Below are positions 1 through 64,000 of a DNA stretch of 64,000 nt, piece by piece (position 1 is the stretch's first letter; every line of letters begins with the position of its first letter). Under the pieces are notes generated by a model that saw nothing but the letters and a program-made list of their open reading frames with translations, made no database searches and was not told where the DNA came from. The stretch spans positions 496,001 to 560,000 of the forward strand of contig NZ_JAIUIE010000001.1 of assembly GCF_020165495.1 (NCBI RefSeq), read 5' to 3'. The DNA comes from Mesorhizobium sp. BR1-1-16 (GTDB lineage Bacteria; Pseudomonadota; Alphaproteobacteria; Rhizobiales; Kaistiaceae). A program made the position numbers and the translations under genes.

Positions 1-138
1 GAAGCTCTGGCCCTGAGTCGTGATCAGGTTGAGCTCGCGCAGGGCCTGGCTGAGCCAAACAGTGCCCGAAAGGCCGCCAAGGCTGAGCAGGAAGGCCGCC
101 AGCATGCGCTTGAAGATGTATCGCCCGATCAGCGTCAT
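1..138 (-). CDS. lptF: LPS export permease LptF, N-terminal fragment
   Basis: The minus strand gives a 46-residue N-terminus from an ATG at 138 that runs off the window edge. It starts MTLIGRYIFKR, followed by a hydrophobic helix and then SQALRELNLITTQGQS, which is the first membrane segment and following loop typical of alphaproteobacterial LptF. LptF and LptG form the inner-membrane part of the Lpt machine that extracts lipopolysaccharide and passes it to the periplasmic bridge. The gene is divergent from pepA, the usual rhizobial arrangement. The 286 bases up to pepA hold no gene I can support and must carry both promoters. Only the start of the protein is visible. Confidence 0.85.
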   Translation of the reverse strand, partial: MTLIGRYIFKRMLAAFLLSLGGLSGTVWLSQALRELNLITTQGQSF

Positions 139-424
139 TTCAGGACCGAGTGTTCCTTCTCGCGGCCAATGCGGGCGTTACAATCGGAGCAAGCGCGGCC
201 GAAATAAGACCGGACCCGAATCCCTTCCCGGCGCGCATTGTCATCCGCTCTCATGCCTGAACCATCGCGGTAAATGATCAGCCAAGGAACATCCTTAGCG
301 AATGGTAAACGTCTAGCCTGAACCGCAAGCTCTTGCCATAGATGGCGAAGCGGCGGCAAAGTGCGCGCTTCTGCCGGCTGCATTTTCCCCGCGGTGCGGC
401 ACCCAGTCGCGCGGAATCCCATTC

Positions 425-1927
425 ATGGCAAAACGTCCTTCGATCTCGTTCTCCAAGTCGCTTGAGCCGGCCGAGGGCGACACGCTCGTCATCTTCACTG
501 ACGAGAGCCTGGCGCTTACGGAATCCGCAGCAGCGCTGGGGATCGGCGATCTCGTGGCCCGCGCTGCCGCCACGGCGCAGTTCAAGGGCAAGGGGTTCGC
601 GCATCTCGATCTGCTGGCGCCGTCTGGCGTCGCCGCATCGCGCATTCTCGTCTTCGGTCTCGGCAAGGCGGAGGCGCTGAAGGAGGTCGATTGGTCGCGG
701 CTCGGTGGCGCCGTCATGGGTGCGCTGCGCAAGGGCGAGAGGGCTATCCTTCTGGCCGGTCGCCCCGACGCCGTTGCCATCACGCCAGCCGAGGCAGCCG
801 AGATCGCGCTCGGCGCTCTGCTCCGCTCCTATACGTTCGATCGCTACAAGAGCCGCAAGGCGGACGAGGACGACAAGGAGCAGAAGAGCGCACCGTCGCT
901 CACGATCGTCCACGCCGAGGCCGGTAAGGCGAAGAAGCTCTGGTCGGGCCGCGCCGCTGTCGGCGAGGGCGCCTTGATTGCGCGCGATCTGGTCAATGAG
1001 CCCGCCAATGTCCTCGGCACGCTCGAATTCGCGGAGAAGGCGGCGGCGCTGGCTGAACTCGGCGTCACCATCGATATTCTGACCGAGAAGCAGATGAAGA
1101 AGCTCGGCATGCGCGCGCTGCTCGGCGTCGCGCAGGGCTCCGTGCGACCGCCGCGCCTCGTCGTGATGCATTGGAACGGCTCGAAGACGCAAGAAAAGCC
1201 GATTGCCTTCGTCGGCAAGGGCGTCGTCTTCGATACGGGCGGCATCTCGATCAAGCCGGCCGGCGGCATGGAGGACATGAAGGGCGACATGGGCGGCGCC
1301 GCGGCTGTCGTCGGGCTCATGCATGCGCTGGCAAGCCGCAAGGCGAAGACCAACGCAATCGGCGTCATCGGCCTCGTCGAAAACATGCCGGATGGCAATG
1401 CGCAGCGGCCGGGCGATATCGTGGAAGCCGCCTCGGGCGTCACCATCGAGATCATCAACACGGACGCCGAGGGTCGCCTCGTGCTGGCCGACGCGCTCTG
1501 GTATGTGCAGAAGACCTATGATCCCAGCCTTATCATCGATCTCGCGACGCTGACCGGCGCCATCATCGTGGCGCTCGGCCATGATCATGCAGGCCTTTTC
1601 GCCTCCGACGACGCGCTGGCGAGCCAGCTCTTGAGCGCCGGCCTCGTCACGGGCGAGAAGGTCTGGCGCATGCCGCTCGGCGCTGCCTATGACAAGCAGA
1701 TCGAATCGAAATTCTGCGACATCAAGAACACCGGCGGCCGCGATGCCGGCTCCGTCACGGCGGCGCAGTTCCTGCAGCGCTTCGTCAAGGACGGCACGCC
1801 CTGGGCGCATCTCGACATCGCGGGTACGGCGATGGGGTCGCCGCAGACCGAGACCAACCGCTCCTGGGCCTCGGGCTGGGGCGTGCGGCTGCTCGAGCGC
1901 TTCGTTGCCGACAATCACGAGGATTGA
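425..1927 (+). CDS. pepA: Leucyl aminopeptidase (M17 family)
   Basis: This 500-residue cytosolic exopeptidase removes N-terminal residues from peptides using two metal ions. The C-terminal catalytic domain has the M17 signature NTDAEGRL at residues 345-352, the metal/substrate region [10 protein letters not shown] near 264-273, and a glycine-rich [12 protein letters not shown] stretch after it. The N-terminal third is the variable domain of the family. Length matches E. coli PepA (about 500). The start at 425 lacks a strong Shine-Dalgarno sequence but fits the family N-terminus. holC follows 22 bp downstream on the same strand, the common alphaproteobacterial pepA-holC pair. Confidence 0.96.
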
Positions 1928-1949
1928 TGGCAGGGCAGGAGCCGCGGCG

Positions 1950-2399
1950 ATGACCGAGGTGCTCTTTTATCATCTGGAGCGGCAGCCGCTCGATGCGGTC
2001 CTGCCGCCGATGCTGGAGAAATGCATCGAGCGTGGCTGGCGGGTCGTCGTCGAGGCTGGCACGCCGGAGCGCGTCGATGCGCTCGATGCGCTCCTCTGGA
2101 CGTTTCGCGAGGAAGCATTCCTGCCGCACGGGACGGCGCGTGAGCCGAATGCCGCGCTGCATCCCGTGGTGCTCGCCAGCGAAACCGTCAATCCGAATGG
2201 CGCGACAGTCCGGTTTGCCGTGGACGGTGCGCCGCTCGGGCCGGCGGACGGCTTCGACCGTGCCATTTTGATCTTCGATGGCAATGACCAAGATGCGCTG
2301 GCCCGCGCCCGCGACGACTGGCGTCGCGCCAAGGCCGAGGGGCATGCCGCGACCTATTGGCAGCAGTCGGCAAATGGCCGCTGGGAAAAGAAGGCCTGA
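1950..2399 (+). CDS. holC: DNA polymerase III chi subunit
   Basis: This 149-residue protein starts at an ATG preceded by a GCAGGAG-type ribosome site. It begins MTEVLFYHLERQPLDAVLP and contains FLPHGT and ILIFDGNDQDAL segments characteristic of HolC. Chi joins the clamp loader to single-stranded-DNA-binding protein at the replication fork. It sits 22 bp after pepA and is probably co-transcribed with it. A longer in-frame reading upstream only extends into pepA and is not needed. Confidence 0.9.
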   Translation: MTEVLFYHLERQPLDAVLPPMLEKCIERGWRVVVEAGTPERVDALDALLWTFREEAFLPHGTAREPNAALHPVVLASETVNPNGATVRFAVDGAPLGPADGFDRAILIFDGNDQDALARARDDWRRAKAEGHAATYWQQSANGRWEKKA

Positions 2400-2423
2400 C
2401 GCGCTGCTTCGGCGTCACGCCGT

Positions 2424-3581
2424 TCAGGGGACGGCGATCAGCAGCAGATAGGCGACGAAGATAACCAGGTGAACGCCGCCCGTGAGCGCGTTGGTCCTTC
2501 CGGTGCCGAAGCTGACCATGCTGATCAGCAAAGCGAGCGCGAGCAGCACGATATCCCCGGTTGCCAGACCAAGCGTGATCCCGCGACCGGTGATGAGGCT
2601 GGCAGCGGCGACGACCGGTATGGTGAGGCCGATCGTGGCGCAGGCGGAGCCGAGCGCGATGTTGAGGCTTCGCTGAAGCTCGTTGCGATATGAGGCCCTG
2701 ATCGCTGAAATGGCCTCAGGCAGGAGCACCAGCGTTGCAATGAACGCGCCGACGATCGCATCCGACTGTGGAACCTGAAGCGCGCCGAGCCCCTGTTCGA
2801 TGCCGGCCGCGACATATTCGGCCAGCATGACGATCCCGACCAGGCCGAGAATCAGCAGCAACAGCCGCACCGGCAGGCTGGACGGCGCCGCGGCGCCGCC
2901 GGCGTGGTCCGGCGGAGCCAGCGCATCGACAAAGTCTTCGCGGTGCCGCGTTATTTGAGCCAGGAGGAAGCTGCCATAGAGGAGCAGGCAGAGCAGGCTC
3001 ACCAGGGCCAGCTGCAGCGTCGAGAAGTTGCCGGGACCCGCGGTCAACGTGAAATCAGGCAGCACGAGCGTCAGGACGGAGAGCGCGATGACGACGGCGA
3101 GAAGGGCACTCGTACCCTGCCGTTTGAGATCCTGCTCCCGGTGCCTGAGGCCGCCCATCGTGAGGCAGATGCCGACGACGCCGGCCGAGACGATCATCAC
3201 GGTCGAAAACACCGATTCGCGCGCCAGCGTCGGATTGTTGGCGCCGTGCATCATCATCGAGACGATGACCGAGGCCTCGATGGCGGTGACTGCGATGGTC
3301 AGGATCAGCGTTCCGTAGGGCTCGCCGACCCGATGCGCCACGGCCTCGGCATGGCCGAGCACCACGAACACCGTAATGATCATCACGGCGACGACGCCCA
3401 CGGAGAGGGCAATCTCCATCGTCAGCGGCAGGGCCTCGATGACGGTATCGGACAGGTGCAGCACCACCGCGAGGACGAGAGCGATCAGCGGAAAGAGCAG
3501 AGACGGCACTGTGAGCCGTGAAGGCGCGTGCGGGTGGCCCGCTGGCACTGCAGCCTCGGCCACGCCCTGATCCTGCGACAT
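2424..3581 (-). CDS. ChaA-type calcium (sodium)/proton antiporter
   Basis: This 385-residue integral membrane protein has about eleven hydrophobic segments in two homologous halves. The halves carry the cation-exchanger acidic motifs, seen here as GEPYGTLILTIAVTAIEASVI in the first and an LLPEAISAIRASY segment in the second, each placing a glutamate inside a helix. Members exchange Ca2+ or Na+/K+ for protons. I chose the second in-frame ATG (3581), because a GAGGG ribosome site lies about 8 nt upstream. The gene converges on holC with 24 bp between stops. Ion specificity cannot be read from sequence. Confidence 0.88.
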   Translation of the reverse strand: MSQDQGVAEAAVPAGHPHAPSRLTVPSLLFPLIALVLAVVLHLSDTVIEALPLTMEIALSVGVVAVMIITVFVVLGHAEAVAHRVGEPYGTLILTIAVTAIEASVIVSMMMHGANNPTLARESVFSTVMIVSAGVVGICLTMGGLRHREQDLKRQGTSALLAVVIALSVLTLVLPDFTLTAGPGNFSTLQLALVSLLCLLLYGSFLLAQITRHREDFVDALAPPDHAGGAAAPSSLPVRLLLLILGLVGIVMLAEYVAAGIEQGLGALQVPQSDAIVGAFIATLVLLPEAISAIRASYRNELQRSLNIALGSACATIGLTIPVVAAASLITGRGITLGLATGDIVLLALALLISMVSFGTGRTNALTGGVHLVIFVAYLLLIAVP

Positions 3582-3694
3582 CTGTTCGCCCTCAACCCGC
3601 ATGACAGTTCACGCCTTCGGCCAGCCTCGACTTCGCAGTGTTCCGGTCCGCGTCAACCCGTTGCAGCCCTGTTGCAAGGGAAGGGCGCACCGCC

Positions 3695-5587
3695 TCAGGC
3701 GTCGGAAACGGCGGCCTCGAAATCGGCCGACATTTCCAGCCAGTTCTCTTCACAGGCGGCGAGCTTCCTCGCCGCCTCGGCCCGGTCGCGTGCCAGGCTG
3801 GTGGCCTTGGCCGGATCGCGCACATAAAGCGCAGTGTCGGCCAGCGCCGTATCGAGCTTTTGAATCTCTTTCTGAAGTTTTTCCATCAAGGATTCGGCAT
3901 CCTTGATCTTTTTTCGCAAGGGGGCGAGTTCGGCGCGACGCTGCGCCGATTCCTTGCGCCGTTCCTGCGCAGACGAACCCTTGTCCTGCTCGCTCTCCCT
4001 CCGGTCGCCATTGCCAGCATCCGGACCTTGCACGATCAGGCGGCGATAATCGTCCATGTCGCCATCAAAAGGCGCAACGCCGCCATTGCCGACCAGCAGC
4101 AGCCGGTCGACGGAGGCTTCGATGAGGTGGCGGTCGTGGCTGATCAGGATCACCGCGCCGGGATAATCATTGAGCGCTTGGACCAGCGCTTCGCGACTGT
4201 CGATGTCGAGATGGTTGGTGGGCTCGTCGAGGATGAGCAGATTGGCGCCACGGAACGTGGCGAGGCCGAGCAGCAGACGCGCCCGTTCGCCGCCTGAAAG
4301 CTCCCGCGCCGGCGTATCCATCTTGGCGGTCGGAAAGCCCATGCCGCCGACCCGGGCACGCACCTGCGTCTCCGTCGCCTCGGGCATCAGCGTGCGGATG
4401 TGCTGGACGGCCGAATCGGCCGGACGAAGATCATCAAGCTGGTGTTGCGCGAAGAAGGCGATCTCCAACCGGTCGGCGCGTCGCATCGTGCCGGACATCG
4501 CCGGCATGCGGCCGGCCAGCAGCTTCGCCAGCGTCGACTTGCCATTGCCATTGGCGCCGAGCAGCCCGATCCGATCCTCGGTGTCGATCCGAAGGTCGAG
4601 CCGCTTCAGGATCGGCTTGCCCGCCTCGTAGCCGACCGAAACGTCGTCGAGTGCGATGATCGGCGGCGCCAGGATTCGTGCCGGCGGCGGAAACGAGAAC
4701 GGCGTCACGTCCTCGTTCATCAGCGTCGCGATCGGCTGCATCCGCTCCAGCGCCTTCATGCGCGATTGCGCCTGGCGGGCCTTCGAGGCCTTGGCCTTGA
4801 AGCGATCGACGAAGGCCTGGAGATGCTTGCGCTGCTCCTCCTGCTTCTTCACCTGCTTCTGCAGCAGCGCCTGCTTCTCGCGCCGCTGGCGGTCGAAACT
4901 GTCATAACCGCCGCGATAGGCGACGAGTTTGCCGGCGTCGAGATGGACGATCATGTCGACCGCGCGGTTAAGCAGGTCGCGATCGTGGCTGATCAGGAAA
5001 ACCGTGTGCGGATAGCGCGCGACATAATTCTCGAGCCACATCGTACCTTCGAGATCGAGATAGTTGGTCGGCTCGTCGAGCAGCAGCAGGTCCGGCTCGG
5101 CAAACAGCACGGCGGCGAGTGCGACGCGCATGCGCCAGCCGCCTGAAAACGCCGAGCAGGGGCGCTGCTGGGCGGCCTTGTCGAAGCCGAGGCCGGAGAG
5201 GATGGTGCCGGCCCGTGCTTCTGCGGCATGGGCGCCGATATCGGCGAGGCGGATCTGGATTTCGGCGATCCGGTGCGGGTCGGTGGCGTGCTCGGCTTCC
5301 TTCATCAGCGCCGCACGCTCGATGTCGGCGGCGAGCACGAAGTCGATCAGCGCCTGTTCGGTGCCTGGCGCTTCCTGCGCGACCTGACCGATGCGCACGC
5401 CGCGCGGCAGACCGATCGAACCGCTCTCAGGCGCGATGTCGCCGGTGACGAGCTTGAACAGCGTGGTCTTGCCGGCGCCGTTGCGGCCGACGAATCCGGC
5501 CTTCACGCCATCGGGCAACGCGATGCTCGCGCCTTCCAGAAGCGTTCGGCCGGCGATGCGATAGGTGACTTCGTTGACATGCAGCAT
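3695..5587 (-). CDS. ABC-F family ATPase (Uup/YheS-like)
   Basis: This 630-residue soluble protein has two ABC ATPase domains and no membrane segments. The first domain has Walker A GRNGAGKTT (34-42), a degenerate signature SAFSGGW, and LLLLDEPTNYLDL. A charged linker near residues 235-280 is rich in K, R and Q. The second domain has Walker A GANGNGKST, signature LSGGERARLLL and DEPTNHLDI. The C-terminal 100 residues form a charged coiled coil ending in WLEMSADFEA, as in Uup/YheS. ABC-F proteins act on the ribosome rather than in transport. It is one of the standard chromosomal members, and nothing suggests antibiotic resistance. Confidence 0.93.
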   Translation of the reverse strand: MLHVNEVTYRIAGRTLLEGASIALPDGVKAGFVGRNGAGKTTLFKLVTGDIAPESGSIGLPRGVRIGQVAQEAPGTEQALIDFVLAADIERAALMKEAEHATDPHRIAEIQIRLADIGAHAAEARAGTILSGLGFDKAAQQRPCSAFSGGWRMRVALAAVLFAEPDLLLLDEPTNYLDLEGTMWLENYVARYPHTVFLISHDRDLLNRAVDMIVHLDAGKLVAYRGGYDSFDRQRREKQALLQKQVKKQEEQRKHLQAFVDRFKAKASKARQAQSRMKALERMQPIATLMNEDVTPFSFPPPARILAPPIIALDDVSVGYEAGKPILKRLDLRIDTEDRIGLLGANGNGKSTLAKLLAGRMPAMSGTMRRADRLEIAFFAQHQLDDLRPADSAVQHIRTLMPEATETQVRARVGGMGFPTAKMDTPARELSGGERARLLLGLATFRGANLLILDEPTNHLDIDSREALVQALNDYPGAVILISHDRHLIEASVDRLLLVGNGGVAPFDGDMDDYRRLIVQGPDAGNGDRRESEQDKGSSAQERRKESAQRRAELAPLRKKIKDAESLMEKLQKEIQKLDTALADTALYVRDPAKATSLARDRAEAARKLAACEENWLEMSADFEAAVSDA

Positions 5588-5669
5588 GGTCGGCTAGATG
5601 CCGTGCCGCGCTCTCCGATGCAAGCGCGCGAATGGCTTTCGCATGCAAACGCGCCGCGAGAGTGGCGGA

Positions 5670-6512
5670 TCAGTTGCGCCGTTCGATATCGCGCATGATG
5701 AGATGGGCATGGGCGGTCGAAAGTTCGTAGCAGAGCACGAGCTCGTTGGCTTTCTGGTCGTAACGCGTGGTCGGCACGCCGCAATTCTCGGCGCGCAGCG
5801 ACGGCGGCGCGGCAAAGGCGAAGCGTCCCGCGAGCTTCTCGGCCACTTCCTCCAGAACGCGGTTGTCCTCGAGAATGGTCGCAGCGGCTCCGTCGGCATC
5901 GTCAGCCTGATCGTAACGGGTGGCCAAGGCTGCCGGCGCAGGGCCGGGCTTCGGAATCGCAGCGAATGCCGTCGACCACGCAGCCTGTTCGCGCTTCCAT
6001 GTCGCGCCGCAGAGGCGCTTCTGCGCGGCGTCGAGACCGGCGGCGTCCGCGATATCGGCGAAGCCCTGCGGATCAGCGCCGACGAGGTCGCAGACAAGCG
6101 CAGCCGCGCGCTCCGCGTCTACAGCATGCGGATCAAGCTGCGACAGGGTTGGCGCGGCGATGGAAAGAGTATCGACGCGTGAAAGCTTGAAGCTGTCGAT
6201 GGCATCGACAATCGTTTGATCGCCGGCGCCGGAGCGGGGATCGAGAAGCATGAGGGCCGCGAACGCATCTGCCGTTCGTTCGGGATTGCCGATGCCCTTT
6301 GGCACGGCGCCGTCATGCTGCATCAGCATGTGGCCGGCCTGATGGTAGAGCGCGAACACCGCATTGCCGACCACAAAGTCGACAATCTCCGCCATGTCGT
6401 CATCCGTCATGGCATGAGGCGTCATCGGCTCGATCATCGGGGCTGCCGCTTGGCAGGCCATAGTCGATCCCAGAAGCGCCGCGATGATGATGGGAAGGAC
6501 GGTCCGCGCCAT
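5670..6512 (-). CDS. Secreted DUF4344-type protein with altered metalloprotease motif
   Basis: The protein has 280 residues from the ATG at 6512, beginning with a signal peptide (MARTVLPIIIAALLGSTMACQAAA). Residues 52-90 resemble the core of the DUF4344 putative metallopeptidases. That family usually has an HELGH-type zinc motif followed by an acidic E-x3-AD-x-FA segment. Here the motif reads H57-Q-A-G-H61 and the second segment ERTADAFAALML. The catalytic glutamate is therefore glutamine, encoded by CAG, while both histidines and E78/D82 remain. It may bind zinc without cleaving peptides. Two cysteine pairs in the C-terminal half suit a periplasmic location. The family assignment is by eye. 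Confidence 0.65.
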   Translation of the reverse strand: MARTVLPIIIAALLGSTMACQAAAPMIEPMTPHAMTDDDMAEIVDFVVGNAVFALYHQAGHMLMQHDGAVPKGIGNPERTADAFAALMLLDPRSGAGDQTIVDAIDSFKLSRVDTLSIAAPTLSQLDPHAVDAERAAALVCDLVGADPQGFADIADAAGLDAAQKRLCGATWKREQAAWSTAFAAIPKPGPAPAALATRYDQADDADGAAATILEDNRVLEEVAEKLAGRFAFAAPPSLRAENCGVPTTRYDQKANELVLCYELSTAHAHLIMRDIERRN

Positions 6513-6624
6513 GGTGACTCGCTTATATGCACTGCAGCGAGTTCTGCGCTGGGAAGCCTGGATTGACAAGCGACGCCCGTCACTAGCCCCATCTTTTTAG
6601 CTGGCCTGTACCCACTCTCGGGGA

Positions 6625-6942
6625 TCAGGGATAGACGAAAGCCGGCTTAGTCTCTTCTTCCTCATAGCGCCCGATGCCGGCATAGGTCGCGGCGAGCAGG
6701 CCGAGGACGAGACAGGTGAGGGCGAGCGGCTCATTCCACAGCATGTCGTAAACGCTGCCGTTCATCCAATCGGCGGGCGGCGGGCCGATGCCGACCGTTT
6801 CCAGAACATCGCCGAGCGAAGCGCTGATCCAGTTGCCTTGCGTCACGTAGACGAAACCCTGGATCGCAATGACGAGCGCAGTGATCTCGAAGCAGATCAT
6901 TGAAACAATCGGAAGAACAGTGTTGGTAAAGTACCGGTTCAT
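6625..6942 (-). CDS. Small two-helix membrane protein, unknown function
   Basis: This 105-residue protein starts at an ATG preceded by AAAGGTGG about 5 nt upstream, so I take this start over one 12 codons earlier. Hydrophobic segments lie at about residues 8-36 and 70-90. The loop between them holds a GPPPADWMNGSVYDMLWNEP stretch, and the tail is acidic (RYEEEETKPAF). I do not recognise a family. It stands alone between the DUF4344 gene and a GC-rich hairpin. Good codon use and the ribosome site make it a credible gene. Confidence 0.7.
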   Translation of the reverse strand: MNRYFTNTVLPIVSMICFEITALVIAIQGFVYVTQGNWISASLGDVLETVGIGPPPADWMNGSVYDMLWNEPLALTCLVLGLLAATYAGIGRYEEEETKPAFVYP

Positions 6943-7054
6943 ACCCGCCACCTTTTTCGTTCCATTTCGGGTAATCAACGGAATGGCCGGATTCAGGTTT
7001 CTTCAATCATGTTTCACGCCGTCGTGATGGCCGCGGCCCGCCCGGAAACAAATT

Positions 7055-7084
7055 CGCCCGGCCCTCCGCAGGGAGGGCCGGGCG
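7055..7084 (-). terminator. GC-rich hairpin, probable terminator
   Basis: A perfect 13-bp stem (7055-7067 with 7072-7084) closes a 4-nt loop. It lies 37 bp past the stop of the minus-strand PNPOx gene, and on that strand is followed by AATTTGTTT, a weak U-rich tract. Confidence 0.6.
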
Positions 7085-7121
7085 CACGCATCTCATGAAC
7101 ATGGATGGCAGGTGAGGGGCG

Positions 7122-7619
7122 CTACAGCGCCACCTTGGCATGTTCACCCACGGCCGGCTTCGTACCCGTCACCGCGGCGGTCAGCATCACCGCCGATGCG
7201 ACCAGTGAATTGCCGGAGTCCCAGTATTCCGCGCGGGAGGGAATAACGGTGAGCAGCCGAATCGCCGGATCATCAGCAGAGTCCCACCACGCCTTGGCGA
7301 AAGGCGACCACAACTCCTTGATCTTGGCGCGATCATTCGAGATCGCGGCCGCACCATGAACGACTACATATTTCGGATGGTCGGCAAAGCCGAGCGAGAC
7401 ATCGGGCGACTGGGTGAGGTGGTCATATCGCGTGCCATTATCGTCGACGAGGAAGTAGATCGCGTTCGCCTCCCTGTCGACATTCGCGGTCAGCGGCCAC
7501 TGCGCGATCGTGTTGCCATCGCGGGCCGTGTAGAGCGCGAACTGGATCTTCTCGGCGAGCTTCCAGACATGGGATTCGAGTTCGGCTTGCGTCTTGCCGG
7601 TGTCTTCTTCATTGGCCAT
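7122..7619 (-). CDS. Pyridoxamine 5'-phosphate oxidase-like / general stress FMN protein
   Basis: This 165-residue protein is of the split-barrel FMN-binding fold (general stress protein 26 type). Visible features are the FALYTARDGNTIAQWPLTANV strand pair, IYFLVDDNGTRYDHL, VSLGFADHPKYVVVHGAAAI and the late LWSPFAKAWW...RLLTVIPSRAEYWD element that is characteristic of the group. Its ligand and reaction are unknown. The ATG at 7619 has AAGGAG 6 nt upstream, which excludes the longer reading. It is last in a minus-strand run DinB - VOC - this gene. Confidence 0.85.
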   Translation of the reverse strand: MANEEDTGKTQAELESHVWKLAEKIQFALYTARDGNTIAQWPLTANVDREANAIYFLVDDNGTRYDHLTQSPDVSLGFADHPKYVVVHGAAAISNDRAKIKELWSPFAKAWWDSADDPAIRLLTVIPSRAEYWDSGNSLVASAVMLTAAVTGTKPAVGEHAKVAL

Positions 7620-7707
7620 TGCGGTCTCCTTGGTTAGGCTGGGAGAACGCGAAGCCGTTGCGATGGTTGCCACCTCGGACCGCGGCATCCACTACGGTGG
7701 CGGTCGA

Positions 7708-8085
7708 TCAAGGCCAGTCGGTGATGCAGAACTGGTTGCCCTCGGGATCGGCCAGCACCGTATAGTCAGCCTCTGTCCGTCGTATCGTGGCGCCGAGTGC
7801 CAGCAGCCTCGCGACTTCCCTCGGGCGGTCCGGTGCGTGGAGGTCGAGATGCACGCGGTTACGATAGGGCCGCGGTCCTGGCCTTTTGTGGAAACAAAGG
7901 ACCGGCCCCGGTCCATCGAGCATGACGACCGGATCGGTTTCCGGCGTCAGGCCGAGCGCTGCCAACCGCGCGATCTCCGCGTCGTCATAAGCGCGGACAT
8001 GGTATCCCTCCGCGACTTGCTCCCAGAACCGGGCGAGCTGTGACGGCCGGTCGGCGTCGAACACAATCTCCTTGAGACGGGCCAT
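7708..8085 (-). CDS. VOC (glyoxalase/bleomycin-resistance fold) protein
   Basis: This 125-residue single-module protein has the repeated beta-alpha-beta-beta pattern of the vicinal-oxygen-chelate fold. It starts MARLKEIVFDADRP. Its middle strand RNRVHLDLHAPD holds a metal-ligand-type histidine, and the closing strand YTVLADPEGNQFCITD holds the usual DPEGN turn. Specific chemistry cannot be assigned. It begins 15 bp after the DinB stop on the same strand, so the two are likely co-transcribed. Confidence 0.8.
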   Translation of the reverse strand: MARLKEIVFDADRPSQLARFWEQVAEGYHVRAYDDAEIARLAALGLTPETDPVVMLDGPGPVLCFHKRPGPRPYRNRVHLDLHAPDRPREVARLLALGATIRRTEADYTVLADPEGNQFCITDWP

Positions 8086-8100
8086 GGCACGATCCGGTTC

Positions 8101-8622
8101 TTAGTTTGGCACCACCCCAAAGCCGCTGGCACGCTGGAACACCGCGAGATCGAGCGGCTCGACGGCATCCTGCCCGGCGAGCCGCGTCAACAGTGCCGTT
8201 GCTTGTCCGCGGTGATGGGTCTGGTGGTTGAAGAAGTGAGCGAGGAGGGCGCCGAGTTGCTGGGTGAAAGTGCCCGTCGCGGTGAGGGGACCATAGGTGA
8301 GCGGCGTGAGCAGGGCCGCCTCGTCGAGCCCTTCGACGAAGGCGATGATGCGTGCGTCCTCCGCGTTCCGAAGCGCAGTAAGTTGGTCCAGATGCTCGGC
8401 GAGGGTCTCGTCGAGACGGGTTGGCTTCGGACCCTCGCCGGTGAAGCGGCGCATCCATATCTGGTCCGCGACGAGAATATGGTTGAGGGTGCCTGCAAAC
8501 GAGCGGAAGAACGCGCCCTGGTCGGCGTGAAAGTCAGCGTCGGACAGCAGCCGCGCCGCGCGATAGACGCGCTCGTTCGCCCAGCGATTATAGTGGGCGA
8601 ACATCATGAAATGGGCCTTCAA
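8101..8622 (-). CDS. DinB-family four-helix protein (TTG start)
   Basis: This 173-residue protein is of the DinB/YfiT metal-binding helical-bundle type. Residues 8-17 read FAHYNRWANE, the usual family opening. The likely metal histidines are in TLNHILVADQIWMRRF (H48) and FFNHQTHHRGQ (H133, H137), the classic DinB histidine pair. I place the start at a TTG (8620-8622). It has GGAG 7 nt upstream and matches the family N-terminus, whereas upstream in-frame sequence is antisense to ndk. An ATG five or six codons later is an alternative. Function is probably thiol- or stress-related but unproven. Confidence 0.82.
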   Translation of the reverse strand: MKAHFMMFAHYNRWANERVYRAARLLSDADFHADQGAFFRSFAGTLNHILVADQIWMRRFTGEGPKPTRLDETLAEHLDQLTALRNAEDARIIAFVEGLDEAALLTPLTYGPLTATGTFTQQLGALLAHFFNHQTHHRGQATALLTRLAGQDAVEPLDLAVFQRASGFGVVPN

Positions 8623-8805
8623 GGCATGTCTCCTGCCGGTCCCCGGAGAGCGCCGGTCTTCATATGAACGTGCCGGCTTCGCGCACGATCTTAGGGTCAG
8701 GTGCCGAGCCTCGCAATTGCCGGGCTTATCGGGCTGCCCTTGCCGCAATGCAGCGCCGCCGCTATACAGCGCGCGAATTTCCCCAATCGAGGATGAAGAC
8801 GGATT

Positions 8806-9228
8806 ATGGCGATCGAACGCACCTTTTCGATGATCAAGCCCGACGCGACCAAGCGCAACCTGACCGGCAAGATCGTCGCCAAGCTGGAAGAGGCCGGCCT
8901 GCGCGTCGTCGCCTCGAAGCGCGTCTGGATGTCCAAGGCGCAGGCCGAGGGCTTTTACGCCGTGCACAAGGATCGTCCGTTCTTCGGCGAACTGGTTGAG
9001 ACGATGACTGCCGGCCCGACGGTCGTGCAGGTTCTCGAAGGCGAGAACGCCATCGCCAAGAACCGCGAAGTGATGGGCGCCACCAACCCGGCCAACGCCG
9101 CCGAAGGCACGATCCGCAAGGAATTCGCGCTGTCGATCGGCGAGAATTCGGCCCATGGCTCTGACGCCCCGGAGACGGCTGCGCAGGAGATCGCCTACTG
9201 GTTCTCGGGTGTCGAGATCGTCGGCTGA
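8806..9228 (+). CDS. ndk: Nucleoside diphosphate kinase
   Basis: This 140-residue enzyme transfers the gamma phosphate of ATP to nucleoside diphosphates through a phosphohistidine. The active-site segment is NSAHGSD with the nucleophile at H117. [13 protein letters not shown] at the N-terminus and the [14 protein letters not shown] loop are diagnostic, and length equals the usual 140-143. A GAGGAT-type ribosome site precedes the ATG. A strong hairpin terminator follows 23 bp after the stop. Confidence 0.98.
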
Positions 9229-9251
9229 TCGCAGTCGGGCCATCTGATCGG

Positions 9252-9278
9252 AAAGGCCGGGCATTGCCCGGCCTTTTT
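9252..9278 (+). terminator. Intrinsic terminator, probably bidirectional
   Basis: The sequence has an A-tract, an 8-bp GC stem (9255-9262 with 9266-9273) with a 3-nt loop, then TTTTTGTT. The A and T tracts at opposite ends let it serve both ndk (+) and the converging GST gene (-). Confidence 0.85.
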
Positions 9279-9283
9279 GTTGG

Positions 9284-9904
9284 TCAGCTCAGCGGGATCA
9301 TGACGGCCTTGCGAAAGGCCGGCCGCTCGGTGAGGCGATCATACCAGGCGGCCAGCGCCGGCAGGTCGGGCCGTTCGATCGGCAGGCCAAACCAGGTGTA
9401 GACGAAGCCGCCGAGCGGAATGTCGCCCATGCCGAACTTCTCACCTGAGAGATAAGGCGTCTTGGCAAGGGCCTGATCGGCAATCGCGAGCGCTGCGGCT
9501 GCCCGCGTTCGGGCCGCCTCGATCGCGGCGAGGTCGCGGTTCTCGGGCTTTGTCCTGAGCAGGCCCAGCACCAGCGGCCCCATCGCCGGCGCGACGGTCG
9601 ATGACGTCCAGTCCATCCAGCGGTCGGCGAGCGCCCGCTCGCCCGGGTCGGCTGGCGCAAGTTCCCCGGGCGCATAGCGGGCCGCGAGATAACGGACGAT
9701 CGCGTTCGATTCCCAGAGGATGAGGTCGTCATCCTTAAGCGTCGGCACGAGGCCATTCGGGTTCATGGCCCGATAGGCCGCTTCCCCGGTCAGGCCAAAG
9801 GCGCCGCCGGCGGGGATGCTTTCATAGGGGAGCCCGATCTCGTCGAGACACCAGAGCACCTTCTTGACGTTGTTGGAATTGTTGCGGCCCCAGACGGTCA
9901 GCAT
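9284..9904 (-). CDS. Glutathione S-transferase family protein
   Basis: This 206-residue protein has an N-terminal thioredoxin-like domain: MLTVWGRNNSNNVKKVLWCL, then NPNGLVPTL with the cis-proline, then LWESNAIVRYLA with the E-S glutathione-binding pair. An all-helical domain follows, containing FGMGDIPLGGFVY. The likely catalytic polar residue is S11 or N10 of the first helix. I use the ATG at 9904, which has AAGGGG about 8 nt upstream, rather than the in-frame TTG two codons earlier. The substrate is unknown. Confidence 0.9.
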   Translation of the reverse strand: MLTVWGRNNSNNVKKVLWCLDEIGLPYESIPAGGAFGLTGEAAYRAMNPNGLVPTLKDDDLILWESNAIVRYLAARYAPGELAPADPGERALADRWMDWTSSTVAPAMGPLVLGLLRTKPENRDLAAIEAARTRAAAALAIADQALAKTPYLSGEKFGMGDIPLGGFVYTWFGLPIERPDLPALAAWYDRLTERPAFRKAVMIPLS

Positions 9905-9937
9905 GGTCAAACCCCTTCCGATTGCCCGGCGACGATC

Positions 9938-10600
9938 TCAGATTTCGCTGGCGAGCGCATCCAGGAAACTGACGAGGCGGGCATGACGGACCGCCGCCAT
10001 GGTGCGGCCCATTTCGGTATTGAACCCGGCCGAGAGCTTCAGCAGCTTGGTCTCGAAATGATCCAGCGCATAGCGCTTGTCGTCGAGCGTCCGCGCCTCG
10101 GCTTCGGGATCGAACGGATCATAGAGCGCGCTGCCGAGACGGCCGCCGATATAGAAACAGCGCGCGACGCCGATCATGCCGATCGCATCGAGCCGGTCGG
10201 CGTCCTGCAGGATCTTCGCTTCGATGGTCTCGGGCACAATGCCGGCCGAGAAGCTGTGCGCGGTAATGGCGTGGGCGGCCGCAGCAATTGCGGTCTCGCT
10301 CCATCCAAGGTCGCGTAGGAGATGCGAGGCGTGCTCGGCTGCGCGGCGGGAGGCCAGGCTTCGGTCCGGCGCATCCTTCTCGACCGCCACGCAGTCATGC
10401 AGCAGCACGGCGGCGGCCAGGATGGCGCGGTCGCCGCCCTCGGCAGCGTGGATGGCCTCCGCCGCCTTCCAGACGCGGAGGATATGGGCAATGTCATGGG
10501 CGCCATCGCCAGCGGCGACCGAATGCGGCAGGAGCGCAGCCGCCAGCGCCGCGTCGCGGCCGAACCGGGCCGAGGCGCGGCCGATCTCCTCAGACGTCAC
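9938..10600 (-). CDS. HD-domain phosphohydrolase, coupled to moaE
   Basis: This 220-residue HD-superfamily protein has metal ligands visible as H39 (HDIAHILRV), H68-D69 (VLLHDC) and a later aspartate in LQDADRLDAIG. The spacing matches the YedJ/PA-type group. It starts with GTG (10598-10600), whose first bases overlap the TGA stop of moaE as GTGA, so translation is probably coupled. Members hydrolyse phosphate esters, and the substrate here is not known. Coupling to molybdopterin synthase may be simple packing rather than shared function. Confidence 0.85.
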   Translation of the reverse strand: MTSEEIGRASARFGRDAALAAALLPHSVAAGDGAHDIAHILRVWKAAEAIHAAEGGDRAILAAAVLLHDCVAVEKDAPDRSLASRRAAEHASHLLRDLGWSETAIAAAAHAITAHSFSAGIVPETIEAKILQDADRLDAIGMIGVARCFYIGGRLGSALYDPFDPEAEARTLDDKRYALDHFETKLLKLSAGFNTEMGRTMAAVRHARLVSFLDALASEI

Positions 10601-11064
10601 GCGTCCTTGCTCCAGCGGGCTTCCGCCTCGTCGTCGGTGATCCGCGCTTCGACCCAGCCGGTCGCGCTGCCGTCGGTTGCGTGTTCCTTCTTCCAGAACG
10701 GCGCATGCGTCTTCAGGAAGTCCATCACGAACTCCGCCGCCTCGAAGGCGGCATGACGATGGCTCGATGCAGCGACCACGAGCACGATCGCCTCGCCGGG
10801 CTTCACCTTGCCATAGCGATGCAGCACGGTCAGCGCACGGACATCCCAGCGCTCAGCGGCAAGCGTCGCGATGCGGGTGATTTCGGCCTCGGCCATGCCC
10901 GGATAATGTTCGAGTTCGAGCGCCTCGAGCCGGCCGTCTTCGTCGCGGCAGAGCCCGGTGAAGGTCACCACGGCGCCGACATCGGCGCGGCTGTTCGAAA
11001 CTCCGGCGAATTCGCCCGCCAGATCGAGCGGTGCGTCGGTGACGGCGGTGCGGATCAGGGCCAT
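10597..11064 (-). CDS. moaE: Molybdopterin synthase catalytic subunit
   Basis: This 155-residue large subunit of molybdopterin synthase converts cPMP to molybdopterin with sulfur from MoaD. Diagnostic segments are VGAVVTFTGLCRD, LELEHYPGMAE, VLHRYGKVKPGEAIVLVVAASSHR and APFWKKE with the catalytic lysines. It starts 2 nt after the moaD stop and overlaps the following HD gene by GTGA. The molybdenum cofactor is used in this window by the oxidoreductase at 34117. Confidence 0.96.
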   Translation of the reverse strand: MALIRTAVTDAPLDLAGEFAGVSNSRADVGAVVTFTGLCRDEDGRLEALELEHYPGMAEAEITRIATLAAERWDVRALTVLHRYGKVKPGEAIVLVVAASSHRHAAFEAAEFVMDFLKTHAPFWKKEHATDGSATGWVEARITDDEAEARWSKDA

Positions 11065-11066
11065 GT

Positions 11067-11318
11067 TCAGCCTCCGGTCATGGGCGGGAAGAGCGCGACC
11101 TCGCGAATCCCGATGATCGAGGCGTCGTGTTCGGCATGATCCCGATCGAGCGCGACGCGGATGGCGGCCGGCTCGACAAGGGCCGCTTCATAGCCTTCGC
11201 CTCTGGTCCTGAGCCAATCCAGAAGGTCGGCGACGGTTCCGACATGGGCGGGTGGTTCGATGGTCTCGTCGCTCAGTCCGATGCGCTCGCGCACCCAGGC
11301 GAAATACAGGAGCTTCAT
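11067..11318 (-). CDS. moaD: Molybdopterin synthase sulfur carrier subunit
   Basis: This 83-residue ubiquitin-fold protein ends in the required Gly-Gly (ALFPPMTGG), which is adenylated and thiocarboxylated to donate sulfur. The N-terminus MKLLYFAWVRERIG is typical. Its ATG overlaps the pgsA stop codon as ATGA (11315-11318), which indicates translational coupling in the order pgsA-moaD-moaE. A longer in-frame reading upstream is antisense to nothing known and overlaps pgsA, so I reject it. Confidence 0.95.
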   Translation of the reverse strand: MKLLYFAWVRERIGLSDETIEPPAHVGTVADLLDWLRTRGEGYEAALVEPAAIRVALDRDHAEHDASIIGIREVALFPPMTGG

Positions 11319-11926
11319 GTCTCCTCGTCCAGGATATGGCCGAGCCCGGCGCGGAAATAGTCGTAGCCCGTGTAAAGCGTGACAAGCGCCGCGATCCAGA
11401 GCAGGCCGAGGCCGATGGTCGTCGTATAGGGGAAATGGAGGTCGCCGGCGGGCCCCGCAAGAAGGAAGGCGATGGCCACCATCTGCGTCGCGGTCTTCCA
11501 TTTCGCGAGCCGCGTCACGGGCACGCTCACGCGCAGTTCGGCGAGATACTCGCGAAGGCCCGAAACGAGAATTTCGCGCGAAAGGATAATGAGGGCGGCC
11601 CAGATCGCGACGCCGCCGATCGTCCGTTCGAACACCAGCGCGAGCAGGCAGGCCGAGACGAGCAGCTTGTCGGCGATCGGATCGAGCATGCGGCCGAGCG
11701 AGGATTGCTGCTTCCAGATCCGCGCGAGATAGCCGTCGAGATAGTCGGTGATGCTGGCGAGGATGAACAGCGCCAGCGCGATCCAGCGCCAGGCGTCGCG
11801 CCCGCCGACGACGCAGAACACGACCAGCGGCACGGCAACGATCCGGCCATAAGTGAGGATATTGGGCAGCGACAGGAGAAGTGCCCGCTGAGGCCGCCTC
11901 GCCTCGAAGCCGTGAATCTCGCTCAT
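11315..11926 (-). CDS. pgsA: CDP-diacylglycerol-glycerol-3-phosphate 3-phosphatidyltransferase
   Basis: This 203-residue integral membrane enzyme makes phosphatidylglycerol phosphate. The CDP-alcohol phosphotransferase motif (DG-x2-AR-x8-G-x3-D-x3-D) reads DYLDGYLARIW...LGRMLDPIADK. The opening LPNILTYGRIVAVP is typical of PgsA, and four to five membrane helices can be seen. I use the ATG at 11926 (MSEIHGFE), not the longer frame. In many rhizobia uvrC precedes pgsA directly. Here uvrC lies more than 11 kb away. Confidence 0.94.
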   Translation of the reverse strand: MSEIHGFEARRPQRALLLSLPNILTYGRIVAVPLVVFCVVGGRDAWRWIALALFILASITDYLDGYLARIWKQQSSLGRMLDPIADKLLVSACLLALVFERTIGGVAIWAALIILSREILVSGLREYLAELRVSVPVTRLAKWKTATQMVAIAFLLAGPAGDLHFPYTTTIGLGLLWIAALVTLYTGYDYFRAGLGHILDEET

Positions 11927-12112
11927 GCCATCTCCCTCGCGCTCCGCTTCATATCGCATCCGACCCGTCCGGCCACAAGCCAAGGTCGCTGGTTTCGCCT
12001 CCGTGCAGGGGAGGGGCTGGAATTATGGCGGCCGCGACCGACATTCAAATCACACAAAAAACGGATAACCGGACGGTCATGTCCTCAGCCGTCTATGGAG
12101 TGGCAAGCCGAC

Positions 12113-12478
12113 ATGCGCACCTGGATCGAACATTTCGGCTCCGCCTGGCAATGGTCGGCATCGGGCGTCGCTATCCTGTTCCGCAGCGAAGTCGCGGCGC
12201 GGATGGAACTGGCGGCGGCGATCGTGGGAGTTGCCTGGCTGATTGTCCTTCGCCGATCGCCCGCGGAAATCGGCGTCTTTGGCCTTCTGGCGATGGCGGC
12301 CCTGGCCGTAGAAGCCCTGAACACCGCCATCGAGACGATTGTCGACGAGATTTCGCCGCAGCGCTCGGAATTCGCGCGGCGGGCCAAGGATCTCGGCTCC
12401 GCCGCCGTCTTCTTCATGCTGACGACGGCCGGGATCTATCTCGTCGCTCTGACTGCGGTCAGCTTCGTCACGCGCTGA
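12113..12478 (+). CDS. dgkA: Diacylglycerol kinase (prokaryotic DgkA)
   Basis: This roughly 121-residue, three-helix membrane kinase recycles diacylglycerol to phosphatidic acid. Family residues are ILFRSEVAARMELA at the first surface helix and ALNTAIETIVDEIS...RAKDLGSAAV, which holds the catalytic glutamate and the E/N pair. I prefer the ATG at 12113, with GGAG 12 nt upstream; the ATG six codons earlier (12095) has no ribosome site. The gene converges on the FMN reductase and overlaps its end by 11 bp. The open frame extends far upstream only as antisense of pgsA. Confidence 0.9.
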   Translation: MRTWIEHFGSAWQWSASGVAILFRSEVAARMELAAAIVGVAWLIVLRRSPAEIGVFGLLAMAALAVEALNTAIETIVDEISPQRSEFARRAKDLGSAAVFFMLTTAGIYLVALTAVSFVTR

Positions 12479-13043
12479 CGGGCGCGCGCATCGTCTTCAG
12501 CGCGGTTGCCCAGCGGTGAAGCTGGTCCAGCATCGGCTTGGCGCCGGCCAGGATCAGTTCGTTCGGCTCGAACACGCCGTCCGTGATCAGCTTCGGCGCC
12601 ATCGGCACGGCAACCCCCTCCGGGATCGGCATGACATTGACGGTCGTGAGCAGGGACTTCTCCGATTGTGCGGCGCGCAGGCCGCCCGAAATCCCGCCAT
12701 AGGAGACGAGACCCGCCGGCTTGAACGCCCATTCGCTCGAGAGATACGTCACGGCGTTCACGAAGGAGGGCGGCGCGAAATAGTTGTATTCCGGTGTCAC
12801 GAAGACGAACGCGTCGGCGGCCTCCACCGAGGCGCTCCAGGCCTTCGTGTGGGCGTGCTCGTACTGCTTCAGGCGCGGATGGCGCGGCTCGTCGAAGACG
12901 GGCAGGTTGAAGTCGGCGATATCGACGAGTTCGGCGTCAAACGCGCTGTTCTCCTTGGCATAGTCATGGAACCAGCGCGCAATATGCGGTCCGATCCGGC
13001 CGGGCCGCGTGCTGACGATGATGATATTGAGCTTCAGTGCCAT
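12468..13043 (-). CDS. NADPH-dependent FMN reductase-like flavoprotein
   Basis: This 191-residue flavodoxin-fold protein begins with the FMN phosphate loop IIIVSTRPGRIGPHIARWF. Later come FVFVTPEYNYFAPPSFVNAV (the conserved PEYN-type isoalloxazine loop) and LVSYGGISGGLRAAQ. It is probably an NAD(P)H:FMN or quinone/azo reductase. Physiological substrate cannot be assigned. It ends inside the last codons of dgkA on the opposite strand. Confidence 0.9.
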   Translation of the reverse strand: MALKLNIIIVSTRPGRIGPHIARWFHDYAKENSAFDAELVDIADFNLPVFDEPRHPRLKQYEHAHTKAWSASVEAADAFVFVTPEYNYFAPPSFVNAVTYLSSEWAFKPAGLVSYGGISGGLRAAQSEKSLLTTVNVMPIPEGVAVPMAPKLITDGVFEPNELILAGAKPMLDQLHRWATALKTMRAPVSA

Positions 13044-13252
13044 GGGATCGCTTTCTGAACCGGGGATCCCTCATATTGAGTGGCGCTGCCCCGGCTGGGA
13101 AGGCGTGATCCGGTGTACGGACTGTCTGCCGCATGGCACGTCGCCACAGGCAGGCAGTTGGCATCCGAGGCGAGGGCGGCTATTGCATCGCGGGTTCGCC
13201 GGGCCTTGGGGCCGGCAGCCATCCCGCGAACCGGGCCAAGGAGAACAATACG

Positions 13253-13516
13253 ATGAGCGAAACCCTGCCCGACCGGCTGTCCAGCGATCCGCGCAGCCCC
13301 TTCTACAACGCGGAACTCCTGGAGCGTGGCATTGGCATCCGCTTCAAGGGCGTCGAGAAGACCAATGTCGAGGAATATTGCGTCAGCGAGGGCTGGGTCC
13401 GCGTCGCCGCCGGCAAGGCACGCGATCGCTTCGGCAATCCGCTGACGATCAAGCTGACCGGATCGGTCGAGCCCTATCTGCGTGACGATACGACTGAGAG
13501 CGAACCGTCCGCCTAG
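13253..13516 (+). CDS. DUF3297 small protein
   Basis: This 87-residue protein has the ATG at 13253 with AAGGAG about 8 nt upstream. The core SDPRSPFYNAELLERGIGIRF...EEYCVSEGWVRV and RDRFGNPLTIKLTGSVEPY matches a conserved proteobacterial small-protein family (DUF3297) of unknown function. The stop codon shares the palindromic CTAG (13513-13516) with the stop of the converging trhO gene. The longer upstream frame has no ribosome site and is rejected. Confidence 0.85.
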   Translation: MSETLPDRLSSDPRSPFYNAELLERGIGIRFKGVEKTNVEEYCVSEGWVRVAAGKARDRFGNPLTIKLTGSVEPYLRDDTTESEPSA

Positions 13517-14265
13517 AGATCAGTTTCCGCTGCCGGGCCGGCTTCGGCAAGGCCCGGCCCGAGCGCGATACGCTCGTCGAAGACGAAGCATGTGCCGCGA
13601 AAGAGGCTCTCTTCGGCCGGCACTTCTTCGAGATAGCGCAAGATGCCGCCCTTGAGGTGCAGCACCTCCGAAAATCCCTGCGCGCGCATATAGGCGCTCG
13701 CCTTTTCGCAGCGGATGCCGCCGGTGCAGAACATCGCGACACGCTTGTGGCGTGATGGGTCCAGCGAACGGCTGACATAATCCGGAAATTGCGAGAACTT
13801 GCGCGTCTCGGGGTCGACTGCCCCCTCGAAGCTCCCCATCGCGACTTCGAAGCGGTTGCGCGTATCGATCACCAGCACGTCGGGATCGCTGATCACCTTG
13901 TTCCAGTCGGCCGGGTCGACATAGGTTCCGGCTTGCGTGGTGGGATCGATATCCTCGACCCCGAGCGTCACGATCTCGCGCTTCAGCTTCACCTTGAGGC
14001 GACGAAACGGCATCGCTGCCGCCGACGAGAGCTTGACGTCGATTCCGGCGAGCCGCCCGCCGAACAGTTCTCCTTGGGCAAACAGCGCCAGCAGCGCCTC
14101 GATCGCTACGGGCTCGGCGGCCACCGTACCGTTGATGCCTTCATGGGCGAGAAGGATCGTACCCTTGATTCCGTTGGCGGCGCAGAAGCCTTCGAGTTCA
14201 GGCCGAATCTCCGCGCAATCCGGTAGAGCGGCGAAGCGATAGAAGGCGGCGACCGTGAAGCTCAT
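13513..14265 (-). CDS. trhO: tRNA uridine(34) 5-hydroxylase, rhodanese family
   Basis: The protein has 250 residues. An N-terminal acylphosphatase-like domain (KGTILLAHEGINGTVA) precedes a rhodanese domain with the active site MFCTGGIRCEKAS, where C180 is the expected catalytic cysteine and C186 a second one. This is the YceA/TrhO architecture, which makes 5-hydroxyuridine at the wobble position of certain tRNAs using oxygen. I use the ATG at 14265 (MSFTVAAFYRF), whose N-terminus matches the family. Confidence 0.92.
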   Translation of the reverse strand: MSFTVAAFYRFAALPDCAEIRPELEGFCAANGIKGTILLAHEGINGTVAAEPVAIEALLALFAQGELFGGRLAGIDVKLSSAAAMPFRRLKVKLKREIVTLGVEDIDPTTQAGTYVDPADWNKVISDPDVLVIDTRNRFEVAMGSFEGAVDPETRKFSQFPDYVSRSLDPSRHKRVAMFCTGGIRCEKASAYMRAQGFSEVLHLKGGILRYLEEVPAEESLFRGTCFVFDERIALGPGLAEAGPAAETDL

Positions 14266-14418
14266 GGCAGATCCGTCAAGCTCATCCGGCAAAGCCGGCA
14301 GGGAAAGGAGCGGCGCTCATAGCACGGCCTGCCGCGTGGTCGAAGTGTTGCGCATCTCAAAATCACCGGATGCCGTCCCTATATATCTCGCGTGAAACAT
14401 TTGCCTTGGGGAGAACCG

Positions 14419-15417
14419 ATGCGATTCTGGAAGCGCCTGACGACGCCGCTCGCCGTCCTGGCCATCCTGCTGACGACGAGCCTTGCCTTCGTCGATACCG
14501 CCGATGCCCGTCGTGGCGGCAGTTTCGGCAGCCGCGGTGCGCGCACTTATTCGACGCCCGCGACCACACCGACGGCGCCAACGGCCACGCAGCCGATGCA
14601 GCGCTCGATGACGCAGCAGACGGCCCCTGCGGCTTCTCCTGCCGCCGGCATGCAGGCCGCGCGTCCCGGTCTCTTCAGCGGTTTCGGCGGCTCGATGCTG
14701 CGCGGCCTCGCGATCGGCGGCCTCATCGGCCTGCTGCTCGGCCATGGCTTTGGCGGCATGGCCGGCGCGTTCGGCATGATCCTGCAGATCGCACTGCTCG
14801 CCTTCGGCGCGATGTTCCTGTTCCGCTTCCTCGCCAATCGTCGCCAGCAGTCGCCGCAGACGGCGATGGCGTCCGGCCCGTCCTATCGGGAAGCGCCTGA
14901 CGAACCCGCATCGCCACGCCCGGCTTTCGGCGGTCTCGGCGGCTTTGGCCTTGGCGGCGGCTCGGTCGACGCGCGTCTGCCGCGTCCGGCCAATGCCCGT
15001 AATGCCAATGACGAAGTCGGCATCCTCGACAGCGACCTCGATGCATTCGAGGAACTGCTGACGAAGGTTCAGACCGCGTTCGGCAAGGAGGACTATGCCG
15101 GGCTGCGCATGCTGACGACGCCCGAGATCATGTCCTATCTCTCCGAGGAGCTCAGCCAGAATGCGACATCCGGCGTCCGCAACGACGTCACGGAGGTCAA
15201 GCTGCTGCAGGGCGACGTCGCCGAAGCCTGGCGCGAAGGTGACAGCGACTATGCGACGGTCGCCATGCGCTATGAAAGCCGCGACGTGATGCGTGATCGC
15301 AAGGATGGGCTTGTCGTCTCGGGAGACGAATCGCACCCGACCGAGGCGACCGAACTGTGGACATTTGTCCGCAGCGCTGGTGGCGATTGGAAGCTTTCTG
15401 CGATCCAGGAAGCCTGA
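14419..15417 (+). CDS. Tim44-like membrane-anchored protein
   Basis: This 332-residue protein starts with a signal/anchor segment, then a Ser/Thr/Pro/Gln-rich linker (about 35-90), a Gly-rich membrane segment (GLAIGGLIGLLLGHGFGGMAG and the following helix to about 150), and a C-terminal Tim44-type domain (DLDAFEELLTKVQTAFGKEDYAGLRMLTTPEIMSYL to the end). Alphaproteobacterial relatives of mitochondrial Tim44 have this order and their role is unclear. The ATG at 14419 follows GGGGAGA. An earlier in-frame GTG is not needed. Confidence 0.85.
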   Translation: MRFWKRLTTPLAVLAILLTTSLAFVDTADARRGGSFGSRGARTYSTPATTPTAPTATQPMQRSMTQQTAPAASPAAGMQAARPGLFSGFGGSMLRGLAIGGLIGLLLGHGFGGMAGAFGMILQIALLAFGAMFLFRFLANRRQQSPQTAMASGPSYREAPDEPASPRPAFGGLGGFGLGGGSVDARLPRPANARNANDEVGILDSDLDAFEELLTKVQTAFGKEDYAGLRMLTTPEIMSYLSEELSQNATSGVRNDVTEVKLLQGDVAEAWREGDSDYATVAMRYESRDVMRDRKDGLVVSGDESHPTEATELWTFVRSAGGDWKLSAIQEA

Positions 15418-15596
15418 TCGCGGCGAAAGCCGAGGAACGCTGCCGATCCGTCCGCGTTCAAAAAAGCGGCGCAGCCTGCTTTCCGGGGAGGCAGGCCGCG
15501 CACATCTATGGTAATGGTCAAACTTCGCCCTCTCGCTCGCGCGTCTTCATCGCGCCCCCGGAAGCGGGCGGTCCAGTAAAAACGTTAGGATAGAAT

Positions 15597-15869
15597 TTGC
15601 AGGTTTTGGTTCGCGACAACAATGTCGATCAGGCGCTGAGGGTTCTCAAGAAGAAGCTGCAGCGTGAAGGCGTCTTCCGTGAAATGAAGATGCGCAACGC
15701 CTATGAGAAGCCCTCCGAGAAGCGCGTGCGCGAAAAGGCCGAGGCCATTCGTCGTGCCCGTAAGCTCGCACGCAAGCAGGCGATCCGCGAGGGTCTGATC
15801 GCAGCACCGAAGCCCAAGCCCCGCGTCGCGGGTGCCAAGGGTGCTCCTCCGCGTCCGGCGGCTCGTTGA
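15597..15869 (+). CDS. rpsU: 30S ribosomal protein S21 (TTG start)
   Basis: This 90-residue S21 begins [19 protein letters not shown], with the basic core [21 protein letters not shown] and an alphaproteobacterial Lys/Arg/Pro/Ala-rich tail. S21 sits on the 30S platform by the anti-Shine-Dalgarno helix and aids initiation. The start is a TTG (15597-15599) preceded by TAGGATA. The family N-terminus makes this start secure, and the weak codon may limit expression. The 179-bp region upstream holds an imperfect hairpin (stem 15474-15479 with 15491-15496), which may lie in its leader. Confidence 0.95.
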
Positions 15870-15964
15870 GTCGGACGCGCTGATACTGCCGGAACGGTCG
15901 GCGCCCCTATGGGCGGCCGGCCGCCAGGGCTCTCTGTACCAAGGTCTTGCACCAAGGAAAGACG

Positions 15965-16174
15965 ATGATGCCCGAACCCTCCAATGCCCGTCAGAAAGCC
16001 GACGCCAAGTTCGACAAGACCCAGAAGGGTGTCGTCGACGCGTCGAAGTCCCTGCGTGAGCGTACTGCCAAGTTGAAGGCGCTGCGCATGGCCAAGGAAG
16101 AAGAAGAGCGCGCCGCGATCGCCGCAGCGCCGCCGAAGACGCGCTCCAAGCGCGTGGCCAAGGCGACCGCCTGA
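15965..16174 (+). CDS. Small basic coiled-coil-like protein, unknown
   Basis: This 69-residue protein starts at an ATG-ATG pair with AAGGAA 6 nt upstream. It is highly charged: the middle section SLRERTAKLKALRMAKEEEERAA is a predicted single helix and the tail TRSKRVAKATA is basic. I do not recognise a named family. It follows rpsU by 95 bp on the same strand and may be co-expressed. A nucleic-acid or ribosome-associated role is a guess from charge and context only. Confidence 0.65.
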   Translation: MMPEPSNARQKADAKFDKTQKGVVDASKSLRERTAKLKALRMAKEEEERAAIAAAPPKTRSKRVAKATA

Positions 16175-16252
16175 GCAGCAAACGCGGCATTCCGATCTTC
16201 AAGGCCGTCAATCGACCGTTCCCGCATGCAGGTGCGCAGTATCTGAATTCGC

Positions 16253-16639
16253 TCAGATCTGTTGCGCGATCGCGGCCTTGTCGATGATCGACCATACGGT
16301 CCGGATTTTCCCGTCCGCAAATTCGTAGAAGACATTCTCCGCAAACTGGACTCGCTTGCCGTTGACCGGAAGGTCGAACAGCAGCCCGCGCGGTGTGCAG
16401 TCGAACTGAAGCCGGCTGGCGATGTGTGGCGGGTCCGAGACCAGCAGCTGGATTACGAAGCGAAGATCAGGAATGGCCTCGAAGTCGCGCTCCAGCATGG
16501 CGCGGTAGCCAGCCAGGCCGATGGTTGTCCCGCCATATTCAACGGCTTCATCGACGAAGCTGCCGAGCACCGCCCAATCCTGTCTGTTCAGGCAATCGAT
16601 ATAGCCGCGATAGATCGCGGATAGCGCCTCGGGCGTCAT
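16253..16639 (-). CDS. SnoaL/NTF2-like protein
   Basis: This 128-residue protein has the ATG at 16639 with GAGG 6 nt upstream. It has the NTF2-like cone fold pattern: an N-terminal helix IYRGYIDCLNRQDWAVLGSFVDEAVEYGG, a helix-strand unit GYRAMLERDFEAIPDLRFVIQLLV, and strands ending in FYEFADGKIRTVWSIIDKAAI. The SnoaL-like subgroup includes ester cyclases and many uncharacterised proteins, so no reaction is claimed. It is divergent from the HAD gene. Confidence 0.82.
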   Translation of the reverse strand: MTPEALSAIYRGYIDCLNRQDWAVLGSFVDEAVEYGGTTIGLAGYRAMLERDFEAIPDLRFVIQLLVSDPPHIASRLQFDCTPRGLLFDLPVNGKRVQFAENVFYEFADGKIRTVWSIIDKAAIAQQI

Positions 16640-16814
16640 GGCGGCCTCGTGTCCTTTCCTTCGATTCACATGGCTGACGATACCCCGACGAGGCAGGCCC
16701 CGCACGGCCGTCGTCTCATTCGAGGCGTTGGCATCGTTCGTCAGGATTGCCGTCTCTTGCGGTGACAGCGGCGGCCCGGCGGCGCTAGATTGCTGCCACA
16801 ATCAGGAGGGCGGC

Positions 16815-17519
16815 ATGAGCGACCACGCCATCACGGCCATTGGCTTCGATGCCGACGACACGCTTTGGCAGAACGAGCATTTCTATCGTCTGACGGAGCA
16901 GCGCTTCACGGCTCTGCTTGAAGCGCATGGCGAGGAAGAAGTGATTTCAAGCCGTCTGCTCGCTGCCGAGACGCGCAACCTCGCTCTCTACGGTTTCGGC
17001 ATCAAGGGCTTCACGCTCTCGATGATCGAAACGGCGATCGAAATTACCGAAGGGCGCGTCGATGCCGCCGTCATCAGCGAGATCCTCGCGGCCGGCCGTG
17101 AATTGCTCACGCATCCCGTCGAGACGCTGCCACATGCGCGCGACGCGATCGAGCGCCTTTCGGGAAGTTATCGCATTATCCTCATCACCAAGGGCGATCT
17201 GTTCGACCAGGAGCGCAAGCTGGCGCAATCCGGCCTTGGCGACCTGTTCGACGCCGTCGAGATCGTCAGCGACAAGACAGTCGACACCTATCGCCGGGTC
17301 TTTGCCCGCCATGCCGATGGTCCCGAGCGCGCGCTGATGGTCGGCAATTCGCTGAAGTCCGACATTGCGCCCGCGATCAGTGCCGGAGGCTGGGGCGTTT
17401 ATGTGCCGCACCCGCTGACCTGGTCGTTCGAGCATGTCGAGCCGCCGACAGAGGATCCGCGCTTCCGCCAGATCGCCGATCTTGGCGAACTCCCGGATCT
17501 CGTGCGGTCTCTCGACTGA
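16815..17519 (+). CDS. HAD-family hydrolase
   Basis: This 234-residue protein has HAD motif I GFDADDTLW (nucleophile D12, acid D14), motif II LITKGD, and a motif III/IV region ALMVGNSLKSDI. The alpha-helical cap lies between motif I and about residue 95. This is the subtype-I phosphatase pattern also seen in predicted haloacid dehalogenase-like proteins. The ATG at 16815 has AGGAGGG about 6 nt upstream. The substrate is unknown. Confidence 0.9.
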   Translation: MSDHAITAIGFDADDTLWQNEHFYRLTEQRFTALLEAHGEEEVISSRLLAAETRNLALYGFGIKGFTLSMIETAIEITEGRVDAAVISEILAAGRELLTHPVETLPHARDAIERLSGSYRIILITKGDLFDQERKLAQSGLGDLFDAVEIVSDKTVDTYRRVFARHADGPERALMVGNSLKSDIAPAISAGGWGVYVPHPLTWSFEHVEPPTEDPRFRQIADLGELPDLVRSLD

Positions 17520-17528
17520 GGCCGATCC

Positions 17529-19034
17529 TTATTCGGCCGCGATGGAGCCGTCGCCACAGGGCGCGCGGGCGTCGCCCGCCGCCGTCTCGATGCCGAGATC
17601 GGGGAGGACGGCCGCGCGATGACCGCGGATATCGACGCGCAGCACGATGTGACCGCTCTTTTCGAGATGGCGCAGCCGGCTGCGGGCGCGGCCCGCCGAA
17701 TGCGTGCCGGAGCGCAGCGCCAGTTCGGCGTCGGAGGGGCAGGGGCTGCTGGTCAGTGCTGCCGCAGCGATCAGCAAGAATGAAAGCTGGGCCTCGTCGG
17801 GCAATGCGCGGGCGAGTTCGACGACGCGCTGCCAATCCTCCGTCTCGGCGAGCGCCGGATCGATGCCGGTCCGCGCGAGATTGAGCAGGAAGCGGAACTG
17901 CGCCAGCGGCAGGGTCGCCGGCAGGCGTTGGATCCGGCAGCGGACGAGAAAATCCTGATAGAGCGGCGCCTCGCCGCGAAACGGCGCACCCGGCTCGGCC
18001 ATGACGGCACGGGCAATCGCCAGGAACTGCGCTTCGCGCTCCTGCGGCGTCAGCCCATCGTCCGGCGCTTCGACGGCCTCGGCCGGTGCCTCCCGCGCCA
18101 GGCTCGCCAGGAGATCATGCATGGTCGGCGCACTCGGCGCCGCCATGCGCGGCTCGATCGGTCGCACGAGATCAACCGGTACCGGGGCCAGCACGCGTTC
18201 GCGCTGGGCGGCGGCGGCCTCGGCGGGAAGAGGCGTCAGCTTCGGCGTTCCGGCGCGCGGCGCTGTCTCGACGGCGCCGACCGACACGGTAATCGGCCGT
18301 CGTGTCAGGGCCGGGCCGAGCGCCACGAACTGGCCGCGGCTGAGATCGCGGAAGGTTTCGGCCTGCCGCCGCTCGAGGCCGAGCAGATCGGCGGCGCGCA
18401 CCATGTCGATATCGAGGAAGGTGCGGCCCATCAGGAAGTTCGAAGCCTCTGCTGCGACATTCTTGGCGAGCTTGGCGAGCCGCTGTGTTGCGATGATGCC
18501 GGCAAGGCCGCGCTTGCGGCCACGACACATCAGATTGGTCATTGCGCCGAGCGAAAGCTTGCGTGCCTCTTCCGAAACCTCGCCGGCGACGGCTGGAGCG
18601 AAAAGCTGGGCTTCGTCGACCACCACGAGCACGGGAAACCAGTGTTCGCGATCGGCATCGAACATGGCGTTCAGGAACGTGCCGGCGGCACGCATCTGCA
18701 TCTCGACATCGAGGCTTTCGAGATTGAGCACGGCGGAAACACGGTGCTGGCGTACGCGGGTCGCGATGACCTCCAGCTCGCCGAGACCGCGTTCGGCATC
18801 CAGCACGACATGACCAAAGCGCTCGGCAAGGCTGACGAAATCGCCTTCGGGGTCGATGATCACCTGCTGGACGTAAGGTGCGCTCTGCTCGATCAGCCGG
18901 CGCAGCAGATGCGATTTGCCCGAGCCGGAATTGCCTTGGACCAGAAGGCGGGTCGCCAGCAATTCCTCGACATCGAGCATCGCTTCCGCGCCCCCGCCAT
19001 GGGGGCCGGCCACCTTGCCGAGCTCGATATTCAT
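17529..19034 (-). CDS. HerA/DUF87-like ATPase
   Basis: This 501-residue ATPase has Walker A GNSGSGKSHLLRRL (about 34-47), VQQVIIDPEGDFVSLAERFG, Walker B VLVVVDEAQLFAP, and sensor-type segments CRGRKRGLAGIIATQR and EASNFLMGRTFLDID. This is the HerA/FtsK-superfamily DUF87 core. A proline/alanine-rich linker leads to a C-terminal region resembling a winged helix (LRHLEKSGHIVLRVDIRGHRAAV). HerA proteins are hexameric DNA-dependent ATPases that often pair with a nuclease. No NurA, SIR2 or other partner is adjacent, so its role stays open. It converges on the HAD gene with 9 bp between stops. Confidence 0.85.
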   Translation of the reverse strand: MNIELGKVAGPHGGGAEAMLDVEELLATRLLVQGNSGSGKSHLLRRLIEQSAPYVQQVIIDPEGDFVSLAERFGHVVLDAERGLGELEVIATRVRQHRVSAVLNLESLDVEMQMRAAGTFLNAMFDADREHWFPVLVVVDEAQLFAPAVAGEVSEEARKLSLGAMTNLMCRGRKRGLAGIIATQRLAKLAKNVAAEASNFLMGRTFLDIDMVRAADLLGLERRQAETFRDLSRGQFVALGPALTRRPITVSVGAVETAPRAGTPKLTPLPAEAAAAQRERVLAPVPVDLVRPIEPRMAAPSAPTMHDLLASLAREAPAEAVEAPDDGLTPQEREAQFLAIARAVMAEPGAPFRGEAPLYQDFLVRCRIQRLPATLPLAQFRFLLNLARTGIDPALAETEDWQRVVELARALPDEAQLSFLLIAAAALTSSPCPSDAELALRSGTHSAGRARSRLRHLEKSGHIVLRVDIRGHRAAVLPDLGIETAAGDARAPCGDGSIAAE

Positions 19035-19233
19035 GCGCCCAGTTACTCCGCGAGTCGCGATCCCGACAGAAACACCTAGCACGTCATCTGCGCCGAAGAA
19101 TGTCGATCCGCCCGCGATCCACAGCTGTCGGGCTGGGCGACAGGCGCCTTCCTTCCCGATAGTCTGGCGTCGGCAGCCTGGGAGGAGCGGCCACAACGGC
19201 CATCATCAGCTTCGTCTCGGAGACGCTTCCGCA

Positions 19234-20454
19234 GTGACTTCTGCCACCACTACCGTTCGACACGGCACCCAGATGCTCGTCACCTTGGGTGTGCTGCTCG
19301 CCTTCGCATCGATTTCAACCGACCTGTTCCTGCCAGCGCTGCCGACGATGAGCCGAGCGCTCAATGCCAGCGAAGGGTCACTGCAATTCACGATCTCGGC
19401 CTATCTGCTCGGGTTCGGCTTCGGGCAGCTCTTCTGGGGGCCGATCAGCGACCGGTTCGGCCGCCGGATCCCGGTTGCGATCGGAGTGGCGATCTTCGTG
19501 ATCGGCTCGGCCGGCTGCGCCTTGTCGACGGATGTCTGGCAGATCGTCGGCTGGCGGATCGTGCAGGCGCTGGGCGCCAGCGCGGGCGTTGCCTTGGCAC
19601 GCGCGATGGTTCGCGATCTCTATGACCGCAACCATGCGGCCAGGGTCCTTTCGGGCCTGATGACCGTGATGGCCGTCGCGCCGCTGTTGGGGCCGAGCGC
19701 CGGCGCACAGATCCTGGCGGCTTTTTCCTGGCAGGCGATCTTCTGGTTCCTGGTCGTGATCGGTGCGGCCACGTTGGCGGCCATCCTGGCATTGCCGGAA
19801 ACGCTCCCCTCAGACGCAAGGGAGGCCAGCCCTCTCTGGCATGCGCTCGGAGACTATCCGCCGCTTTTGCGCAACCGCATGCTGATTGGCTATGCGGCCG
19901 CCATCGGCTTCTACTATTGCGGCATCTTCGCCAATATCGCCGGCGGGGCATTTGCCTTCATCAGCTATCATCATCTGACGCCGCAACAATATGGGCTGGT
20001 CTTTGCGTCCGGCGTGGTTGGCGTCATGGCGGCCAATATCATCAATGTCCGCCTGGTGACGCGCATCGGCATTGATCGCCTGCTCATCATCGGTGCTTTC
20101 GGCGCCGCGGTTTGCGGACTTGGTCTCGCTCTCGTCACGACGACCGATCTCGGCGGTGTCTGGGGCCTGCTGGCGGGCCAACTGCTGTTCGCAACCGCCA
20201 ATGGATTGATCCTCGCCAACGCGGTGGCTGGCGGACTGTCCAGCGTGCACCACAAGGCAGGGACCGCTTCGGCTCTGCTCGGCGCCATCCAGTATGGCAG
20301 CGGCATGGTGGGGTCCGCGCTGGTCGGGATTCTGGCCAACGGGACGCCGGCTCCGATGGGCTGGGTGATGGGCTTCGCTGGCCTTGGATGCCTTGCAAGT
20401 GTCCTGTTCACGCGTGTCGCTCGACGCCGCCCGACGATCTCGGCAGGCCGTTGA
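19234..20454 (+). CDS. Bcr/CflA-type MFS drug exporter
   Basis: This 406-residue, 12-helix major facilitator has the Bcr/CflA signature after helix 1 (STDLFLPALPTM) and the MFS A-motif in loop 2-3 (GPISDRFGRR). Members export drugs such as bicyclomycin and chloramphenicol, or metabolites. The specificity here is not known. The start is placed at GTG (19234) with GGAG 11 nt upstream; an ATG at 19273 is possible. The gene is divergent from the HerA-like ATPase. Confidence 0.88.
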   Translation: MTSATTTVRHGTQMLVTLGVLLAFASISTDLFLPALPTMSRALNASEGSLQFTISAYLLGFGFGQLFWGPISDRFGRRIPVAIGVAIFVIGSAGCALSTDVWQIVGWRIVQALGASAGVALARAMVRDLYDRNHAARVLSGLMTVMAVAPLLGPSAGAQILAAFSWQAIFWFLVVIGAATLAAILALPETLPSDAREASPLWHALGDYPPLLRNRMLIGYAAAIGFYYCGIFANIAGGAFAFISYHHLTPQQYGLVFASGVVGVMAANIINVRLVTRIGIDRLLIIGAFGAAVCGLGLALVTTTDLGGVWGLLAGQLLFATANGLILANAVAGGLSSVHHKAGTASALLGAIQYGSGMVGSALVGILANGTPAPMGWVMGFAGLGCLASVLFTRVARRRPTISAGR

Positions 20455-20543
20455 TCCCGGCAGGTCCTTGATACTGGATAGTGCTTTAAGGCGCGGGATT
20501 TGCATGCATGGATGCCCCGTCCGTATTCGCATGAGGAATTCCC

Positions 20544-21503
20544 ATGTCCGAGCATCACCTGAAGGCGACCCCCGAAACCGTGCTCTGGGGGCGCTTCGCC
20601 GCGGCGACACCGCCGGTTCTCACCATTGCCTCGGGCGACCGGGTTGTCATTGAGACGCTGACGGCGCTGCCCGAACTGCTGCCGCCGGAGGGATCGGGCA
20701 TGACCGTTTCGCCTTCTTTGCGGGCGATCCATGCCGCGAATCTGCCCGTCCGTTTCGGCCACCTGCTGACGGGGCCGGTCGCGGTTGAAGGGGCTGAGCC
20801 GGGCGACATGCTGGAAGTGCGGATCGAAGCGATCGAGCTTGGCGCCGATTGGGGGTTCAATGCCATCGTGCCGTTCGAGGGCACGCTGCCGGGCGATTTC
20901 ATCCTGCCCGAGCTCGACCTGATCCACATCCCGATCGACAGGGACGCGAAGACCTGCAAGCTGCCCTTTGGACCCGAGCTGCCGCTGGTCCCATTCTTCG
21001 GCGTCATGGGCGTGGCGCCGCCGCCTGTCTATGGCGAACTGTCCTCGCGCGAGCCGCGGCTGCATGGCGGCAATCTCGACAACAAGGATCTGGGCGCCGG
21101 CTCGACGCTGTTCCTGCCGGTCTGGACAGAGGGCGGCAATTTCCTCTGCGGTGACGGCCATGGCGTCCAGGGCCATGGTGAAGTCTGCGTCACCGCGCTC
21201 GAAACCGCGCTGACGGGGACCTTCACGTTTATCCTCCACAAGAAGACCGGCGCCGCCCCGCTGCTGACCTTGCCGCGCGGCGAGACGCCTACTGCCTATA
21301 TGACGATGGGCTTTTCCTCCGATCTCGACGAAGCCATGCGCATCGCTGTGCGCGAGATGATCACGTTCATCGTCGAACGCACGGGGATGAGCCGCGGCGA
21401 TGCCTATCGCCTTGCCTCGCTCGCCGCCGATTTTCACGTCACGCAGACCGTGAACGGAGAGAAGGGTGTGCACGGCCTGCTGCTGAAATCCGTGCTGGCA
21501 TAA
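20544..21503 (+). CDS. Acetamidase/formamidase family protein
   Basis: This 319-residue protein is of the FmdA/AmdA family, which hydrolyses short amides to the acid and ammonia. Family features are the N-terminal [24 protein letters not shown], the [21 protein letters not shown] segment, and the [11 protein letters not shown] and [19 protein letters not shown] metal-site regions. [19 protein letters not shown] segment also fits. The GAGGAAT ribosome site precedes the ATG. It lies 89 bp after the MFS gene on the same strand. Confidence 0.9.
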
Positions 21504-21569
21504 GCGACGTGTCGCCGCGCCTCTTCGCGCGACGTTGCAATCGGCAGGACGATGCGGTTACATCGGAAC

Positions 21570-21587
21570 GTTATGTTATAACGTTAC
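21570..21587 (+). promoter_or_regulatory. Zur-box-like palindrome
   Basis: The 18-bp sequence GTTATGTTATAACGTTAC is an imperfect inverted repeat (7 of 9 positions per half) centred on TTATAA. It resembles the AT-rich Zur operators described for proteobacteria. It ends 11 bp before the ATG of the COG0523 gene and just before its GAGG ribosome site, a position suited to repression. COG0523 metallochaperones are frequent Zur targets. The operator call is inferred from pattern and context. Confidence 0.65.
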
Positions 21588-21598
21588 ATGAGGATCGC

Positions 21599-22822
21599 AT
21601 GTCCCTTCGCGCTTCAGATGACCGGCGACTGCCGGTCACCGTGCTCTCAGGCTTCCTCGGAGCTGGCAAGACGACGCTGCTCAACCATGTGCTCAACAAC
21701 CGTCAGGGCCGAAAGGTCGCGGTGATCGTCAACGACATGTCGGAAGTGAATATCGACGCCGACCTTGTTCGGGACGGCGGCGCCGATCTCTCGCGCACCG
21801 ACGAGAAGCTGGTCGAGATGACGAATGGCTGCATCTGCTGCACCTTGCGCGACGACCTGCTGAACGAGGTCCGCCGCCTCGCCGACGAGGGCCGGTTCGA
21901 CGCGCTGCTCATCGAGAGCACGGGCATCGCCGAGCCACTTCCGGTGGCCGCGACGTTCGAATTCCGTGACGAGCAGGGGTATTCGCTCTCCGACATCGCC
22001 CGCCTCGATGCGATGGTCACCGTCGTCGACGCCGCCAACCTTCTCAAGGACTACGCCTCGCAGGATCTCCTGAGCGAGCGGGGCGAGACCGCCGGACCGG
22101 ACGATTTTCGCACGCTGGTCGATCTCCTCGTCGAGCAGATCGAGTTCGCGGACATCGTCGTCATCAACAAGGTGCGCGACGTCACGCCGGAGCAACTGGC
22201 CGAGGTGCGCCGCGTGGTGCGCGGGTTGAATGGCGATGCGCGCATCATCGAGACGGATTTCGCTCAGGCCCCGCTCGATCTCGTTCTCGATACCGGCCTC
22301 TATGACGAGGAACGCTCACGCGCGCATCCGCTCTGGATGAAGGAACTCTATAATTTCGCCAGCCATGTGCCCGAGACGGAAGAATACGGCATTCGCTCTT
22401 TCGTCTATCGCGCGCGGCGGCCGTTTCATCCGGCACGGCTGCATGAGGCGCTCGGGCGAGGCTTTCCCGGCGTGCTGCGTGCCAAGGGCCATTTCTGGAT
22501 CGCGACACGCCCGCAATGGCTGGCCGAACTTTCGATCGCGGGCTCGATCCTGCGCACCGAGGGCCTCGGCTACTGGTGGGCGGCCGTCCCGAAGGAGCGC
22601 TGGCCGCGCGATGCGGAGTCGGTCTCCATCATGCGTCGCAACTGGAACGACACCTGGGGCGATCGCCGCCAGGAACTCGTCTTCATCGGCGGCCCCGCCA
22701 TGGACGAGGCAGCGATCCGTGCCAGCCTCGACGCCTGCCTGCATGGCAGCGTAACCACAGGGATGACAGCGGCAGCCGCCAATCTCGACGATCCCTTCCC
22801 GCACTGGGGGAGTGCTGCCTGA
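21599..22822 (+). CDS. COG0523 (CobW-like) GTPase, putative zinc metallochaperone
   Basis: This 407-residue G3E GTPase has Walker [15 protein letters not shown] (18-30) and the CxCC metal motif NGCICC (76-81). A Walker-B-like [11 protein letters not shown] follows, and a CobW C-terminal domain begins near [19 protein letters not shown]. The guanine-specificity motif reads NKVR rather than NKxD. The ATG at 21599 has GAGG 5 nt upstream. No cobalamin gene is nearby and a Zur-like operator precedes it, so I favour zinc handling (as for ZigA/YciC relatives) over cobalt insertion. Confidence 0.88.
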
Positions 22823-22856
22823 ACGGATCCCGTCGCTGCTCCATTTCTGGCCTGAT

Positions 22857-22878
22857 GGCCGCTGCTTAGTCGGCGGCC
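22857..22878 (+). terminator. Weak hairpin between converging genes
   Basis: An 8-bp stem with one G-T pair (22857-22864 with 22871-22878) and a 6-nt loop lies 34 bp after the COG0523 stop and 2 bp from the stop of the converging small gene. There is no clear U run, so termination is only likely. Confidence 0.4.
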
Positions 22879-22880
22879 TC

Positions 22881-23087
22881 TCACTTTATGGCGTGAAACC
22901 AGATCTCGTCATCACCCGCGTCGCGCCGACGAATCTCGATCACGCCGTCCTCCCGCTCACGGCGTTCGATGAAGACCGTTGTCTCGTCCTTGAAGCGCAT
23001 CGGCCAGAGAAGATTGACAGGTTTCCATTCTCCAGTTTCCCATCGTCTTGATCCCCGCCAACGACTAACGAACGCCTTTAATCCCAT
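22881..23087 (-). CDS. Small hypothetical protein
   Basis: This 68-residue frame starts at an ATG (23087) with a GGGGG run about 6 nt upstream. It is rich in Trp, Arg and Glu (RWRGSRRWETGEWKPVNLLWPMRFKDETTVFIERRE), with a tail DDEIWFHAIK. I recognise no family. It lies in a 459-bp stretch between COG0523 and uvrC that is less GC-rich than its surroundings and otherwise contains only the hairpin and tRNA-like stretch listed here. It could be a real small gene or a remnant. Confidence 0.45.
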   Translation of the reverse strand: MGLKAFVSRWRGSRRWETGEWKPVNLLWPMRFKDETTVFIERREREDGVIEIRRRDAGDDEIWFHAIK

Positions 23088-23113
23088 AAATACCCCCGCC
23101 GCACCTTGCTCTG

Positions 23114-23193
23114 GGTGCACGCGAGGATTGAACCTGTGACTACGTCAAAAGTCTAGGTTGTTTTGATACCTCTACGCCTTTTGGCGGTGCTCC
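23114..23193 (-). other. tRNA-like degenerate sequence
   Basis: Read on the minus strand, 80 bases show possible acceptor halves pairing 6 of 7 (GGAGCAC with GTGCACC), a 4-bp hairpin CGCC-AAAA-GGCG in the D-arm place, a GACT/AGTC hairpin, and a T-loop-like GGTTCAATCC. The T-stem pairs poorly (G-T and two mismatches), the anticodon loop has the wrong size, and no CCA follows. It is not a working tRNA. It may be a decayed tRNA, an old integration scar, or chance. Confidence 0.25.
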
Positions 23194-23281
23194 CTGTCGC
23201 CGCAATCTGGCGCTGGACGAGCTCTCGATCGAGGCGGTGCTCTGCCGGTTCGTGCAAAGGTTGTTGCGATGGGGAGCCGGA

Positions 23282-25375
23282 CTACTCCCCCCGCTCGTGG
23301 AAGAAGTCGTAGATCGCCTGCGCCATCTGGGCCGAGACGCCGGGAACGGCGATGAGATCGGGGATCGAGGCGCGGCTGACGGCTTTGGCGGTGCCGAAAT
23401 GGCCGAGCAGCGCGCGCTTTCGCGTCGGGCCGATGCCGCCGATCTCGTCGAGCGGATTGGCGGTCATCGCCGCCTTGCGCTTAGCGCGATGCGTGCCGAT
23501 GGCGAAGCGGTGGGCCTCGTCGCGCAGCCGCTGCACGAAATAGAGAACCGGATCGCGCGGCTGCAGCATGAAGGCTTCGCGGCCGGGAATGAAGAATTTC
23601 TCGCGGCCCGCATCGCGATCGGGGCCTTTGGCGATGCCGACCAGCGGCACCTCGCTGACAAGGCCGAGCTCTTCGAGAATGCCGCGCGCGGCCGAGAGCT
23701 GGCCGGCGCCGCCATCGATGAACACGAGATCGGGCCAGGGGCCAAATCCGTCCTCGCCGCGCGGGGCCGCCTCGCGCGAGCCGTGCTCCTTGAGCAGTCG
23801 CGAGAAGCGCCGGGTCAGCACCTCACGCATCATGCCGAAATCATCGCCCGGTGTGATCTCTTCCGAGCGGATGTTGAACTTGCGGTACTGGTTCTTCACG
23901 AAGCCTGACGGCCCCGCGACGATCATGCCGCCGACCGCGTTGGTGCCCATGATGTGGCTGTTGTCATAGACCTCGATCCGCCGCGGGGGCGCCTCAAGCG
24001 CGAAGGCCGCCGCCACTCCTTCAAGAAGTCGCGCCTGGCTCGACGTCTCCGCAAGATTGCGGCCGAGCGCTTCGCGGGCATTGGCCATGGCATGGTCGAC
24101 GAGGTCCTTCTTCTCGCCGCGCTTCGGCACGGCGATCTCGACCCGATGTCCCGCATGCTCGCCGAGCGCCTCGGCGATCAGCTCTGCTTCCTCGATCTCA
24201 TGACTGATCAGGATGAGACGCGGGCAGGGCTTGTCCTCGTAAAACTGCGCCAGGAACGCCGCGAGCACCTCATTCGGACCGAGCGATTTGTCGGCCCGCG
24301 GATAGAAGGCGTGGTTGCCCCAGTTCTGGCCGGTGCGGAAGAAGAACACCTGGACGCAGCTCTGGCCGCCTTCCTGATGCACGGCGATGACATCGGCTTC
24401 GTCGACGCCTTGCGGGTTGATGCCCTGATGCGACTGGACATGGCTGAGCGCCGCAAGACGGTCGCGATAGATTGCGGCGCGTTCGAAATCGAGTTCGGCG
24501 CTGGCCTCGCTCATCGCGTGGGCAAGGTCGGTGCGAATGGCCGAGGACTTGCCGGTCAGGAAGCCCTTCGCCTCGCGCACCAGTTCAGCATAGTCCTCAA
24601 GCGAGATCTCGCGCGTGCAGGGCGCCGCGCAGCGCTTGATCTGGTGCAGCAGGCAGGGCCGCGTGCGGGACTCGTAGACGCTATCGGTGCAGGTGCGAAT
24701 GAGAAATGCCCGCTGCATCGCCGAGACGGTGTTGCCGACCGCGCCGGCCGAGGCGAAGGGTCCGAAATACTCGCCCTTCCGCGTTCGTGCGCCTCGATGC
24801 TTAACCAGCTGGGGCGCTTCGTGATCGGTGATGAGAATATAGGGGAACGACTTGTCGTCGCGCAGCAGCACGTTGAAGCGCGGCCTGAGGCGCTTGATGA
24901 GGTTTGCCTCGAGCAGCAGCGCCTCGGTCTCGGTCCGCGTCGTGACGAATTCCATCGTCGCCGTCTGCTGGATCATGCGGATGATCCGGTTCGACTGCAG
25001 CCCGATGCGGGTATAGCTCGTGACGCGTTTCTTGAGGTTTCGCGCCTTGCCGACATAGAGCACGTTGCCGCTGGCGTCGAACATCCGGTAGACGCCCGGC
25101 GCATTGGGTAGCCGCTTGACGAAATCCGCAATCACGGCGGCGCCCTGACCGCGTGACAGGCGCTCGCCGCCCGCCTCGAACGGCGTCATCGCCTCCTCGT
25201 CGGCAAGCGCCTCTTCGGCCACGTTGATGGCAAGCGTCTCCGCGCTGGCTTCATCCTCGGCCAGTTCATCCGCTGCGGTCATGTCGTCGAGCAGCGCACC
25301 TTCGGGCAGCGCGGTCTCGTCGTCCGGTGCGGCGGCCGGTTCCGGCACGCTGCTGTCGATAGGCAATCTGTTCAC
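23282..25375 (-). CDS. uvrC: Excinuclease ABC subunit C
   Basis: This 697-residue protein makes both incisions in nucleotide excision repair. The GIY-YIG domain ([26 protein letters not shown]) begins near residue 93, followed by a Cys-containing linker ([15 protein letters not shown]), the UvrB-interaction region, the RNase-H-like domain with [19 protein letters not shown], and C-terminal helix-hairpin-helix elements. An acidic, Ala-rich extension of about 80 residues precedes the core, so the true start may be internal. The GTG start overlaps the SDR stop as GTGA, which implies coupling. Confidence 0.95.
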
Positions 25376-26136
25376 TCTTTGATCCCTACGACGTCCGGTG
25401 TCTCCCAGGCAAGATGCTGGCCGCCATCGAGGCCTATCATCTGGCCCGTGATCGAACGCGTCTCATACAGATAGAGAATCGTGCGGGCGAATTCAGCCAG
25501 CTCTGGCCCATGGTGAAGCGGCACCGCCTCGGCCTGACGGCGGAAGTCCTCTACGTCCTGGCGCGGCGAGGGGACGGTCGGTCCGGGGCCGATGGCATTG
25601 ACGCGGATGCGGGGCGCCAGCGCTTGCGCCAGTGTCCGCGTCGCCGTGAGCAATGATGATTTTGATAGCTGGTACGACATGTAATAGGGCGTCGTCTTCC
25701 AGGCCCTCTGGTCGACGATATTGACGACAAGGCCCTGTTCGGCTGCTGGAAGTGCGGCAGCGAAGGCGTCGGCGAGAAGCACCGGCGCCGTGAGGTTGAT
25801 GGCCAGCTGGCGCTGGAAGCGCGCCGCATCGAAGTTGCCGATCCCATCGTCCTCGAACACCGAGGCATTGTTGACGAGAAGCGTCGGCGCGCCGATTGCG
25901 GCGGCGACCCTGTCAAGGATGGCCGGCACGCCCTGTAGATCAGCAAGATCGGCGGCGACGACCATAGCCGTGCCTCCCTGCGCGACGATCCCGGCCGAAA
26001 CGGCTTCAGCCTCATCCCGGGAGCGATTGCAGTGGATCGCGACTGAGAAGCCGGCACGGGCGAGATCTTCCACGATCGCGCGGCCGATTCTCCGCGCGCT
26101 TCCCGTGACCAGCGCCACGCGCCTTTGCTGCGACAT
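25372..26136 (-). CDS. SDR oxidoreductase, pteridine-reductase-like
   Basis: This 254-residue short-chain dehydrogenase has the cofactor loop TGSARRIG (the TGxxxRxG form typical of pteridine reductases such as PTR1/FolM), followed by CNRS, which favours NADPH. It also has [11 protein letters not shown], the catalytic YQLSK, and [13 protein letters not shown] role in reducing dihydro- or biopterins is plausible but unproven. It is the first gene of a coupled pair with uvrC, an arrangement that recurs in rhizobia. Confidence 0.85.
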
Positions 26137-26448
26137 GCGTTTCCCCTCTCGTGCCGGAAGCGGAAGATAGGGCGGACCGGGTCTTTCGGTAAGCCTTTGT
26201 TAGGCGCGGTTAACCGCTTTCAACCTATTGGGCGCGTCTGTGGCAGACGCTTGATTCAACATCTGAGGAACGGACAGAAAATCCTTTTTTGGTAAAGGGT
26301 TGCCGGTGTCTGTTGCGGTGCGGCAACGCTTGGTCTTGCCTCATGGGGGCCTTCTTCGCTGGACTTTTTCGCCGCATTGCGCCGCTTCAATGCGCTTTCG
26401 GACTGGCCATCCCCCTGTTGACCCGTCCTTTGTATCCTGGAGATCACG
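26137..26448 (+). promoter_or_regulatory. Divergent promoter region with palindrome and leader hairpin
   Basis: These 312 bases separate the SDR gene (-) from the outer-membrane protein (+) and contain no supported gene. Visible items are a perfect 12-bp palindrome GCGGTTAACCGC (26206-26217), a T run at 26285-26290, and a hairpin (stem 26299-26305 with 26321-26327) that probably lies in the omp leader. A GGAGA ribosome site sits just before 26449. I cannot assign the regulator. Confidence 0.4.
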
Positions 26449-27108
26449 ATGCTGCGTATCCGCACCCTCTCCCTCGGCGTCGCCTGTTTCGCGCTCGGCG
26501 CGCTTCCGGCAATCGCTGACGATTATTCCTACAACCCCGTTGCCAGCACGGCCTTTGCCGCGCCGGTCGGCTTCACCTGGACCGGCCCCTATCTCGGCGC
26601 CATCGTCGGCTATACGTGGAGCACGTTCCAGGCCTCAAACGGGCTGCTTGGCGGCCGGTCGATCGACGCCGAAGGCGGCAAGGTCGGCGGTTATGCCGGC
26701 TACAACTACCAGCTCAGCAACAATGTCGTGCTCGGCGGCGAGATGGATCTCAACTGGGACGATGTGAAGGGCAACACGCGCAGTTTCGGGAGCGTCGACC
26801 AGACCTGGGATTCGACCATCCGCGCCCGCGCCGGCTATTCCTTCGGCCGCGTCATGGCTTATGGCACGGGCGGCGCCGCCGTCTCGGGCGCCCGAGTCGA
26901 TACCGGCGCGTTCTCGAGTTCGGCCACGCATCTGGGCTGGACGCTCGGTGCAGGCGCCGAAGCGGCGATCACCGATCATGTCACCGCGCGGGTCGAATAC
27001 CAGTATGCGGACTACGGCTCGCAGCTCTACCGCACGGGCGTCGGCACCGCATCGGATGTCGATTTTACCACGGGCACGATCCGCGCCGGCCTCGGTTACA
27101 AGTTCTGA
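26449..27108 (+). CDS. Outer-membrane beta-barrel protein (Omp25/Omp31 type)
   Basis: This 219-residue protein has a signal peptide (cleavage near ALPAIAD), then FTWTGPYLGAIVGYTWSTF, GYAGYNYQLSNNVVLGGEMDLNW, RARAGYSFGRVMAYGTGGAAV, VTARVEYQYADYG and a terminal GLGYKF. The repeating amphipathic strands and the final phenylalanine are those of eight-stranded alphaproteobacterial surface porin-like proteins of the Omp25/31 group. It probably stabilises the envelope. Gene is monocistronic: long leader upstream, hairpin downstream. Confidence 0.9.
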   Translation: MLRIRTLSLGVACFALGALPAIADDYSYNPVASTAFAAPVGFTWTGPYLGAIVGYTWSTFQASNGLLGGRSIDAEGGKVGGYAGYNYQLSNNVVLGGEMDLNWDDVKGNTRSFGSVDQTWDSTIRARAGYSFGRVMAYGTGGAAVSGARVDTGAFSSSATHLGWTLGAGAEAAITDHVTARVEYQYADYGSQLYRTGVGTASDVDFTTGTIRAGLGYKF

Positions 27109-27118
27109 GCCGCCGCGC

Positions 27119-27144
27119 GGTGTGGCCCCGCAAGCGGCCACACC
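27119..27144 (+). terminator. Hairpin after the omp gene
   Basis: A 9-bp perfect stem (27119-27127 with 27136-27144) with an 8-nt loop begins 10 bp after the stop. It lacks a U run, so it may stabilise the 3' end rather than terminate by itself. Confidence 0.45.
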
Positions 27145-27207
27145 GACGCCCTTCGACATGGTCTCGCCATGGCCGGGTTCGGCTCGGCCATGACGCCAGC
27201 CGTGCCA

Positions 27208-28056
27208 CTAGACGCGCGCGTATTCCGTCCCCGCGAACAGCGCCGCATGCAGCGCGTGCCAGCTTTCCTCGTCCGGCGTGCACAGAAGACCGCCAGCGCG
27301 GTGGAGCGGCGAATAGGGGCTGCCGTCATAGCGGGCGGAAAAGCCGCCGGCCTCCTGATGCAGGAGCCAGCCGGCCGCGTGATCCCAGACCATCAGCTTG
27401 CTGAAGGCCGAGAAATGCGCATGGCCGCCGGCGAGCAGACGATATTCATGCGCGGCACAGCGATAGTTGGAGACCGAGCCGGTGCGCGCGAGATTGGCGG
27501 CAAGCTGCGAGCGCAGCGGATCCTCGAGCAGCCACCACGCTGCGAAGCCTGACATTTCGTCGACCGGCTTCGGCTTGGCGACCTTGAGGTCGAGCCGCCC
27601 CCCGTCCGCTGTCTCGGTCCACGCGCCTTCGCCGCGCAATGCTACCGACCAGTCCTTGCCGATCGGATCGAGGATCACGCCGGCAACGATCTCGCCCTTG
27701 GCGACCACGCCCGTCATGACACCGAAGAGCGTCAGCCCCGACGCGAAATTGCGGGTGCCGTCGACAGGGTCGACGACGAAGGCAAGCGGCGCATCGGCGA
27801 GCGCGTCGAGCAATCCCTCGCCATGTTCCGAGACCGCTTCCTCGCCGAGGACCACTGCGCCAGGAAAGGCTTGTTCCAGCGCGGCAGTGATCCGCTTTTC
27901 GGCAGCGACATCGGCGTCGGTCACGAGGTCTTCTGCCGATGTCTTTTCGCGCACCGCGCCTGCGGAAAGGCGGCGGAAGCGCGGAAGGATCTCGGCCGTG
28001 GCGGCTTCATTGAGGATTTCGGCGACCGTCGCGATGTCGCGGGCAGAGAAGGTCAT
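27208..28056 (-). CDS. Inositol monophosphatase family protein
   Basis: This 282-residue Mg2+-dependent phosphatase has the metal motifs GEEAVSEHG (71-79), DPVDGTRNF (96-104) and WDHAAGWLLHQEAGG (224-238). Family members hydrolyse inositol phosphates, 3'-phosphoadenosine nucleotides, histidinol phosphate or sugar phosphates. The exact substrate cannot be told. The ATG at 28056 gives the standard length. A GST gene lies just upstream on the same strand (26-bp gap). Confidence 0.92.
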   Translation of the reverse strand: MTFSARDIATVAEILNEAATAEILPRFRRLSAGAVREKTSAEDLVTDADVAAEKRITAALEQAFPGAVVLGEEAVSEHGEGLLDALADAPLAFVVDPVDGTRNFASGLTLFGVMTGVVAKGEIVAGVILDPIGKDWSVALRGEGAWTETADGGRLDLKVAKPKPVDEMSGFAAWWLLEDPLRSQLAANLARTGSVSNYRCAAHEYRLLAGGHAHFSAFSKLMVWDHAAGWLLHQEAGGFSARYDGSPYSPLHRAGGLLCTPDEESWHALHAALFAGTEYARV

Positions 28057-28082
28057 GCGATGGCTCCGATGAAGGGGGTGGT

Positions 28083-28685
28083 TCAGCCGGTCGGCCGGGT
28101 CTTGTCGAAGGCGGACACGCTGGCGGCGAAGCCATCCAGCCAGCCGACGAGAGCGGGATGGGCCTGCCGCCACGAATCGCCGAAGCGAAGATCGAGATAG
28201 CCGAGCGCGCAGGCGACCGTGATATGGCCGATATGGATGGGGCCACCGAGATCCGAGGCCTCCAGCGCCGCGAGGCCACGCGCGACCTTGTCGGCGTGAT
28301 GCGCCAGCCAGCCGGCATGCCGCAGCGGCTCTTCGCGCCACCGCTTCTCGTAAACCTGCAGCAATGCGGCATCCATGATGCCATCGGCCAGTGCCTGCAT
28401 TACCAGCGCCGGATAGCGCCGCGCCGGATCGGCCGGGATCACCCGGACGCCGCCCGCCAGATGATCGAGATATTCGACGATGACGCGCGAATCATAGATC
28501 ACGCCGCCATTTTCGAGGACGAGCGCCGGGATCTTGCCGAGCGGGTTTTGGCTCCGAAGGCTGTCCGACGGGTCGGCCGTATCCGCATTGACGATCTCGA
28601 TCCGGTCCGTGAGACCGAGCAGGGCGGCAGCGATCTTCACCTTGCGGCCGAAAGGCGAGGCGGGCGAACTGCGCAGGATGAGCAT
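28083..28685 (-). CDS. Glutathione S-transferase family protein
   Basis: This 200-residue protein has the N-terminal thioredoxin-fold domain MLILRSSPASPFGRKVKIAAALL, then NPLGKIPALVLENGGVIYDSRVIVEYLD with the cis-proline and the D-S glutathione-binding pair, and a helical C-terminal domain. The first-helix serine (SPASPF) is the likely glutathione-activating residue. It is 26 bp upstream of the IMPase gene in the same direction and may be co-transcribed. Confidence 0.9.
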   Translation of the reverse strand: MLILRSSPASPFGRKVKIAAALLGLTDRIEIVNADTADPSDSLRSQNPLGKIPALVLENGGVIYDSRVIVEYLDHLAGGVRVIPADPARRYPALVMQALADGIMDAALLQVYEKRWREEPLRHAGWLAHHADKVARGLAALEASDLGGPIHIGHITVACALGYLDLRFGDSWRQAHPALVGWLDGFAASVSAFDKTRPTG

Positions 28686-28773
28686 GTCTGGTGTCCGGGT
28701 CTGGAGAAAATCGGAGAAATGGCAGGCTATCCGCTGGAGGACGGTCGGGAAGGCTCGAATCGCCAGACGGCCG

Positions 28774-29418
28774 TCAGCGGACCGGCGGCATCACGATCTG
28801 CGGCCGCCGGCAGGCGCCGCGATCAACCTCCGGGCAGCTGCGGAAGGCGAGGTCCTTTGTAAGGCAGACGCGAACTTCCTTCAGCCGCCGCGAATCGCAG
28901 AGCACGGCAAAGCCGTCGGCCGGAATGCCGGGGTTGGCCTTGCGGAAGGCGTTCTCGACGGCAGCGGGCGTGACTGTCAGCTGGTTCGCGACATCGACGA
29001 AGGGCGGCGGGATGGCGACGCGTGCCCGGGCGGAGCGGATCAGCGAAAAATAGTCGATCTGGTCGAGGCCTGAGCAGGTGCCATGCTGCAGCCATTCATG
29101 GCGGACAAGCGCCGGGCTCGGCATCAGGTCGAGCATCGCGTCGACGTCGCGCCGTGGCACGCGGCTCGGCTGGTTCGTCGGGCAATCGCTCGGATAGCCG
29201 CGTTCATATTGCGGCCAGAGACCGTGAACCACGAAGGCAAAGGGACGGCTGCCACACTGGATGCGGTCGGTATGGCCATTGTCGAGGCAATAGGTCGGCG
29301 ACCAGGACAGCGACAGCACATAAAAATCGAAATCACCGGCTCGGCCGCCCGCAAGCGCATGGCCCGAGATGGCGAATAAGGCCGACATCAGGAGGCCAAA
29401 CAGGCCGAAACGCCGCAT
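28774..29418 (-). CDS. Secreted ribonuclease T2 family protein
   Basis: The protein has 214 residues with a signal peptide (first 23) and paired cysteines. The family sites are CAS-1 FVVHGLWPQ (catalytic H65) and CAS-2 RHEWLQHGTC (H107, E108, H112). The usual lysine of the H-E-W-x-K-H motif is Q111 here, encoded by CAG. Both catalytic histidines and the glutamate remain, so activity is likely, but transition-state stabilisation may differ. RNase T2 enzymes degrade periplasmic or external RNA without base specificity. Confidence 0.9.
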   Translation of the reverse strand: MRRFGLFGLLMSALFAISGHALAGGRAGDFDFYVLSLSWSPTYCLDNGHTDRIQCGSRPFAFVVHGLWPQYERGYPSDCPTNQPSRVPRRDVDAMLDLMPSPALVRHEWLQHGTCSGLDQIDYFSLIRSARARVAIPPPFVDVANQLTVTPAAVENAFRKANPGIPADGFAVLCDSRRLKEVRVCLTKDLAFRSCPEVDRGACRRPQIVMPPVR

Positions 29419-29450
29419 CGATCCCCCCGGCTATGCGTCGCCCAAGACGT

Positions 29451-29897
29451 CTACTGGTAGCGGATCGACCGGCACGAGCTGTCATAGACGCGCCACGGAT
29501 CCTGGTTCGGCAGGCAGAACTCGACGCCCCAGCCGATCGAGGCAACGCCCTGGCGCTCCTCGATGAGGTAGAACATATCCGCCGGCGCGCCGTTGGAGAG
29601 CTCGACGCGGGCATGGCAGAAGCGGCGGTCGATCAGCCCCGGATTGGCAGGCTCGAACTTCACTTGGTCGATCTTGGTGACGGTGCCGATCGAAAGCCCG
29701 GTCTGCCAGGTCTCGACATTGGCCTTGTGATAGCGATTGGCGATGTTGTTGAGCACCGACTGCGCATCGCACAGCGGCACCTGGCCTCGGCTCCACGAAC
29801 CGACCGTGACGCTCGGATCATCAAGCGAGCGAGAACCCGCTTCGGCCGAAGCACCGACGGCGAGAAGGAGTGTGGTAGCGAGGACGGCGCGCAGCAT
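29451..29897 (-). CDS. Secreted hypothetical protein
   Basis: This 148-residue protein has a clear signal peptide (MLRAVLATTLLLAVGASAEA). The mature part has cysteines at about 43, 94, 128 and 142, which could form two disulfides, and segments NNIANRYHKANVETWQTGLSI, RFCHARVELSNG and GWGVEFCLPNQDPWRVYDSSC. I do not know a function. Similar small exported proteins occur in rhizobia. It is 32 bp upstream of the RNase T2 gene on the same strand, so the two may be co-expressed. Confidence 0.8.
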   Translation of the reverse strand: MLRAVLATTLLLAVGASAEAGSRSLDDPSVTVGSWSRGQVPLCDAQSVLNNIANRYHKANVETWQTGLSIGTVTKIDQVKFEPANPGLIDRRFCHARVELSNGAPADMFYLIEERQGVASIGWGVEFCLPNQDPWRVYDSSCRSIRYQ

Positions 29898-30062
29898 GGC
29901 AATGATTCCCGGGGACGAGAGACCGATCCGACGATGCGTCGCGCCGCAGCAAGGGTCAAGCCGAAGCCGCGACCGCGGTGAACGGTTTGTCGTCTCGATC
30001 GGCACTGGCGACATTTCCGCCACGGCATCACATGATGCCGACGCACATGACGGAGAGGCACG

Positions 30063-31049
30063 ATGGGACTTCTGATCGACGGTGTCTGGCACGACCAATG
30101 GTACGACACCGGCAAGACCGGCGGCCGCTTCCAGCGTTCGAATGCCGGCTTCCGCAACTGGGTGACCGCTGACGGCAGTCCGGGCCCGAGCGGCGAGGGC
30201 GGCTTCAAGGCCGAGCCGGGCCGCTATCATCTCTATATCGCCCGCGCCTGTCCTTGGGCGCACCGCGCGATGATCTTCCGCGCGTTGAAGGGTCTCGAGA
30301 CCATCATCGATTACTCGGCCGTGAATTGGCTGATGCTGGAAAACGGCTGGACTTTCGAGCCCGGTCCCGGCGTGACCGAGGACAAGGCCAACGGCAAGGC
30401 CTTCCTGCACGAGGTCTATACGCTCGCCGACCCGACCTATACGGGCCGCGTCACGGTTCCGGTGCTCTGGGACAAGAAGGGGGATAAGATCGTTTCGAAC
30501 GAGTCGTCCGAGATCATCCGCATGCTGGGCACCGCTTTCGACGGCGTCGGCGCCAAGGCGGGCGACTATTATCCCGAGGCGCTGCGGCCAGAGATCGATG
30601 CGCTCAACGCGCGCATCTACGATACGGTCAACAACGGCGTCTACAAGGCCGGCTTCGCCACCACCCAGGCCGCTTATGAAGAGGCTGTGAAGCCGCTGTT
30701 CGAGAGCCTCGATTGGCTCGAAGGGATCTTGTCACGCCAGAAATACCTGGCCGGCGATCAGCAGACCGAAGCTGACTGGCGGCTGTTCACGACGCTGCTG
30801 CGCTTCGATCCCGTCTATGTCGGCCACTTCAAATGCAACCTGAAGCGCCTCAGCGATTATCCCGCGCTCTGGTCCTATACGCGCGAGCTCTATCAGGTGC
30901 CGGGCATCCGCGAGACCGTCGATTTCGCGCATATCAAGGGGCATTATTACGAGAGCCACCGCACGATCAATCCGACCGGCATCGTGCCGCTCGGTCCGAT
31001 CCTTGATTTCGACGCGCCAGGCACGCGCGTTTCTGAGCAGGACGGCTGA
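30063..31049 (+). CDS. Glutathionyl-hydroquinone reductase (Xi-class GST)
   Basis: This 328-residue enzyme is of the YqjG/PcpF group, which reduces glutathionyl-hydroquinones. It has the catalytic C63 in ARACPWAHR, the family segments YTLADPTYTGRVTVPVLWDKK and IVSNESSEIIRML, and a C-terminal helical domain with RLFTTLLRFDPVYVGHFKCN. Length equals the usual 320-330 and the ATG at 30063 is at the family start. It converges on rlmJ with 4 bp between stops. Confidence 0.94.
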   Translation: MGLLIDGVWHDQWYDTGKTGGRFQRSNAGFRNWVTADGSPGPSGEGGFKAEPGRYHLYIARACPWAHRAMIFRALKGLETIIDYSAVNWLMLENGWTFEPGPGVTEDKANGKAFLHEVYTLADPTYTGRVTVPVLWDKKGDKIVSNESSEIIRMLGTAFDGVGAKAGDYYPEALRPEIDALNARIYDTVNNGVYKAGFATTQAAYEEAVKPLFESLDWLEGILSRQKYLAGDQQTEADWRLFTTLLRFDPVYVGHFKCNLKRLSDYPALWSYTRELYQVPGIRETVDFAHIKGHYYESHRTINPTGIVPLGPILDFDAPGTRVSEQDG

Positions 31050-31053
31050 ACCC

Positions 31054-31932
31054 TCAGCGCGCCGGGGTTTCCTCGGCGCGGATCCACCAGACGCGGCGGC
31101 CGGCGCCGTCGTCCTCGCCGAGCAGCGGCACGAGGCCGGCGAGGAGGGTCTCCAGCGTGTGCTCGAGCTTCCACGGCGGATTGCACAGCACGAGCCCAGT
31201 GCCGTTGAAGCGCTCCGGCGTCGCGCGATCGCGCACCCAGAGTTCGGCGCCGAGGAGGCGCTGGACGCCGCTGTCATGCAATCGCTTGTGGAAGTTCTTG
31301 ACCGCCCCGAGGTCCTTGACCGGATACCACAGCGCATAGACGCCGGTCGGCCAGCGCTCATAGGCCTTGAGGAACCCGTCGGCCAGCGTCCGGAACTCGT
31401 TCTGCTCTTCATAGGGCGGATCGACCAGCACCAGCCCGCGTCGCTCCTTGGGCGGCACGAAGGAGCCGAGCGCCAGATAGCCGTCGAGTTCGATCGCCTT
31501 GACCTGGATGTCGCCCGCGAAACGGTTCACCAGCAGCTTGGCGTCGTCGCTGTTGAGCTCGACCGCCGTCAACCGGTCGACCTCGCGCATCAGCACGCGG
31601 GCGATCATCGGCGAGCCCGGATAGAAGCGGAGCCGCCCATCGGGGTTGACCGTGCGAATGGCGGCGAGATAGGGCGCGAGCGCCTCGGCGAGCTTCGCCG
31701 AGAGGGACACAGGTTTCAGATCCGACCCGATCAGCTTGCCGATGCCGTGCTCCCATTCGCCGGTCTTGGCGGCGAGCGGCGAGGCGAGGTCATAGAGGCC
31801 TATCCCGGCATGGCTGTCGATGACGCGGAAGCCCTTGTCCTTCGCCTTCAGCCGTTCGATGAGCAGCGCCAGCACGGCATGCTTGACGACGTCGGCGAAA
31901 TTTCCAGCGTGATAGGCGTGGCGATAGTTCAT
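31054..31932 (-). CDS. rlmJ: 23S rRNA (adenine2030-N6)-methyltransferase
   Basis: The protein has 292 residues. The N-terminal MNYRHAYHAGNFADVVKHAVL is the RlmJ/YhiR signature, which holds a His-rich substrate loop. The SAM-binding region includes VIDSHAGIGLYDL, and the catalytic N6-adenine motif IV is DPPYE (LVLVDPPYEEQNEF). It methylates A2030 of 23S rRNA. It is divergent from the GGDEF gene across 170 bp. Confidence 0.95.
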   Translation of the reverse strand: MNYRHAYHAGNFADVVKHAVLALLIERLKAKDKGFRVIDSHAGIGLYDLASPLAAKTGEWEHGIGKLIGSDLKPVSLSAKLAEALAPYLAAIRTVNPDGRLRFYPGSPMIARVLMREVDRLTAVELNSDDAKLLVNRFAGDIQVKAIELDGYLALGSFVPPKERRGLVLVDPPYEEQNEFRTLADGFLKAYERWPTGVYALWYPVKDLGAVKNFHKRLHDSGVQRLLGAELWVRDRATPERFNGTGLVLCNPPWKLEHTLETLLAGLVPLLGEDDGAGRRVWWIRAEETPAR

Positions 31933-32102
31933 GCCTGTCCTTAACGCCCCGGCCGGGACCGCGCCAGCGCGCGTTGAGCGGCCGCGTCTGCGCCGCAGAA
32001 CTATTTTTCATGTCGCACAATTTTGAGTTGCGAAGGCCGCCGGCAACTGGGATTTAGCCACGTCACCGGGTTTGGCCCTGCGCGAGGCGACAGGAAGCAA
32101 GC

Positions 32103-33311
32103 ATGCCGCTCGACTTTACCACCCTCTATGTCGTGATCCTCTGCAATACGCTGCTGATGTTCATCGTCTGGAGCGTGATCTACGTCGCCTATGATCGATT
32201 TGCGGCAGCCAGGTGGTGGGTGGCCGCCTGCGGCGTCACCGCGATTGGCGGCGGCGTGCTGGCGAGCGCGGCCGTCTTCGAAACCCTGCTGCCGATCTAT
32301 CTCGGCAACGGCTTCGTGATCTTCGGCTTCTGCCTTTACTGGATCGGCGTGCGCGAGATCCAGGGCCGGCCGCTGCCATGGCGCGAGAGCTTCGCGATCA
32401 CCGGTTCGGCCATGGCTGTCCTCATCGTGCCGACCTTCATTGACCCGCAGCCGAGCGCTCGCAACCTCATTTATGCAATCTGCCAGTCGGCGCCTTTGCT
32501 CGCAGCGATCGTCGATCTCCGTCTGTCGAGCGAGCGACGAGCCGGCTCGCGGCTCGCCGAAGCGGGCTTCGCACTTGGTATCCTGGTCCATGCCATCGAG
32601 CTGACAAGCAATTTGCTGCAACGAACGGGCCTGATGGCACACGCGACCTATACACTGGTCGAGCCTGCCGTGGTCCTGCTCGTCGTCTTCAGCGGCATGC
32701 TCTGGAATTTCGGGCTTGTCCTCATGGTGACCGATCGCCTCTACACGGCCCTGCGGCGGCAGGCGCTCCAGGACGAATTGACGGGGCTTCCAAACAGGCG
32801 CGCCTTCGACAGCCACCTCGATGCCCTGATGGCCGAAGCGGAGGCCTCGGCTCGGCTATTCTCGTTGATGATCGTCGATCTCGACCGCTTCAAGGAGGTC
32901 AACGACACGCACGGCCACGCGGCAGGGGATGCCTGTCTCGTTCACGTCGCGAAGACAATCCGGCACAATCTAGGGCCAGATGACATCCTGGCGCGCACTG
33001 GCGGCGATGAATTCACGATCCTGGCGCCCGGCCGGGACAAGGCAGAGGCCAACGCGGTGGCGCAGCGGCTGCTGGACGCCGCGCGGGCGACGCCCTTCGT
33101 CTGGCGCCAACACGAGCTGCCGGCGACGCTTTCAATCGGCTGCGCCACCTGGCGGCCCGGCGCATCGGCGCAGGTGCTCGAACGTGCCGCCGACGCCGCG
33201 CTCTACATGGCAAAGACCCGAGGCCGCGACCGCTTCGCGATCGCGCCGCTCCGCATGATGCTGTTGGCGGATGAGGGCGATGAGGCGGATGTCGAACCCC
33301 AAACGGCCTGA
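32103..33311 (+). CDS. Membrane-bound diguanylate cyclase (GGDEF)
   Basis: The protein has 402 residues: a hydrophobic N-terminal half with about seven membrane segments (to residue 215), then a GGDEF domain starting at DELTGLPNRRAF. The A-site motif GGDEF is intact at 300-304, and DLDRFKEVNDTHGHAAGD supplies the metal aspartate. The inhibitory I-site RxxD is absent (the position reads GPDD), so product feedback at that site is unlikely. It should make cyclic di-GMP in response to a membrane signal. No EAL domain or partner is adjacent. Confidence 0.92.
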   Translation: MPLDFTTLYVVILCNTLLMFIVWSVIYVAYDRFAAARWWVAACGVTAIGGGVLASAAVFETLLPIYLGNGFVIFGFCLYWIGVREIQGRPLPWRESFAITGSAMAVLIVPTFIDPQPSARNLIYAICQSAPLLAAIVDLRLSSERRAGSRLAEAGFALGILVHAIELTSNLLQRTGLMAHATYTLVEPAVVLLVVFSGMLWNFGLVLMVTDRLYTALRRQALQDELTGLPNRRAFDSHLDALMAEAEASARLFSLMIVDLDRFKEVNDTHGHAAGDACLVHVAKTIRHNLGPDDILARTGGDEFTILAPGRDKAEANAVAQRLLDAARATPFVWRQHELPATLSIGCATWRPGASAQVLERAADAALYMAKTRGRDRFAIAPLRMMLLADEGDEADVEPQTA

Positions 33312-33473
33312 GATGCGCTTGCCCGCCCTCGACAGGTCCGTGGCGCCGCGCGATAAATCGCGAAGCATCCGCTGGCCACTCATCGCGTTCGGGGCCCTCC
33401 CTGATAAGTCGTGTCTCTGCCGCCCGGCGATGCGCCGATCCGTTTCATCCGCCCTTTCGTGAGGAGATCCGAC

Positions 33474-34031
33474 ATGACCCAGCCGACATGGCGCGCCGAT
33501 CCGCTGACCTTCGGCCATGGTCCGAGCCATTTCGAGATCTTCCTCGAGCCGACCTGCCCTTATTCCTGCAAGGCCTATGGCAAGCTCGATGCGCTGCTCG
33601 CGCTCGCCGGCGAGGACAAGATCACCATCAAGCTCCGCTTCGTCTCGCAGCCCTGGCACATGTTCTCGGGCGTTCTGGTCCGCTGCGTGCTGGCATCCTC
33701 GACGCTTCCCGGTGGCAAGGACAATGCCAGGACCGTTCTCGCGGCGATCGCCGAGAAGCGCGAGGAATTCGAATTCGACCACCATTTCGGCGGCGCCAAT
33801 CTCGACGCGACGCCGCGCCAGATCATCGACCGGCTGGAAGCCTATAGCGGCATCGACCTCTGGGACGCCTTCGTCATTCCCGATCTCGACAAGGAGATCA
33901 AATGGCACGCCAAATACGCCCGCCAGAACGGCATCCACGTCTCGCCGAGCTTCATGGTCAACGGCCTCGTCCAGCCCGATTTCGGCTCGGGCGATCCGGT
34001 CGAGAAATGGGCCGAAAGGCTGCTGGGGTAG
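33474..34031 (+). CDS. DsbA-like thioredoxin-fold protein with CPYSC motif
   Basis: This 185-residue protein has no signal peptide. The thioredoxin fold is shown by FEIFLEPTCPYSC near the N-terminus, an inserted helical region, and the cis-proline loop HVSPSFMVNG near the end, as in DsbA/FrnE relatives. The usual CxxC is spread to C28-P-Y-S-C32, that is CxxxC, so dithiol chemistry at the standard site is doubtful; C28 may act alone. A GAGGAGA ribosome site precedes the ATG. Function is unknown. Confidence 0.78.
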   Translation: MTQPTWRADPLTFGHGPSHFEIFLEPTCPYSCKAYGKLDALLALAGEDKITIKLRFVSQPWHMFSGVLVRCVLASSTLPGGKDNARTVLAAIAEKREEFEFDHHFGGANLDATPRQIIDRLEAYSGIDLWDAFVIPDLDKEIKWHAKYARQNGIHVSPSFMVNGLVQPDFGSGDPVEKWAERLLG

Positions 34032-34116
34032 GGAGGGTGCGGCGCGGCCGCGCCTCGACACCCGTCCGTCTTCGCGCGATAAGTTCCCCGTCGCCCCCCG
34101 GGACTGAAATCGCTCC

Positions 34117-36207
34117 ATGAACGCACCTGCCGCCCTTCGCATCGGCCATTCGGCTTGCCCGCATGACTGTCCGTCCACCTGCGCGCTCGATGTCGAGATC
34201 ATCGAGGGGCGGCGGATCGGGCGGGTGCGCGGGGCGAAGGACAACGATTATACGGCGGGCGTCATCTGCGCCAAGGTCGCGCGCTATGCCGAGCGAATTC
34301 ACAATCCGAACCGTTTGACGCAACCGCTTCGCCGCAAGGGCGAAAAGGGCGCCGGAGACTGGGCGCCGATCGGCTGGGAGGATGCGCTCGACGAGATCGC
34401 CGAGGCCTTCGTGAAGGCCGAGGCGCGCTTCGGCGCCGAGACGGTCTGGCCGTATTATTATGCCGGCACCATGGGGCTCGTTCAGCGCGACGGCATCAAT
34501 CGCCTGCGCCACGAGAAGCGCTATTCTGGCTTCTATGGCACAATCTGCACCAACATGGCCTGGACCGGCTATATCGCCGGCACGGGCCGTCTTTCCGGCA
34601 GCGATCCGCGCGAGATGGCGAAGTCGGATTGCGTCGTGCTCTGGGGCACCAATGCGGTGGCGACGCAGGTCAATGTGATGACCCATGCGATCCGCGCCCG
34701 CAAGGAACGCGGCGCCAAGATCGTCGCCATCGACATCTACCAGAACGACACGATGAAGCAGGCCGACATCGCGCTCTGCCTGAAGCCGGGCACAGACGGC
34801 GCGCTCGCGAGCGCCGTCATGCATGTGCTATTCCGCGACGGCCATGCCGATCGCGCCTATCTGGCCCGCTACACGGATGCGCCAGGCGCACTGGAGGCGC
34901 ATCTTTCGACCCGCACGCCGCAATGGGCGGCTGCCATCACCGGCCTGTCAGTCGACGAGATCGAGGCCTTTGCGACGCTGGTCGGCACGACGAAGCGGAC
35001 CTTTTTCCGCCTTGGATATGGCTTCTCGCGCCAGCGCAACGGCGCGGTGGCGATGCATGCCGCGCTGTCGATCCCGGCGGTCACCGGCGCCTGGCAGCAT
35101 GAGGGCGGTGGCGCGTTCCATTCGAACAGCGGCATCTTTCATCTGGACAAGACCGCCATCGAGGGGCTGGAGCTCATCGATCCCTCCGTGCGGCAGCTCG
35201 ACCAGTCGCGCACCGGCCCCGTACTGACCGGCGATCCCGACGCGCTGAAGGGCGGTCCGCCTGTCACGGCCATGATCGTCCAGAACACCAATCCCGTCTC
35301 GGTCTGCCCGGATCAGACGCTGGTGAAGCGTGGTTTTGCCCGCGAGGATCTCTTCGTCGCCGTGCATGAGCAGATCATGACCGACACGGCGAAGATGGCC
35401 GATATCGTGCTGCCGGCGACGATGTTCATGGAGCATGACGACATCTACAAGGGCGGCGGCCACCAATATATCCTCTTTGGCGGCAAGCTGATCGAGCCGC
35501 CGGCCGAGTGCCGCACCAATCATCAGGTGATCACCGGCCTCGCACGGCGCCTCGGACTGGGTCATCCGGGCTTTGCGATGAGCGAGCGCGAACTGATCGA
35601 TGAGATGTTGCAGACGTCAGGCTGGGGAACGCTGCCGGAGCTCGAGGAAAAGCGCTGGATCGACTGCCAGACACCCTTCGAGACCGCGCATTTCCTCGAC
35701 GGCTTCGGCCATGCCGATGGCAAGTTCCATTTCCGCGTCGACTGGGCGGCCGTGGACAATGAGAATTACGGCGCCGTCGGACCCCATGCCGCGATGCCGG
35801 AGTTTCCGGATCACTGGGGCTCGATCGAAGCGGCCGATGAGACGCATCCCTTCCGCCTCGCGACCTCGCCGGCGCGCTCGTTCCTGAACTCCTCGTTCAA
35901 CGAGACACCCGGCTCGATCACGCGCGAGGGCCGGCCGGAACTGATGATCCATCCGGAGGATGCAGCGGCGCTCGGAATTGCCGAGGGCGAACGCGTCGCG
36001 GTGGGCAATGCGCGCGGGACGGTGACGGTGCATGCGCGGCTGTTCGAGGGCCTGAAGCGCGGCGTCGTGATCTCCGAGGGCATCTGGCCGAACAGTGCCT
36101 TCGAGGACGGCAACGGGATCAACACGTTGACCGGCGCCGACCCCGTGGCGCCTTTCGGCGGCGCGGCGGTGCATGACAACAAGTGCTGGGTCCGGAAAGC
36201 CGCCTGA
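34117..36207 (+). CDS. Molybdopterin-containing oxidoreductase (DMSO reductase family)
   Basis: This 696-residue protein has the N-terminal 4Fe-4S ligands C14, C18, C22 and C51 (CPHDCPSTC ... VICAK), followed by the molybdopterin-guanine-dinucleotide domains (SDCVVLWGTNAVATQVN, QNTNPVSVCPDQ, MADIVLPATMFMEHDDIY) and the C-terminal dinucleotide-binding domain (LMIHPEDAAALGIAEGERVAV). No Tat signal is present, so it is cytoplasmic. It stands alone without electron-transfer subunits, like many formate-dehydrogenase-like or BisC-like orphans. The substrate is unknown. Confidence 0.9.
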   Translation: MNAPAALRIGHSACPHDCPSTCALDVEIIEGRRIGRVRGAKDNDYTAGVICAKVARYAERIHNPNRLTQPLRRKGEKGAGDWAPIGWEDALDEIAEAFVKAEARFGAETVWPYYYAGTMGLVQRDGINRLRHEKRYSGFYGTICTNMAWTGYIAGTGRLSGSDPREMAKSDCVVLWGTNAVATQVNVMTHAIRARKERGAKIVAIDIYQNDTMKQADIALCLKPGTDGALASAVMHVLFRDGHADRAYLARYTDAPGALEAHLSTRTPQWAAAITGLSVDEIEAFATLVGTTKRTFFRLGYGFSRQRNGAVAMHAALSIPAVTGAWQHEGGGAFHSNSGIFHLDKTAIEGLELIDPSVRQLDQSRTGPVLTGDPDALKGGPPVTAMIVQNTNPVSVCPDQTLVKRGFAREDLFVAVHEQIMTDTAKMADIVLPATMFMEHDDIYKGGGHQYILFGGKLIEPPAECRTNHQVITGLARRLGLGHPGFAMSERELIDEMLQTSGWGTLPELEEKRWIDCQTPFETAHFLDGFGHADGKFHFRVDWAAVDNENYGAVGPHAAMPEFPDHWGSIEAADETHPFRLATSPARSFLNSSFNETPGSITREGRPELMIHPEDAAALGIAEGERVAVGNARGTVTVHARLFEGLKRGVVISEGIWPNSAFEDGNGINTLTGADPVAPFGGAAVHDNKCWVRKAA

Positions 36208-36216
36208 ACGGCGGCC

Positions 36217-36888
36217 TCAGCCGCCGAAGCTTGGCGCGATCAGCATGTCGGTGGTGTCGAGCGGCAAGGATGGGTCGATGACGAGGCGCTCGTTTTCCAC
36301 CCGCGCCAGACCGGCCGCGACAAGCGCCAAAGCCAGTGGATAGATCTCGTGCTCGACCGTGAGCACGCGCTTCGCCAGTGTCTCCGGCGTGTCGTCGAAG
36401 GCGATCGGCACCGACGCCTGGGCGATGATCGGACCTGAGTCCATTTCGGGGCGCACGTAGTGAACGGTGCAGCCGGCAAGGCGCATGCCGGCCTCGATGG
36501 CGCGCTCATGCGTGTGGAGACCGGGGAAAAGCGGCAGCAGCGAGGGATGGATGTTGATCATCCGATCGCGCCAGCCCTCGACGAAGCCGGGCGTCAGCAA
36601 CCGCATGAAACCGGCGAGGCAGACGAGTTCGATCTCCGCTTCGCGGAGCACCTCATCGACGGCGGCGTCGAAGCCTGCCCGGTCCTTGGGATACGCCTTG
36701 TGATCGACCACGGCCGTCGCGATGCCGGCTTCCTGTGCCACGGCAAGGCCGCCCGCATCGGGCCTGTTGGAGAGGACCAGCGCGATCTCGGCCGGAAAAT
36801 CGGCATCCTCGGCCGCCTCGATCAGCGAGCGCATATTGCTGCCGCGGCCTGAAATCAGGATGGCCACCCGCTTGCGGCTGCTGCTCAC
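36217..36888 (-). CDS. purN: Phosphoribosylglycinamide formyltransferase
   Basis: This 223-residue purine enzyme transfers a formyl group from 10-formyl-THF to GAR. It has [13 protein letters not shown] at the phosphate site, LAGFMRLL, the catalytic [19 protein letters not shown] (Asn and His), and [16 protein letters not shown] with the catalytic Asp. The GTG start (36886-36888) overlaps the purM stop as GTGA, so translation is coupled. The in-frame extension upstream is antisense and rejected. Confidence 0.96.
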
Positions 36889-37952
36889 AGTGCAAGGCTT
36901 CCGCTGAAGACGACGCCTTGGCCCGGAACCAGCGTGCCGAGCCGCATGACCTGTTCGCCCTCGCCGGTGAGGAGAGTAGCGACCGCATCGGCAGCTTCGG
37001 GCGCCACGACGACGATCATGCCGACGCCGCAATTGAACGTGCGCAGCATCTCCTGCTCCGCGACGCCGCCCATGCGCGCCAGCCAGCCGAAGACCGGCGG
37101 CACGGCGACTGCGTCGAGATCGATCGCGGCGGCGAGGCCTTCGGGCAGCACGCGCGGAATATTGTCGATGAAACCGCCGCCGGTGATATGGGCGAGCGCC
37201 TTGATGCCCGCGCCGGCACGGAAGGCGGCAAGCAGCGGCTTCACATAGATGCGCGTCGGCTCCATCAGCGCCCGGGCCAGCGTGAGCGACGGATTGAACG
37301 GCGCCGGCCCGTCGAAGGCGGCGCCGGAAAGCTCCACGATGCGGCGGACGAGCGAATAGCCATTCGAATGTACGCCGGAGGAGGCGAGGCCGAGCACGAC
37401 GTCGCCGCTTGCGATATCGGCCGAAGGCAGGAGCTGCTCGCGTTCGACGGCGCCGACGGCGAAGCCCGCGAGATCATAGTCGCCCGCCTTGTACATGCCG
37501 GGCATTTCCGCCGTTTCGCCGCCGATCAGCGCGGCGCCGGCGATGCGGCAGCCTTCCGCGATGCCGGCGACCACGGTCGCGGCTTCTGCGGGGTTGAGCT
37601 TGCCGGTCGCGAAATAGTCGAGGAAGAACAGCGGCTCAGCGCCTTGCACGACGAGATCGTTGACGCACATGGCAACGAGGTCGATGCCGACCGTGTCATG
37701 GATGCCCGTGTCGATGGCAATCTTCAGCTTGGTGCCGACCCCGTCATTGGCCGCAACCAGAAGCGGGTCCTTGAAACCGGCAGCCTTCAGGTCGAACAAT
37801 CCGCCGAAGCCGCCGATTTCCGCGTCGGCGCCCGGGCGGCGTGTCGCCTTCACCAGCGGCTTGATCAGCGTGACGAGCCGATTTCCCGCGTCGATGTCGA
37901 CGCCGGCATCGGCATAGCTCAAGGCATTGGCACGGGTGCTCTTGTCGGTCAT
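36885..37952 (-). CDS. purM: Phosphoribosylformylglycinamidine cyclo-ligase
   Basis: This 355-residue AIR synthetase closes the imidazole ring in purine synthesis. Diagnostic segments are [39 protein letters not shown] (ATP site), [36 protein letters not shown] and [17 protein letters not shown] use the ATG at 37952 ([11 protein letters not shown]). It is divergent from the PerM gene, the standard arrangement in Rhizobiales. Confidence 0.97.
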
Positions 37953-38141
37953 CGGCGGTATCCGGTTTCGATGCGGAGGGAGGATCACAGCAGCGCCGCT
38001 CCGTCAACCGATATTCAGGAGATGGCCGCGCGCAACGCGCCCTGCGGCGCCGTGCTTGACCCGACTTCGGCCATCGTCCTATCTGGTCTTGCGCGCAAAA
38101 GGTCCGATCGGGGCCGGCCGCCAGTCGGGGAGACCAGCGCC

Positions 38142-39221
38142 TTGAGCCTGCAGCGTCAGATGATGTTCTGGGTGGGAGCGCTCGCCGCCTTCATCCTGTT
38201 TCTCGTCGTCTTCCGCACTGTGCTGCTGCCCTTCATCGCCGGCATGGCGGTCGCCTATGCGCTCGATCCGGTTGCCGATTGGTTCGAACGGCGCGGCTTC
38301 AGCCGGATGGCGGCCTCGCTGGTCATTCTCGTCGTCTTCGTCGTGCTCCTGGTGCTGATGTTCGTGCTGTTCGTGCCGATCCTCGCCAACCAGCTTGCGG
38401 GTTTCATCGAGCGCATTCCCGCCTATGCACAGCAATTGCAGGCGCTGGCCAATTCGCTGCTCAATACGCGGTTTGGTCAGCTCTTCCGCGTCGATGCTGC
38501 CCAGTTGCAGAGCTCGATGGGCCAGTTGATGAGCCAGGGCGCATCCTGGCTGTCGACGCTGCTCAAATCGCTGTGGAGCGGCGGTTCGGCGCTGATCGAC
38601 GTCGTCTCGCTGCTGGTGGTGACGCCGGTTGTCGCCTTCTACATGCTGGTCGACTGGGACCGCATGGTGGCGCGGATCGATAGCTGGATACCGCGCGACC
38701 ATGTCGAGACGGTGCGGATGCTCGCCCGCGATTCCGACCGGGCCATCGCCGGCTTCGTGCGCGGGCAGGGCCTCGTCTGCCTCATTCTCGGCTCGTTCTA
38801 TGGCCTCGGCCTTGCTCTGCTCGGCCTCAATTTCGGCCTGCTTATCGGTATCGGGGCCGGTATCCTGTCCTTCATTCCCTATGTCGGAACGACACTCGGC
38901 TTCGTCATCTCCGTCGGCGTCGCCATCGTCCAGTTCTGGCCGGACTGGTATTGGGTCGGCGCGGTGATCGGCGTTTTCCTCGTCGGCCAGTTTTTCGAAG
39001 GCAACATCCTGCAGCCGCGTCTCGTCGGCGCCAGCGTTGGGTTGCATCCGGTCTGGCTGATGTTCGCGCTCTTTGCCTTTGGCGTGCTGTTTGGCTTCGT
39101 TGGCCTCCTGATCGCGGTGCCGGCGTCGGCGGCGATCGGCGTGCTGGTGCGGTTTGTCATTGCGCGCTACCTGACCAGCCCCATCTATCGCGGCGATGCT
39201 GAAACCAATCCTGATGAATGA
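38142..39221 (+). CDS. AI-2E family transporter (PerM-like)
   Basis: This roughly 359-residue membrane protein has about eight hydrophobic segments, including the C-terminal group VCLILGSFYGLGLALLGLNFGLLIGIGAGILSFIPYVGT and FFEGNILQPRLVGASVGLHPVWLM, which is the family hallmark. Transported compound is unsettled for the family. I place the start at TTG (38142), about 10 nt after GGGGAGA; an ATG pair at 38160 is the alternative. The long in-frame extension upstream is antisense to purM and is not coding. Confidence 0.85.
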   Translation: MSLQRQMMFWVGALAAFILFLVVFRTVLLPFIAGMAVAYALDPVADWFERRGFSRMAASLVILVVFVVLLVLMFVLFVPILANQLAGFIERIPAYAQQLQALANSLLNTRFGQLFRVDAAQLQSSMGQLMSQGASWLSTLLKSLWSGGSALIDVVSLLVVTPVVAFYMLVDWDRMVARIDSWIPRDHVETVRMLARDSDRAIAGFVRGQGLVCLILGSFYGLGLALLGLNFGLLIGIGAGILSFIPYVGTTLGFVISVGVAIVQFWPDWYWVGAVIGVFLVGQFFEGNILQPRLVGASVGLHPVWLMFALFAFGVLFGFVGLLIAVPASAAIGVLVRFVIARYLTSPIYRGDAETNPDE

Positions 39222-39897
39222 ATCGCGCCAGCTGGCGCTCGAACTGCCGCACCCGCCGGCCCTGACGCGCGCCGATTTTGTTGTCGGTGCCGCCAATCAG
39301 GCAGCGGTCGCCATGATCGAGCGCTATCCGGATTGGCCGAACCGCGTTGCTGTCCTGGTCGGGCCGCCGGGCTCGGGCAAGACGCATCTCGCTGCCATCT
39401 GGCGAGAGACCAGCCATGCCACGGAAATCGCGGCGCGCGATCTCGGCGGTGCCGATCTCGGCACGCTGATGGCGTCCGGTGCCGTGCTTGTCGAGGATAT
39501 CCATGCGCCGGAGACGGACCAGACGGCGCTGTTCCACCTCATCAACCTCGTTCGCGAAAGCGAAGCGCATGCGCTTCTGACCAGTCGCTCGCGCCCGGTC
39601 GAGCTCGCCTTCGATCTGCCGGACCTCCGCTCCCGCCTCCGCGCTGCCGTTCCGGTCGAGCTCGACGCGCCTGATGACGCGCTGCTTGCCCAGGTGATCG
39701 TCAAGCTCTTCGCCGATCGGCAGCTTCCCGTCGACGCCAGCCTGGTCGACTATCTCAGCCGCCGCATCGAGCGCTCGCTGCAGGCGGCGGGCGAGGTCGT
39801 GGCCGCGCTCGACGCCGAGGCGCTCGCGGCGGCGCGCCCGGTGACGCGCCAGCTCGCCGCCCAGGTGCTCGCGCGCCTTGCTGGCGAAGAGAGCTGA
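39214..39897 (+). CDS. hdaA: DnaA-related regulatory inactivator HdaA
   Basis: This 227-residue AAA+ protein starts with the clamp-binding-like motif RQLALELP near the N-terminus, then Walker A VGPPGSGKTHLAAIW, a Walker-B-like AVLVEDIH, sensor 1 ALLTSRSRP and LRSRLRAAVPVEL. This is the Hda/HdaA form of the DnaA core, which acts with the sliding clamp to hydrolyse DnaA-ATP after initiation. The start overlaps the PerM stop; the ATG at 39196, six codons earlier, is possible. It lies just before ppk1, as in other Rhizobiales. Confidence 0.88.
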   Translation: MNESRQLALELPHPPALTRADFVVGAANQAAVAMIERYPDWPNRVAVLVGPPGSGKTHLAAIWRETSHATEIAARDLGGADLGTLMASGAVLVEDIHAPETDQTALFHLINLVRESEAHALLTSRSRPVELAFDLPDLRSRLRAAVPVELDAPDDALLAQVIVKLFADRQLPVDASLVDYLSRRIERSLQAAGEVVAALDAEALAAARPVTRQLAAQVLARLAGEES

Positions 39898-39972
39898 ATC
39901 TCTGCGGCCATGACGAAACCGTCACAATCTGACACTATGGTGCGGCGGCCTTACCTCGATCGGAACCGCCCC

Positions 39973-42171
39973 ATGGACCAGACGAACCCCGAAGCCAGCG
40001 CAGCGCTTGCCGAAGTCGCACGGATCGACCAGGAAGCCGAGCGGCTGCGCCACAGCCCCGAGCGTTTCGTCAATCGCGAAATCTCCTGGCTGGAGTTCAA
40101 TCGCCGCGTCCTCGAGGAATCGGGCAATGCCAGCCATCCGCTGCTGGAGCGCCTTCGGTTCCTCTCGATCTCGGCCAACAATCTCGACGAATTCTTCATG
40201 GTGCGCGTCGCCGGCCTGCGGGGCCAGCAGCGCGAGGGCATCAGCCTCACCAGCGATGACGGGCTGACCCCGAGCGAGCAACTCGTGAAGATCGGCGAGG
40301 CGGTCGCCCGGCTGGCATCCGACCAGCAGTCGCGCTGGGCCGAGCTGAAGAAGGAAATGGACACGGTCGGCGTGGTGACGGTCGACCCGGCCGAGATGAC
40401 GGAAGCGGATCGCATCTGGCTCGAAGCCTATTTCCTCGACGCCGTGTTTCCGATCCTGACGCCGCTCGCCATTGATCCGGCTCATCCGTTCCCGTTCATT
40501 CCCAATCTCGGTTTCTCGCTGATCCTGCAACTGGCACGGGCGTCTTCCGGCGCGCGGATGACGGCGCTGTTGCGTATTCCGATGACCATCGATCGCTTCA
40601 TCCGCCTGCCGGACTCGGCGCCGGGCGTCGATCGCTTCATCAGTCTCGAACAGACGGTGTCGCTGTTCACCTCGCGCCTCTTCCCGGGCTATGTCGTCGA
40701 GGGGCAAGGCGCGTTCCGCGTCATCCGCGACAGCGAGCTTGAAGTCGAGGAAGAGGCCGAGGATCTCGTCCGCTTCTTCGAGACGGCGCTGAAGCGCCGC
40801 CGCCGCGGCTCGGTGATTCGTCTCGAGATCGAATCGGCGACGCCTGAGAAGCTGCGCAATTTCGTTGCGGGGGCTCTCGCCGTCCTGCCCGACGAGGTCT
40901 TTCTCGTCGAAGGCATGCTCGCGCTCAACGATCTCTCGCAGCTCGTCGGGATCGACCGTCCGACGCTCAAATTTCCGCCCTATCAGGCGCGATTTCCCGA
41001 ACGCATTCGTGAGCATGGCGGGGACTGCTTCGCGGCGATCCGCCAGAAGGACCTGATCGTCCACCACCCCTACGAATCGTTCGATGTCGTGGTGCAGTAT
41101 CTGCGCCAGGCGGCGCTCGATCCGGACGTGGTCGCGATCAAGCAGACCCTCTATCGCACCTCGAAGAACTCGCCGATCGTGCAGGCACTGGCTGAGGCGG
41201 CGGAAGCCGGCAAGTCGGTTACTGCGCTTGTCGAACTCAAGGCGCGCTTCGACGAGGAGGCCAATATCAAATGGGCGCGCGATCTGGAGCGCGCCGGCGT
41301 GCAGGTCGTCTATGGCTTCATCGAGTTGAAAACCCACGCCAAGCTCTCGCTGGTGGTGCGCCGCGAGGGCGGCCAGCTCAGGAGCTATGTCCATATCGGG
41401 ACCGGCAACTACCACCCGATCACCGCGCGGATCTATACGGACCTATCCTACTTCTCCGACGATCCGGCGATCGCCCGCGATGTCGCGCGCGTCTTCAACT
41501 ACATCACCGGCTATTCCGAGCCGGTCGAGATCGAGCGGCTGTCGACTTCGCCGCATTTCCTCAGGAAGCGTATCCTCGACCTGATCTACGCCGAGATCGA
41601 GCATGTGAAGGCTGGCCGTCCGGGCGCCATCTGGATGAAGATGAACTCGCTCGTCGATCCGCAGATCATCGACGCGCTCTATGATGCGAGCCGCGCCGGC
41701 GTCGATGTCGAAATCGTCGTGCGTGGTATCTGCTGCCTCAGGCCGGGTGTTCCTGGCCTTTCCGAGCGTATCCGCGTCAAATCCATTGTGGGCAGGTTCC
41801 TCGAACATGCCCGCATCCTCTGTTTCGGCAATGGGCACGGCTTGCCGTCGCCTGAGGCGATTGTTTATATCGGCTCAGCGGACATGATGCCGCGCAACCT
41901 CGATCGCCGCGTCGAAGCGATGATCCCGATGCAGAATGCGACCGTGCACGAGCAGGTCCTCGACCAGATCATGGTCGCCAACCTCAAGGACAATCAACAG
42001 AGCTGGGAAATCCTCTCTGACGGCACCTCGCGTCGCATCGTTCCCCGCAAGGGCGAAGAACTCTTCAACGCCCACCAATACTTCATGACCAACCCGAGTT
42101 TGTCCGGACGTGGAAAATCCCTCAAGAACAGTTCGCCGCGATCAATCGGGGGCAAGTCGCCCAAGCATTGA
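39973..42171 (+). CDS. ppk1: Polyphosphate kinase 1
   Basis: This 732-residue enzyme polymerises ATP gamma phosphates into polyphosphate. It has the N-domain [19 protein letters not shown], the [21 protein letters not shown] element, [31 protein letters not shown] and the phosphohistidine region [23 protein letters not shown]-terminal phospholipase-D-like domain ([20 protein letters not shown]) follows. I use the ATG at 39973 (MDQTNPEAS). An in-frame ATG at 39910 lacks better support. Its 3' end overlaps ppx. Confidence 0.95.
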
Positions 42172-43699
42172 TGGAGGCGGCGCGGCGGAACCGTCAGAAT
42201 ATGCGCCGGGGCGGCTGAACGGCAGCGGGCCGGTCGCGATCATCGATATCGGCTCGAATTCGGTCCGCCTCGTTGTCTACGAGCGGATGAGCCGGACGCC
42301 GATGCCGCTGTTCAACGAGAAGGAACTGGCCGGTCTCGGGCGCGGCGTCGCGACCACGGGGCGCCTCAATGACGAGGCCGTGGCGACGTCGCTCGACGCG
42401 ATCCGCCGTTTCAAGACGCTGTGCGAGCAGATGGGCGTGCAGACGATGCACGTCCTCGCCACGGCGGCCGCGCGCGATGCCAGCAACGGACCGGAATTCC
42501 TCGAGTCCGTCGAGGCCATCACGGGCCTTCATCCGGCGCTTCTGAGCGGCCCGGAAGAGGCGCGGCTGTCGGCGATGGGCGTGCTTTCGGGCATTCATAA
42601 TCCCGATGGCATCGCGGGCGATCTCGGCGGTGGCAGCCTCGAGGTGGTCGACGTCAAGAATGGGCGGATCGGCATCGGCGAGACCTTCCCGCTGGGCGGG
42701 CTGCGCCTTGAAGAGGTCTCCGACCGTACCGTCCGCAAGGCGGAGAAGATCGTCGTCGAGGCGCTGGCCAATTCGAAAGTGCTGGCGGGCGGGCAGGGCC
42801 GTGCGTTCTATGCGATCGGCGGCACCTGGCGGTCGCTGGCGCGGCTGCATATGCGGCAGAAGGGCTACCCGCTGCACATCATGCATCAATATTCGATGCC
42901 GGCTTCGGAGGCCCTCGACTTCTGCCGCATGGTGGCACGGCGCGACGCGGAATCGCTCGATTCGATCGAAGCCGTCTCGAAAAGCCGCCGCGCGCTGCTG
43001 CCCTATGGCGCGATCGTCCTCGAGCAGCTGATCCGCAACATGAAGCCGTCGGAGATCGTGCTCTCGGCGCTCGGTGTCCGCGAGGGGCTGCTCTATGATC
43101 TGCTCCCCGATGATGAAAAGACGGAAGATCCGCTGATCGCCGCCTCGGAGGAACTGGCCATCCTGCGCTCGCGCTCGCCGGGCCATGCCCGCGAGCTCGG
43201 TCCATGGACAGGCAAGGCTCTGGCCGCGATGGGGTTCGAGGAGACCGAGGACGAGCAGCGGCTGCGGGTCGCGGCCTGCCTGCTGGCCGATATCGGCTGG
43301 CGCGGCCATCCCGATTATCGCGGCGAACAGAGCCTCAACCTGATCTCGCATGGCGCCTTTGTCGGCATCGATCATCCCGGCCGTGCCTATCTGGCGCTGG
43401 CCAATTATTACCGGCACGAGGGGCTGGTCGACGAGAACATCTCCTCGCGCATACGCGAACTGGCGACGACGCGGCTCATCGAGCGGGCGCGGGCGCTCGG
43501 CGCGGCGCTGCGGGTGGCCTACATGATTTCCGGCTCGATGGCCGGCGTCATTCCGCGCACGCGCTTCGAGGCGCAAGGCGATCAACTCACCCTGGTGCTG
43601 CCGCATGACAAGGCGGCGTTGATTGGATCGCGGCTCTCCCGCCGCGTGACGCAGCTTGCCAAGCTCTGCGCGATGACACCGCGCATCATGCTCGAATAG
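42110..43699 (+). CDS. ppx: Exopolyphosphatase (Ppx/GppA family)
   Basis: This 529-residue protein has the actin-like ATPase-fold motifs [38 protein letters not shown] and [13 protein letters not shown], then a C-terminal HD-like helical region ([17 protein letters not shown]). It degrades polyphosphate and possibly ppGpp precursors, opposing ppk1. The first in-frame start is a GTG at 42110, which overlaps ppk1 by 62 bp; no strong ribosome site marks it. The conserved core begins only near residue 40, so the true start is uncertain. Confidence 0.9.
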
Positions 43700-43706
43700 G
43701 CAAGGC

Positions 43707-43725
43707 CCCGGCCGTGCCGGCCGGG
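43707..43725 (+). terminator. Hairpin between converging ppx and cytochrome c genes
   Basis: A GC-only stem of 7-8 bp (43707-43713 with 43719-43725) fills the 27-bp gap between the stops of ppx (+) and the diheme cytochrome (-). It has no U run, so its role as a terminator is tentative. Confidence 0.4.
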
Positions 43726-43726
43726 C

Positions 43727-44632
43727 TCAAACCTCGCCTTGCTTCTTGGGCGGCAGTGTCCTGAAGAAAGCATAGAGCGCCGCGATGTCGGCGGCGTTGA
43801 GTTCTCGAAGCGATTCGAACGGCATCACCGCGCTGACCGCTGAGCCGTCCGGTCGCTTGCCGCTCTTCAGCATCGCCGCGAACGCCGCCTCGTCCGCATA
43901 ATGCGCCATCGCGCTACCGGCGCCGGGTGTCAGATTGGCGGCGGCGGGCCAATCCGGCGGGCCGCCTGGTATCGGGCCACCAGAGAGGGCCGGGTTGTGG
44001 CAGCCTCGGCAGGAATTGGCGACATAATCGCCATAGGCGACCGTCTCGGTCGGGGCGACAGGCTGAGCCGGCGGCAGCGTATGGTCGATCTTTTCGGCCG
44101 CATCCTTGATGAACCCGCTCGCATAGAGAAAGCGAACGACCAGCGGCAGGTTGATCTCCGCCACCTCGCCCTCGATCGGCGGCAGCGTCTTCACATAGCC
44201 GACGAGCATGCCGAGATCGTCGTCGCTCATGCGCGCATAGTCTTCGCTCGGCATGATGAGGACCGGCCGTCCATTTGGCTTGACGCCATGGCGCAGCAGG
44301 CGGACCCAATCCAGCGGACCGAGCGCATTCGTCGCCGCGCCGACAGCCGTGGAGATGTTCGGCGCGCGGACCAGCATGCCGGCGCCATCGTCGATGACGA
44401 CCTTGCCGGCGCCGTCGCGGCCATGGCAATCGGTGCAGCCGCGCGATTCATAGAGATATTTGCCGCGCGCGATGCCTTCGGGATCGATCGCGATTGCCAC
44501 CGGCGCCACATCGACGGCGACGATGCGGTTCCGCTTGTGCTCGCTTCCAAACCAGGCAAAGCCGGCAAGACCGGCCACGGCAATCGCAATCACCAGCACG
44601 ATCGCGCCGGCGACAGCCACAATCTTCCGCAT
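43727..44632 (-). CDS. Membrane-anchored diheme cytochrome c
   Basis: The protein has 301 residues. An N-terminal helix (residues 4-28) anchors it, then two cytochrome c domains follow with CTDCH at 66-70 and CRGCH at 208-212. Probable axial methionines are in VLIMPSEDYARM and AVMPFESL. This pattern is like the cytochrome subunits of periplasmic alcohol or aldehyde dehydrogenases, but no dehydrogenase is adjacent. AGGAGG sits 6 nt before the ATG at 44632 and directly abuts an earlier ATG, so 44632 is the likely start. It interrupts the usual ppx-rnd order. Confidence 0.9.
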   Translation of the reverse strand: MRKIVAVAGAIVLVIAIAVAGLAGFAWFGSEHKRNRIVAVDVAPVAIAIDPEGIARGKYLYESRGCTDCHGRDGAGKVVIDDGAGMLVRAPNISTAVGAATNALGPLDWVRLLRHGVKPNGRPVLIMPSEDYARMSDDDLGMLVGYVKTLPPIEGEVAEINLPLVVRFLYASGFIKDAAEKIDHTLPPAQPVAPTETVAYGDYVANSCRGCHNPALSGGPIPGGPPDWPAAANLTPGAGSAMAHYADEAAFAAMLKSGKRPDGSAVSAVMPFESLRELNAADIAALYAFFRTLPPKKQGEV

Positions 44633-44694
44633 CGGCATCCTCCTGAGGTTGCAGGAGGCTTATCCGTCGATGCTGCGCTACGAAGTGACCACCG

Positions 44695-45867
44695 TCACAG
44701 AGTCGAGGCGGGGTCCCGCTCGCGCACGACTGCCACGCGGCGGCCGTCGAGGCGAAGCGCGATCTCACCGCGCTTTAGTTTCAGCGCATTCTCGCCGAAG
44801 AGGTCGCGCCGCCAGCCCGCAAGCGGCGCCACACTGGCGTCGTCGTCGGCTGCAATCGCCTCCAGCTCGTCGACCGTCGCGATGACGCGCGCGGCGACAC
44901 CGTGCTCCTCGCTCGTCATCTTGAGCAGTACCTTGAGCAGATCGACGGCGGCGCCGTTGCCATCCGACATCGGCCGGGTCTTTGGCACGCGCGGCAGCTG
45001 ATCCTTCGGAATGGCGGCGGCGCGCTTGACCGCGGCAAGGATGTCCTCGGCGGTGCGCGAGCGCTCGAAACCCTTCGGGATGGTGCGCAGCCGGCCAAGC
45101 GCTTCGGCAGTAGTGGGAAGTTGCTCGGCGATCTCGTAAATCGCATCGTCCTTGATGATACGGCCGCGCGGCACGTCGCGGGCCTGCGCCTCGCGTTCAC
45201 GCCAGGCGGCGATTTCCATCAGGACGGCGAGCTGCAGCGGCTTCTTGATCCGCATCTTCAGCCGCTTCCAGGCATTTTCGGGCTCGACCTGATAGGTGTC
45301 GACTGAGGTCAGCACGTTCATTTCCTCAGCGACCCAGTCGCTGCGGCCCTGGCTTTCGAGCTTACCCTTCAGCGCAAGATAGACATCGCGGAGATGCGTG
45401 ACATCGGCGAGCGCATAATCGACCTGATGTTCGGTGAGCGGGCGGCGGCTCCAGTCGGTGAAGCGCGAGGACTTGTCGATCGGGTGGCCGGTGATCCGTC
45501 CGACCAGCTGATCATAGGAGATCGACTCGCCATAGCCGCAGACCATGGCCGCGACCTGCGTGTCGAAGATCGGATGCGGAAGGATGCCGCCGAGATGCCA
45601 GACGATTTCGATGTCCTGCCGCGCGGCATGGAACACCTTCATCACGGTCTCGTCCGCCATCAGCGCGAAGAACGGGGCGAGGTCCAGCCCCGGCGCCTCC
45701 GCATCGATGATCACCGCCTCATCCGTACTGGCGATCTGGATGATGCAGAGTTTCGGCCAATAGGTGGTCTCGCGCATGAATTCCGTATCGACCGTGACGA
45801 AGTCGAACGTGGCGAAACGGGAACAGGCCGCGGCGAGAGATTCTGTTGAAGAAATGATATCCGTCAT
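44695..45867 (-). CDS. rnd: Ribonuclease D
   Basis: This 390-residue 3'-5' exoribonuclease trims tRNA and other stable RNA. It has DEDD motifs VDTEFMRE (D27, E29), FHAARQDIEIVWHLGG, and LADVTHLRDVYLAL with the final Y/D region. A following HRDC domain (AWREREAQARDVPRGRIIKDDAIYEIA) binds nucleic acid. The ATG at 45867 gives the normal length. It is divergent from aspS across 447 bp. Confidence 0.95.
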   Translation of the reverse strand: MTDIISSTESLAAACSRFATFDFVTVDTEFMRETTYWPKLCIIQIASTDEAVIIDAEAPGLDLAPFFALMADETVMKVFHAARQDIEIVWHLGGILPHPIFDTQVAAMVCGYGESISYDQLVGRITGHPIDKSSRFTDWSRRPLTEHQVDYALADVTHLRDVYLALKGKLESQGRSDWVAEEMNVLTSVDTYQVEPENAWKRLKMRIKKPLQLAVLMEIAAWREREAQARDVPRGRIIKDDAIYEIAEQLPTTAEALGRLRTIPKGFERSRTAEDILAAVKRAAAIPKDQLPRVPKTRPMSDGNGAAVDLLKVLLKMTSEEHGVAARVIATVDELEAIAADDDASVAPLAGWRRDLFGENALKLKRGEIALRLDGRRVAVVRERDPASTL

Positions 45868-46314
45868 GCGCTTCTCATAGCGCAGGTCCGAACGCTTGTC
45901 GCGTAGAGGAGAGGCGCAAAAAGAAAGCCCAAGCTCCGGCAATGGCGCGCATGATTGTCTATGCACATCCATCGGCTACGGGCTTGGGCGATCGGTATCG
46001 CAGCATCGGCGACGATGCATCGTCTGCCTGTGAGCGCGCCGGCCGGAGTACATCCGTCCTGGCCGACAGGGGAGGCGCCCTTTCGGGGCACCAGTCCCGC
46101 GGCTCTCGCTGCGATGAGACTTAGATGGTGTCGAGGTCGCGCTTTGCAAGGGCCTGGCGGGACGCCTGAAGCCGAACCGGGACGGCTCGTTGCTTGACAA
46201 CAAATGGCACGCATGCGCTTCTCCCGCGCGCGTGCGGCAGGCCCTTGCCTCCGCTTTAATCCCGCGCGCGGCGGCCGTCCGTCGCCGCGCCGTTCAGAAT
46301 TCGGATCGACCATC
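45868..46314. promoter_or_regulatory. Divergent rnd-aspS intergenic region
   Basis: These 447 bases hold no gene I can support. Short open frames here have no ribosome sites, no recognisable domains and poor codon use. The region must carry the rnd and aspS promoters, but I see no clear operator or structured RNA. Confidence 0.35.
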
Positions 46315-48096
46315 ATGCATCGCTATCGCACCCACACCTGCGGCGAACTTCGCGAAACCCAGACGGGCGAGAATGTTCGCCTTTCGGGCTGGGTTAATCG
46401 CGTGCGCGATCATGGCGGGCTGCTCTTCATCGATCTGCGCGATCATTACGGCCTGACCCAGATCGTCGTCGATCCGGATTCGGCCGCCTTCGGCACGGCC
46501 GAACAGCTTCGCTCCGAATGGTGCGTGCGCATCGACGGCCTCGTGAAGAAGCGGACGCCCGAGACGGTGAATCCGAACCTTGCGACCGGCGCAGTCGAGG
46601 TCTTCGCGAGCGAGATCGAGGTGCTCTCTGCCGCCAGGGAATTGCCGCTGCCGGTTTTCGGCGAGCCCGACTATCCGGAGGATACGCGCCTCAAATATCG
46701 CTTCCTCGATCTCCGCCGCGAGACCCTGCATGCCAACATCATGAAGCGGACGGCCGTGATCGCCTCGATGCGTCGCCGCATGACCGAGATCGGCTTCACC
46801 GAATTCTCGACGCCGATCCTCACCGCGTCTTCGCCTGAAGGCGCGCGCGATTTCCTCGTGCCCTCGCGCATCCATCAGGGCAAGTTCTACGCGCTGCCGC
46901 AGGCGCCGCAGCAGTACAAGCAGCTTTTGATGGTCGCGGGCTTCGACCGCTATTTCCAGATCGCGCCGTGCTTCCGCGACGAGGACCCGCGCGCCGACCG
47001 CCTGCCGGGCGAATTCTACCAGCTCGATCTCGAAATGAGCTTCGTGACGCAGGACGACATCCTCGGCACGATGGAGCCGGTGATGCGCGGCCTGTTCCAG
47101 GAATTCGCGGACGGCAAGAAGGTCACGGACACCTTCCGCCGCATTCCCTATGACACCGCGATCCGCACCTATGGCTCCGACAAGCCGGACCTCCGCAACC
47201 CGATCGAGATGCAGGCCGTCACGCAGCATTTCGCCGGCTCGGGCTTCAAGGTGTTCGCGCGGATGATCGAGGCCGATCCCAAGGCCGAGGTCTGGGCGAT
47301 CCCGGCCAAGGGCGGCGGTTCGCGCGCCTTCTGCGACCGCATGAATTCATGGGCGCAGCAGCAGGGCCAGCCGGGGCTTGGCTATATCTTCTGGCGCACG
47401 GAAAACGGCGCGCTCGAAGGCGCAGGGCCTGTCGCCAAGAATATCGGCGAGGAGCGCACAGACGCGTTGCGTCAGCAGCTTGGGCTTGAGGATGGTGACG
47501 CCGTCTTCTTCGTCGCCGGCAACCCGAAGAATTTCTATCGCTTCGCCGGTGATGCGCGCACGCGCGTCGGCACCGAGCTTGGCCTCGTCGATACCGAGAG
47601 CTTCGAGATCGCCTGGATCGTCGATTTCCCGTTCTATGAGTGGAGCGAGGAAGAGAAGAAGCTCGATTTCGCGCACAACCCCTTCTCCATGCCGCAGGGC
47701 GGGCTCGATGCGCTGGAAAACCAGGATCCGCTGACGATCAAGGCCTATCAGTATGATCTCGTCTGCAACGGCTTCGAGATCGCTTCGGGCGGCCTGCGCA
47801 ATCACATTCCGGAGCTGATGGTGAAAGCCTTCGGTCTGGTCGGCCTCGACGAGACGACGGTCGAGGAGCGTTTCGGCGGCCTTTATCGCGCGTTCCAGTA
47901 TGGCGCACCGCCGCATGGCGGCATGGCGCCGGGCATCGACCGCATCGTGATGCTGATCTGCGGTGTGCAGAACCTGCGCGAGATCACGCTGTTCCCGATG
48001 AACCAGCAGGCACAGGATCTCCTGATGAACGCCCCGAGCGAGGCCTCGACGCGCCAGCTGCGCGAACTCGGCATTCGCATCAACCCGGCGAGCTGA
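46315..48096 (+). CDS. aspS: Aspartyl-tRNA synthetase
   Basis: This 593-residue class IIb synthetase has an N-terminal OB fold ([43 protein letters not shown]), motif 1 near FTEFSTPIL, motif 2 [21 protein letters not shown], a bacterial GAD insertion (about 280-420) and motif 3 [13 protein letters not shown]. Length is that of bacterial-type AspRS. Whether it is tRNA-Asp-only or also charges tRNA-Asn cannot be read here. The upstream in-frame extension lacks a start signal. Confidence 0.97.
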
Positions 48097-48103
48097 TTGC
48101 CAT

Positions 48104-48140
48104 CCGGCCTGTGGACGAAATCAAAAATCGTCCCGGCCGG
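48104..48140 (+). terminator. Two-part hairpin after aspS
   Basis: Two nested stems (48104-48109 with 48135-48140, and 48113-48118 with 48128-48133) are separated by a small internal loop, with an A-rich apical loop, starting 8 bp after the stop. No U run follows, so it may be a terminator or a processing structure. Confidence 0.4.
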
Positions 48141-48219
48141 GGTTCCAAGCCGGCGCACGAGCGCCTATATGACCGTTGCGCGACGGCGACAGAGAAATTC
48201 TTCTCGCCGACGCGCTTGT

Positions 48220-48296
<77 letters not shown>

Positions 48297-48303
48297 GTCG
48301 TGT

Positions 48304-48331
48304 AAAAGGCCCGCCTTCCGGCGGGCCTTTT
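48304..48331 (+). terminator. Intrinsic bidirectional terminator
   Basis: A 12-bp stem with AAAA and TTTT flanks (48304-48315 with 48320-48331) and a TTCC loop lies 7 bp after the tRNA. It also faces the end of the minus-strand GH1 gene and can serve both. Confidence 0.9.
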
Positions 48332-48362
48332 GCTTTTCGGCGATACGAAGTGCCGCCGCGCG

Positions 48363-49727
48363 TTACTCGGTCTCTTGCGGAATATCGCCGACATCCTGTG
48401 AGGCTGCCGCCTCGCGATATTGGGCGACGAGCGGGGTCTCCACGCGCTCGAAGGTGCCGTCGAAGCCCATCTGCATGGTCCAGAGGCCCATCGGCGCGAT
48501 GAAGGCTTCCAAAGGCAGGTTTTCCATCGTGGTGAAGCGCATATAGCGCATGAAATTCGCGATCTGCTCGGGGCTCAGCTGCCGCGGGCCCTGCCGCGTG
48601 ATGTATTCCTCGAGCGGCCGGCCGGCGCGATAGACCCAGTCGATCAGGTCGAAGACCGGAAAATAGGTGAAGCCGACAAGCGGCAGGCCCTTGGCGCGGA
48701 TCTTCGGAATGGCGTCGACCGCTTCGGCAAGCCATTGGGCGCGTTCCTCGATCGTGCCGTTGAGGCTCGATTCGGTCACCACGACGGGACGCTTGTACTT
48801 CTCCCAGAACTGGCGAACCGAGCTCTCCATGCCGGCGGCGCGGCCGGAGATCGGCTTGCGGATCAGTTCGTCCTTGCCGTGGCGGACAAGGCGTTGCTGC
48901 GATGTCTCGGGGTAATAATTGGTGCCGACGATCTCGACATCCTGCTTGCGCTCAAGGTGCCATACGAGATCGGCCTCGCTCATGCCGTGCTGGAGGAACC
49001 AGTCGCGCAGGATATGGTCGTCGCCGACGAGCCCGAGCAGCAGGTCGGTCGCCATGAAGGTCTTGGCCGTCTCGAAAGCGGCGGCCTCGGCCAGATCAGG
49101 CGTATCGGGCAGCACCTCGCCGGCGGCATCGACCTGCACCATGATCGCGTCGCCGCGCTCGGCCCGCATCGCCTGCACCGACAGCGTCATGCCGCGCGAG
49201 ATGTTGCGGATGATCTTCACCTGCCCGTCGGCACCGCGGAGGTAAGGCGGCCACATGCCGCGCAGGCCGACGAATTCCGAGCAGATCAGCGGCTCGTTGA
49301 ACGGCGTGTAGTACTTCACGCGGTCCTTGTAGCGCCGCGTGAACGCCGCGGCCCAATCGGCGACATGCTTCTCATAGTCGGTGTTGAGGAACTGGTTTTC
49401 GAGCCAGAGCGGCACGCCGTAATGCATGAGGTCGAACACGATCTCGACGCCGGTTCCCGCTGCATGGTCGATGGCGCGGTCGATCCAGTCCCAGTCGAAT
49501 TTCCCCTTCTCGGGCTCGGCCTTGTACCAAGGCATGCCGTAGCGGATGGCGCGGACGCCGAGACCCTTCACGCGGTCGAGGTCCTCGCGGAAATACTGGT
49601 AGTGGTGGGTGAGGGCGAATTCGTCGAGCACCCGCTCGCCGATCCGTTCGGTCTGGCCGATGAAGGTGTTCTCGATGCCGGCGGCCCAGACGAAGCCGTC
49701 TGGTGAGAGGTCGAAGAGTTCGCTCAC
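48363..49727 (-). CDS. GH1-type intracellular beta-glycosidase
   Basis: This 454-residue TIM-barrel hydrolase has the acid/base motif TPFNEP (E145) and nucleophile in VVVTESSLNG (E319), the GH1 pair. The N-terminus FVWAAGIENTFIG differs from the usual GH1 opening and the C-terminal aglycone loop is divergent (FTYFPVFDLIDWVY), so substrate may be unusual. No signal peptide, hence cytoplasmic hydrolysis of imported glycosides. It starts with GTG and has GAGG about 7 nt upstream. It is the last gene of the ABC operon (permease stop 55 bp upstream). Confidence 0.85.
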   Translation of the reverse strand: MSELFDLSPDGFVWAAGIENTFIGQTERIGERVLDEFALTHHYQYFREDLDRVKGLGVRAIRYGMPWYKAEPEKGKFDWDWIDRAIDHAAGTGVEIVFDLMHYGVPLWLENQFLNTDYEKHVADWAAAFTRRYKDRVKYYTPFNEPLICSEFVGLRGMWPPYLRGADGQVKIIRNISRGMTLSVQAMRAERGDAIMVQVDAAGEVLPDTPDLAEAAAFETAKTFMATDLLLGLVGDDHILRDWFLQHGMSEADLVWHLERKQDVEIVGTNYYPETSQQRLVRHGKDELIRKPISGRAAGMESSVRQFWEKYKRPVVVTESSLNGTIEERAQWLAEAVDAIPKIRAKGLPLVGFTYFPVFDLIDWVYRAGRPLEEYITRQGPRQLSPEQIANFMRYMRFTTMENLPLEAFIAPMGLWTMQMGFDGTFERVETPLVAQYREAAASQDVGDIPQETE

Positions 49728-49782
49728 GTCAGATCCTCAAGCGTTGAGATATTTTGAAGAGCCAGGGGAGGGATGGGCGCCA

Positions 49783-50640
49783 TCAGCCCTTGATCCCGCT
49801 CATGGCGATGCCCTGGATGAAGGTGCGCTGGGCGAAGACGAACGCCACGAGCAGCGGAAGCAGCGCAAGCACCGCGCCGGCCATGACGACGCCGTATTCG
49901 ACCACATGGCTGCCGACGAAGAGCGCGAGGCCGGCGGGCAGCGTGCGCATCTCCATCGAGGAGGTGATCAGCAGCGGCCACAGAAAGTCGTTCCAGTTGT
50001 ACATGAAGTGGAAGACGGCGAGCGTCGCGATCGCCGGGCCCGAGAGCGGCAGGATGATGCGCCAGTAGATGCCAAATTCGCCGCAGCCATCAATCCGCGC
50101 CGCTTCGTCGAGTTCCTTCGGCAGCGTCACGAAGAATTGCCGCAGCATGAAGATGCCGAAAGCGTTGGTCGCGCGCGGCACGATCAGACCGGAATAGCTG
50201 TCCAGCATGTGCAGATCGTGCACCGTCACGAAGAGCGGCACGAACATCACCTGGAACGGCAGCATGAGCGCCACCAGGATCAGCACGAAGATGACGTTCC
50301 GACCCCTGAATTGCAGCCGCGCCAGAGCGTAGGCGGCCATCGAATCGAGCAGCAGCGACACGATGGTGACGCCGCCGGCGAAGAGGATCGAGTTCAGGAA
50401 CAGCCGCGCGAAGGGAATGCGGGTCCAGACATTCTCGTAGTTCTCGAAGGTCCAGCGATGCGGCAGAAGCTGCGGCGGGAAGGTCGCGATCTCGCTTTCT
50501 GGCTTCAGCGAGGTGAACAACATCCAGATGAACGGAAACACGACCGCGAGCGCCAGGAGACCGAGCACGACCAGAGTGACGGTGGTGAAGAGGGTCGTCG
50601 GCTTCGCCCCGGGGCCGGCGCCGTCGAGCACATCGGCCAT
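49783..50640 (-). CDS. Sugar ABC transporter permease (MalG/UgpE type)
   Basis: This 285-residue inner-membrane protein has six helices and the permease EAA loop ELDEAARIDGCGEFGIYWRIILPLSGP, which contacts the ATPase. C-terminal helices and the WPLLITSS segment suit the carbohydrate CUT1 group. The ATG at 50640 has GGAGGA about 7 nt upstream. It follows the other permease by 2 bp. No ATPase gene lies in this operon. Confidence 0.93.
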   Translation of the reverse strand: MADVLDGAGPGAKPTTLFTTVTLVVLGLLALAVVFPFIWMLFTSLKPESEIATFPPQLLPHRWTFENYENVWTRIPFARLFLNSILFAGGVTIVSLLLDSMAAYALARLQFRGRNVIFVLILVALMLPFQVMFVPLFVTVHDLHMLDSYSGLIVPRATNAFGIFMLRQFFVTLPKELDEAARIDGCGEFGIYWRIILPLSGPAIATLAVFHFMYNWNDFLWPLLITSSMEMRTLPAGLALFVGSHVVEYGVVMAGAVLALLPLLVAFVFAQRTFIQGIAMSGIKG

Positions 50641-50642
50641 GA

Positions 50643-51560
50643 TCAATCCTCCCAGCTGCGGGTAATCCGCAACTGCGCGAGCGTCAGCAGGAACACGACG
50701 GCGAACAGGAAGATGCCGATCGAGGCCGCATAGCTGAGGTTTAGGTTGGTGATGCCCTGGCGGTAGATGTAGGTGACCAGCGTCTCGGTCGAGAACAGCG
50801 GCCCGCCACCCGGCGTCATGACGAAGGCGGGATCGAAGACCTGGAAAGCGCCGATGATCGAGATTACCAGCACGAAGATGTTGGTCGTCCGCAACTGCGG
50901 CCAGGTGACGTTCCAGAACTGCTGGAAGCTGTTGGCGCCGTCGATCCGCGCTGCCTCATAGAGCACGATCGGGATCGCCTGCAGGCCGGCGAGATAGATC
51001 ACCATGTTGAAGCCGAGATTCTTCCAGAGGCTCGCGATGATCACCGCGGGCATGGCCAGGTTGGGATCGCGCAGCGGGCTCACATGCGGCATGCCGAGGA
51101 AGGACAGCCAGTAGGCGAGCAGGCCGATATCGGGATCGAGCATGAAGCGCCAGGCGAGCGCAACGATGGCGAAGGAGGCGATCACCGGAAGGAAGAAGGC
51201 GCTGCGGAGCAGGGCGCGGAAGGGGATGGCGCGGTTGAGCGCCAGTGCGAGCGCCAGCGGCAGCGCCACGCCAAGCGGAACGGTGAAGGCGGTGTAGTAG
51301 ACCGTGTTGCCGAGCGCGTTCCAGAAGCGCGCGTCCCGCCACATCCGCGCATAATTGGCAAAGCCCGCCCACTCCTGCGCGTCGGCCGAGAATTTCCACT
51401 TATGCAGGCTGAGGTCGAACGAATAGACGATCGGCCAGAACACGAAGACGGCCAGCACGATGAGGCTCGGCGCCAGGAAGCACCAGGCCGCGATCGTCGT
51501 CCTGTTGGGCATCGCCGGCCAGGGACGGCTCGGCTGAAGCCGTGCGGTTCGAGAAGACAT
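50643..51560 (-). CDS. Sugar ABC transporter permease (MalF/UgpA type)
   Basis: This roughly 305-residue permease has six helices, the first at about residues 25-48 (WCFLAPSLIVLAVFVFWPIVYSF). The EAA loop is LYEAARIDGANSFQQFWNVTWPQL, and the late FVMTPGGGPLFSTETLVTYIYRQ is a CUT1 hallmark. The start is chosen at the ATG at 51560; ATGs at 51569 and 51512 are also in frame and none has a strong ribosome site. It forms the channel with the next permease. Confidence 0.9.
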   Translation of the reverse strand: MSSRTARLQPSRPWPAMPNRTTIAAWCFLAPSLIVLAVFVFWPIVYSFDLSLHKWKFSADAQEWAGFANYARMWRDARFWNALGNTVYYTAFTVPLGVALPLALALALNRAIPFRALLRSAFFLPVIASFAIVALAWRFMLDPDIGLLAYWLSFLGMPHVSPLRDPNLAMPAVIIASLWKNLGFNMVIYLAGLQAIPIVLYEAARIDGANSFQQFWNVTWPQLRTTNIFVLVISIIGAFQVFDPAFVMTPGGGPLFSTETLVTYIYRQGITNLNLSYAASIGIFLFAVVFLLTLAQLRITRSWED

Positions 51561-51625
51561 GGGCGGCATTCCGGATCGAAGCGAGGAAGGATGGGCGGCC
51601 GGTGCAGCCGCCCATCCTCGAGGCT

Positions 51626-52852
51626 CTACGGGTTGAGCAGGTCGGAAAGCTGGTCGTTCGCCTGCTGCGCGGCCTCGGCCGCCTTTTCCTTGCCGAACGT
51701 GATCGACTGGATCATCGGCGTGAACACGTCGCCGTCGATCTGCGCGAAATTCACCTGGTTCGGCAGGCTGAACCGCGAGACCGGCACGACGGTGGAGAAT
51801 TTCGCCGCCCATTCATTGGTGAGCTCGGGGCTGCCGGATAGATCGGTGCGCAGCGGCGGGAAGCCGGTGTCGTTGGCGATCTTCAATTGGGCTGCCTTCG
51901 AGTTCCACATCGCGACGAAGTCGAGAGCCGCCTTCGGATCCTTGGTTGCCTTGTTGATGACGAGCACGATCGAATCGGCCAGCGTCACCGGTCCCCCGGG
52001 GCCGGTTGGGATCGGCGCGACGTCATAGTTGAGCTTCGCGGCAGTGAAGCCGTTCGTCATCCACGGGCCGGTGATCTCCATTGCCGCCTTGCCGGACTGG
52101 AAGAGCTTGTCGGCATCGGCGCCGGAAAGCCCCGTCGGCGTGATCTTGTCGTTGAGGACGAGGTCGCCCCACAGCGTCAGGGCCCCGACGGTCTTGGCAT
52201 CGTCCAGATAGGGCTTTCCGTCCTTGATGACGTCGCCGCCATTGCCCCAGAGAAGGATCGGCCAGTTCGGGATCGTCTCGTGATCGGGGATCAGCAGGCC
52301 ATATTGTGAATTGCTGCCGGTCACCGTGGTCTTCTTGATCGCAGCGACCCAGTCGTCCCAGGTCTTGGGCGGCTCGGAAATGCCGGCCTTCGCGAAGATG
52401 TCCTTGTTGTAATACATCATCAGCGTCGCGAAGTTCAGCGGCGCCGCGTAGTATTTGCCGTTGTACTGCAGGACTTGTTTCAGTCCGTCGGACCAGACAG
52501 ACGGGTCGAGCGCGCCGCCGGCCTTCACCTCGTCGGTGATGTCCATGATGAAGCCGCTTTCAGCATAGCGCGGCAATTGCGCGAAGTTGAAAGCCACCAC
52601 GTCGGGACCCGAGCCGCTCGCCATGGCGGCCTGCAGCTTCTGCAGCATGCTGTCCCAGGGCTCGATATCCATCTGCACCGGCGTGTCCGGATGCGCATCG
52701 CTCCACTGTTTCGTCAGCGCCTCGATGGTCGGCCGGTCAGGCCCGGTGAATCCGTTCCAGAAGGTCAGCGGCGCGGCGAACGCGGCCGAGCCGCAAACCG
52801 TGGCGGCGATCGCGACGATCGACGCGGAAGCCAGAGCTGCGATCCGTTTCAT
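51626..52852 (-). CDS. Sugar ABC transporter solute-binding protein
   Basis: The protein has 408 residues with a Sec signal peptide (cleavage near SAAFA-A, residue 27). The mature part starts PLTFWNGFTGPDRPTIEALTKQW and contains MYYNKDIFAKAGISEPPKTWDDW and KAAMEITGPWM, all typical of extracellular solute-binding family 1. GGAGGA sits 7 nt before the ATG at 52852. It is the first gene of the operon SBP-permease-permease-GH1, so its ligand is probably the glycoside cut by the GH1 enzyme. Confidence 0.92.
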   Translation of the reverse strand: MKRIAALASASIVAIAATVCGSAAFAAPLTFWNGFTGPDRPTIEALTKQWSDAHPDTPVQMDIEPWDSMLQKLQAAMASGSGPDVVAFNFAQLPRYAESGFIMDITDEVKAGGALDPSVWSDGLKQVLQYNGKYYAAPLNFATLMMYYNKDIFAKAGISEPPKTWDDWVAAIKKTTVTGSNSQYGLLIPDHETIPNWPILLWGNGGDVIKDGKPYLDDAKTVGALTLWGDLVLNDKITPTGLSGADADKLFQSGKAAMEITGPWMTNGFTAAKLNYDVAPIPTGPGGPVTLADSIVLVINKATKDPKAALDFVAMWNSKAAQLKIANDTGFPPLRTDLSGSPELTNEWAAKFSTVVPVSRFSLPNQVNFAQIDGDVFTPMIQSITFGKEKAAEAAQQANDQLSDLLNP

Positions 52853-53052
52853 TGTCATTCCTCCCTGTTTGGCCGAGGGGCCGAAGCGCAGCGGCCTTCC
52901 AGCCCCCGGCGCTGCCGCGGTCCTCTCCTCCGGCGGCGAAATGCAGGATTAGTTATTTTATTATCTTCAGCAAGTGATATTTTAATCCGTGCGCTTCCGC
53001 CCCATTGATCGCCGGGCGCCGCATGGCATGCTGCCCGCAACGAGGGGAAGAA
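52853..53052. promoter_or_regulatory. AT-rich divergent promoter of sugar cluster A
   Basis: The 200-bp gap between the SBP gene (-) and the LacI gene (+) holds an unusually AT-rich block at about 52944-52985. Inside it GTTATTTTATTAT and GTGATATTTTAAT form an approximate direct repeat. This is the likely site of both promoters and of LacI binding, although no canonical LacI-family operator with a central CG can be seen. Confidence 0.5.
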
Positions 53053-54087
53053 ATGACGGCCCGTACCCGAAAGCCCACCATGTTCGATGTCGCGCGCGAG
53101 TCGCAGGTCTCGCAGGCGACCGTCTCGCTCGTGCTCAACGGGGTCGCCGGGGTCCGCGTCTCCGAGGCGACCCGGCAGCGGATCATCGAGACCGCGGAGC
53201 GGCTCGACTACAAGCGCTCATCGCGCGTGCGCGCCGACTGGCGCGACGGCGCCTCGATCGGCCTCGTCATCGACGACCTGATGGCAAGCCCGTTCGCGGT
53301 GAACTTCATGGAGGGCGCGCGCGAGGCGGCATGGGAGGAGGAATGCGTCGTCGAGGTGATCTCGACCCGCAACAACCAGCCGATGGAGCAAGCCGCGATC
53401 CAGTCCATGCTGCAGCGGCCCGTCGCCGGCATCATTTACGCGACATTGTTCACGCGCGAGGTGACGGCGCCAGTGGTGCCGCCCGACATCCCGCTGGTGC
53501 TGCTCAACTGCTACGACCCGCGCGGCGAGCAGGATTCGATCCTGCCCGATGATCGCGGCGCGGCGAAAGCGCTGGTCGGCGCCATGGTGAATGCCGGCCA
53601 TCGCCGCATCGCCCATCTCGCCGGCGAAACCTTCCTCGATGGCGGCCGCGACCGGTTGCTCGGCTATCGCGAGGCGCTGGAGGCTGGCGGGATAACGGTT
53701 GATCCGGAACTGGTGTTGCACCAGGGCTCCGCGATCTCGGACGCCTATGCCAGCACCTGCGCGCTGCTCGATTCCGCCGATCCGCCGACAGCGATCTTCT
53801 GCTTCAACGACCGCATGGCGCTGGCGGCCTATGAGGCGGCGCGCGACCGGGATGTCAGCGTGCCGCGTGATCTCTCGATCGCCGGCTTCGACAACGACCC
53901 GCTGGTGACGGCGTTCTTCCCGAATCTCATGACGGCCGTGCTGCCGCATGAAGCGATGGCACGCCAGGCCGTCCGCCGCATCCTGGAGCGCCGCCGCGGC
54001 AAGCCTGCCGCGGCGCGTCGCGAGGTGCTCGACTGCCAGATCCTGCGCCGCCGTTCAGTGGCGCGTCCGAAAGCGCCAACGAAATAG
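53053..54087 (+). CDS. LacI-family transcription regulator
   Basis: This 344-residue regulator has the N-terminal helix-turn-helix TMFDVARESQVSQATVSLVLNG and hinge helix region ending RLDYKRSSRVRADW. A periplasmic-binding-protein-like sensor domain follows (IGLVIDDLMASPFAVNFMEGA, IAHLAGETFLDGGRDRLLGYREAL, AIFCFNDRMALAAYEAA). GAGGGG precedes the ATG. It is divergent from the sugar ABC/GH1 operon and is its probable local regulator. Confidence 0.92.
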   Translation: MTARTRKPTMFDVARESQVSQATVSLVLNGVAGVRVSEATRQRIIETAERLDYKRSSRVRADWRDGASIGLVIDDLMASPFAVNFMEGAREAAWEEECVVEVISTRNNQPMEQAAIQSMLQRPVAGIIYATLFTREVTAPVVPPDIPLVLLNCYDPRGEQDSILPDDRGAAKALVGAMVNAGHRRIAHLAGETFLDGGRDRLLGYREALEAGGITVDPELVLHQGSAISDAYASTCALLDSADPPTAIFCFNDRMALAAYEAARDRDVSVPRDLSIAGFDNDPLVTAFFPNLMTAVLPHEAMARQAVRRILERRRGKPAAARREVLDCQILRRRSVARPKAPTK

Positions 54088-54099
54088 CGTCGGCGTCCG

Positions 54100-54684
54100 T
54101 TAGGGCATCTGAGGCGTGCCGCCATCGTCGCGATCTCGTGTTGCCGCCAGCGTTGCACGATAGGCGGCCGTCAATCCGTCGAGGACTGGTGAGCCGATGG
54201 TGCCGTTCGCGCCGTCGATGGGGTGCGTAATGTGGATGGCGCGAAGATCCGTCATGAATGCCTCCCACATGGCTGGTCCTCCTTCTTCAAGCAGACGGGC
54301 CCGGATGCTCAGCGCCTCGCTGACCGGCAGGTGTCGGCGGCCCCAGGCGCCGAGCGACGCAATGACAGGAACCAGCTGGATCGAAGGCTCGGTCAGGCTG
54401 TAGATGGACTTCTGGCTGTGGCTGGGGTCATCCTGCTTCGAGATGAGGCCGAGGGCGACAAGGCGTTTCAGCCGCGCCGCCAGAATGTTCGAGGCGATGC
54501 CTTCGTCGGATCGCGTCAAAAGTTCGCGAAAATGGCGCCGATTGCCGAACATCATGTCGCGGATGATCACGAGGCTCCAGCGGTCGCCCAGCACTTCCAT
54601 GGCCAGATTAATCGGGCAGCCCGACCGCCTTTCGATGTCCAAGATCATCTCCATTGAAACCGATTGCAAAATAAGATCGGTCAT
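54100..54684 (-). CDS. HxlR-family transcription regulator
   Basis: This 194-residue protein has a central winged-helix HxlR domain (RRSGCPINLAMEVLGDRWSLVIIRDMMFGNRRHFRELL, residues 20-57, then RLKRLVALGLISK). A Cys in RRSGCP is the position that senses electrophiles in HxlR relatives such as HypR/YodB. The C-terminal extension of about 80 residues is unassigned. It converges on the LacI gene and is divergent from the DHFR-like gene, which it probably controls. Confidence 0.88.
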   Translation of the reverse strand: MTDLILQSVSMEMILDIERRSGCPINLAMEVLGDRWSLVIIRDMMFGNRRHFRELLTRSDEGIASNILAARLKRLVALGLISKQDDPSHSQKSIYSLTEPSIQLVPVIASLGAWGRRHLPVSEALSIRARLLEEGGPAMWEAFMTDLRAIHITHPIDGANGTIGSPVLDGLTAAYRATLAATRDRDDGGTPQMP

Positions 54685-54700
54685 GCGAGATAACAACCAG

Positions 54701-54713
54701 TTGCAAATCGCAA
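54701..54713. promoter_or_regulatory. Probable HxlR operator
   Basis: The dyad TTGC-N5-GCAA (54701-54713) lies in the 42-bp gap between the HxlR and DHFR-like genes, just before the GGAGGAG ribosome site. A similar GATTGCAAA element is at 54662. Position in a divergent pair suggests autoregulation and control of the neighbour. This is inferred. Confidence 0.5.
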
Positions 54714-54726
54714 TCGGAGGAGTGTC

Positions 54727-55368
54727 ATGGGTAAGGTGCGCGTCGCAGGTTTTGCGCTTTCGATCGATGGCTTCGGGGCCGGTCCCGAGCAGAGCCTCGA
54801 CAATCCCCTTGGAGTAGGTGGGCGCGACCTGCATCGCTGGTTCTTTGGCACGCGGACCTTCCGCGCGATGTTCGGCCAGGGAGATGGATCCGACGGCGTC
54901 GACGAGACCTATGCGTCACGGTCGATGAGCGGGTTCGGCGCGTTCATCCTCGGGCGCAACATGTTCGGGCCGATCCGCGGCGAATGGCCTGACGACGCCT
55001 GGAAGGGCTGGTGGGGCGACAACCCGCCTTATCACACGCCGACCTTCATCCTCACCAATCATGCCCGCGCGCCGATCGAGATGGAAGGCGGCACCCGCTT
55101 CGTCTTCGTGACGGAAGGCATCGAGGCGGCGCTGGAGCGGGCGCGGGAGGCGGCCGGAGACCTCGATGTCAAGATCGGCGGCGGCGTCAGCACCGTGCGG
55201 CAATATCTCCTGGCCGGGCTGATCGACGAACTGCATTTTGCCATCTCGCCGGTGGTGCTCGGGCGCGGCGAAGCCATGTTCGCCGGCATCGACCTGCCGG
55301 GCCTCGGCTTCAAGGTCAAGGAACACGCAACGACCGAACTCGCCATGCATGTCGTGCTGGCGCGGTAG
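54727..55368 (+). CDS. DHFR/RibD-C-like reductase
   Basis: This 213-residue protein has the RibD C-terminal/dihydrofolate reductase fold: VRVAGFALSIDGF at the start, GAFILGRNMFGPIRGEW, PTFILTNHARAP, the NADPH loop VKIGGGVSTVRQYLLAGLIDELHFAISPVVLGRG and a terminal MHVVLAR. These small proteins are often controlled by redox or xenobiotic regulators, and an HxlR gene is divergent here. Its true substrate is unknown. It is not the main folate reductase. Confidence 0.85.
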   Translation: MGKVRVAGFALSIDGFGAGPEQSLDNPLGVGGRDLHRWFFGTRTFRAMFGQGDGSDGVDETYASRSMSGFGAFILGRNMFGPIRGEWPDDAWKGWWGDNPPYHTPTFILTNHARAPIEMEGGTRFVFVTEGIEAALERAREAAGDLDVKIGGGVSTVRQYLLAGLIDELHFAISPVVLGRGEAMFAGIDLPGLGFKVKEHATTELAMHVVLAR

Positions 55369-55384
55369 CGCGCCGGCCCAAGGC

Positions 55385-56203
55385 TCAGCCGGCTTCGGAC
55401 GGATCGACCTCGGCCACAGTGACCGTGACGCCGAAGGCGGCAAGGCTCGCCAGGTTCTCCGGCGTCACGCCGCTGTCGGTGATGATCTCGTCGATCCGCT
55501 GCACCTCGCAGAAGGTGCAGAAGGCCGGCGCATGGAATTTTGAGCTGTCGATCAGGAGGATCGTGCGCCGCGCCGAGGAGAGCATGATCCGCTTCATCGA
55601 GGCGATCTCGATGGCCGCGTCCGAGAGCTGGTTGCCGGTGATCGCCTGCGCGCCGACGAAGCAGAGATCGGCGTGCACCGTCTTCAGGAAGGTCTCGCCG
55701 GGATCGCCGACCAGTGTCTGCGAGCCGACGCGCAGCGAACCGCCGGGCACGATGACGCGGATCGCCGGCGCCGCGCGGCAGAGGCTGGCAATATCCAGGC
55801 TGTTGGTGAGGGCCGTCAGTTCGACGCGCCGTTCCACCGCGGCTCGGGCAGCCTCCAGCACGGTCGAACTCGAATCGAAGATCACACTGTCCTTGGATGA
55901 AAGGCGGGTCGCCGCGAGGCGGCCGATCGCGCGCTTCTGCAAGGTGAATAGCTGTGCGTTGGTCGAGGAGTCGAGTTCGAACGTGGCGCGGGTCGGCGTC
56001 GCGAGGACGGCGCCGCCATGTGTGCGCTCGAGATAGCCGGCATCGGTCAGATATTCGAGGTCGCGACGGATTGTCGACGCCGACGCGCCGATGCTCTCCG
56101 ACAATTCCTGGATGGAGGCCGCGCTGTGCTTGCGGAACCATTCAAGGATCATCGCCCGCCGCTTGACCGGAATGATCTCTACACGTTTAGAGACAGGTTC
56201 CAT
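55385..56203 (-). CDS. DeoR-family transcription regulator
   Basis: This 272-residue regulator has an N-terminal helix-turn-helix (SIQELSESIGASASTIRRDLEYLTDAGYLERTHGGAV), followed by the sugar-phosphate-sensing DeoR C-terminal domain (DSVIFDSSSTVLEAARA, TNSLDIASLC, VPGGSLR, CFVGAQAITG, LIDSSKF). Its start lies 17 bp inside the kinase gene, so the two form an operon. It likely senses a phosphorylated intermediate made by the kinase and binds the inverted repeats at 57564 and 57714. Confidence 0.93.
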   Translation of the reverse strand: MEPVSKRVEIIPVKRRAMILEWFRKHSAASIQELSESIGASASTIRRDLEYLTDAGYLERTHGGAVLATPTRATFELDSSTNAQLFTLQKRAIGRLAATRLSSKDSVIFDSSSTVLEAARAAVERRVELTALTNSLDIASLCRAAPAIRVIVPGGSLRVGSQTLVGDPGETFLKTVHADLCFVGAQAITGNQLSDAAIEIASMKRIMLSSARRTILLIDSSKFHAPAFCTFCEVQRIDEIITDSGVTPENLASLAAFGVTVTVAEVDPSEAG

Positions 56204-57485
56204 GGACGGTTCGGCTTTCGATTGAAGTCATGGTTTCGGGATAGACGATGCGCTCGTCATCGGCAATCGCAGCGCCGACCTTGCTTCCAAGCGCGAGCAG
56301 ACAGCCTGCGGTGAATGTGTCGCCGAGCCCGAGTGTCGTCTGCGGGTTGCTGAGGTGGGGCGCCGCCACTGCGACGATCGCCCAGCGTCCGATCCGCTGA
56401 ACCGGCGGCAGTGGCGGATCGAGGAAGAGGGCGCCTTGCGGCGTCTGCCGGGGATGCACGGGGACGCCCGCCGCGGCACGGCATGAGGCGAGGAGCGCGC
56501 CCGCCATCAGAGCATCGCGCTCCAGCGCGGGATCGTCGAGCGTCGCGCTTGCCACCCATTCGTCGGCGTGGACACACACCCGGCGAAGCCCAAAATCCTC
56601 GCCGAGGCCGATCAGTCGCTCTTCGATGCTGTCCGCCGGATTGGAGAGGGCATTGAGTTCCGAAAGGCTCATGCCGAGCGAGGTCACGCGCTTGCCGAGA
56701 CCCGCCAGCATCGCATCGCGCGCCGACGTCGTGGCGTAGCCGGCAAGCTCCAAATGGACGGTCGCGACGCCGCGATCGCGCCAGGCATCCACGATCGCGC
56801 CGATCCTCGCCGTCTCCCCGGCCATGTCCGCCAATGCGACGCCGTTGAAACCCGAGACGACCGCCGCGCCGGCCTCATGCGCCAACGTAACGCTGAGGCG
56901 GTCGAAATCCGCGTCATGCTCGAGACCCGGATCCTCGAAGCGGACGATGATCCGCGACGAGCGTGGCGGCAGATGGCCGGCCAATGGGCGGCCGGCGTCA
57001 TATTCGAAGACATGAATGGGCGGGCGGGGATCGCCGCGCCGCTGTGCCTCTGATGCCGGTACGGCGCGGCCGTCTTCGGCGATCAGGATCGATGGGTCGA
57101 CATGTTCGAGTGTAAAGGCGCTGCGATCGGAAAGCGCAACCAGTCCGCTGGCGCCGAGCGTTCCGAGCGCCCAGGCGATGTGCGAGCCCGTGCCACCAAA
57201 GGCAGTGCGTGGCGGCGCGGCTTTCGCCAGAAGGGCCGGGCCTTCTGGCCATTCCTCGCGGAACTCGCCGCCAATGCCTGCCGCGGCACGGGCGATCAGG
57301 CGGCGGACGAAATCCTCCGTCTCGGCCGTCGGTAGCTGTCCGAGCTGATCGGCGAGCGCCGCGAGCTGAAAGCGGCTGTCGATGCAGGCCGAGAAGCCGC
57401 ACAGCGCCAGGCGCGATGCACCGATATAGCGCTCGAAACGCGGCAGGAATCGCTCATAGGCCGCCTGCCAATCCATTGCGCTCAC
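56187..57485 (-). CDS. ADP-dependent PFK/glucokinase-like sugar kinase
   Basis: This 432-residue kinase has the ribokinase-type fold. The catalytic anion-hole motif near the C-terminus is GLGDTFTAG (386-394, base D389), where the third position is Leu rather than Ala. N-terminal ALCGFSACIDSRFQ and the GGTGSHIAWALGTLGASGLVAL region, with FEYDAGRP and GLGEDFGLRRVCVHADEW, resemble the ADP-dependent phosphofructokinase/glucokinase family, rare in bacteria. I choose GTG at 57485, with GGAGG 7 nt upstream. Sugar and phosphate donor are unproven, and a PfkB-type ATP enzyme is the alternative. Confidence 0.75.
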   Translation of the reverse strand: MSAMDWQAAYERFLPRFERYIGASRLALCGFSACIDSRFQLAALADQLGQLPTAETEDFVRRLIARAAAGIGGEFREEWPEGPALLAKAAPPRTAFGGTGSHIAWALGTLGASGLVALSDRSAFTLEHVDPSILIAEDGRAVPASEAQRRGDPRPPIHVFEYDAGRPLAGHLPPRSSRIIVRFEDPGLEHDADFDRLSVTLAHEAGAAVVSGFNGVALADMAGETARIGAIVDAWRDRGVATVHLELAGYATTSARDAMLAGLGKRVTSLGMSLSELNALSNPADSIEERLIGLGEDFGLRRVCVHADEWVASATLDDPALERDALMAGALLASCRAAAGVPVHPRQTPQGALFLDPPLPPVQRIGRWAIVAVAAPHLSNPQTTLGLGDTFTAGCLLALGSKVGAAIADDERIVYPETMTSIESRTVHGTCL

Positions 57486-57563
57486 TGCGGAACCTCCATT
57501 GTCGCCGCTCTCGAAGGCTAGAGGGCGCCCAGCCGAAGCGTCAATGGGATATATTGAAAGGCG

Positions 57564-57577
57564 TTGGAATATTTTAG
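57564..57577 (+). promoter_or_regulatory. Operator half of a 14-bp inverted pair (left)
   Basis: TTGGAATATTTTAG at 57564-57577 is repeated exactly in inverted orientation at 57714-57727. It lies 79 bp from the kinase start. An AT-rich ATATATTG element at 57549 lies next to it. Probable DeoR site. Confidence 0.6.
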
Positions 57578-57713
57578 AGCGAAACTCAGGTGTGTAGCTG
57601 ATGCTGCAGGTGCGAACGACGTATTCTAACCTGTTTGTGCAGCGCGGCAGCGGATTTATGAGCAATCGCTTGACGACTTGCGCAATGACGGATCATTCTG
57701 CGGCAATAATCTC

Positions 57714-57727
57714 CTAAAATATTCCAA
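57714..57727 (-). promoter_or_regulatory. Operator half of a 14-bp inverted pair (right)
   Basis: CTAAAATATTCCAA is the exact reverse complement of 57564-57577, with 136 bp between them. It lies 31 bp before the aldolase start. Two sites this far apart would permit DNA looping across the divergent promoter. Confidence 0.6.
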
Positions 57728-57758
57728 ACTCGTTCAGTCAGTGTCGGAGCTCCCAGAC

Positions 57759-58787
57759 GTGTCTCGCCTCGAATCCAAGCTCGCCAACATCCGTGCCGGC
57801 CGCTATCGGCGCAGCGATTTTATCATTGCCGATGCCAAGGACGGCGATATGGGATCGGGCGTCACCTATGCCGCGCCAAAGCGCGACGCCGATGGAAGCT
57901 GGTCGCGCTATCGCACGCGGCAGGAATTCCTCGAGGGCATCCGGGCGATCGTCGAGCAGGACATCGTCGACATCATGCTGACCTCGGTTTCCAACCTGGA
58001 GCGGCTGGTCGAGATGGGCGTGTTCGTCGGGTCCGCGGTCAAGCCGGCAATCCGCGCCAATGACGCGACCGACTGCTGGGGCGGCGTGCGCGGCCAGACC
58101 TATGGCAAGACGCCGAGCCGACCATTCCGCACGGCCGATCTCGGCCGCGTGATGCAGGCCGTTGTCGGTCCGACGCCGGGCGAGCCGCTGACCGATCTCG
58201 GCCTCTATTCAGTGACCTTCAACAATGACGTCGAATCCGACCTGCGGTCTCTCGAGGAGTTCGCGGCGTTTCGCGACGAGGCGGCGCATTGGAGGCTGCG
58301 CTACTTCTATGAGGTGTTCAATCCGAATGTCGCCTGCGGCGTCGATCCGGAGTTGATCCCGCATTACGTCAATGACTGCATCATCCGCTCGCTGTCCGGC
58401 GTCTCGATCGCCGACCGGCCGCTGTTCCTGAAGATCCCCTATAACGGCGCCAAGGCGCTGGAGGAGCTCGCCTCCTTCGATCCCTCGCTGGTCGTCGGCG
58501 TGCTCGGCGGCGGAGCGGGAACGGCGCGCGATACGTTCGAGCTGATCTATCAGGCCGAGCGCTATGGCGGCCGTCTGGCGCTGTTCGGGCGCAAGATCAA
58601 CCTTGCCGAGGCGCCGCTCGAAATCATCCGCCTGATGCGCGAAGTCGCCGACGGGACGATCCTGCCGGCGGAAGCCGTCAGGACCTATCACGCGAAGCTG
58701 AAGGACGCCGGTATCCCCTCGATCCGTTCGCTTGAGGACGATCTTGCCGTGACCGAAGCGCCGCTGAAGCCGGCTGCGAGCGGCTAG
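57759..58787 (+). CDS. TIM-barrel class I aldolase-like protein
   Basis: This 342-residue protein looks like a DeoC/LacD-type barrel: DFIIADAKDGDMG, VDIMLTSVSNLERL, YSVTFNNDVESDLRSL, LRYFYEVFNPN (E185), LFLKIPYNGAKALEEL and VVGVLGGGAGTARDTFELIYQAERYGGRLALFGRKIN with a phosphate-type glycine loop. K225 in FLKIPYNG is placed like the Schiff-base lysine. I do not recognise a characterised family member. I use GTG at 57759, 9 nt after GGAG; GTG at 57741 and TTG at 57678 are alternatives. It is divergent from the kinase. Confidence 0.7.
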   Translation: MSRLESKLANIRAGRYRRSDFIIADAKDGDMGSGVTYAAPKRDADGSWSRYRTRQEFLEGIRAIVEQDIVDIMLTSVSNLERLVEMGVFVGSAVKPAIRANDATDCWGGVRGQTYGKTPSRPFRTADLGRVMQAVVGPTPGEPLTDLGLYSVTFNNDVESDLRSLEEFAAFRDEAAHWRLRYFYEVFNPNVACGVDPELIPHYVNDCIIRSLSGVSIADRPLFLKIPYNGAKALEELASFDPSLVVGVLGGGAGTARDTFELIYQAERYGGRLALFGRKINLAEAPLEIIRLMREVADGTILPAEAVRTYHAKLKDAGIPSIRSLEDDLAVTEAPLKPAASG

Positions 58788-58830
58788 GGGAGGGGCGCCC
58801 GTGTTGACAAGCGCCCGCAAATGGCCGGCC

Positions 58831-59982
58831 TCAAGGAGAGGCCGGCAGACCCTGCAGGGCAGCTGCCTCGGCCTCGCCGAGCGCGGCCGGGCGGATATCG
58901 GGCGCAGCCTCGATCTCGATCGTGCGGTCTTCGAGGCCGGCGGTCAGGATCGATTCCATGATGTCGAGGACATGCAGCGCGAGCTCGCCCGAGGCGCGAG
59001 GCTTGCGGTCGGTCGCGAGCGATGCGGCGAGATCGGCGACGCCCAGCATGCGGTAATTGGCGCGATCGGGCGCGGCGTAGGGCCAGTTGATCCGGCCGTG
59101 CAGCAATTCGGCCGTCGAATGCTCCTGCCAGGGCGCGCCCGCGTCGCTGATCGCCACCGTTCCGCCGAACGTGTCGGGATCGGGCAGGCGCAGCGAGCCC
59201 TTGGTGCCATGGAGTTCGATCGGATGGTTGCCATGGGCGAAGACATCCCAGCTCATGACGAGGGTCACCACCGCGCCTCCAGCGAATTCGAGCAGCGCCA
59301 TCACCGTCGTGGGCGTTCCGACCGGGAAGCTCGTTCCCTGGAACGGGCCGGCTGCAGTGATCAGCCGCTCGGCCTGGCCGGAGGTCGCCACGGCGCGGAC
59401 GCGGCGAACCGGCCCGAGCAGGCTCACCAGCATGGTGATGTAGTAGGGGCCCATGTCGAGCACGGGGCCGGCGCCGGGCTGATAGTAGAATTGCGGATTG
59501 GGGTGCCAGTGCTCCATGCCGCGGCCCATCATGAAGGCGGTGCCGGCAACGGGCTTGCCGATTGCGCCCTCATCCATCAGCCGCCGTGCGAGCCGACCGG
59601 CCGCGCCGAGAAAGGTATCCGGCGCAGAGCCGATCGCGAGGTTACCAGCGCGCGCAGCCTCGACGAGTTGGCGGCCCTCGGCGGCCGTCACGGCGAGCGG
59701 CTTCTCCGTGAATACATGCTTGCCGGCCTGGAGCGCAGCCATCGAGACGTCGAAATGCGCCGCGGGAATAGTGAGATTGAGCACGAGATCGACATCGTCG
59801 GACGCAATGATCTCGTCGACGCTCATGGCCGGGATGCCGTATTCGCGGCCGCGCAGCGCGGCCTGCTCCGGCGCGATGTCGGCGCAGGCGGCCAGGCGGA
59901 CGCCGGGGAACAGCGCGGCGTTGCGCATATAGGTCATCGCGATGTTGCCGCAGCCGACGATGCCGATGCGCAGATGCTTCAT
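58831..59982 (-). CDS. Gfo/Idh/MocA family NAD(P)-dependent dehydrogenase
   Basis: The protein has 383 residues. An N-terminal Rossmann fold (IGIVGCGNIA, 6-15) holds the cofactor, and EKP is present (93-95). The C-terminal substrate domain has VLDMGPYYITMLVSLLGPV, a form in which the usual catalytic His of the D-x-G-x-H motif is Tyr. Members oxidise sugars, inositols or sugar acids. It is convergent with the aldolase and divergent from the ABC operon, sharing its 224-bp promoter region. It is a plausible first oxidation step of cluster B. Confidence 0.92.
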   Translation of the reverse strand: MKHLRIGIVGCGNIAMTYMRNAALFPGVRLAACADIAPEQAALRGREYGIPAMSVDEIIASDDVDLVLNLTIPAAHFDVSMAALQAGKHVFTEKPLAVTAAEGRQLVEAARAGNLAIGSAPDTFLGAAGRLARRLMDEGAIGKPVAGTAFMMGRGMEHWHPNPQFYYQPGAGPVLDMGPYYITMLVSLLGPVRRVRAVATSGQAERLITAAGPFQGTSFPVGTPTTVMALLEFAGGAVVTLVMSWDVFAHGNHPIELHGTKGSLRLPDPDTFGGTVAISDAGAPWQEHSTAELLHGRINWPYAAPDRANYRMLGVADLAASLATDRKPRASGELALHVLDIMESILTAGLEDRTIEIEAAPDIRPAALGEAEAAALQGLPASP

Positions 59983-60121
59983 GAAATCCTCCCGCTCATT
60001 GTTGTTGGACCGGCTTGTGTGCAGCCCCCGCGGGCTTGGCTCCTGATCCGATACGCGATCCTAAACCAAAGCTTCATTCCGATTTGTGCATTTTTTTGCA
60101 TGCTGTTTTTTGCGAAAGAAT

Positions 60122-60140
60122 GCTTGACCGTGCGTCAAGC
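60122..60140. promoter_or_regulatory. Perfect dyad overlapping a -35-like element
   Basis: GCTTGAC-CGTGC-GTCAAGC is a perfect 7-bp inverted repeat with a 5-bp spacer. It contains TTGACC (60124-60129), which looks like a -35 box, so a repressor bound here would block the ABC operon promoter. T-rich tracts flank it at 60091-60112. Confidence 0.55.
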
Positions 60141-60206
60141 CCGGTCAAGATGGCCTGAACAGAAAAGATCCGCGGCGCAAGGTCCGCAGGACAAAGGGAG
60201 AGAGAC

Positions 60207-61553
60207 ATGTCTCAGGATGAATCCGGCCGTTCGGCTGCGAAGACAGCGCTTGCCGCATCGCTCAACCGCCGCAGCCTGCTGAAGGGTGCCAGTCTGGCGG
60301 CGGGTTCTATGGCGTTGGGTGGCGGCCTTCTCGCCTCGACATCATCAGGCGCCCGCGCGGCTGACCGCACCGAGATCACGTTCGCCAGCGCCAAGTTCTA
60401 CGCCAAGAAGACGATCGCTCAGATCGTGGACGCCTTCAACGAGAGCCAGAGCAAGATCCACGTCAAATATATCGAGCTGCCGCCGCCGAGCTCCTCGACG
60501 GAAGTGCACCAGGCGCTGGTGCAGCAGCTGGCCCGGCGCAACGGCGCTCCCGACGTCTTCACGCAGGACGTGGTCTGGATCGCGGAATTTGCCGGCGCCG
60601 GCTGGGCGCTGCCGCTCGACGAATATTTCCCGGCTGCGGCGCGCGCCGAATATTTCCCGGGCCTCATCGATGCCTGCACCTATCAGGGCAAGCTGACGGC
60701 GCTGCCCTGGATCGTCGATGGCGGCATGCTTTTCTACCGCAAGGACCTGCTGGAAGCTGCCGGCGCCAAGGTTCCCGAGACCTGGGCCGACATGGCGATG
60801 ATCGCTGCCGAGCTCCAGAAGGGCGGCAAGGTCGATTTCGGCTATCTCTGGCAGGGCAAGCAGGCTGAGGTTCTCGTCTGCGATGCGGTCGAGGTCATCG
60901 CGTCGAACAACGGCTCGATCCTCTCCTCCGATGGCAAGACCGCAAGCGTCGGCAGCGACCAGGCCGTCGAGGCGATGCAGTTCCTCTACGACACCATCAA
61001 CAAGACCAAGATCAGCCCGGCGGATGTTCTGTCCTGGGATGAGGAGCCCTCGCGTCTGCCGTTCACGGCCGGCAAGGCGGCATTCCTGCGCAACTGGTCC
61101 TATGTCTATGGCATCGCACAGGATCCGAGCGCGTCGTCCGTTGTCGACAAGGTCGGCGTCGCGCCGCTGCCGCATTTCGCGGGCGGCAAGAGCGCGGCCT
61201 GCCTCGGCGGCTACCAGTATGGCGTGAATGCCTCGACCAAGAATCGCGAGGCGGCGGTGGAATTCCTCACCTGGATGTCGTCGCCGGCGACGCAGCTGCG
61301 TTTTGCGGTCGATCTCGGCTTGGCGCCAACGCGCCCGGCGGTTTTCAACGAGGCGGAACTCGCCAAGGAGCAGCCGTTCATGCAGACGCTGCAGGGCGTC
61401 TTCACCGGCGCGACGCCACGTCCCGTGACGCCGAAATATGCCCAGGTCTCGCTGGCGCTGCAGTCTGGCTTCTCGCGCGGCCTTGTCTCCGGCGATATCA
61501 AGAAGGAGCTCACCGCGACCGCCTCCAAGATCGACGCGATCCTCGGCACCTGA
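60207..61553 (+). CDS. Sugar ABC transporter solute-binding protein, Tat-type signal
   Basis: The protein has 448 residues. The N-terminal region has a twin-arginine-type signal (NRRSLLKGASLAAG at about 20-33, then an Ala/Gly stretch to SSGARA). The mature part is family 1 extracellular binding protein: EITFASAKFYAKKTIAQIVDAFNES, PDVFTQDVVWIAEFAGAGW, LPWIVDGGMLFYRKDLLEAAG and AAVEFLTWMSSPATQ. Its stop overlaps the next gene's start (TGATG). GGGAGAGAGAC precedes the ATG. Ligand is unknown. Confidence 0.92.
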   Translation: MSQDESGRSAAKTALAASLNRRSLLKGASLAAGSMALGGGLLASTSSGARAADRTEITFASAKFYAKKTIAQIVDAFNESQSKIHVKYIELPPPSSSTEVHQALVQQLARRNGAPDVFTQDVVWIAEFAGAGWALPLDEYFPAAARAEYFPGLIDACTYQGKLTALPWIVDGGMLFYRKDLLEAAGAKVPETWADMAMIAAELQKGGKVDFGYLWQGKQAEVLVCDAVEVIASNNGSILSSDGKTASVGSDQAVEAMQFLYDTINKTKISPADVLSWDEEPSRLPFTAGKAAFLRNWSYVYGIAQDPSASSVVDKVGVAPLPHFAGGKSAACLGGYQYGVNASTKNREAAVEFLTWMSSPATQLRFAVDLGLAPTRPAVFNEAELAKEQPFMQTLQGVFTGATPRPVTPKYAQVSLALQSGFSRGLVSGDIKKELTATASKIDAILGT

Positions 61554-62491
61554 TGTCGCTGCAACAGACAGCCTCTGCCATCGCCGGTCCCCGAAAGGGG
61601 GCCGGCAATCCGTTCCGATGGCAATTTGTGACGCCCTGGCTGCTGCTGCTGCCGGCGTTCCTCTCGCTCGCCTCGGTCTCGGTCTATCCGATCCTGAAAG
61701 GCCTCTGGCTTTCCTTCACCAATACATCGCTGGTCACGCAGGAGCACGACTTCATCGGCTTCGGCAATTATCGCCTGCTGTGGGTGGATGATCTCTTCTG
61801 GAATGCCTGGTGGCATACCATCACCTTCACGGCCGTCTCGACGCTCGCCGAGACGCTGCTCGGGCTTGCCATCGCGCTACTGCTCTTTGAGCATTTTGCC
61901 TTTCGCGGCGTCGTGCGCGCGGCGATGCTGGTACCCTGGGCCATGCCGACGGTCGTGACGTCGAAGATGTTCGGCTGGCTGTTCGACGGCCAGCACGGCC
62001 TCATCAATTACCTGCTGAAATCGGCAGGCATCATCAAAGACAACGTCAACTGGCTCGGCTCGGTCGACAATGCGCTCTGGACGATCATCTTCGCCGATGT
62101 CTGGAAGACGACGCCCTTCATGGCGCTGCTGCTGCTCGCCGGCCTGCACACGATCCCGAAATCGCTGATCGAGGCAGCCCGCATGGACGGCGCGCGCTCG
62201 CTCGCGACATTCTGGTATGTGAGGCTGCCGATGCTGCTGCCGACCCTCCTTATCGCCGGCCTCTTTCGCGCGCTCGACGCTTTCCGCGTCTTCGACCTCG
62301 TCTATGTGCTGACTGGCGGCGGCCCGGCGGATTCGACCGAGACGCTGTCGACGCTCAATTACAAGACGCTCTTCTCGACGCTGCAGTTCGGCTACGGCTC
62401 GGCGATCTCGACGGCGATGTTCATGACGGAGGCGCTCATCGCACTCGGCTTCTGCATCTTCCTCTATGAACGGCTCAGGCGGCAGAAATGA
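61553..62491 (+). CDS. Sugar ABC transporter permease (first)
   Basis: This 312-residue six-helix permease of the UgpA/MalF type has EAA loop LIEAARMDGARSLATFWYVRLPML and the late LVYVLTGGGPADSTETLSTLNYKTLF. Start ATG overlaps the SBP stop codon and its stop overlaps the next permease start (ATGA), so all three are coupled. Confidence 0.93.
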   Translation: MSLQQTASAIAGPRKGAGNPFRWQFVTPWLLLLPAFLSLASVSVYPILKGLWLSFTNTSLVTQEHDFIGFGNYRLLWVDDLFWNAWWHTITFTAVSTLAETLLGLAIALLLFEHFAFRGVVRAAMLVPWAMPTVVTSKMFGWLFDGQHGLINYLLKSAGIIKDNVNWLGSVDNALWTIIFADVWKTTPFMALLLLAGLHTIPKSLIEAARMDGARSLATFWYVRLPMLLPTLLIAGLFRALDAFRVFDLVYVLTGGGPADSTETLSTLNYKTLFSTLQFGYGSAISTAMFMTEALIALGFCIFLYERLRRQK

Positions 62492-63324
62492 TTTATGCGT
62501 ACAGCCCACTGCGCCGCATCGGTCTTTATTTCGGGGCCTTACTGGCACTCATCTGGTCCGGCGGCCCGTTCTTGTGGCAGTTGTCGAGCTCGTTTCAGCT
62601 CGACCGCGAGCTGACGACCGGCTCGCCGAAATTCTGGCCCGCACCCTTCACGATCGAGCATTATGTCAATCTCGTCGTCGAGAAGAGCTTCCAGGAATAC
62701 ATCTACAATTCGATCATCGTCGCCAGTCTGACGACGCTCTTCTGCCTGTTCGTCGGCGCGCTCGCAGCGTTTTCGCTGTCACGGCTTGATGTTCGCGGCA
62801 AGTTCGGCGTGCTCGGCATTATCCTGTCGATCTCGATGTTTCCGCAGATCGCCATTGTCGGCCCCCTCTATCTGCTCGCTTCCGATCTCGGGCTGCTCGA
62901 TACCTATGCGAGCCTCGTGATCACCTATCTGGCGCTCGGATTGCCGCTCGTGACATGGGTGCTGTTCGGCTATTTCGAAACGCTGCCGCGCGAGATCGAC
63001 GAGGCGGCGCGGATGGATGGCTGTTCGACGCTTGGGCTCCTTTTTCGCATCATCCTGCCGATTTCGCTGCCGAGCCTCGTGACGACGGGCCTGCTCGCGT
63101 TCATCGCCGCCTGGAACGAGTTCATGTTCGCGCTCGCCTTCACATCTTCGATCGATCATCAGACTGTGCCGGTCGGCATCGCAAACTTCACCAATCTCTA
63201 TTACGTGCCATGGGGCGACATCGCCGCCGCCTCCGTGGTGGTGACCGTGCCGCTGATCGTGCTGGTGCTGATCTTCCAGAAGCACATCATCGAAGGCCTG
63301 ACGCAGGGCGGAGTAAAGGAGTGA
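62488..63324 (+). CDS. Sugar ABC transporter permease (second)
   Basis: This 278-residue permease of the UgpE/MalG type has six helices, EAA loop EIDEAARMDGCSTLGLLFRIILPISLPS and AAWNEFMFALAFTSS. It overlaps the first permease by 4 bp and the isomerase gene begins 2 bp after its stop. The operon shown has no ATPase, although one could lie beyond the window. Confidence 0.93.
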   Translation: MIYAYSPLRRIGLYFGALLALIWSGGPFLWQLSSSFQLDRELTTGSPKFWPAPFTIEHYVNLVVEKSFQEYIYNSIIVASLTTLFCLFVGALAAFSLSRLDVRGKFGVLGIILSISMFPQIAIVGPLYLLASDLGLLDTYASLVITYLALGLPLVTWVLFGYFETLPREIDEAARMDGCSTLGLLFRIILPISLPSLVTTGLLAFIAAWNEFMFALAFTSSIDHQTVPVGIANFTNLYYVPWGDIAAASVVVTVPLIVLVLIFQKHIIEGLTQGGVKE

Positions 63325-63326
63325 CC

Positions 63327-64000
63327 ATGCAACGCGACGTCAGAGTCGGCTGCCAGACTTTCACATGGGAAATGCTGGGCAATGCCTGGCGGGGCGGCCC
63401 CGACGACCTGCTTGACGCCATTGCCGCCGGTGGCTATGCCGGTATCGAGATCACCGACACGATGATCGGTCATTATGCCGGGCGTCCGAGCGCCTTCGGC
63501 GAAGCGCTTGCGACGCGCGGCCTCGACCTCGTGGCCTTCGCCATCGGCTCGGACAGTGGCTTCACCGAGCCGTCCATGGTCGAGGCGGATCTCGAGGATG
63601 TCGCCCGCGCCATCACCTTTGCCGGAGCCTTCCCGGGCGCGCTGGTCTCGATCGGCTCGGCAACCGTGATGTCGCCGGGCGATCGCGCCGCGAAATTCGC
63701 AACGGCCGCCGACTTCTATAATCGCGCAGCGGCTCTCGGCCAGGCGGCGGGGGTCGGCGTGGCGGTGCATCCGAGCTCGCATCACAACACGCTGCTCTTC
63801 GATCGCGCCGACTATGACCGACTGTTCGCGCTCCTCGACGACAGCGTCGGCTGGGTGCCGGATACGGGTCACATGCTGCGTGGCCATCCGGACATGCTGG
63901 ACACACTCGGCCACTATCAGGCTCGCATCCGCTATCTCCACCTGAAGGATGTCGATGCGTCCGGCAAGTGGGCGATGCTCGGCGCTGGTGTCTGCGATAC
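63327..64000 (+). CDS. Xylose-isomerase-like TIM-barrel sugar isomerase/epimerase, partial
   Basis: The gene starts at ATG 63327, 2 bp after the permease stop, and remains open to the window edge (about 224 residues seen). The N-terminus MQRDVRVGCQTFTWE, then GYAGIEITDT, VAVHPSSHHN, VPDTGHMLRG and RYLHLKDVDASGKW, is that of the AP endonuclease 2/IolE-like family, with metal ligands E, D, H and H. Members isomerise, epimerise or dehydrate sugars and inosose. It belongs to the ABC operon and thus to cluster B. Confidence 0.88.
   Translation, partial: MQRDVRVGCQTFTWEMLGNAWRGGPDDLLDAIAAGGYAGIEITDTMIGHYAGRPSAFGEALATRGLDLVAFAIGSDSGFTEPSMVEADLEDVARAITFAGAFPGALVSIGSATVMSPGDRAAKFATAADFYNRAAALGQAAGVGVAVHPSSHHNTLLFDRADYDRLFALLDDSVGWVPDTGHMLRGHPDMLDTLGHYQARIRYLHLKDVDASGKWAMLGAGVCD

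Follow-up and report, generated by a model that had tools for sequence, protein, structure and literature searches.

The last part of the window, by which I mean the whole 64,000-nucleotide stretch of DNA that was analysed, carries genes for a DeoR-family regulator, a sugar kinase, a TIM-barrel protein that I will call ALDB, a Gfo/Idh dehydrogenase, an ABC importer and an IolE-like protein (Table 1). The preliminary description had listed these genes in this layout from the letters alone and all of them are present, with corrected starts: the likely start codons are an ATG at 57476 for the kinase and a GTG at 57759 for ALDB, both placed there because of sequence conservation and the positions of a 14-base repeat between the two genes. 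The regulator and kinase genes form one unit in which the regulator gene and the kinase stop overlap by 17 bases, and the IolE-like gene, complete in a longer version of the locus (L009:9324-10142), runs 142 bases beyond the window. The scan of proteins between 55385 and L009:10142 gave no ABC ATPase. The best reading is that this soil-bacterium locus serves the catabolism of a sugar or polyol and is assembled from two modules.

Table 1. Features of the locus, with positions counted from the first letter of the window.
Feature	Position	Strand	Basis
DeoR-family regulator	55385-56203	-	PF00455 (DeoRC) 136.2 bits; PF08220 58.4 bits
ADP-PFK/GK-type sugar kinase	56187-57476	-	PF04587 52.9 bits; ORF open from 57665
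14-base repeat CTAAAATATTCCAA, candidate operator 5' of the kinase	57564-57577	-	exact match
Inverted copy of CTAAAATATTCCAA, 5' of ALDB	57714-57727	+	exact match
ALDB, class I aldolase-like TIM-barrel protein	57759-58787	+	fold model, invariant K225; ORF open from 57678
Gfo/Idh/MocA dehydrogenase	58831-59982	-	PF22725, PF01408
ABC importer substrate-binding protein (SBP_bac_1)	60207-61553	+	PF01547 152.6 bits
ABC permease 1	61553-62491	+	PF00528 65.3 bits
ABC permease 2	62488-63324	+	PF00528 62 bits
IolE-like xylose-isomerase-type TIM barrel	63324-64000, on to 64142	+	PF01261 (AP_endonuc_2) 82.5 bits

The kinase, an archaea-like one, belongs to PF04587, its only Pfam match (curated cut-off 27 bits). 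It stays far under the NCBIfam cut-offs (41.3 against 387 bits), and 'ADP-type' refers here to profile, fold and motifs. Its structural model (pLDDT 85.2) retrieves ADP-dependent phosphofructokinases and glucokinases as the top Foldseek matches, from 9.4e-23, and the first kinase of any other kind appears only at 6.4e-7, which identifies the fold as that of this family and not the plain ribokinase fold. H289 and E291 of an HxE motif and G431-D434 of a GLGD motif are invariant in 19 of 19 aligned members, HxE and GxGD being motifs of ADP-dependent sugar kinases. Although profile, fold and motifs are thus shared with the ADP-dependent glucokinases and phosphofructokinases, the window kinase is only 15-20% identical to the solved members listed, and kinases of its type sit in sugar-catabolic clusters of Alphaproteobacteria.

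At E 0.001, neither Pfam nor NCBIfam yields a match for ALDB itself, and none of 30 family members matches a Pfam model at E 0.01, including PF01791 (DeoC/LacD), the family of YihT. The uncommon kinase and the aldolase of unrecognised family of which the preliminary description spoke were therefore aptly characterized. The ALDB model (pLDDT 89.9) lies nearest to LsrF, ADH synthase and archaeal class I FBP aldolase, a superfamily related to PF01791 with which it shares the TIM barrel, a lysine on the same strand in alignments, a glycine-rich loop and a GR motif, but from which it differs in having 11-17% identity among the 50 Foldseek rows listed and no Pfam match. The invariant lysine, K225 (numbered from the start at 57759), lies within FLK and pairs in hhalign with the lysine of DeoC/LacD-type proteins, at 94% probability for one of them (P0001) and at 56.5% for a LacD-type aldolase encoded past the window; this aligned lysine is presumably the Schiff-base former of those relatives. 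ALDB is therefore predicted, from model and alignment, to be a TIM barrel with a lysine at the DeoC/LacD Schiff-base position, its lack of a PF01791 match notwithstanding. Of 397 genomes sampled from the order, 54 hold full-length matches, weak partial ones (12 of 66 genomes, plus 14 of 18 and 1 of 8 in other searches) being excluded from such counts. Among 40 plasmid rows listed, the ALDB genes are called 'hypothetical protein' where they are named at all, and among the titles and abstract openings listed in a literature search, in which subscription journals are poorly covered, none dealt with ALDB or placed a PF04587 kinase in a cluster of this kind.

A sugar kinase lies within 2.5 kb of ALDB in 71 of 81 loci (43 PfkB, 28 ADP-type and none with both, kinases being labelled by at least 60 bits to reference proteins of those loci), against 0 of 128 control bands at 5-7.5 kb; the set, however, was drawn as the top 80 from at least 539, a choice that favours close relatives. 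Ten loci have no such kinase within this distance, among them L028, where ALDB stands with four of the five upstream genes (the Gfo, substrate-binding, permease and IolE-like set), L088, where an ADP-type kinase lies at 3.95 kb, and L078, which holds broken kinase pieces only. A kinase-ALDB fusion in L078 was considered and rejected, as the upstream sequence aligns with the kinase only piecewise and in different frames. In the ALDB tree, which holds 103 proteins, 90 of them labelled (34 ADP-type, 56 PfkB) and 13 with neither label, the kinase type changes once, whereas 500 shuffles of the labels gave a mean of 27.5 changes and never fewer than 22; in this tree L088 and L121 (kinase several genes off in the same locus) count as ADP-type, and the added loci L107-L170 received their labels manually, with annotations among the sources. 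Seen from the kinase side, 25 kinases of the window clade occur in the 397 genomes. ALDB lies within 1.5 kb of 17 of them and 6.5 kb from an eighteenth, and 5 of the other 7 adjoin a LacD-type aldolase; around the remaining two (G076, G017), the surrounding 16-17 kb contains neither ALDB nor an aldolase of the LacD type. Such comparison of many genomes suggests a sugar that is first phosphorylated and afterwards split in two by the pair.

It would be unlikely, in my estimate, but quite conceivable that ALDB is another Schiff-base enzyme (an LsrF-like thiolase, a transaldolase-like or an isomerising enzyme) acting on the sugar phosphate made by the kinase, with an end product other than DHAP, and LsrF is indeed both the first Foldseek match and the only relative in the PDB at the sequence level (best 18.8 bits, E 0.0078). 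The LsrF-type thiolase model (PRK08227) also matches 16 of 30 members weakly, at best 1.2e-6, though not the window protein; however, two ADH synthase models (21/30 and 5/30) and an archaeal FBP aldolase model (4/30) match members equally weakly, so the thiolase is not singled out, even if such a mixture of matches makes a different carbonyl chemistry possible. Against this stands also that in L163 and L164 a LacD-type aldolase takes ALDB's position next to these upstream genes; there the Gfo/Idh, substrate-binding, permease and IolE-like genes are orthologous to those of the window.

These upstream genes travel as a module of their own. All five (Gfo/Idh, substrate-binding protein, two permeases and IolE-like protein) recur in 7 further loci of the 121 searched and four of five in one more, two pairs of these loci coming from close relatives, so that the recurrence that the preliminary description had proposed as a check does exist. 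Its single linear pathway is a conjecture: the kinase-ALDB pair occurs far more widely than the Gfo/IolE module, so that these are two modules that combine. The Gfo/ABC/IolE module is also found with PfkB replacing the ADP-type kinase. One could go further and regard the neighbours as unrelated genes and the pair as a housekeeping side reaction, a long shot that the many different neighbours of the pair and the kinase-less L028 would favour, but in all 7 further loci the complete five-gene module shares the locus with ALDB or a LacD-type aldolase. As for the dehydrogenase, no NCBIfam cut-off is reached, and its nearest PDB chains (6a3f, 1,5-anhydrofructose reductase, DgpA1 and L-glucose dehydrogenase, at 69-74 bits) are only a few bits apart.

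The preliminary description had also pointed beyond position 64000, and the sequence there shows a second kinase-aldolase set: an SDR, a LacD-type aldolase, a second ADP-type kinase, a DeoR regulator, another SDR and an AGE-family isomerase. At E 0.001, the genome holds no PF04587 match besides the two ADP-type kinases of the locus, and two other members of the genus have the second set joined to the Gfo/ABC/IolE module. Here a sulfosugar route of the sulfo-EMP kind, with replaced kinase and aldolase, comes to mind. Such routes isomerise a sugar, phosphorylate it at C1 and cleave it to DHAP and an aldehyde, with non-orthologous kinases (PF00294 or PF00365) and aldolases (PF01791 or PF01116) filling the same steps (PMC9594981), so both the order of steps proposed for the window locus and the interchangeable enzymes are alike, whereas the kinase here is of PF04587 and ALDB of an unnamed family. 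The past-window aldolase is nearest to 8tnf (151.3 bits), an entry titled sulfohexulose-1-phosphate aldolase, and the AGE-family protein scores 233.5 bits to the sulfoquinovose isomerase 7ag4, behind 2afa, an entry that bears the label NAG isomerase (237.5 bits). However, the top NCBIfam models of these two proteins are the tagatose-bisphosphate type (224.5 bits, over its cut-off of 184) and D-mannose isomerase (356.1 bits, cut-off 600), ALDB matches no Pfam model, YihT's PF01791 included, and the window kinase matches neither PF00294 nor PF00365, which makes a sulfosugar route very improbable.

An inositol-type route, in which the Gfo/Idh and IolE-like proteins would yield a keto-deoxy acid, with the kinase and ALDB standing in for IolC and the final aldolase, seems to me improbable as well. 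Myo-inositol catabolism likewise employs a Gfo/Idh protein, an IolE-like protein and an ABC importer, the IolE-like protein of the window does score with TIGR04379 (iolE), and for the two PfkB partners of ALDB that were scanned, IolC_N is the top NCBIfam model (81.7 and 86.5 bits against a cut-off of 300). Yet no iol model reaches its cut-off in the locus (TIGR04380, iolG, 69.5 of 355 bits; TIGR04379 60.9 of 290), and ALDB occurs elsewhere with xylulokinase, ribulokinase and lyxose isomerase, enzymes foreign to an inositol route. The standard route is rejected, as iolB, iolC and iolD lie together, over their cut-offs, on another contig (C7) of the same genome; the preliminary description was right to set the locus apart from it, and equally in seeing no KDG-aldolase signature, for no KDG aldolase or kinase appears among the families listed for the seven complete proteins of the window (for one permease, the best 25 of 28 NCBIfam rows).

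The reading that I prefer, and would put at about two in three, is that the kinase makes a ketose phosphate, probably a ketose-1-phosphate, and that ALDB splits it into DHAP and an aldehyde. The Gfo/Idh dehydrogenase, importer and IolE-like protein would bring in a carbohydrate and convert it to the ketose, the kinase would phosphorylate this ketose, most likely at C1, and ALDB would act as a Schiff-base retro-aldolase on K225. The computed basis consists of the family and fold of the kinase, the fold class of ALDB and where its lysine lies, the very tight linkage of the two, the mutual exclusion of the kinase types, the one swap on the ALDB tree and the LacD-type aldolase that replaces ALDB next to the upstream module. 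Elsewhere, ALDB is found with an FGGY kinase and a GlpD-like dehydrogenase, with D-lyxose isomerase, xylulokinase and PfkB, or with ribulokinase, AraD and PfkB, contexts that could supply a ketose phosphate by other routes; in the ribulokinase/AraD loci the need for an extra aldolase is not obvious.

A bolder version, doubtful but worth stating, is that ALDB represents an unnamed class I ketose-1-phosphate aldolase family whose PfkB partner was replaced once, in aerobic Alphaproteobacteria, by a ketose kinase that truly uses ADP, and that the two kinases and two aldolases here split two ketoses from one imported carbohydrate. Were the kinase to use ADP, this would be ADP-driven sugar phosphorylation in a bacterial catabolic pathway. 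The aldolase reading, if true, would give a function to a family present in 54 of 397 genomes of the order, add a class I aldolase family for carbon-carbon bond making and assign ADP-type sugar kinases a role in bacterial sugar catabolism. Together, the kinase swap and the aldolase swap offer a clean natural example of non-orthologous replacement in a two-enzyme step.

Lastly, the kinase and ALDB genes may be controlled through the inverted repeats to which the DeoR regulator probably binds. At up to 2 mismatches, CTAAAATATTCCAA has 2 matches in the window against 0.04 expected, both confined to the kinase/ALDB promoter region, and the pair is absent before the Gfo/Idh and substrate-binding genes. 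A common operator for all units was rejected, as the divergent promoter regions share no 16-mer at up to 3 mismatches (window, L027 and L028), and so was a family-wide site, the loose form lying 5' of ALDB in 5 of 31 listed ADP-type loci. In these 31 loci, the loose form upstream of ALDB amounts to 6 sites against 0.4 expected.

The best evidence that ALDB, the TIM-barrel aldolase-like protein of the window with its relatives, is an aldolase comes from an exchange of genes beside a conserved neighbour. Orthologs of all five genes of the upstream module (Gfo/Idh dehydrogenase, SBP, two permeases and IolE-like gene; 57-97% identity) occur together in seven of the 121 loci searched, which include copies of one genome and two close-relative pairs (L080/L083 and L163/L164), and four of the five occur in L028, so that recurrence of the gene set elsewhere is borne out by a complete module in seven further loci. 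The module accompanies an ADP-type (PF04587) kinase and ALDB in L027 and L057, lies about 3 kb from a PfkB kinase and ALDB in L080 and L083, and stands with ALDB in L028 and L113, loci in which neither kinase type was found. In two loci from the window's own genus, L163 and L164, the module is joined by an ADP-type kinase together with an aldolase of LacD type, which therefore occupies the position of ALDB.

None of 30 ALDB members matched Pfam at E 0.01, and the NCBIfam models reached were an ADH synthase (21 of 30, best 1.4e-5), an LsrF-type thiolase (16 of 30, best 1.2e-6), a second ADH synthase (5 of 30) and an archaeal FBP aldolase (4 of 30), the window's ALDB matching none of these; in 40 plasmid rows listed, the label is "hypothetical protein" wherever the gene is named (3 rows also name an overlapping neighbour). 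LsrF was the sole PDB match of the ALDB profile by sequence (E 0.008), and the predicted model (pLDDT 89.9) first matched LsrF, M. jannaschii ADH synthase and archaeal FBP aldolase, the best 50 rows spanning E 6.3e-9 to 3.7e-6 at 11-17% identity. All 30 aligned rows share K225, and hhalign pairs this lysine of FLK with that of VVK in P0001, a DeoC/LacD protein of another genome (94% probability; P0001 scores 105.2 bits against PF01791), and, more weakly (56.5%), with that of MLK in the LacD-type aldolases of the neighbouring cluster; a plain profile alignment of ALDB with LsrF is offset from this pairing by one residue. All functional statements draw on sequence, predicted fold and gene neighbourhood, and the literature searched showed no experiment on any member.

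The association with a sugar kinase is close. Among the best 80 (nearest relatives) of at least 539 confirmed ALDB loci, plus that of the window, 43 have a PfkB kinase within 2.5 kb, 28 an ADP-type kinase, none both and 10 neither (L028, L036, L046, L055, L058, L059, L072, L082, L078, with an ADP-type kinase in broken pieces, and L088, with one 3.95 kb from ALDB); control bands 5-7.5 kb from ALDB held either kinase in 0 of 128 cases. When 103 ALDB proteins, 90 of them labelled, were placed on a quick maximum-likelihood tree (no bootstraps, some long branches, root not inferred), kinase type changed once (label shuffles: mean 27.5, minimum 22) and all rows with an ADP-type partner fell in a single 42-row clade that also counts unlabelled rows (SH-aLRT 96), so one kinase family took the other's place once, in either direction, and the pair was then kept through many lineages. 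Of 397 genomes of the order, 20 carry kinases of the PF04587 clade, with 25 matches in all: 17 within 1.5 kb of ALDB, one (G015) at 6.5 kb and seven not so associated. Five of these seven adjoin a LacD-type aldolase (G013, G006, G096, the second kinase of the window's genome, G000, at 8.0 kb from ALDB, and that of G001, from the same genus, at 8.2 kb); neither aldolase was found in the 16-17 kb examined for the G076 kinase and for the second G017 kinase, the latter 12.8 kb from ALDB. Single stops in two same-clade kinase frames (Table) are possibly frame ends, decay or assembly errors.

Of the 397 genomes from the order, 54 carry full-length ALDB (any match 66, 12 weak); the class sample gave 7 among 385 (any match 8) and the phylum sample 4 among 319, each from the same class (any match 18, 14 weak). 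Elsewhere it was met on one contig labelled Eremiobacterota (L078) and, from the listing, two Vibrio plasmids.

The window's kinase, whose donor may be ADP or ATP, is of ADP type by family, fold and motifs: it scores 52.9 bits against PF04587 (cut-off 27) and 41.3 against the closest NCBIfam equivalog (cut-off 387), HxE and GLGD are invariant in 19 of 19 aligned members, and its model (pLDDT 85.2) retrieves ADP-dependent PFK and GK from 9.4e-23, the first other kinase following at 6.4e-7. The family was present in 2 of 14 control genomes, both archaea. In sulfo-EMP, by contrast, the kinases described are PF00294 and PF00365 (PMC9594981), and this route was set aside for the cluster. Standard inositol catabolism was also rejected, in agreement with the preliminary description: iolB, iolD and iolC lie together, over cut-off, on contig C7, and the Gfo and IolE-like proteins fall below every iol cut-off.

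Other ALDB contexts bear on the position of the phosphate. On two Agrobacterium pAt plasmids (L107, L108), where neither PfkB nor ADP-type kinase was found, a GlpD-like dehydrogenase, an FGGY kinase and a Ugp-type importer precede ALDB and a sugar-binding regulator follows it; by analogy with glycerol-3-phosphate dehydrogenase, dehydrogenase and FGGY kinase would convert a polyol to a ketose-1-phosphate, the product also of a ketose-1-kinase. In three genomes of 1.4 Mb from the same class (L129-L131; G+C 32-34% across 18 kb stretches) ALDB has a xylulokinase on one side and a PfkB kinase on the other, near a D-lyxose isomerase, an RbsABC-like importer and a ribokinase, and in three other genomes ribulokinase, AraD and PfkB surround it (families scanned in one genome for each set). 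These contexts, with the title of 8tnf (sulfohexulose-1-phosphate aldolase), the nearest PDB entry to the LacD-type aldolase past the window, favour by analogy a ketose-1-phosphate as the kinase product; in loci that carry an FGGY kinase as well (within 2.5 kb in 10 of 71 paired loci), two kinases may form a ketose bisphosphate.

Every member of the gene set named in the preliminary description is present in the window (G000:C1:496001-560000; genome size 5.2 Mb). ALDB is divergent from DeoR and the kinase, as SBP, both permeases and the IolE-like gene are from Gfo/Idh. Conservation and two inverted copies of CTAAAATATTCCAA (allowing two mismatches, the window contains 2 matches against 0.04 expected) make the tabulated starts likely; the copies lie upstream of both, placed like operators, and we infer that DeoR binds these candidate repeats.

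Features of the cluster and of compared loci (window positions unless a locus or contig is named)
Feature	Position	Strand or orientation	Remark
Further ABC importer	49783-54087		assigned by reading: SBP (51626-52858), two permeases
RibD_C-domain protein and HxlR-type-looking gene	54100-55368	divergent	RibD_C 54727-55368; HxlR call from reading translation
DeoR	55385-56203	minus	17-base overlap with PF04587 kinase, same strand
Kinase start	near 57476		likely
CTAAAATATTCCAA	57564-57577 and 57714-57727	inverted copies	both exact
ALDB start	near 57759		likely
Second set	L009:10936-17587 (window-equivalent 64936-71587)		SDR, LacD-type aldolase, second ADP-type kinase, DeoR, SDR, AGE-family isomerase
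Agrobacterium ALDB loci	L107:4631-13955, L108:2630-11955		pAt plasmids
Kinase frames	G096:C14:81452-82663, G001:C4:67497-68711		one stop each (TAG and TGA)

Since L163 and L164 join the upstream module to SDR, LacD-type aldolase, kinase, DeoR and SDR, genes that lie past the window in G000, the real locus there probably comprises two kinase-aldolase pairs and extends from about 55.4 kb to window-equivalent 69.8 kb or beyond. The later SDR is nearest to D-xylose 1-dehydrogenase, below cut-off; the isomerase is YihS/D-mannose isomerase-like, and because its top NCBIfam model is D-mannose isomerase (below cut-off) and it scores highly to sulfoquinovose isomerase structures, a sulfosugar may be the substrate of the second pair. 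At the other end, the further importer just ahead of the cluster is accompanied by a LacI regulator (PF00356).
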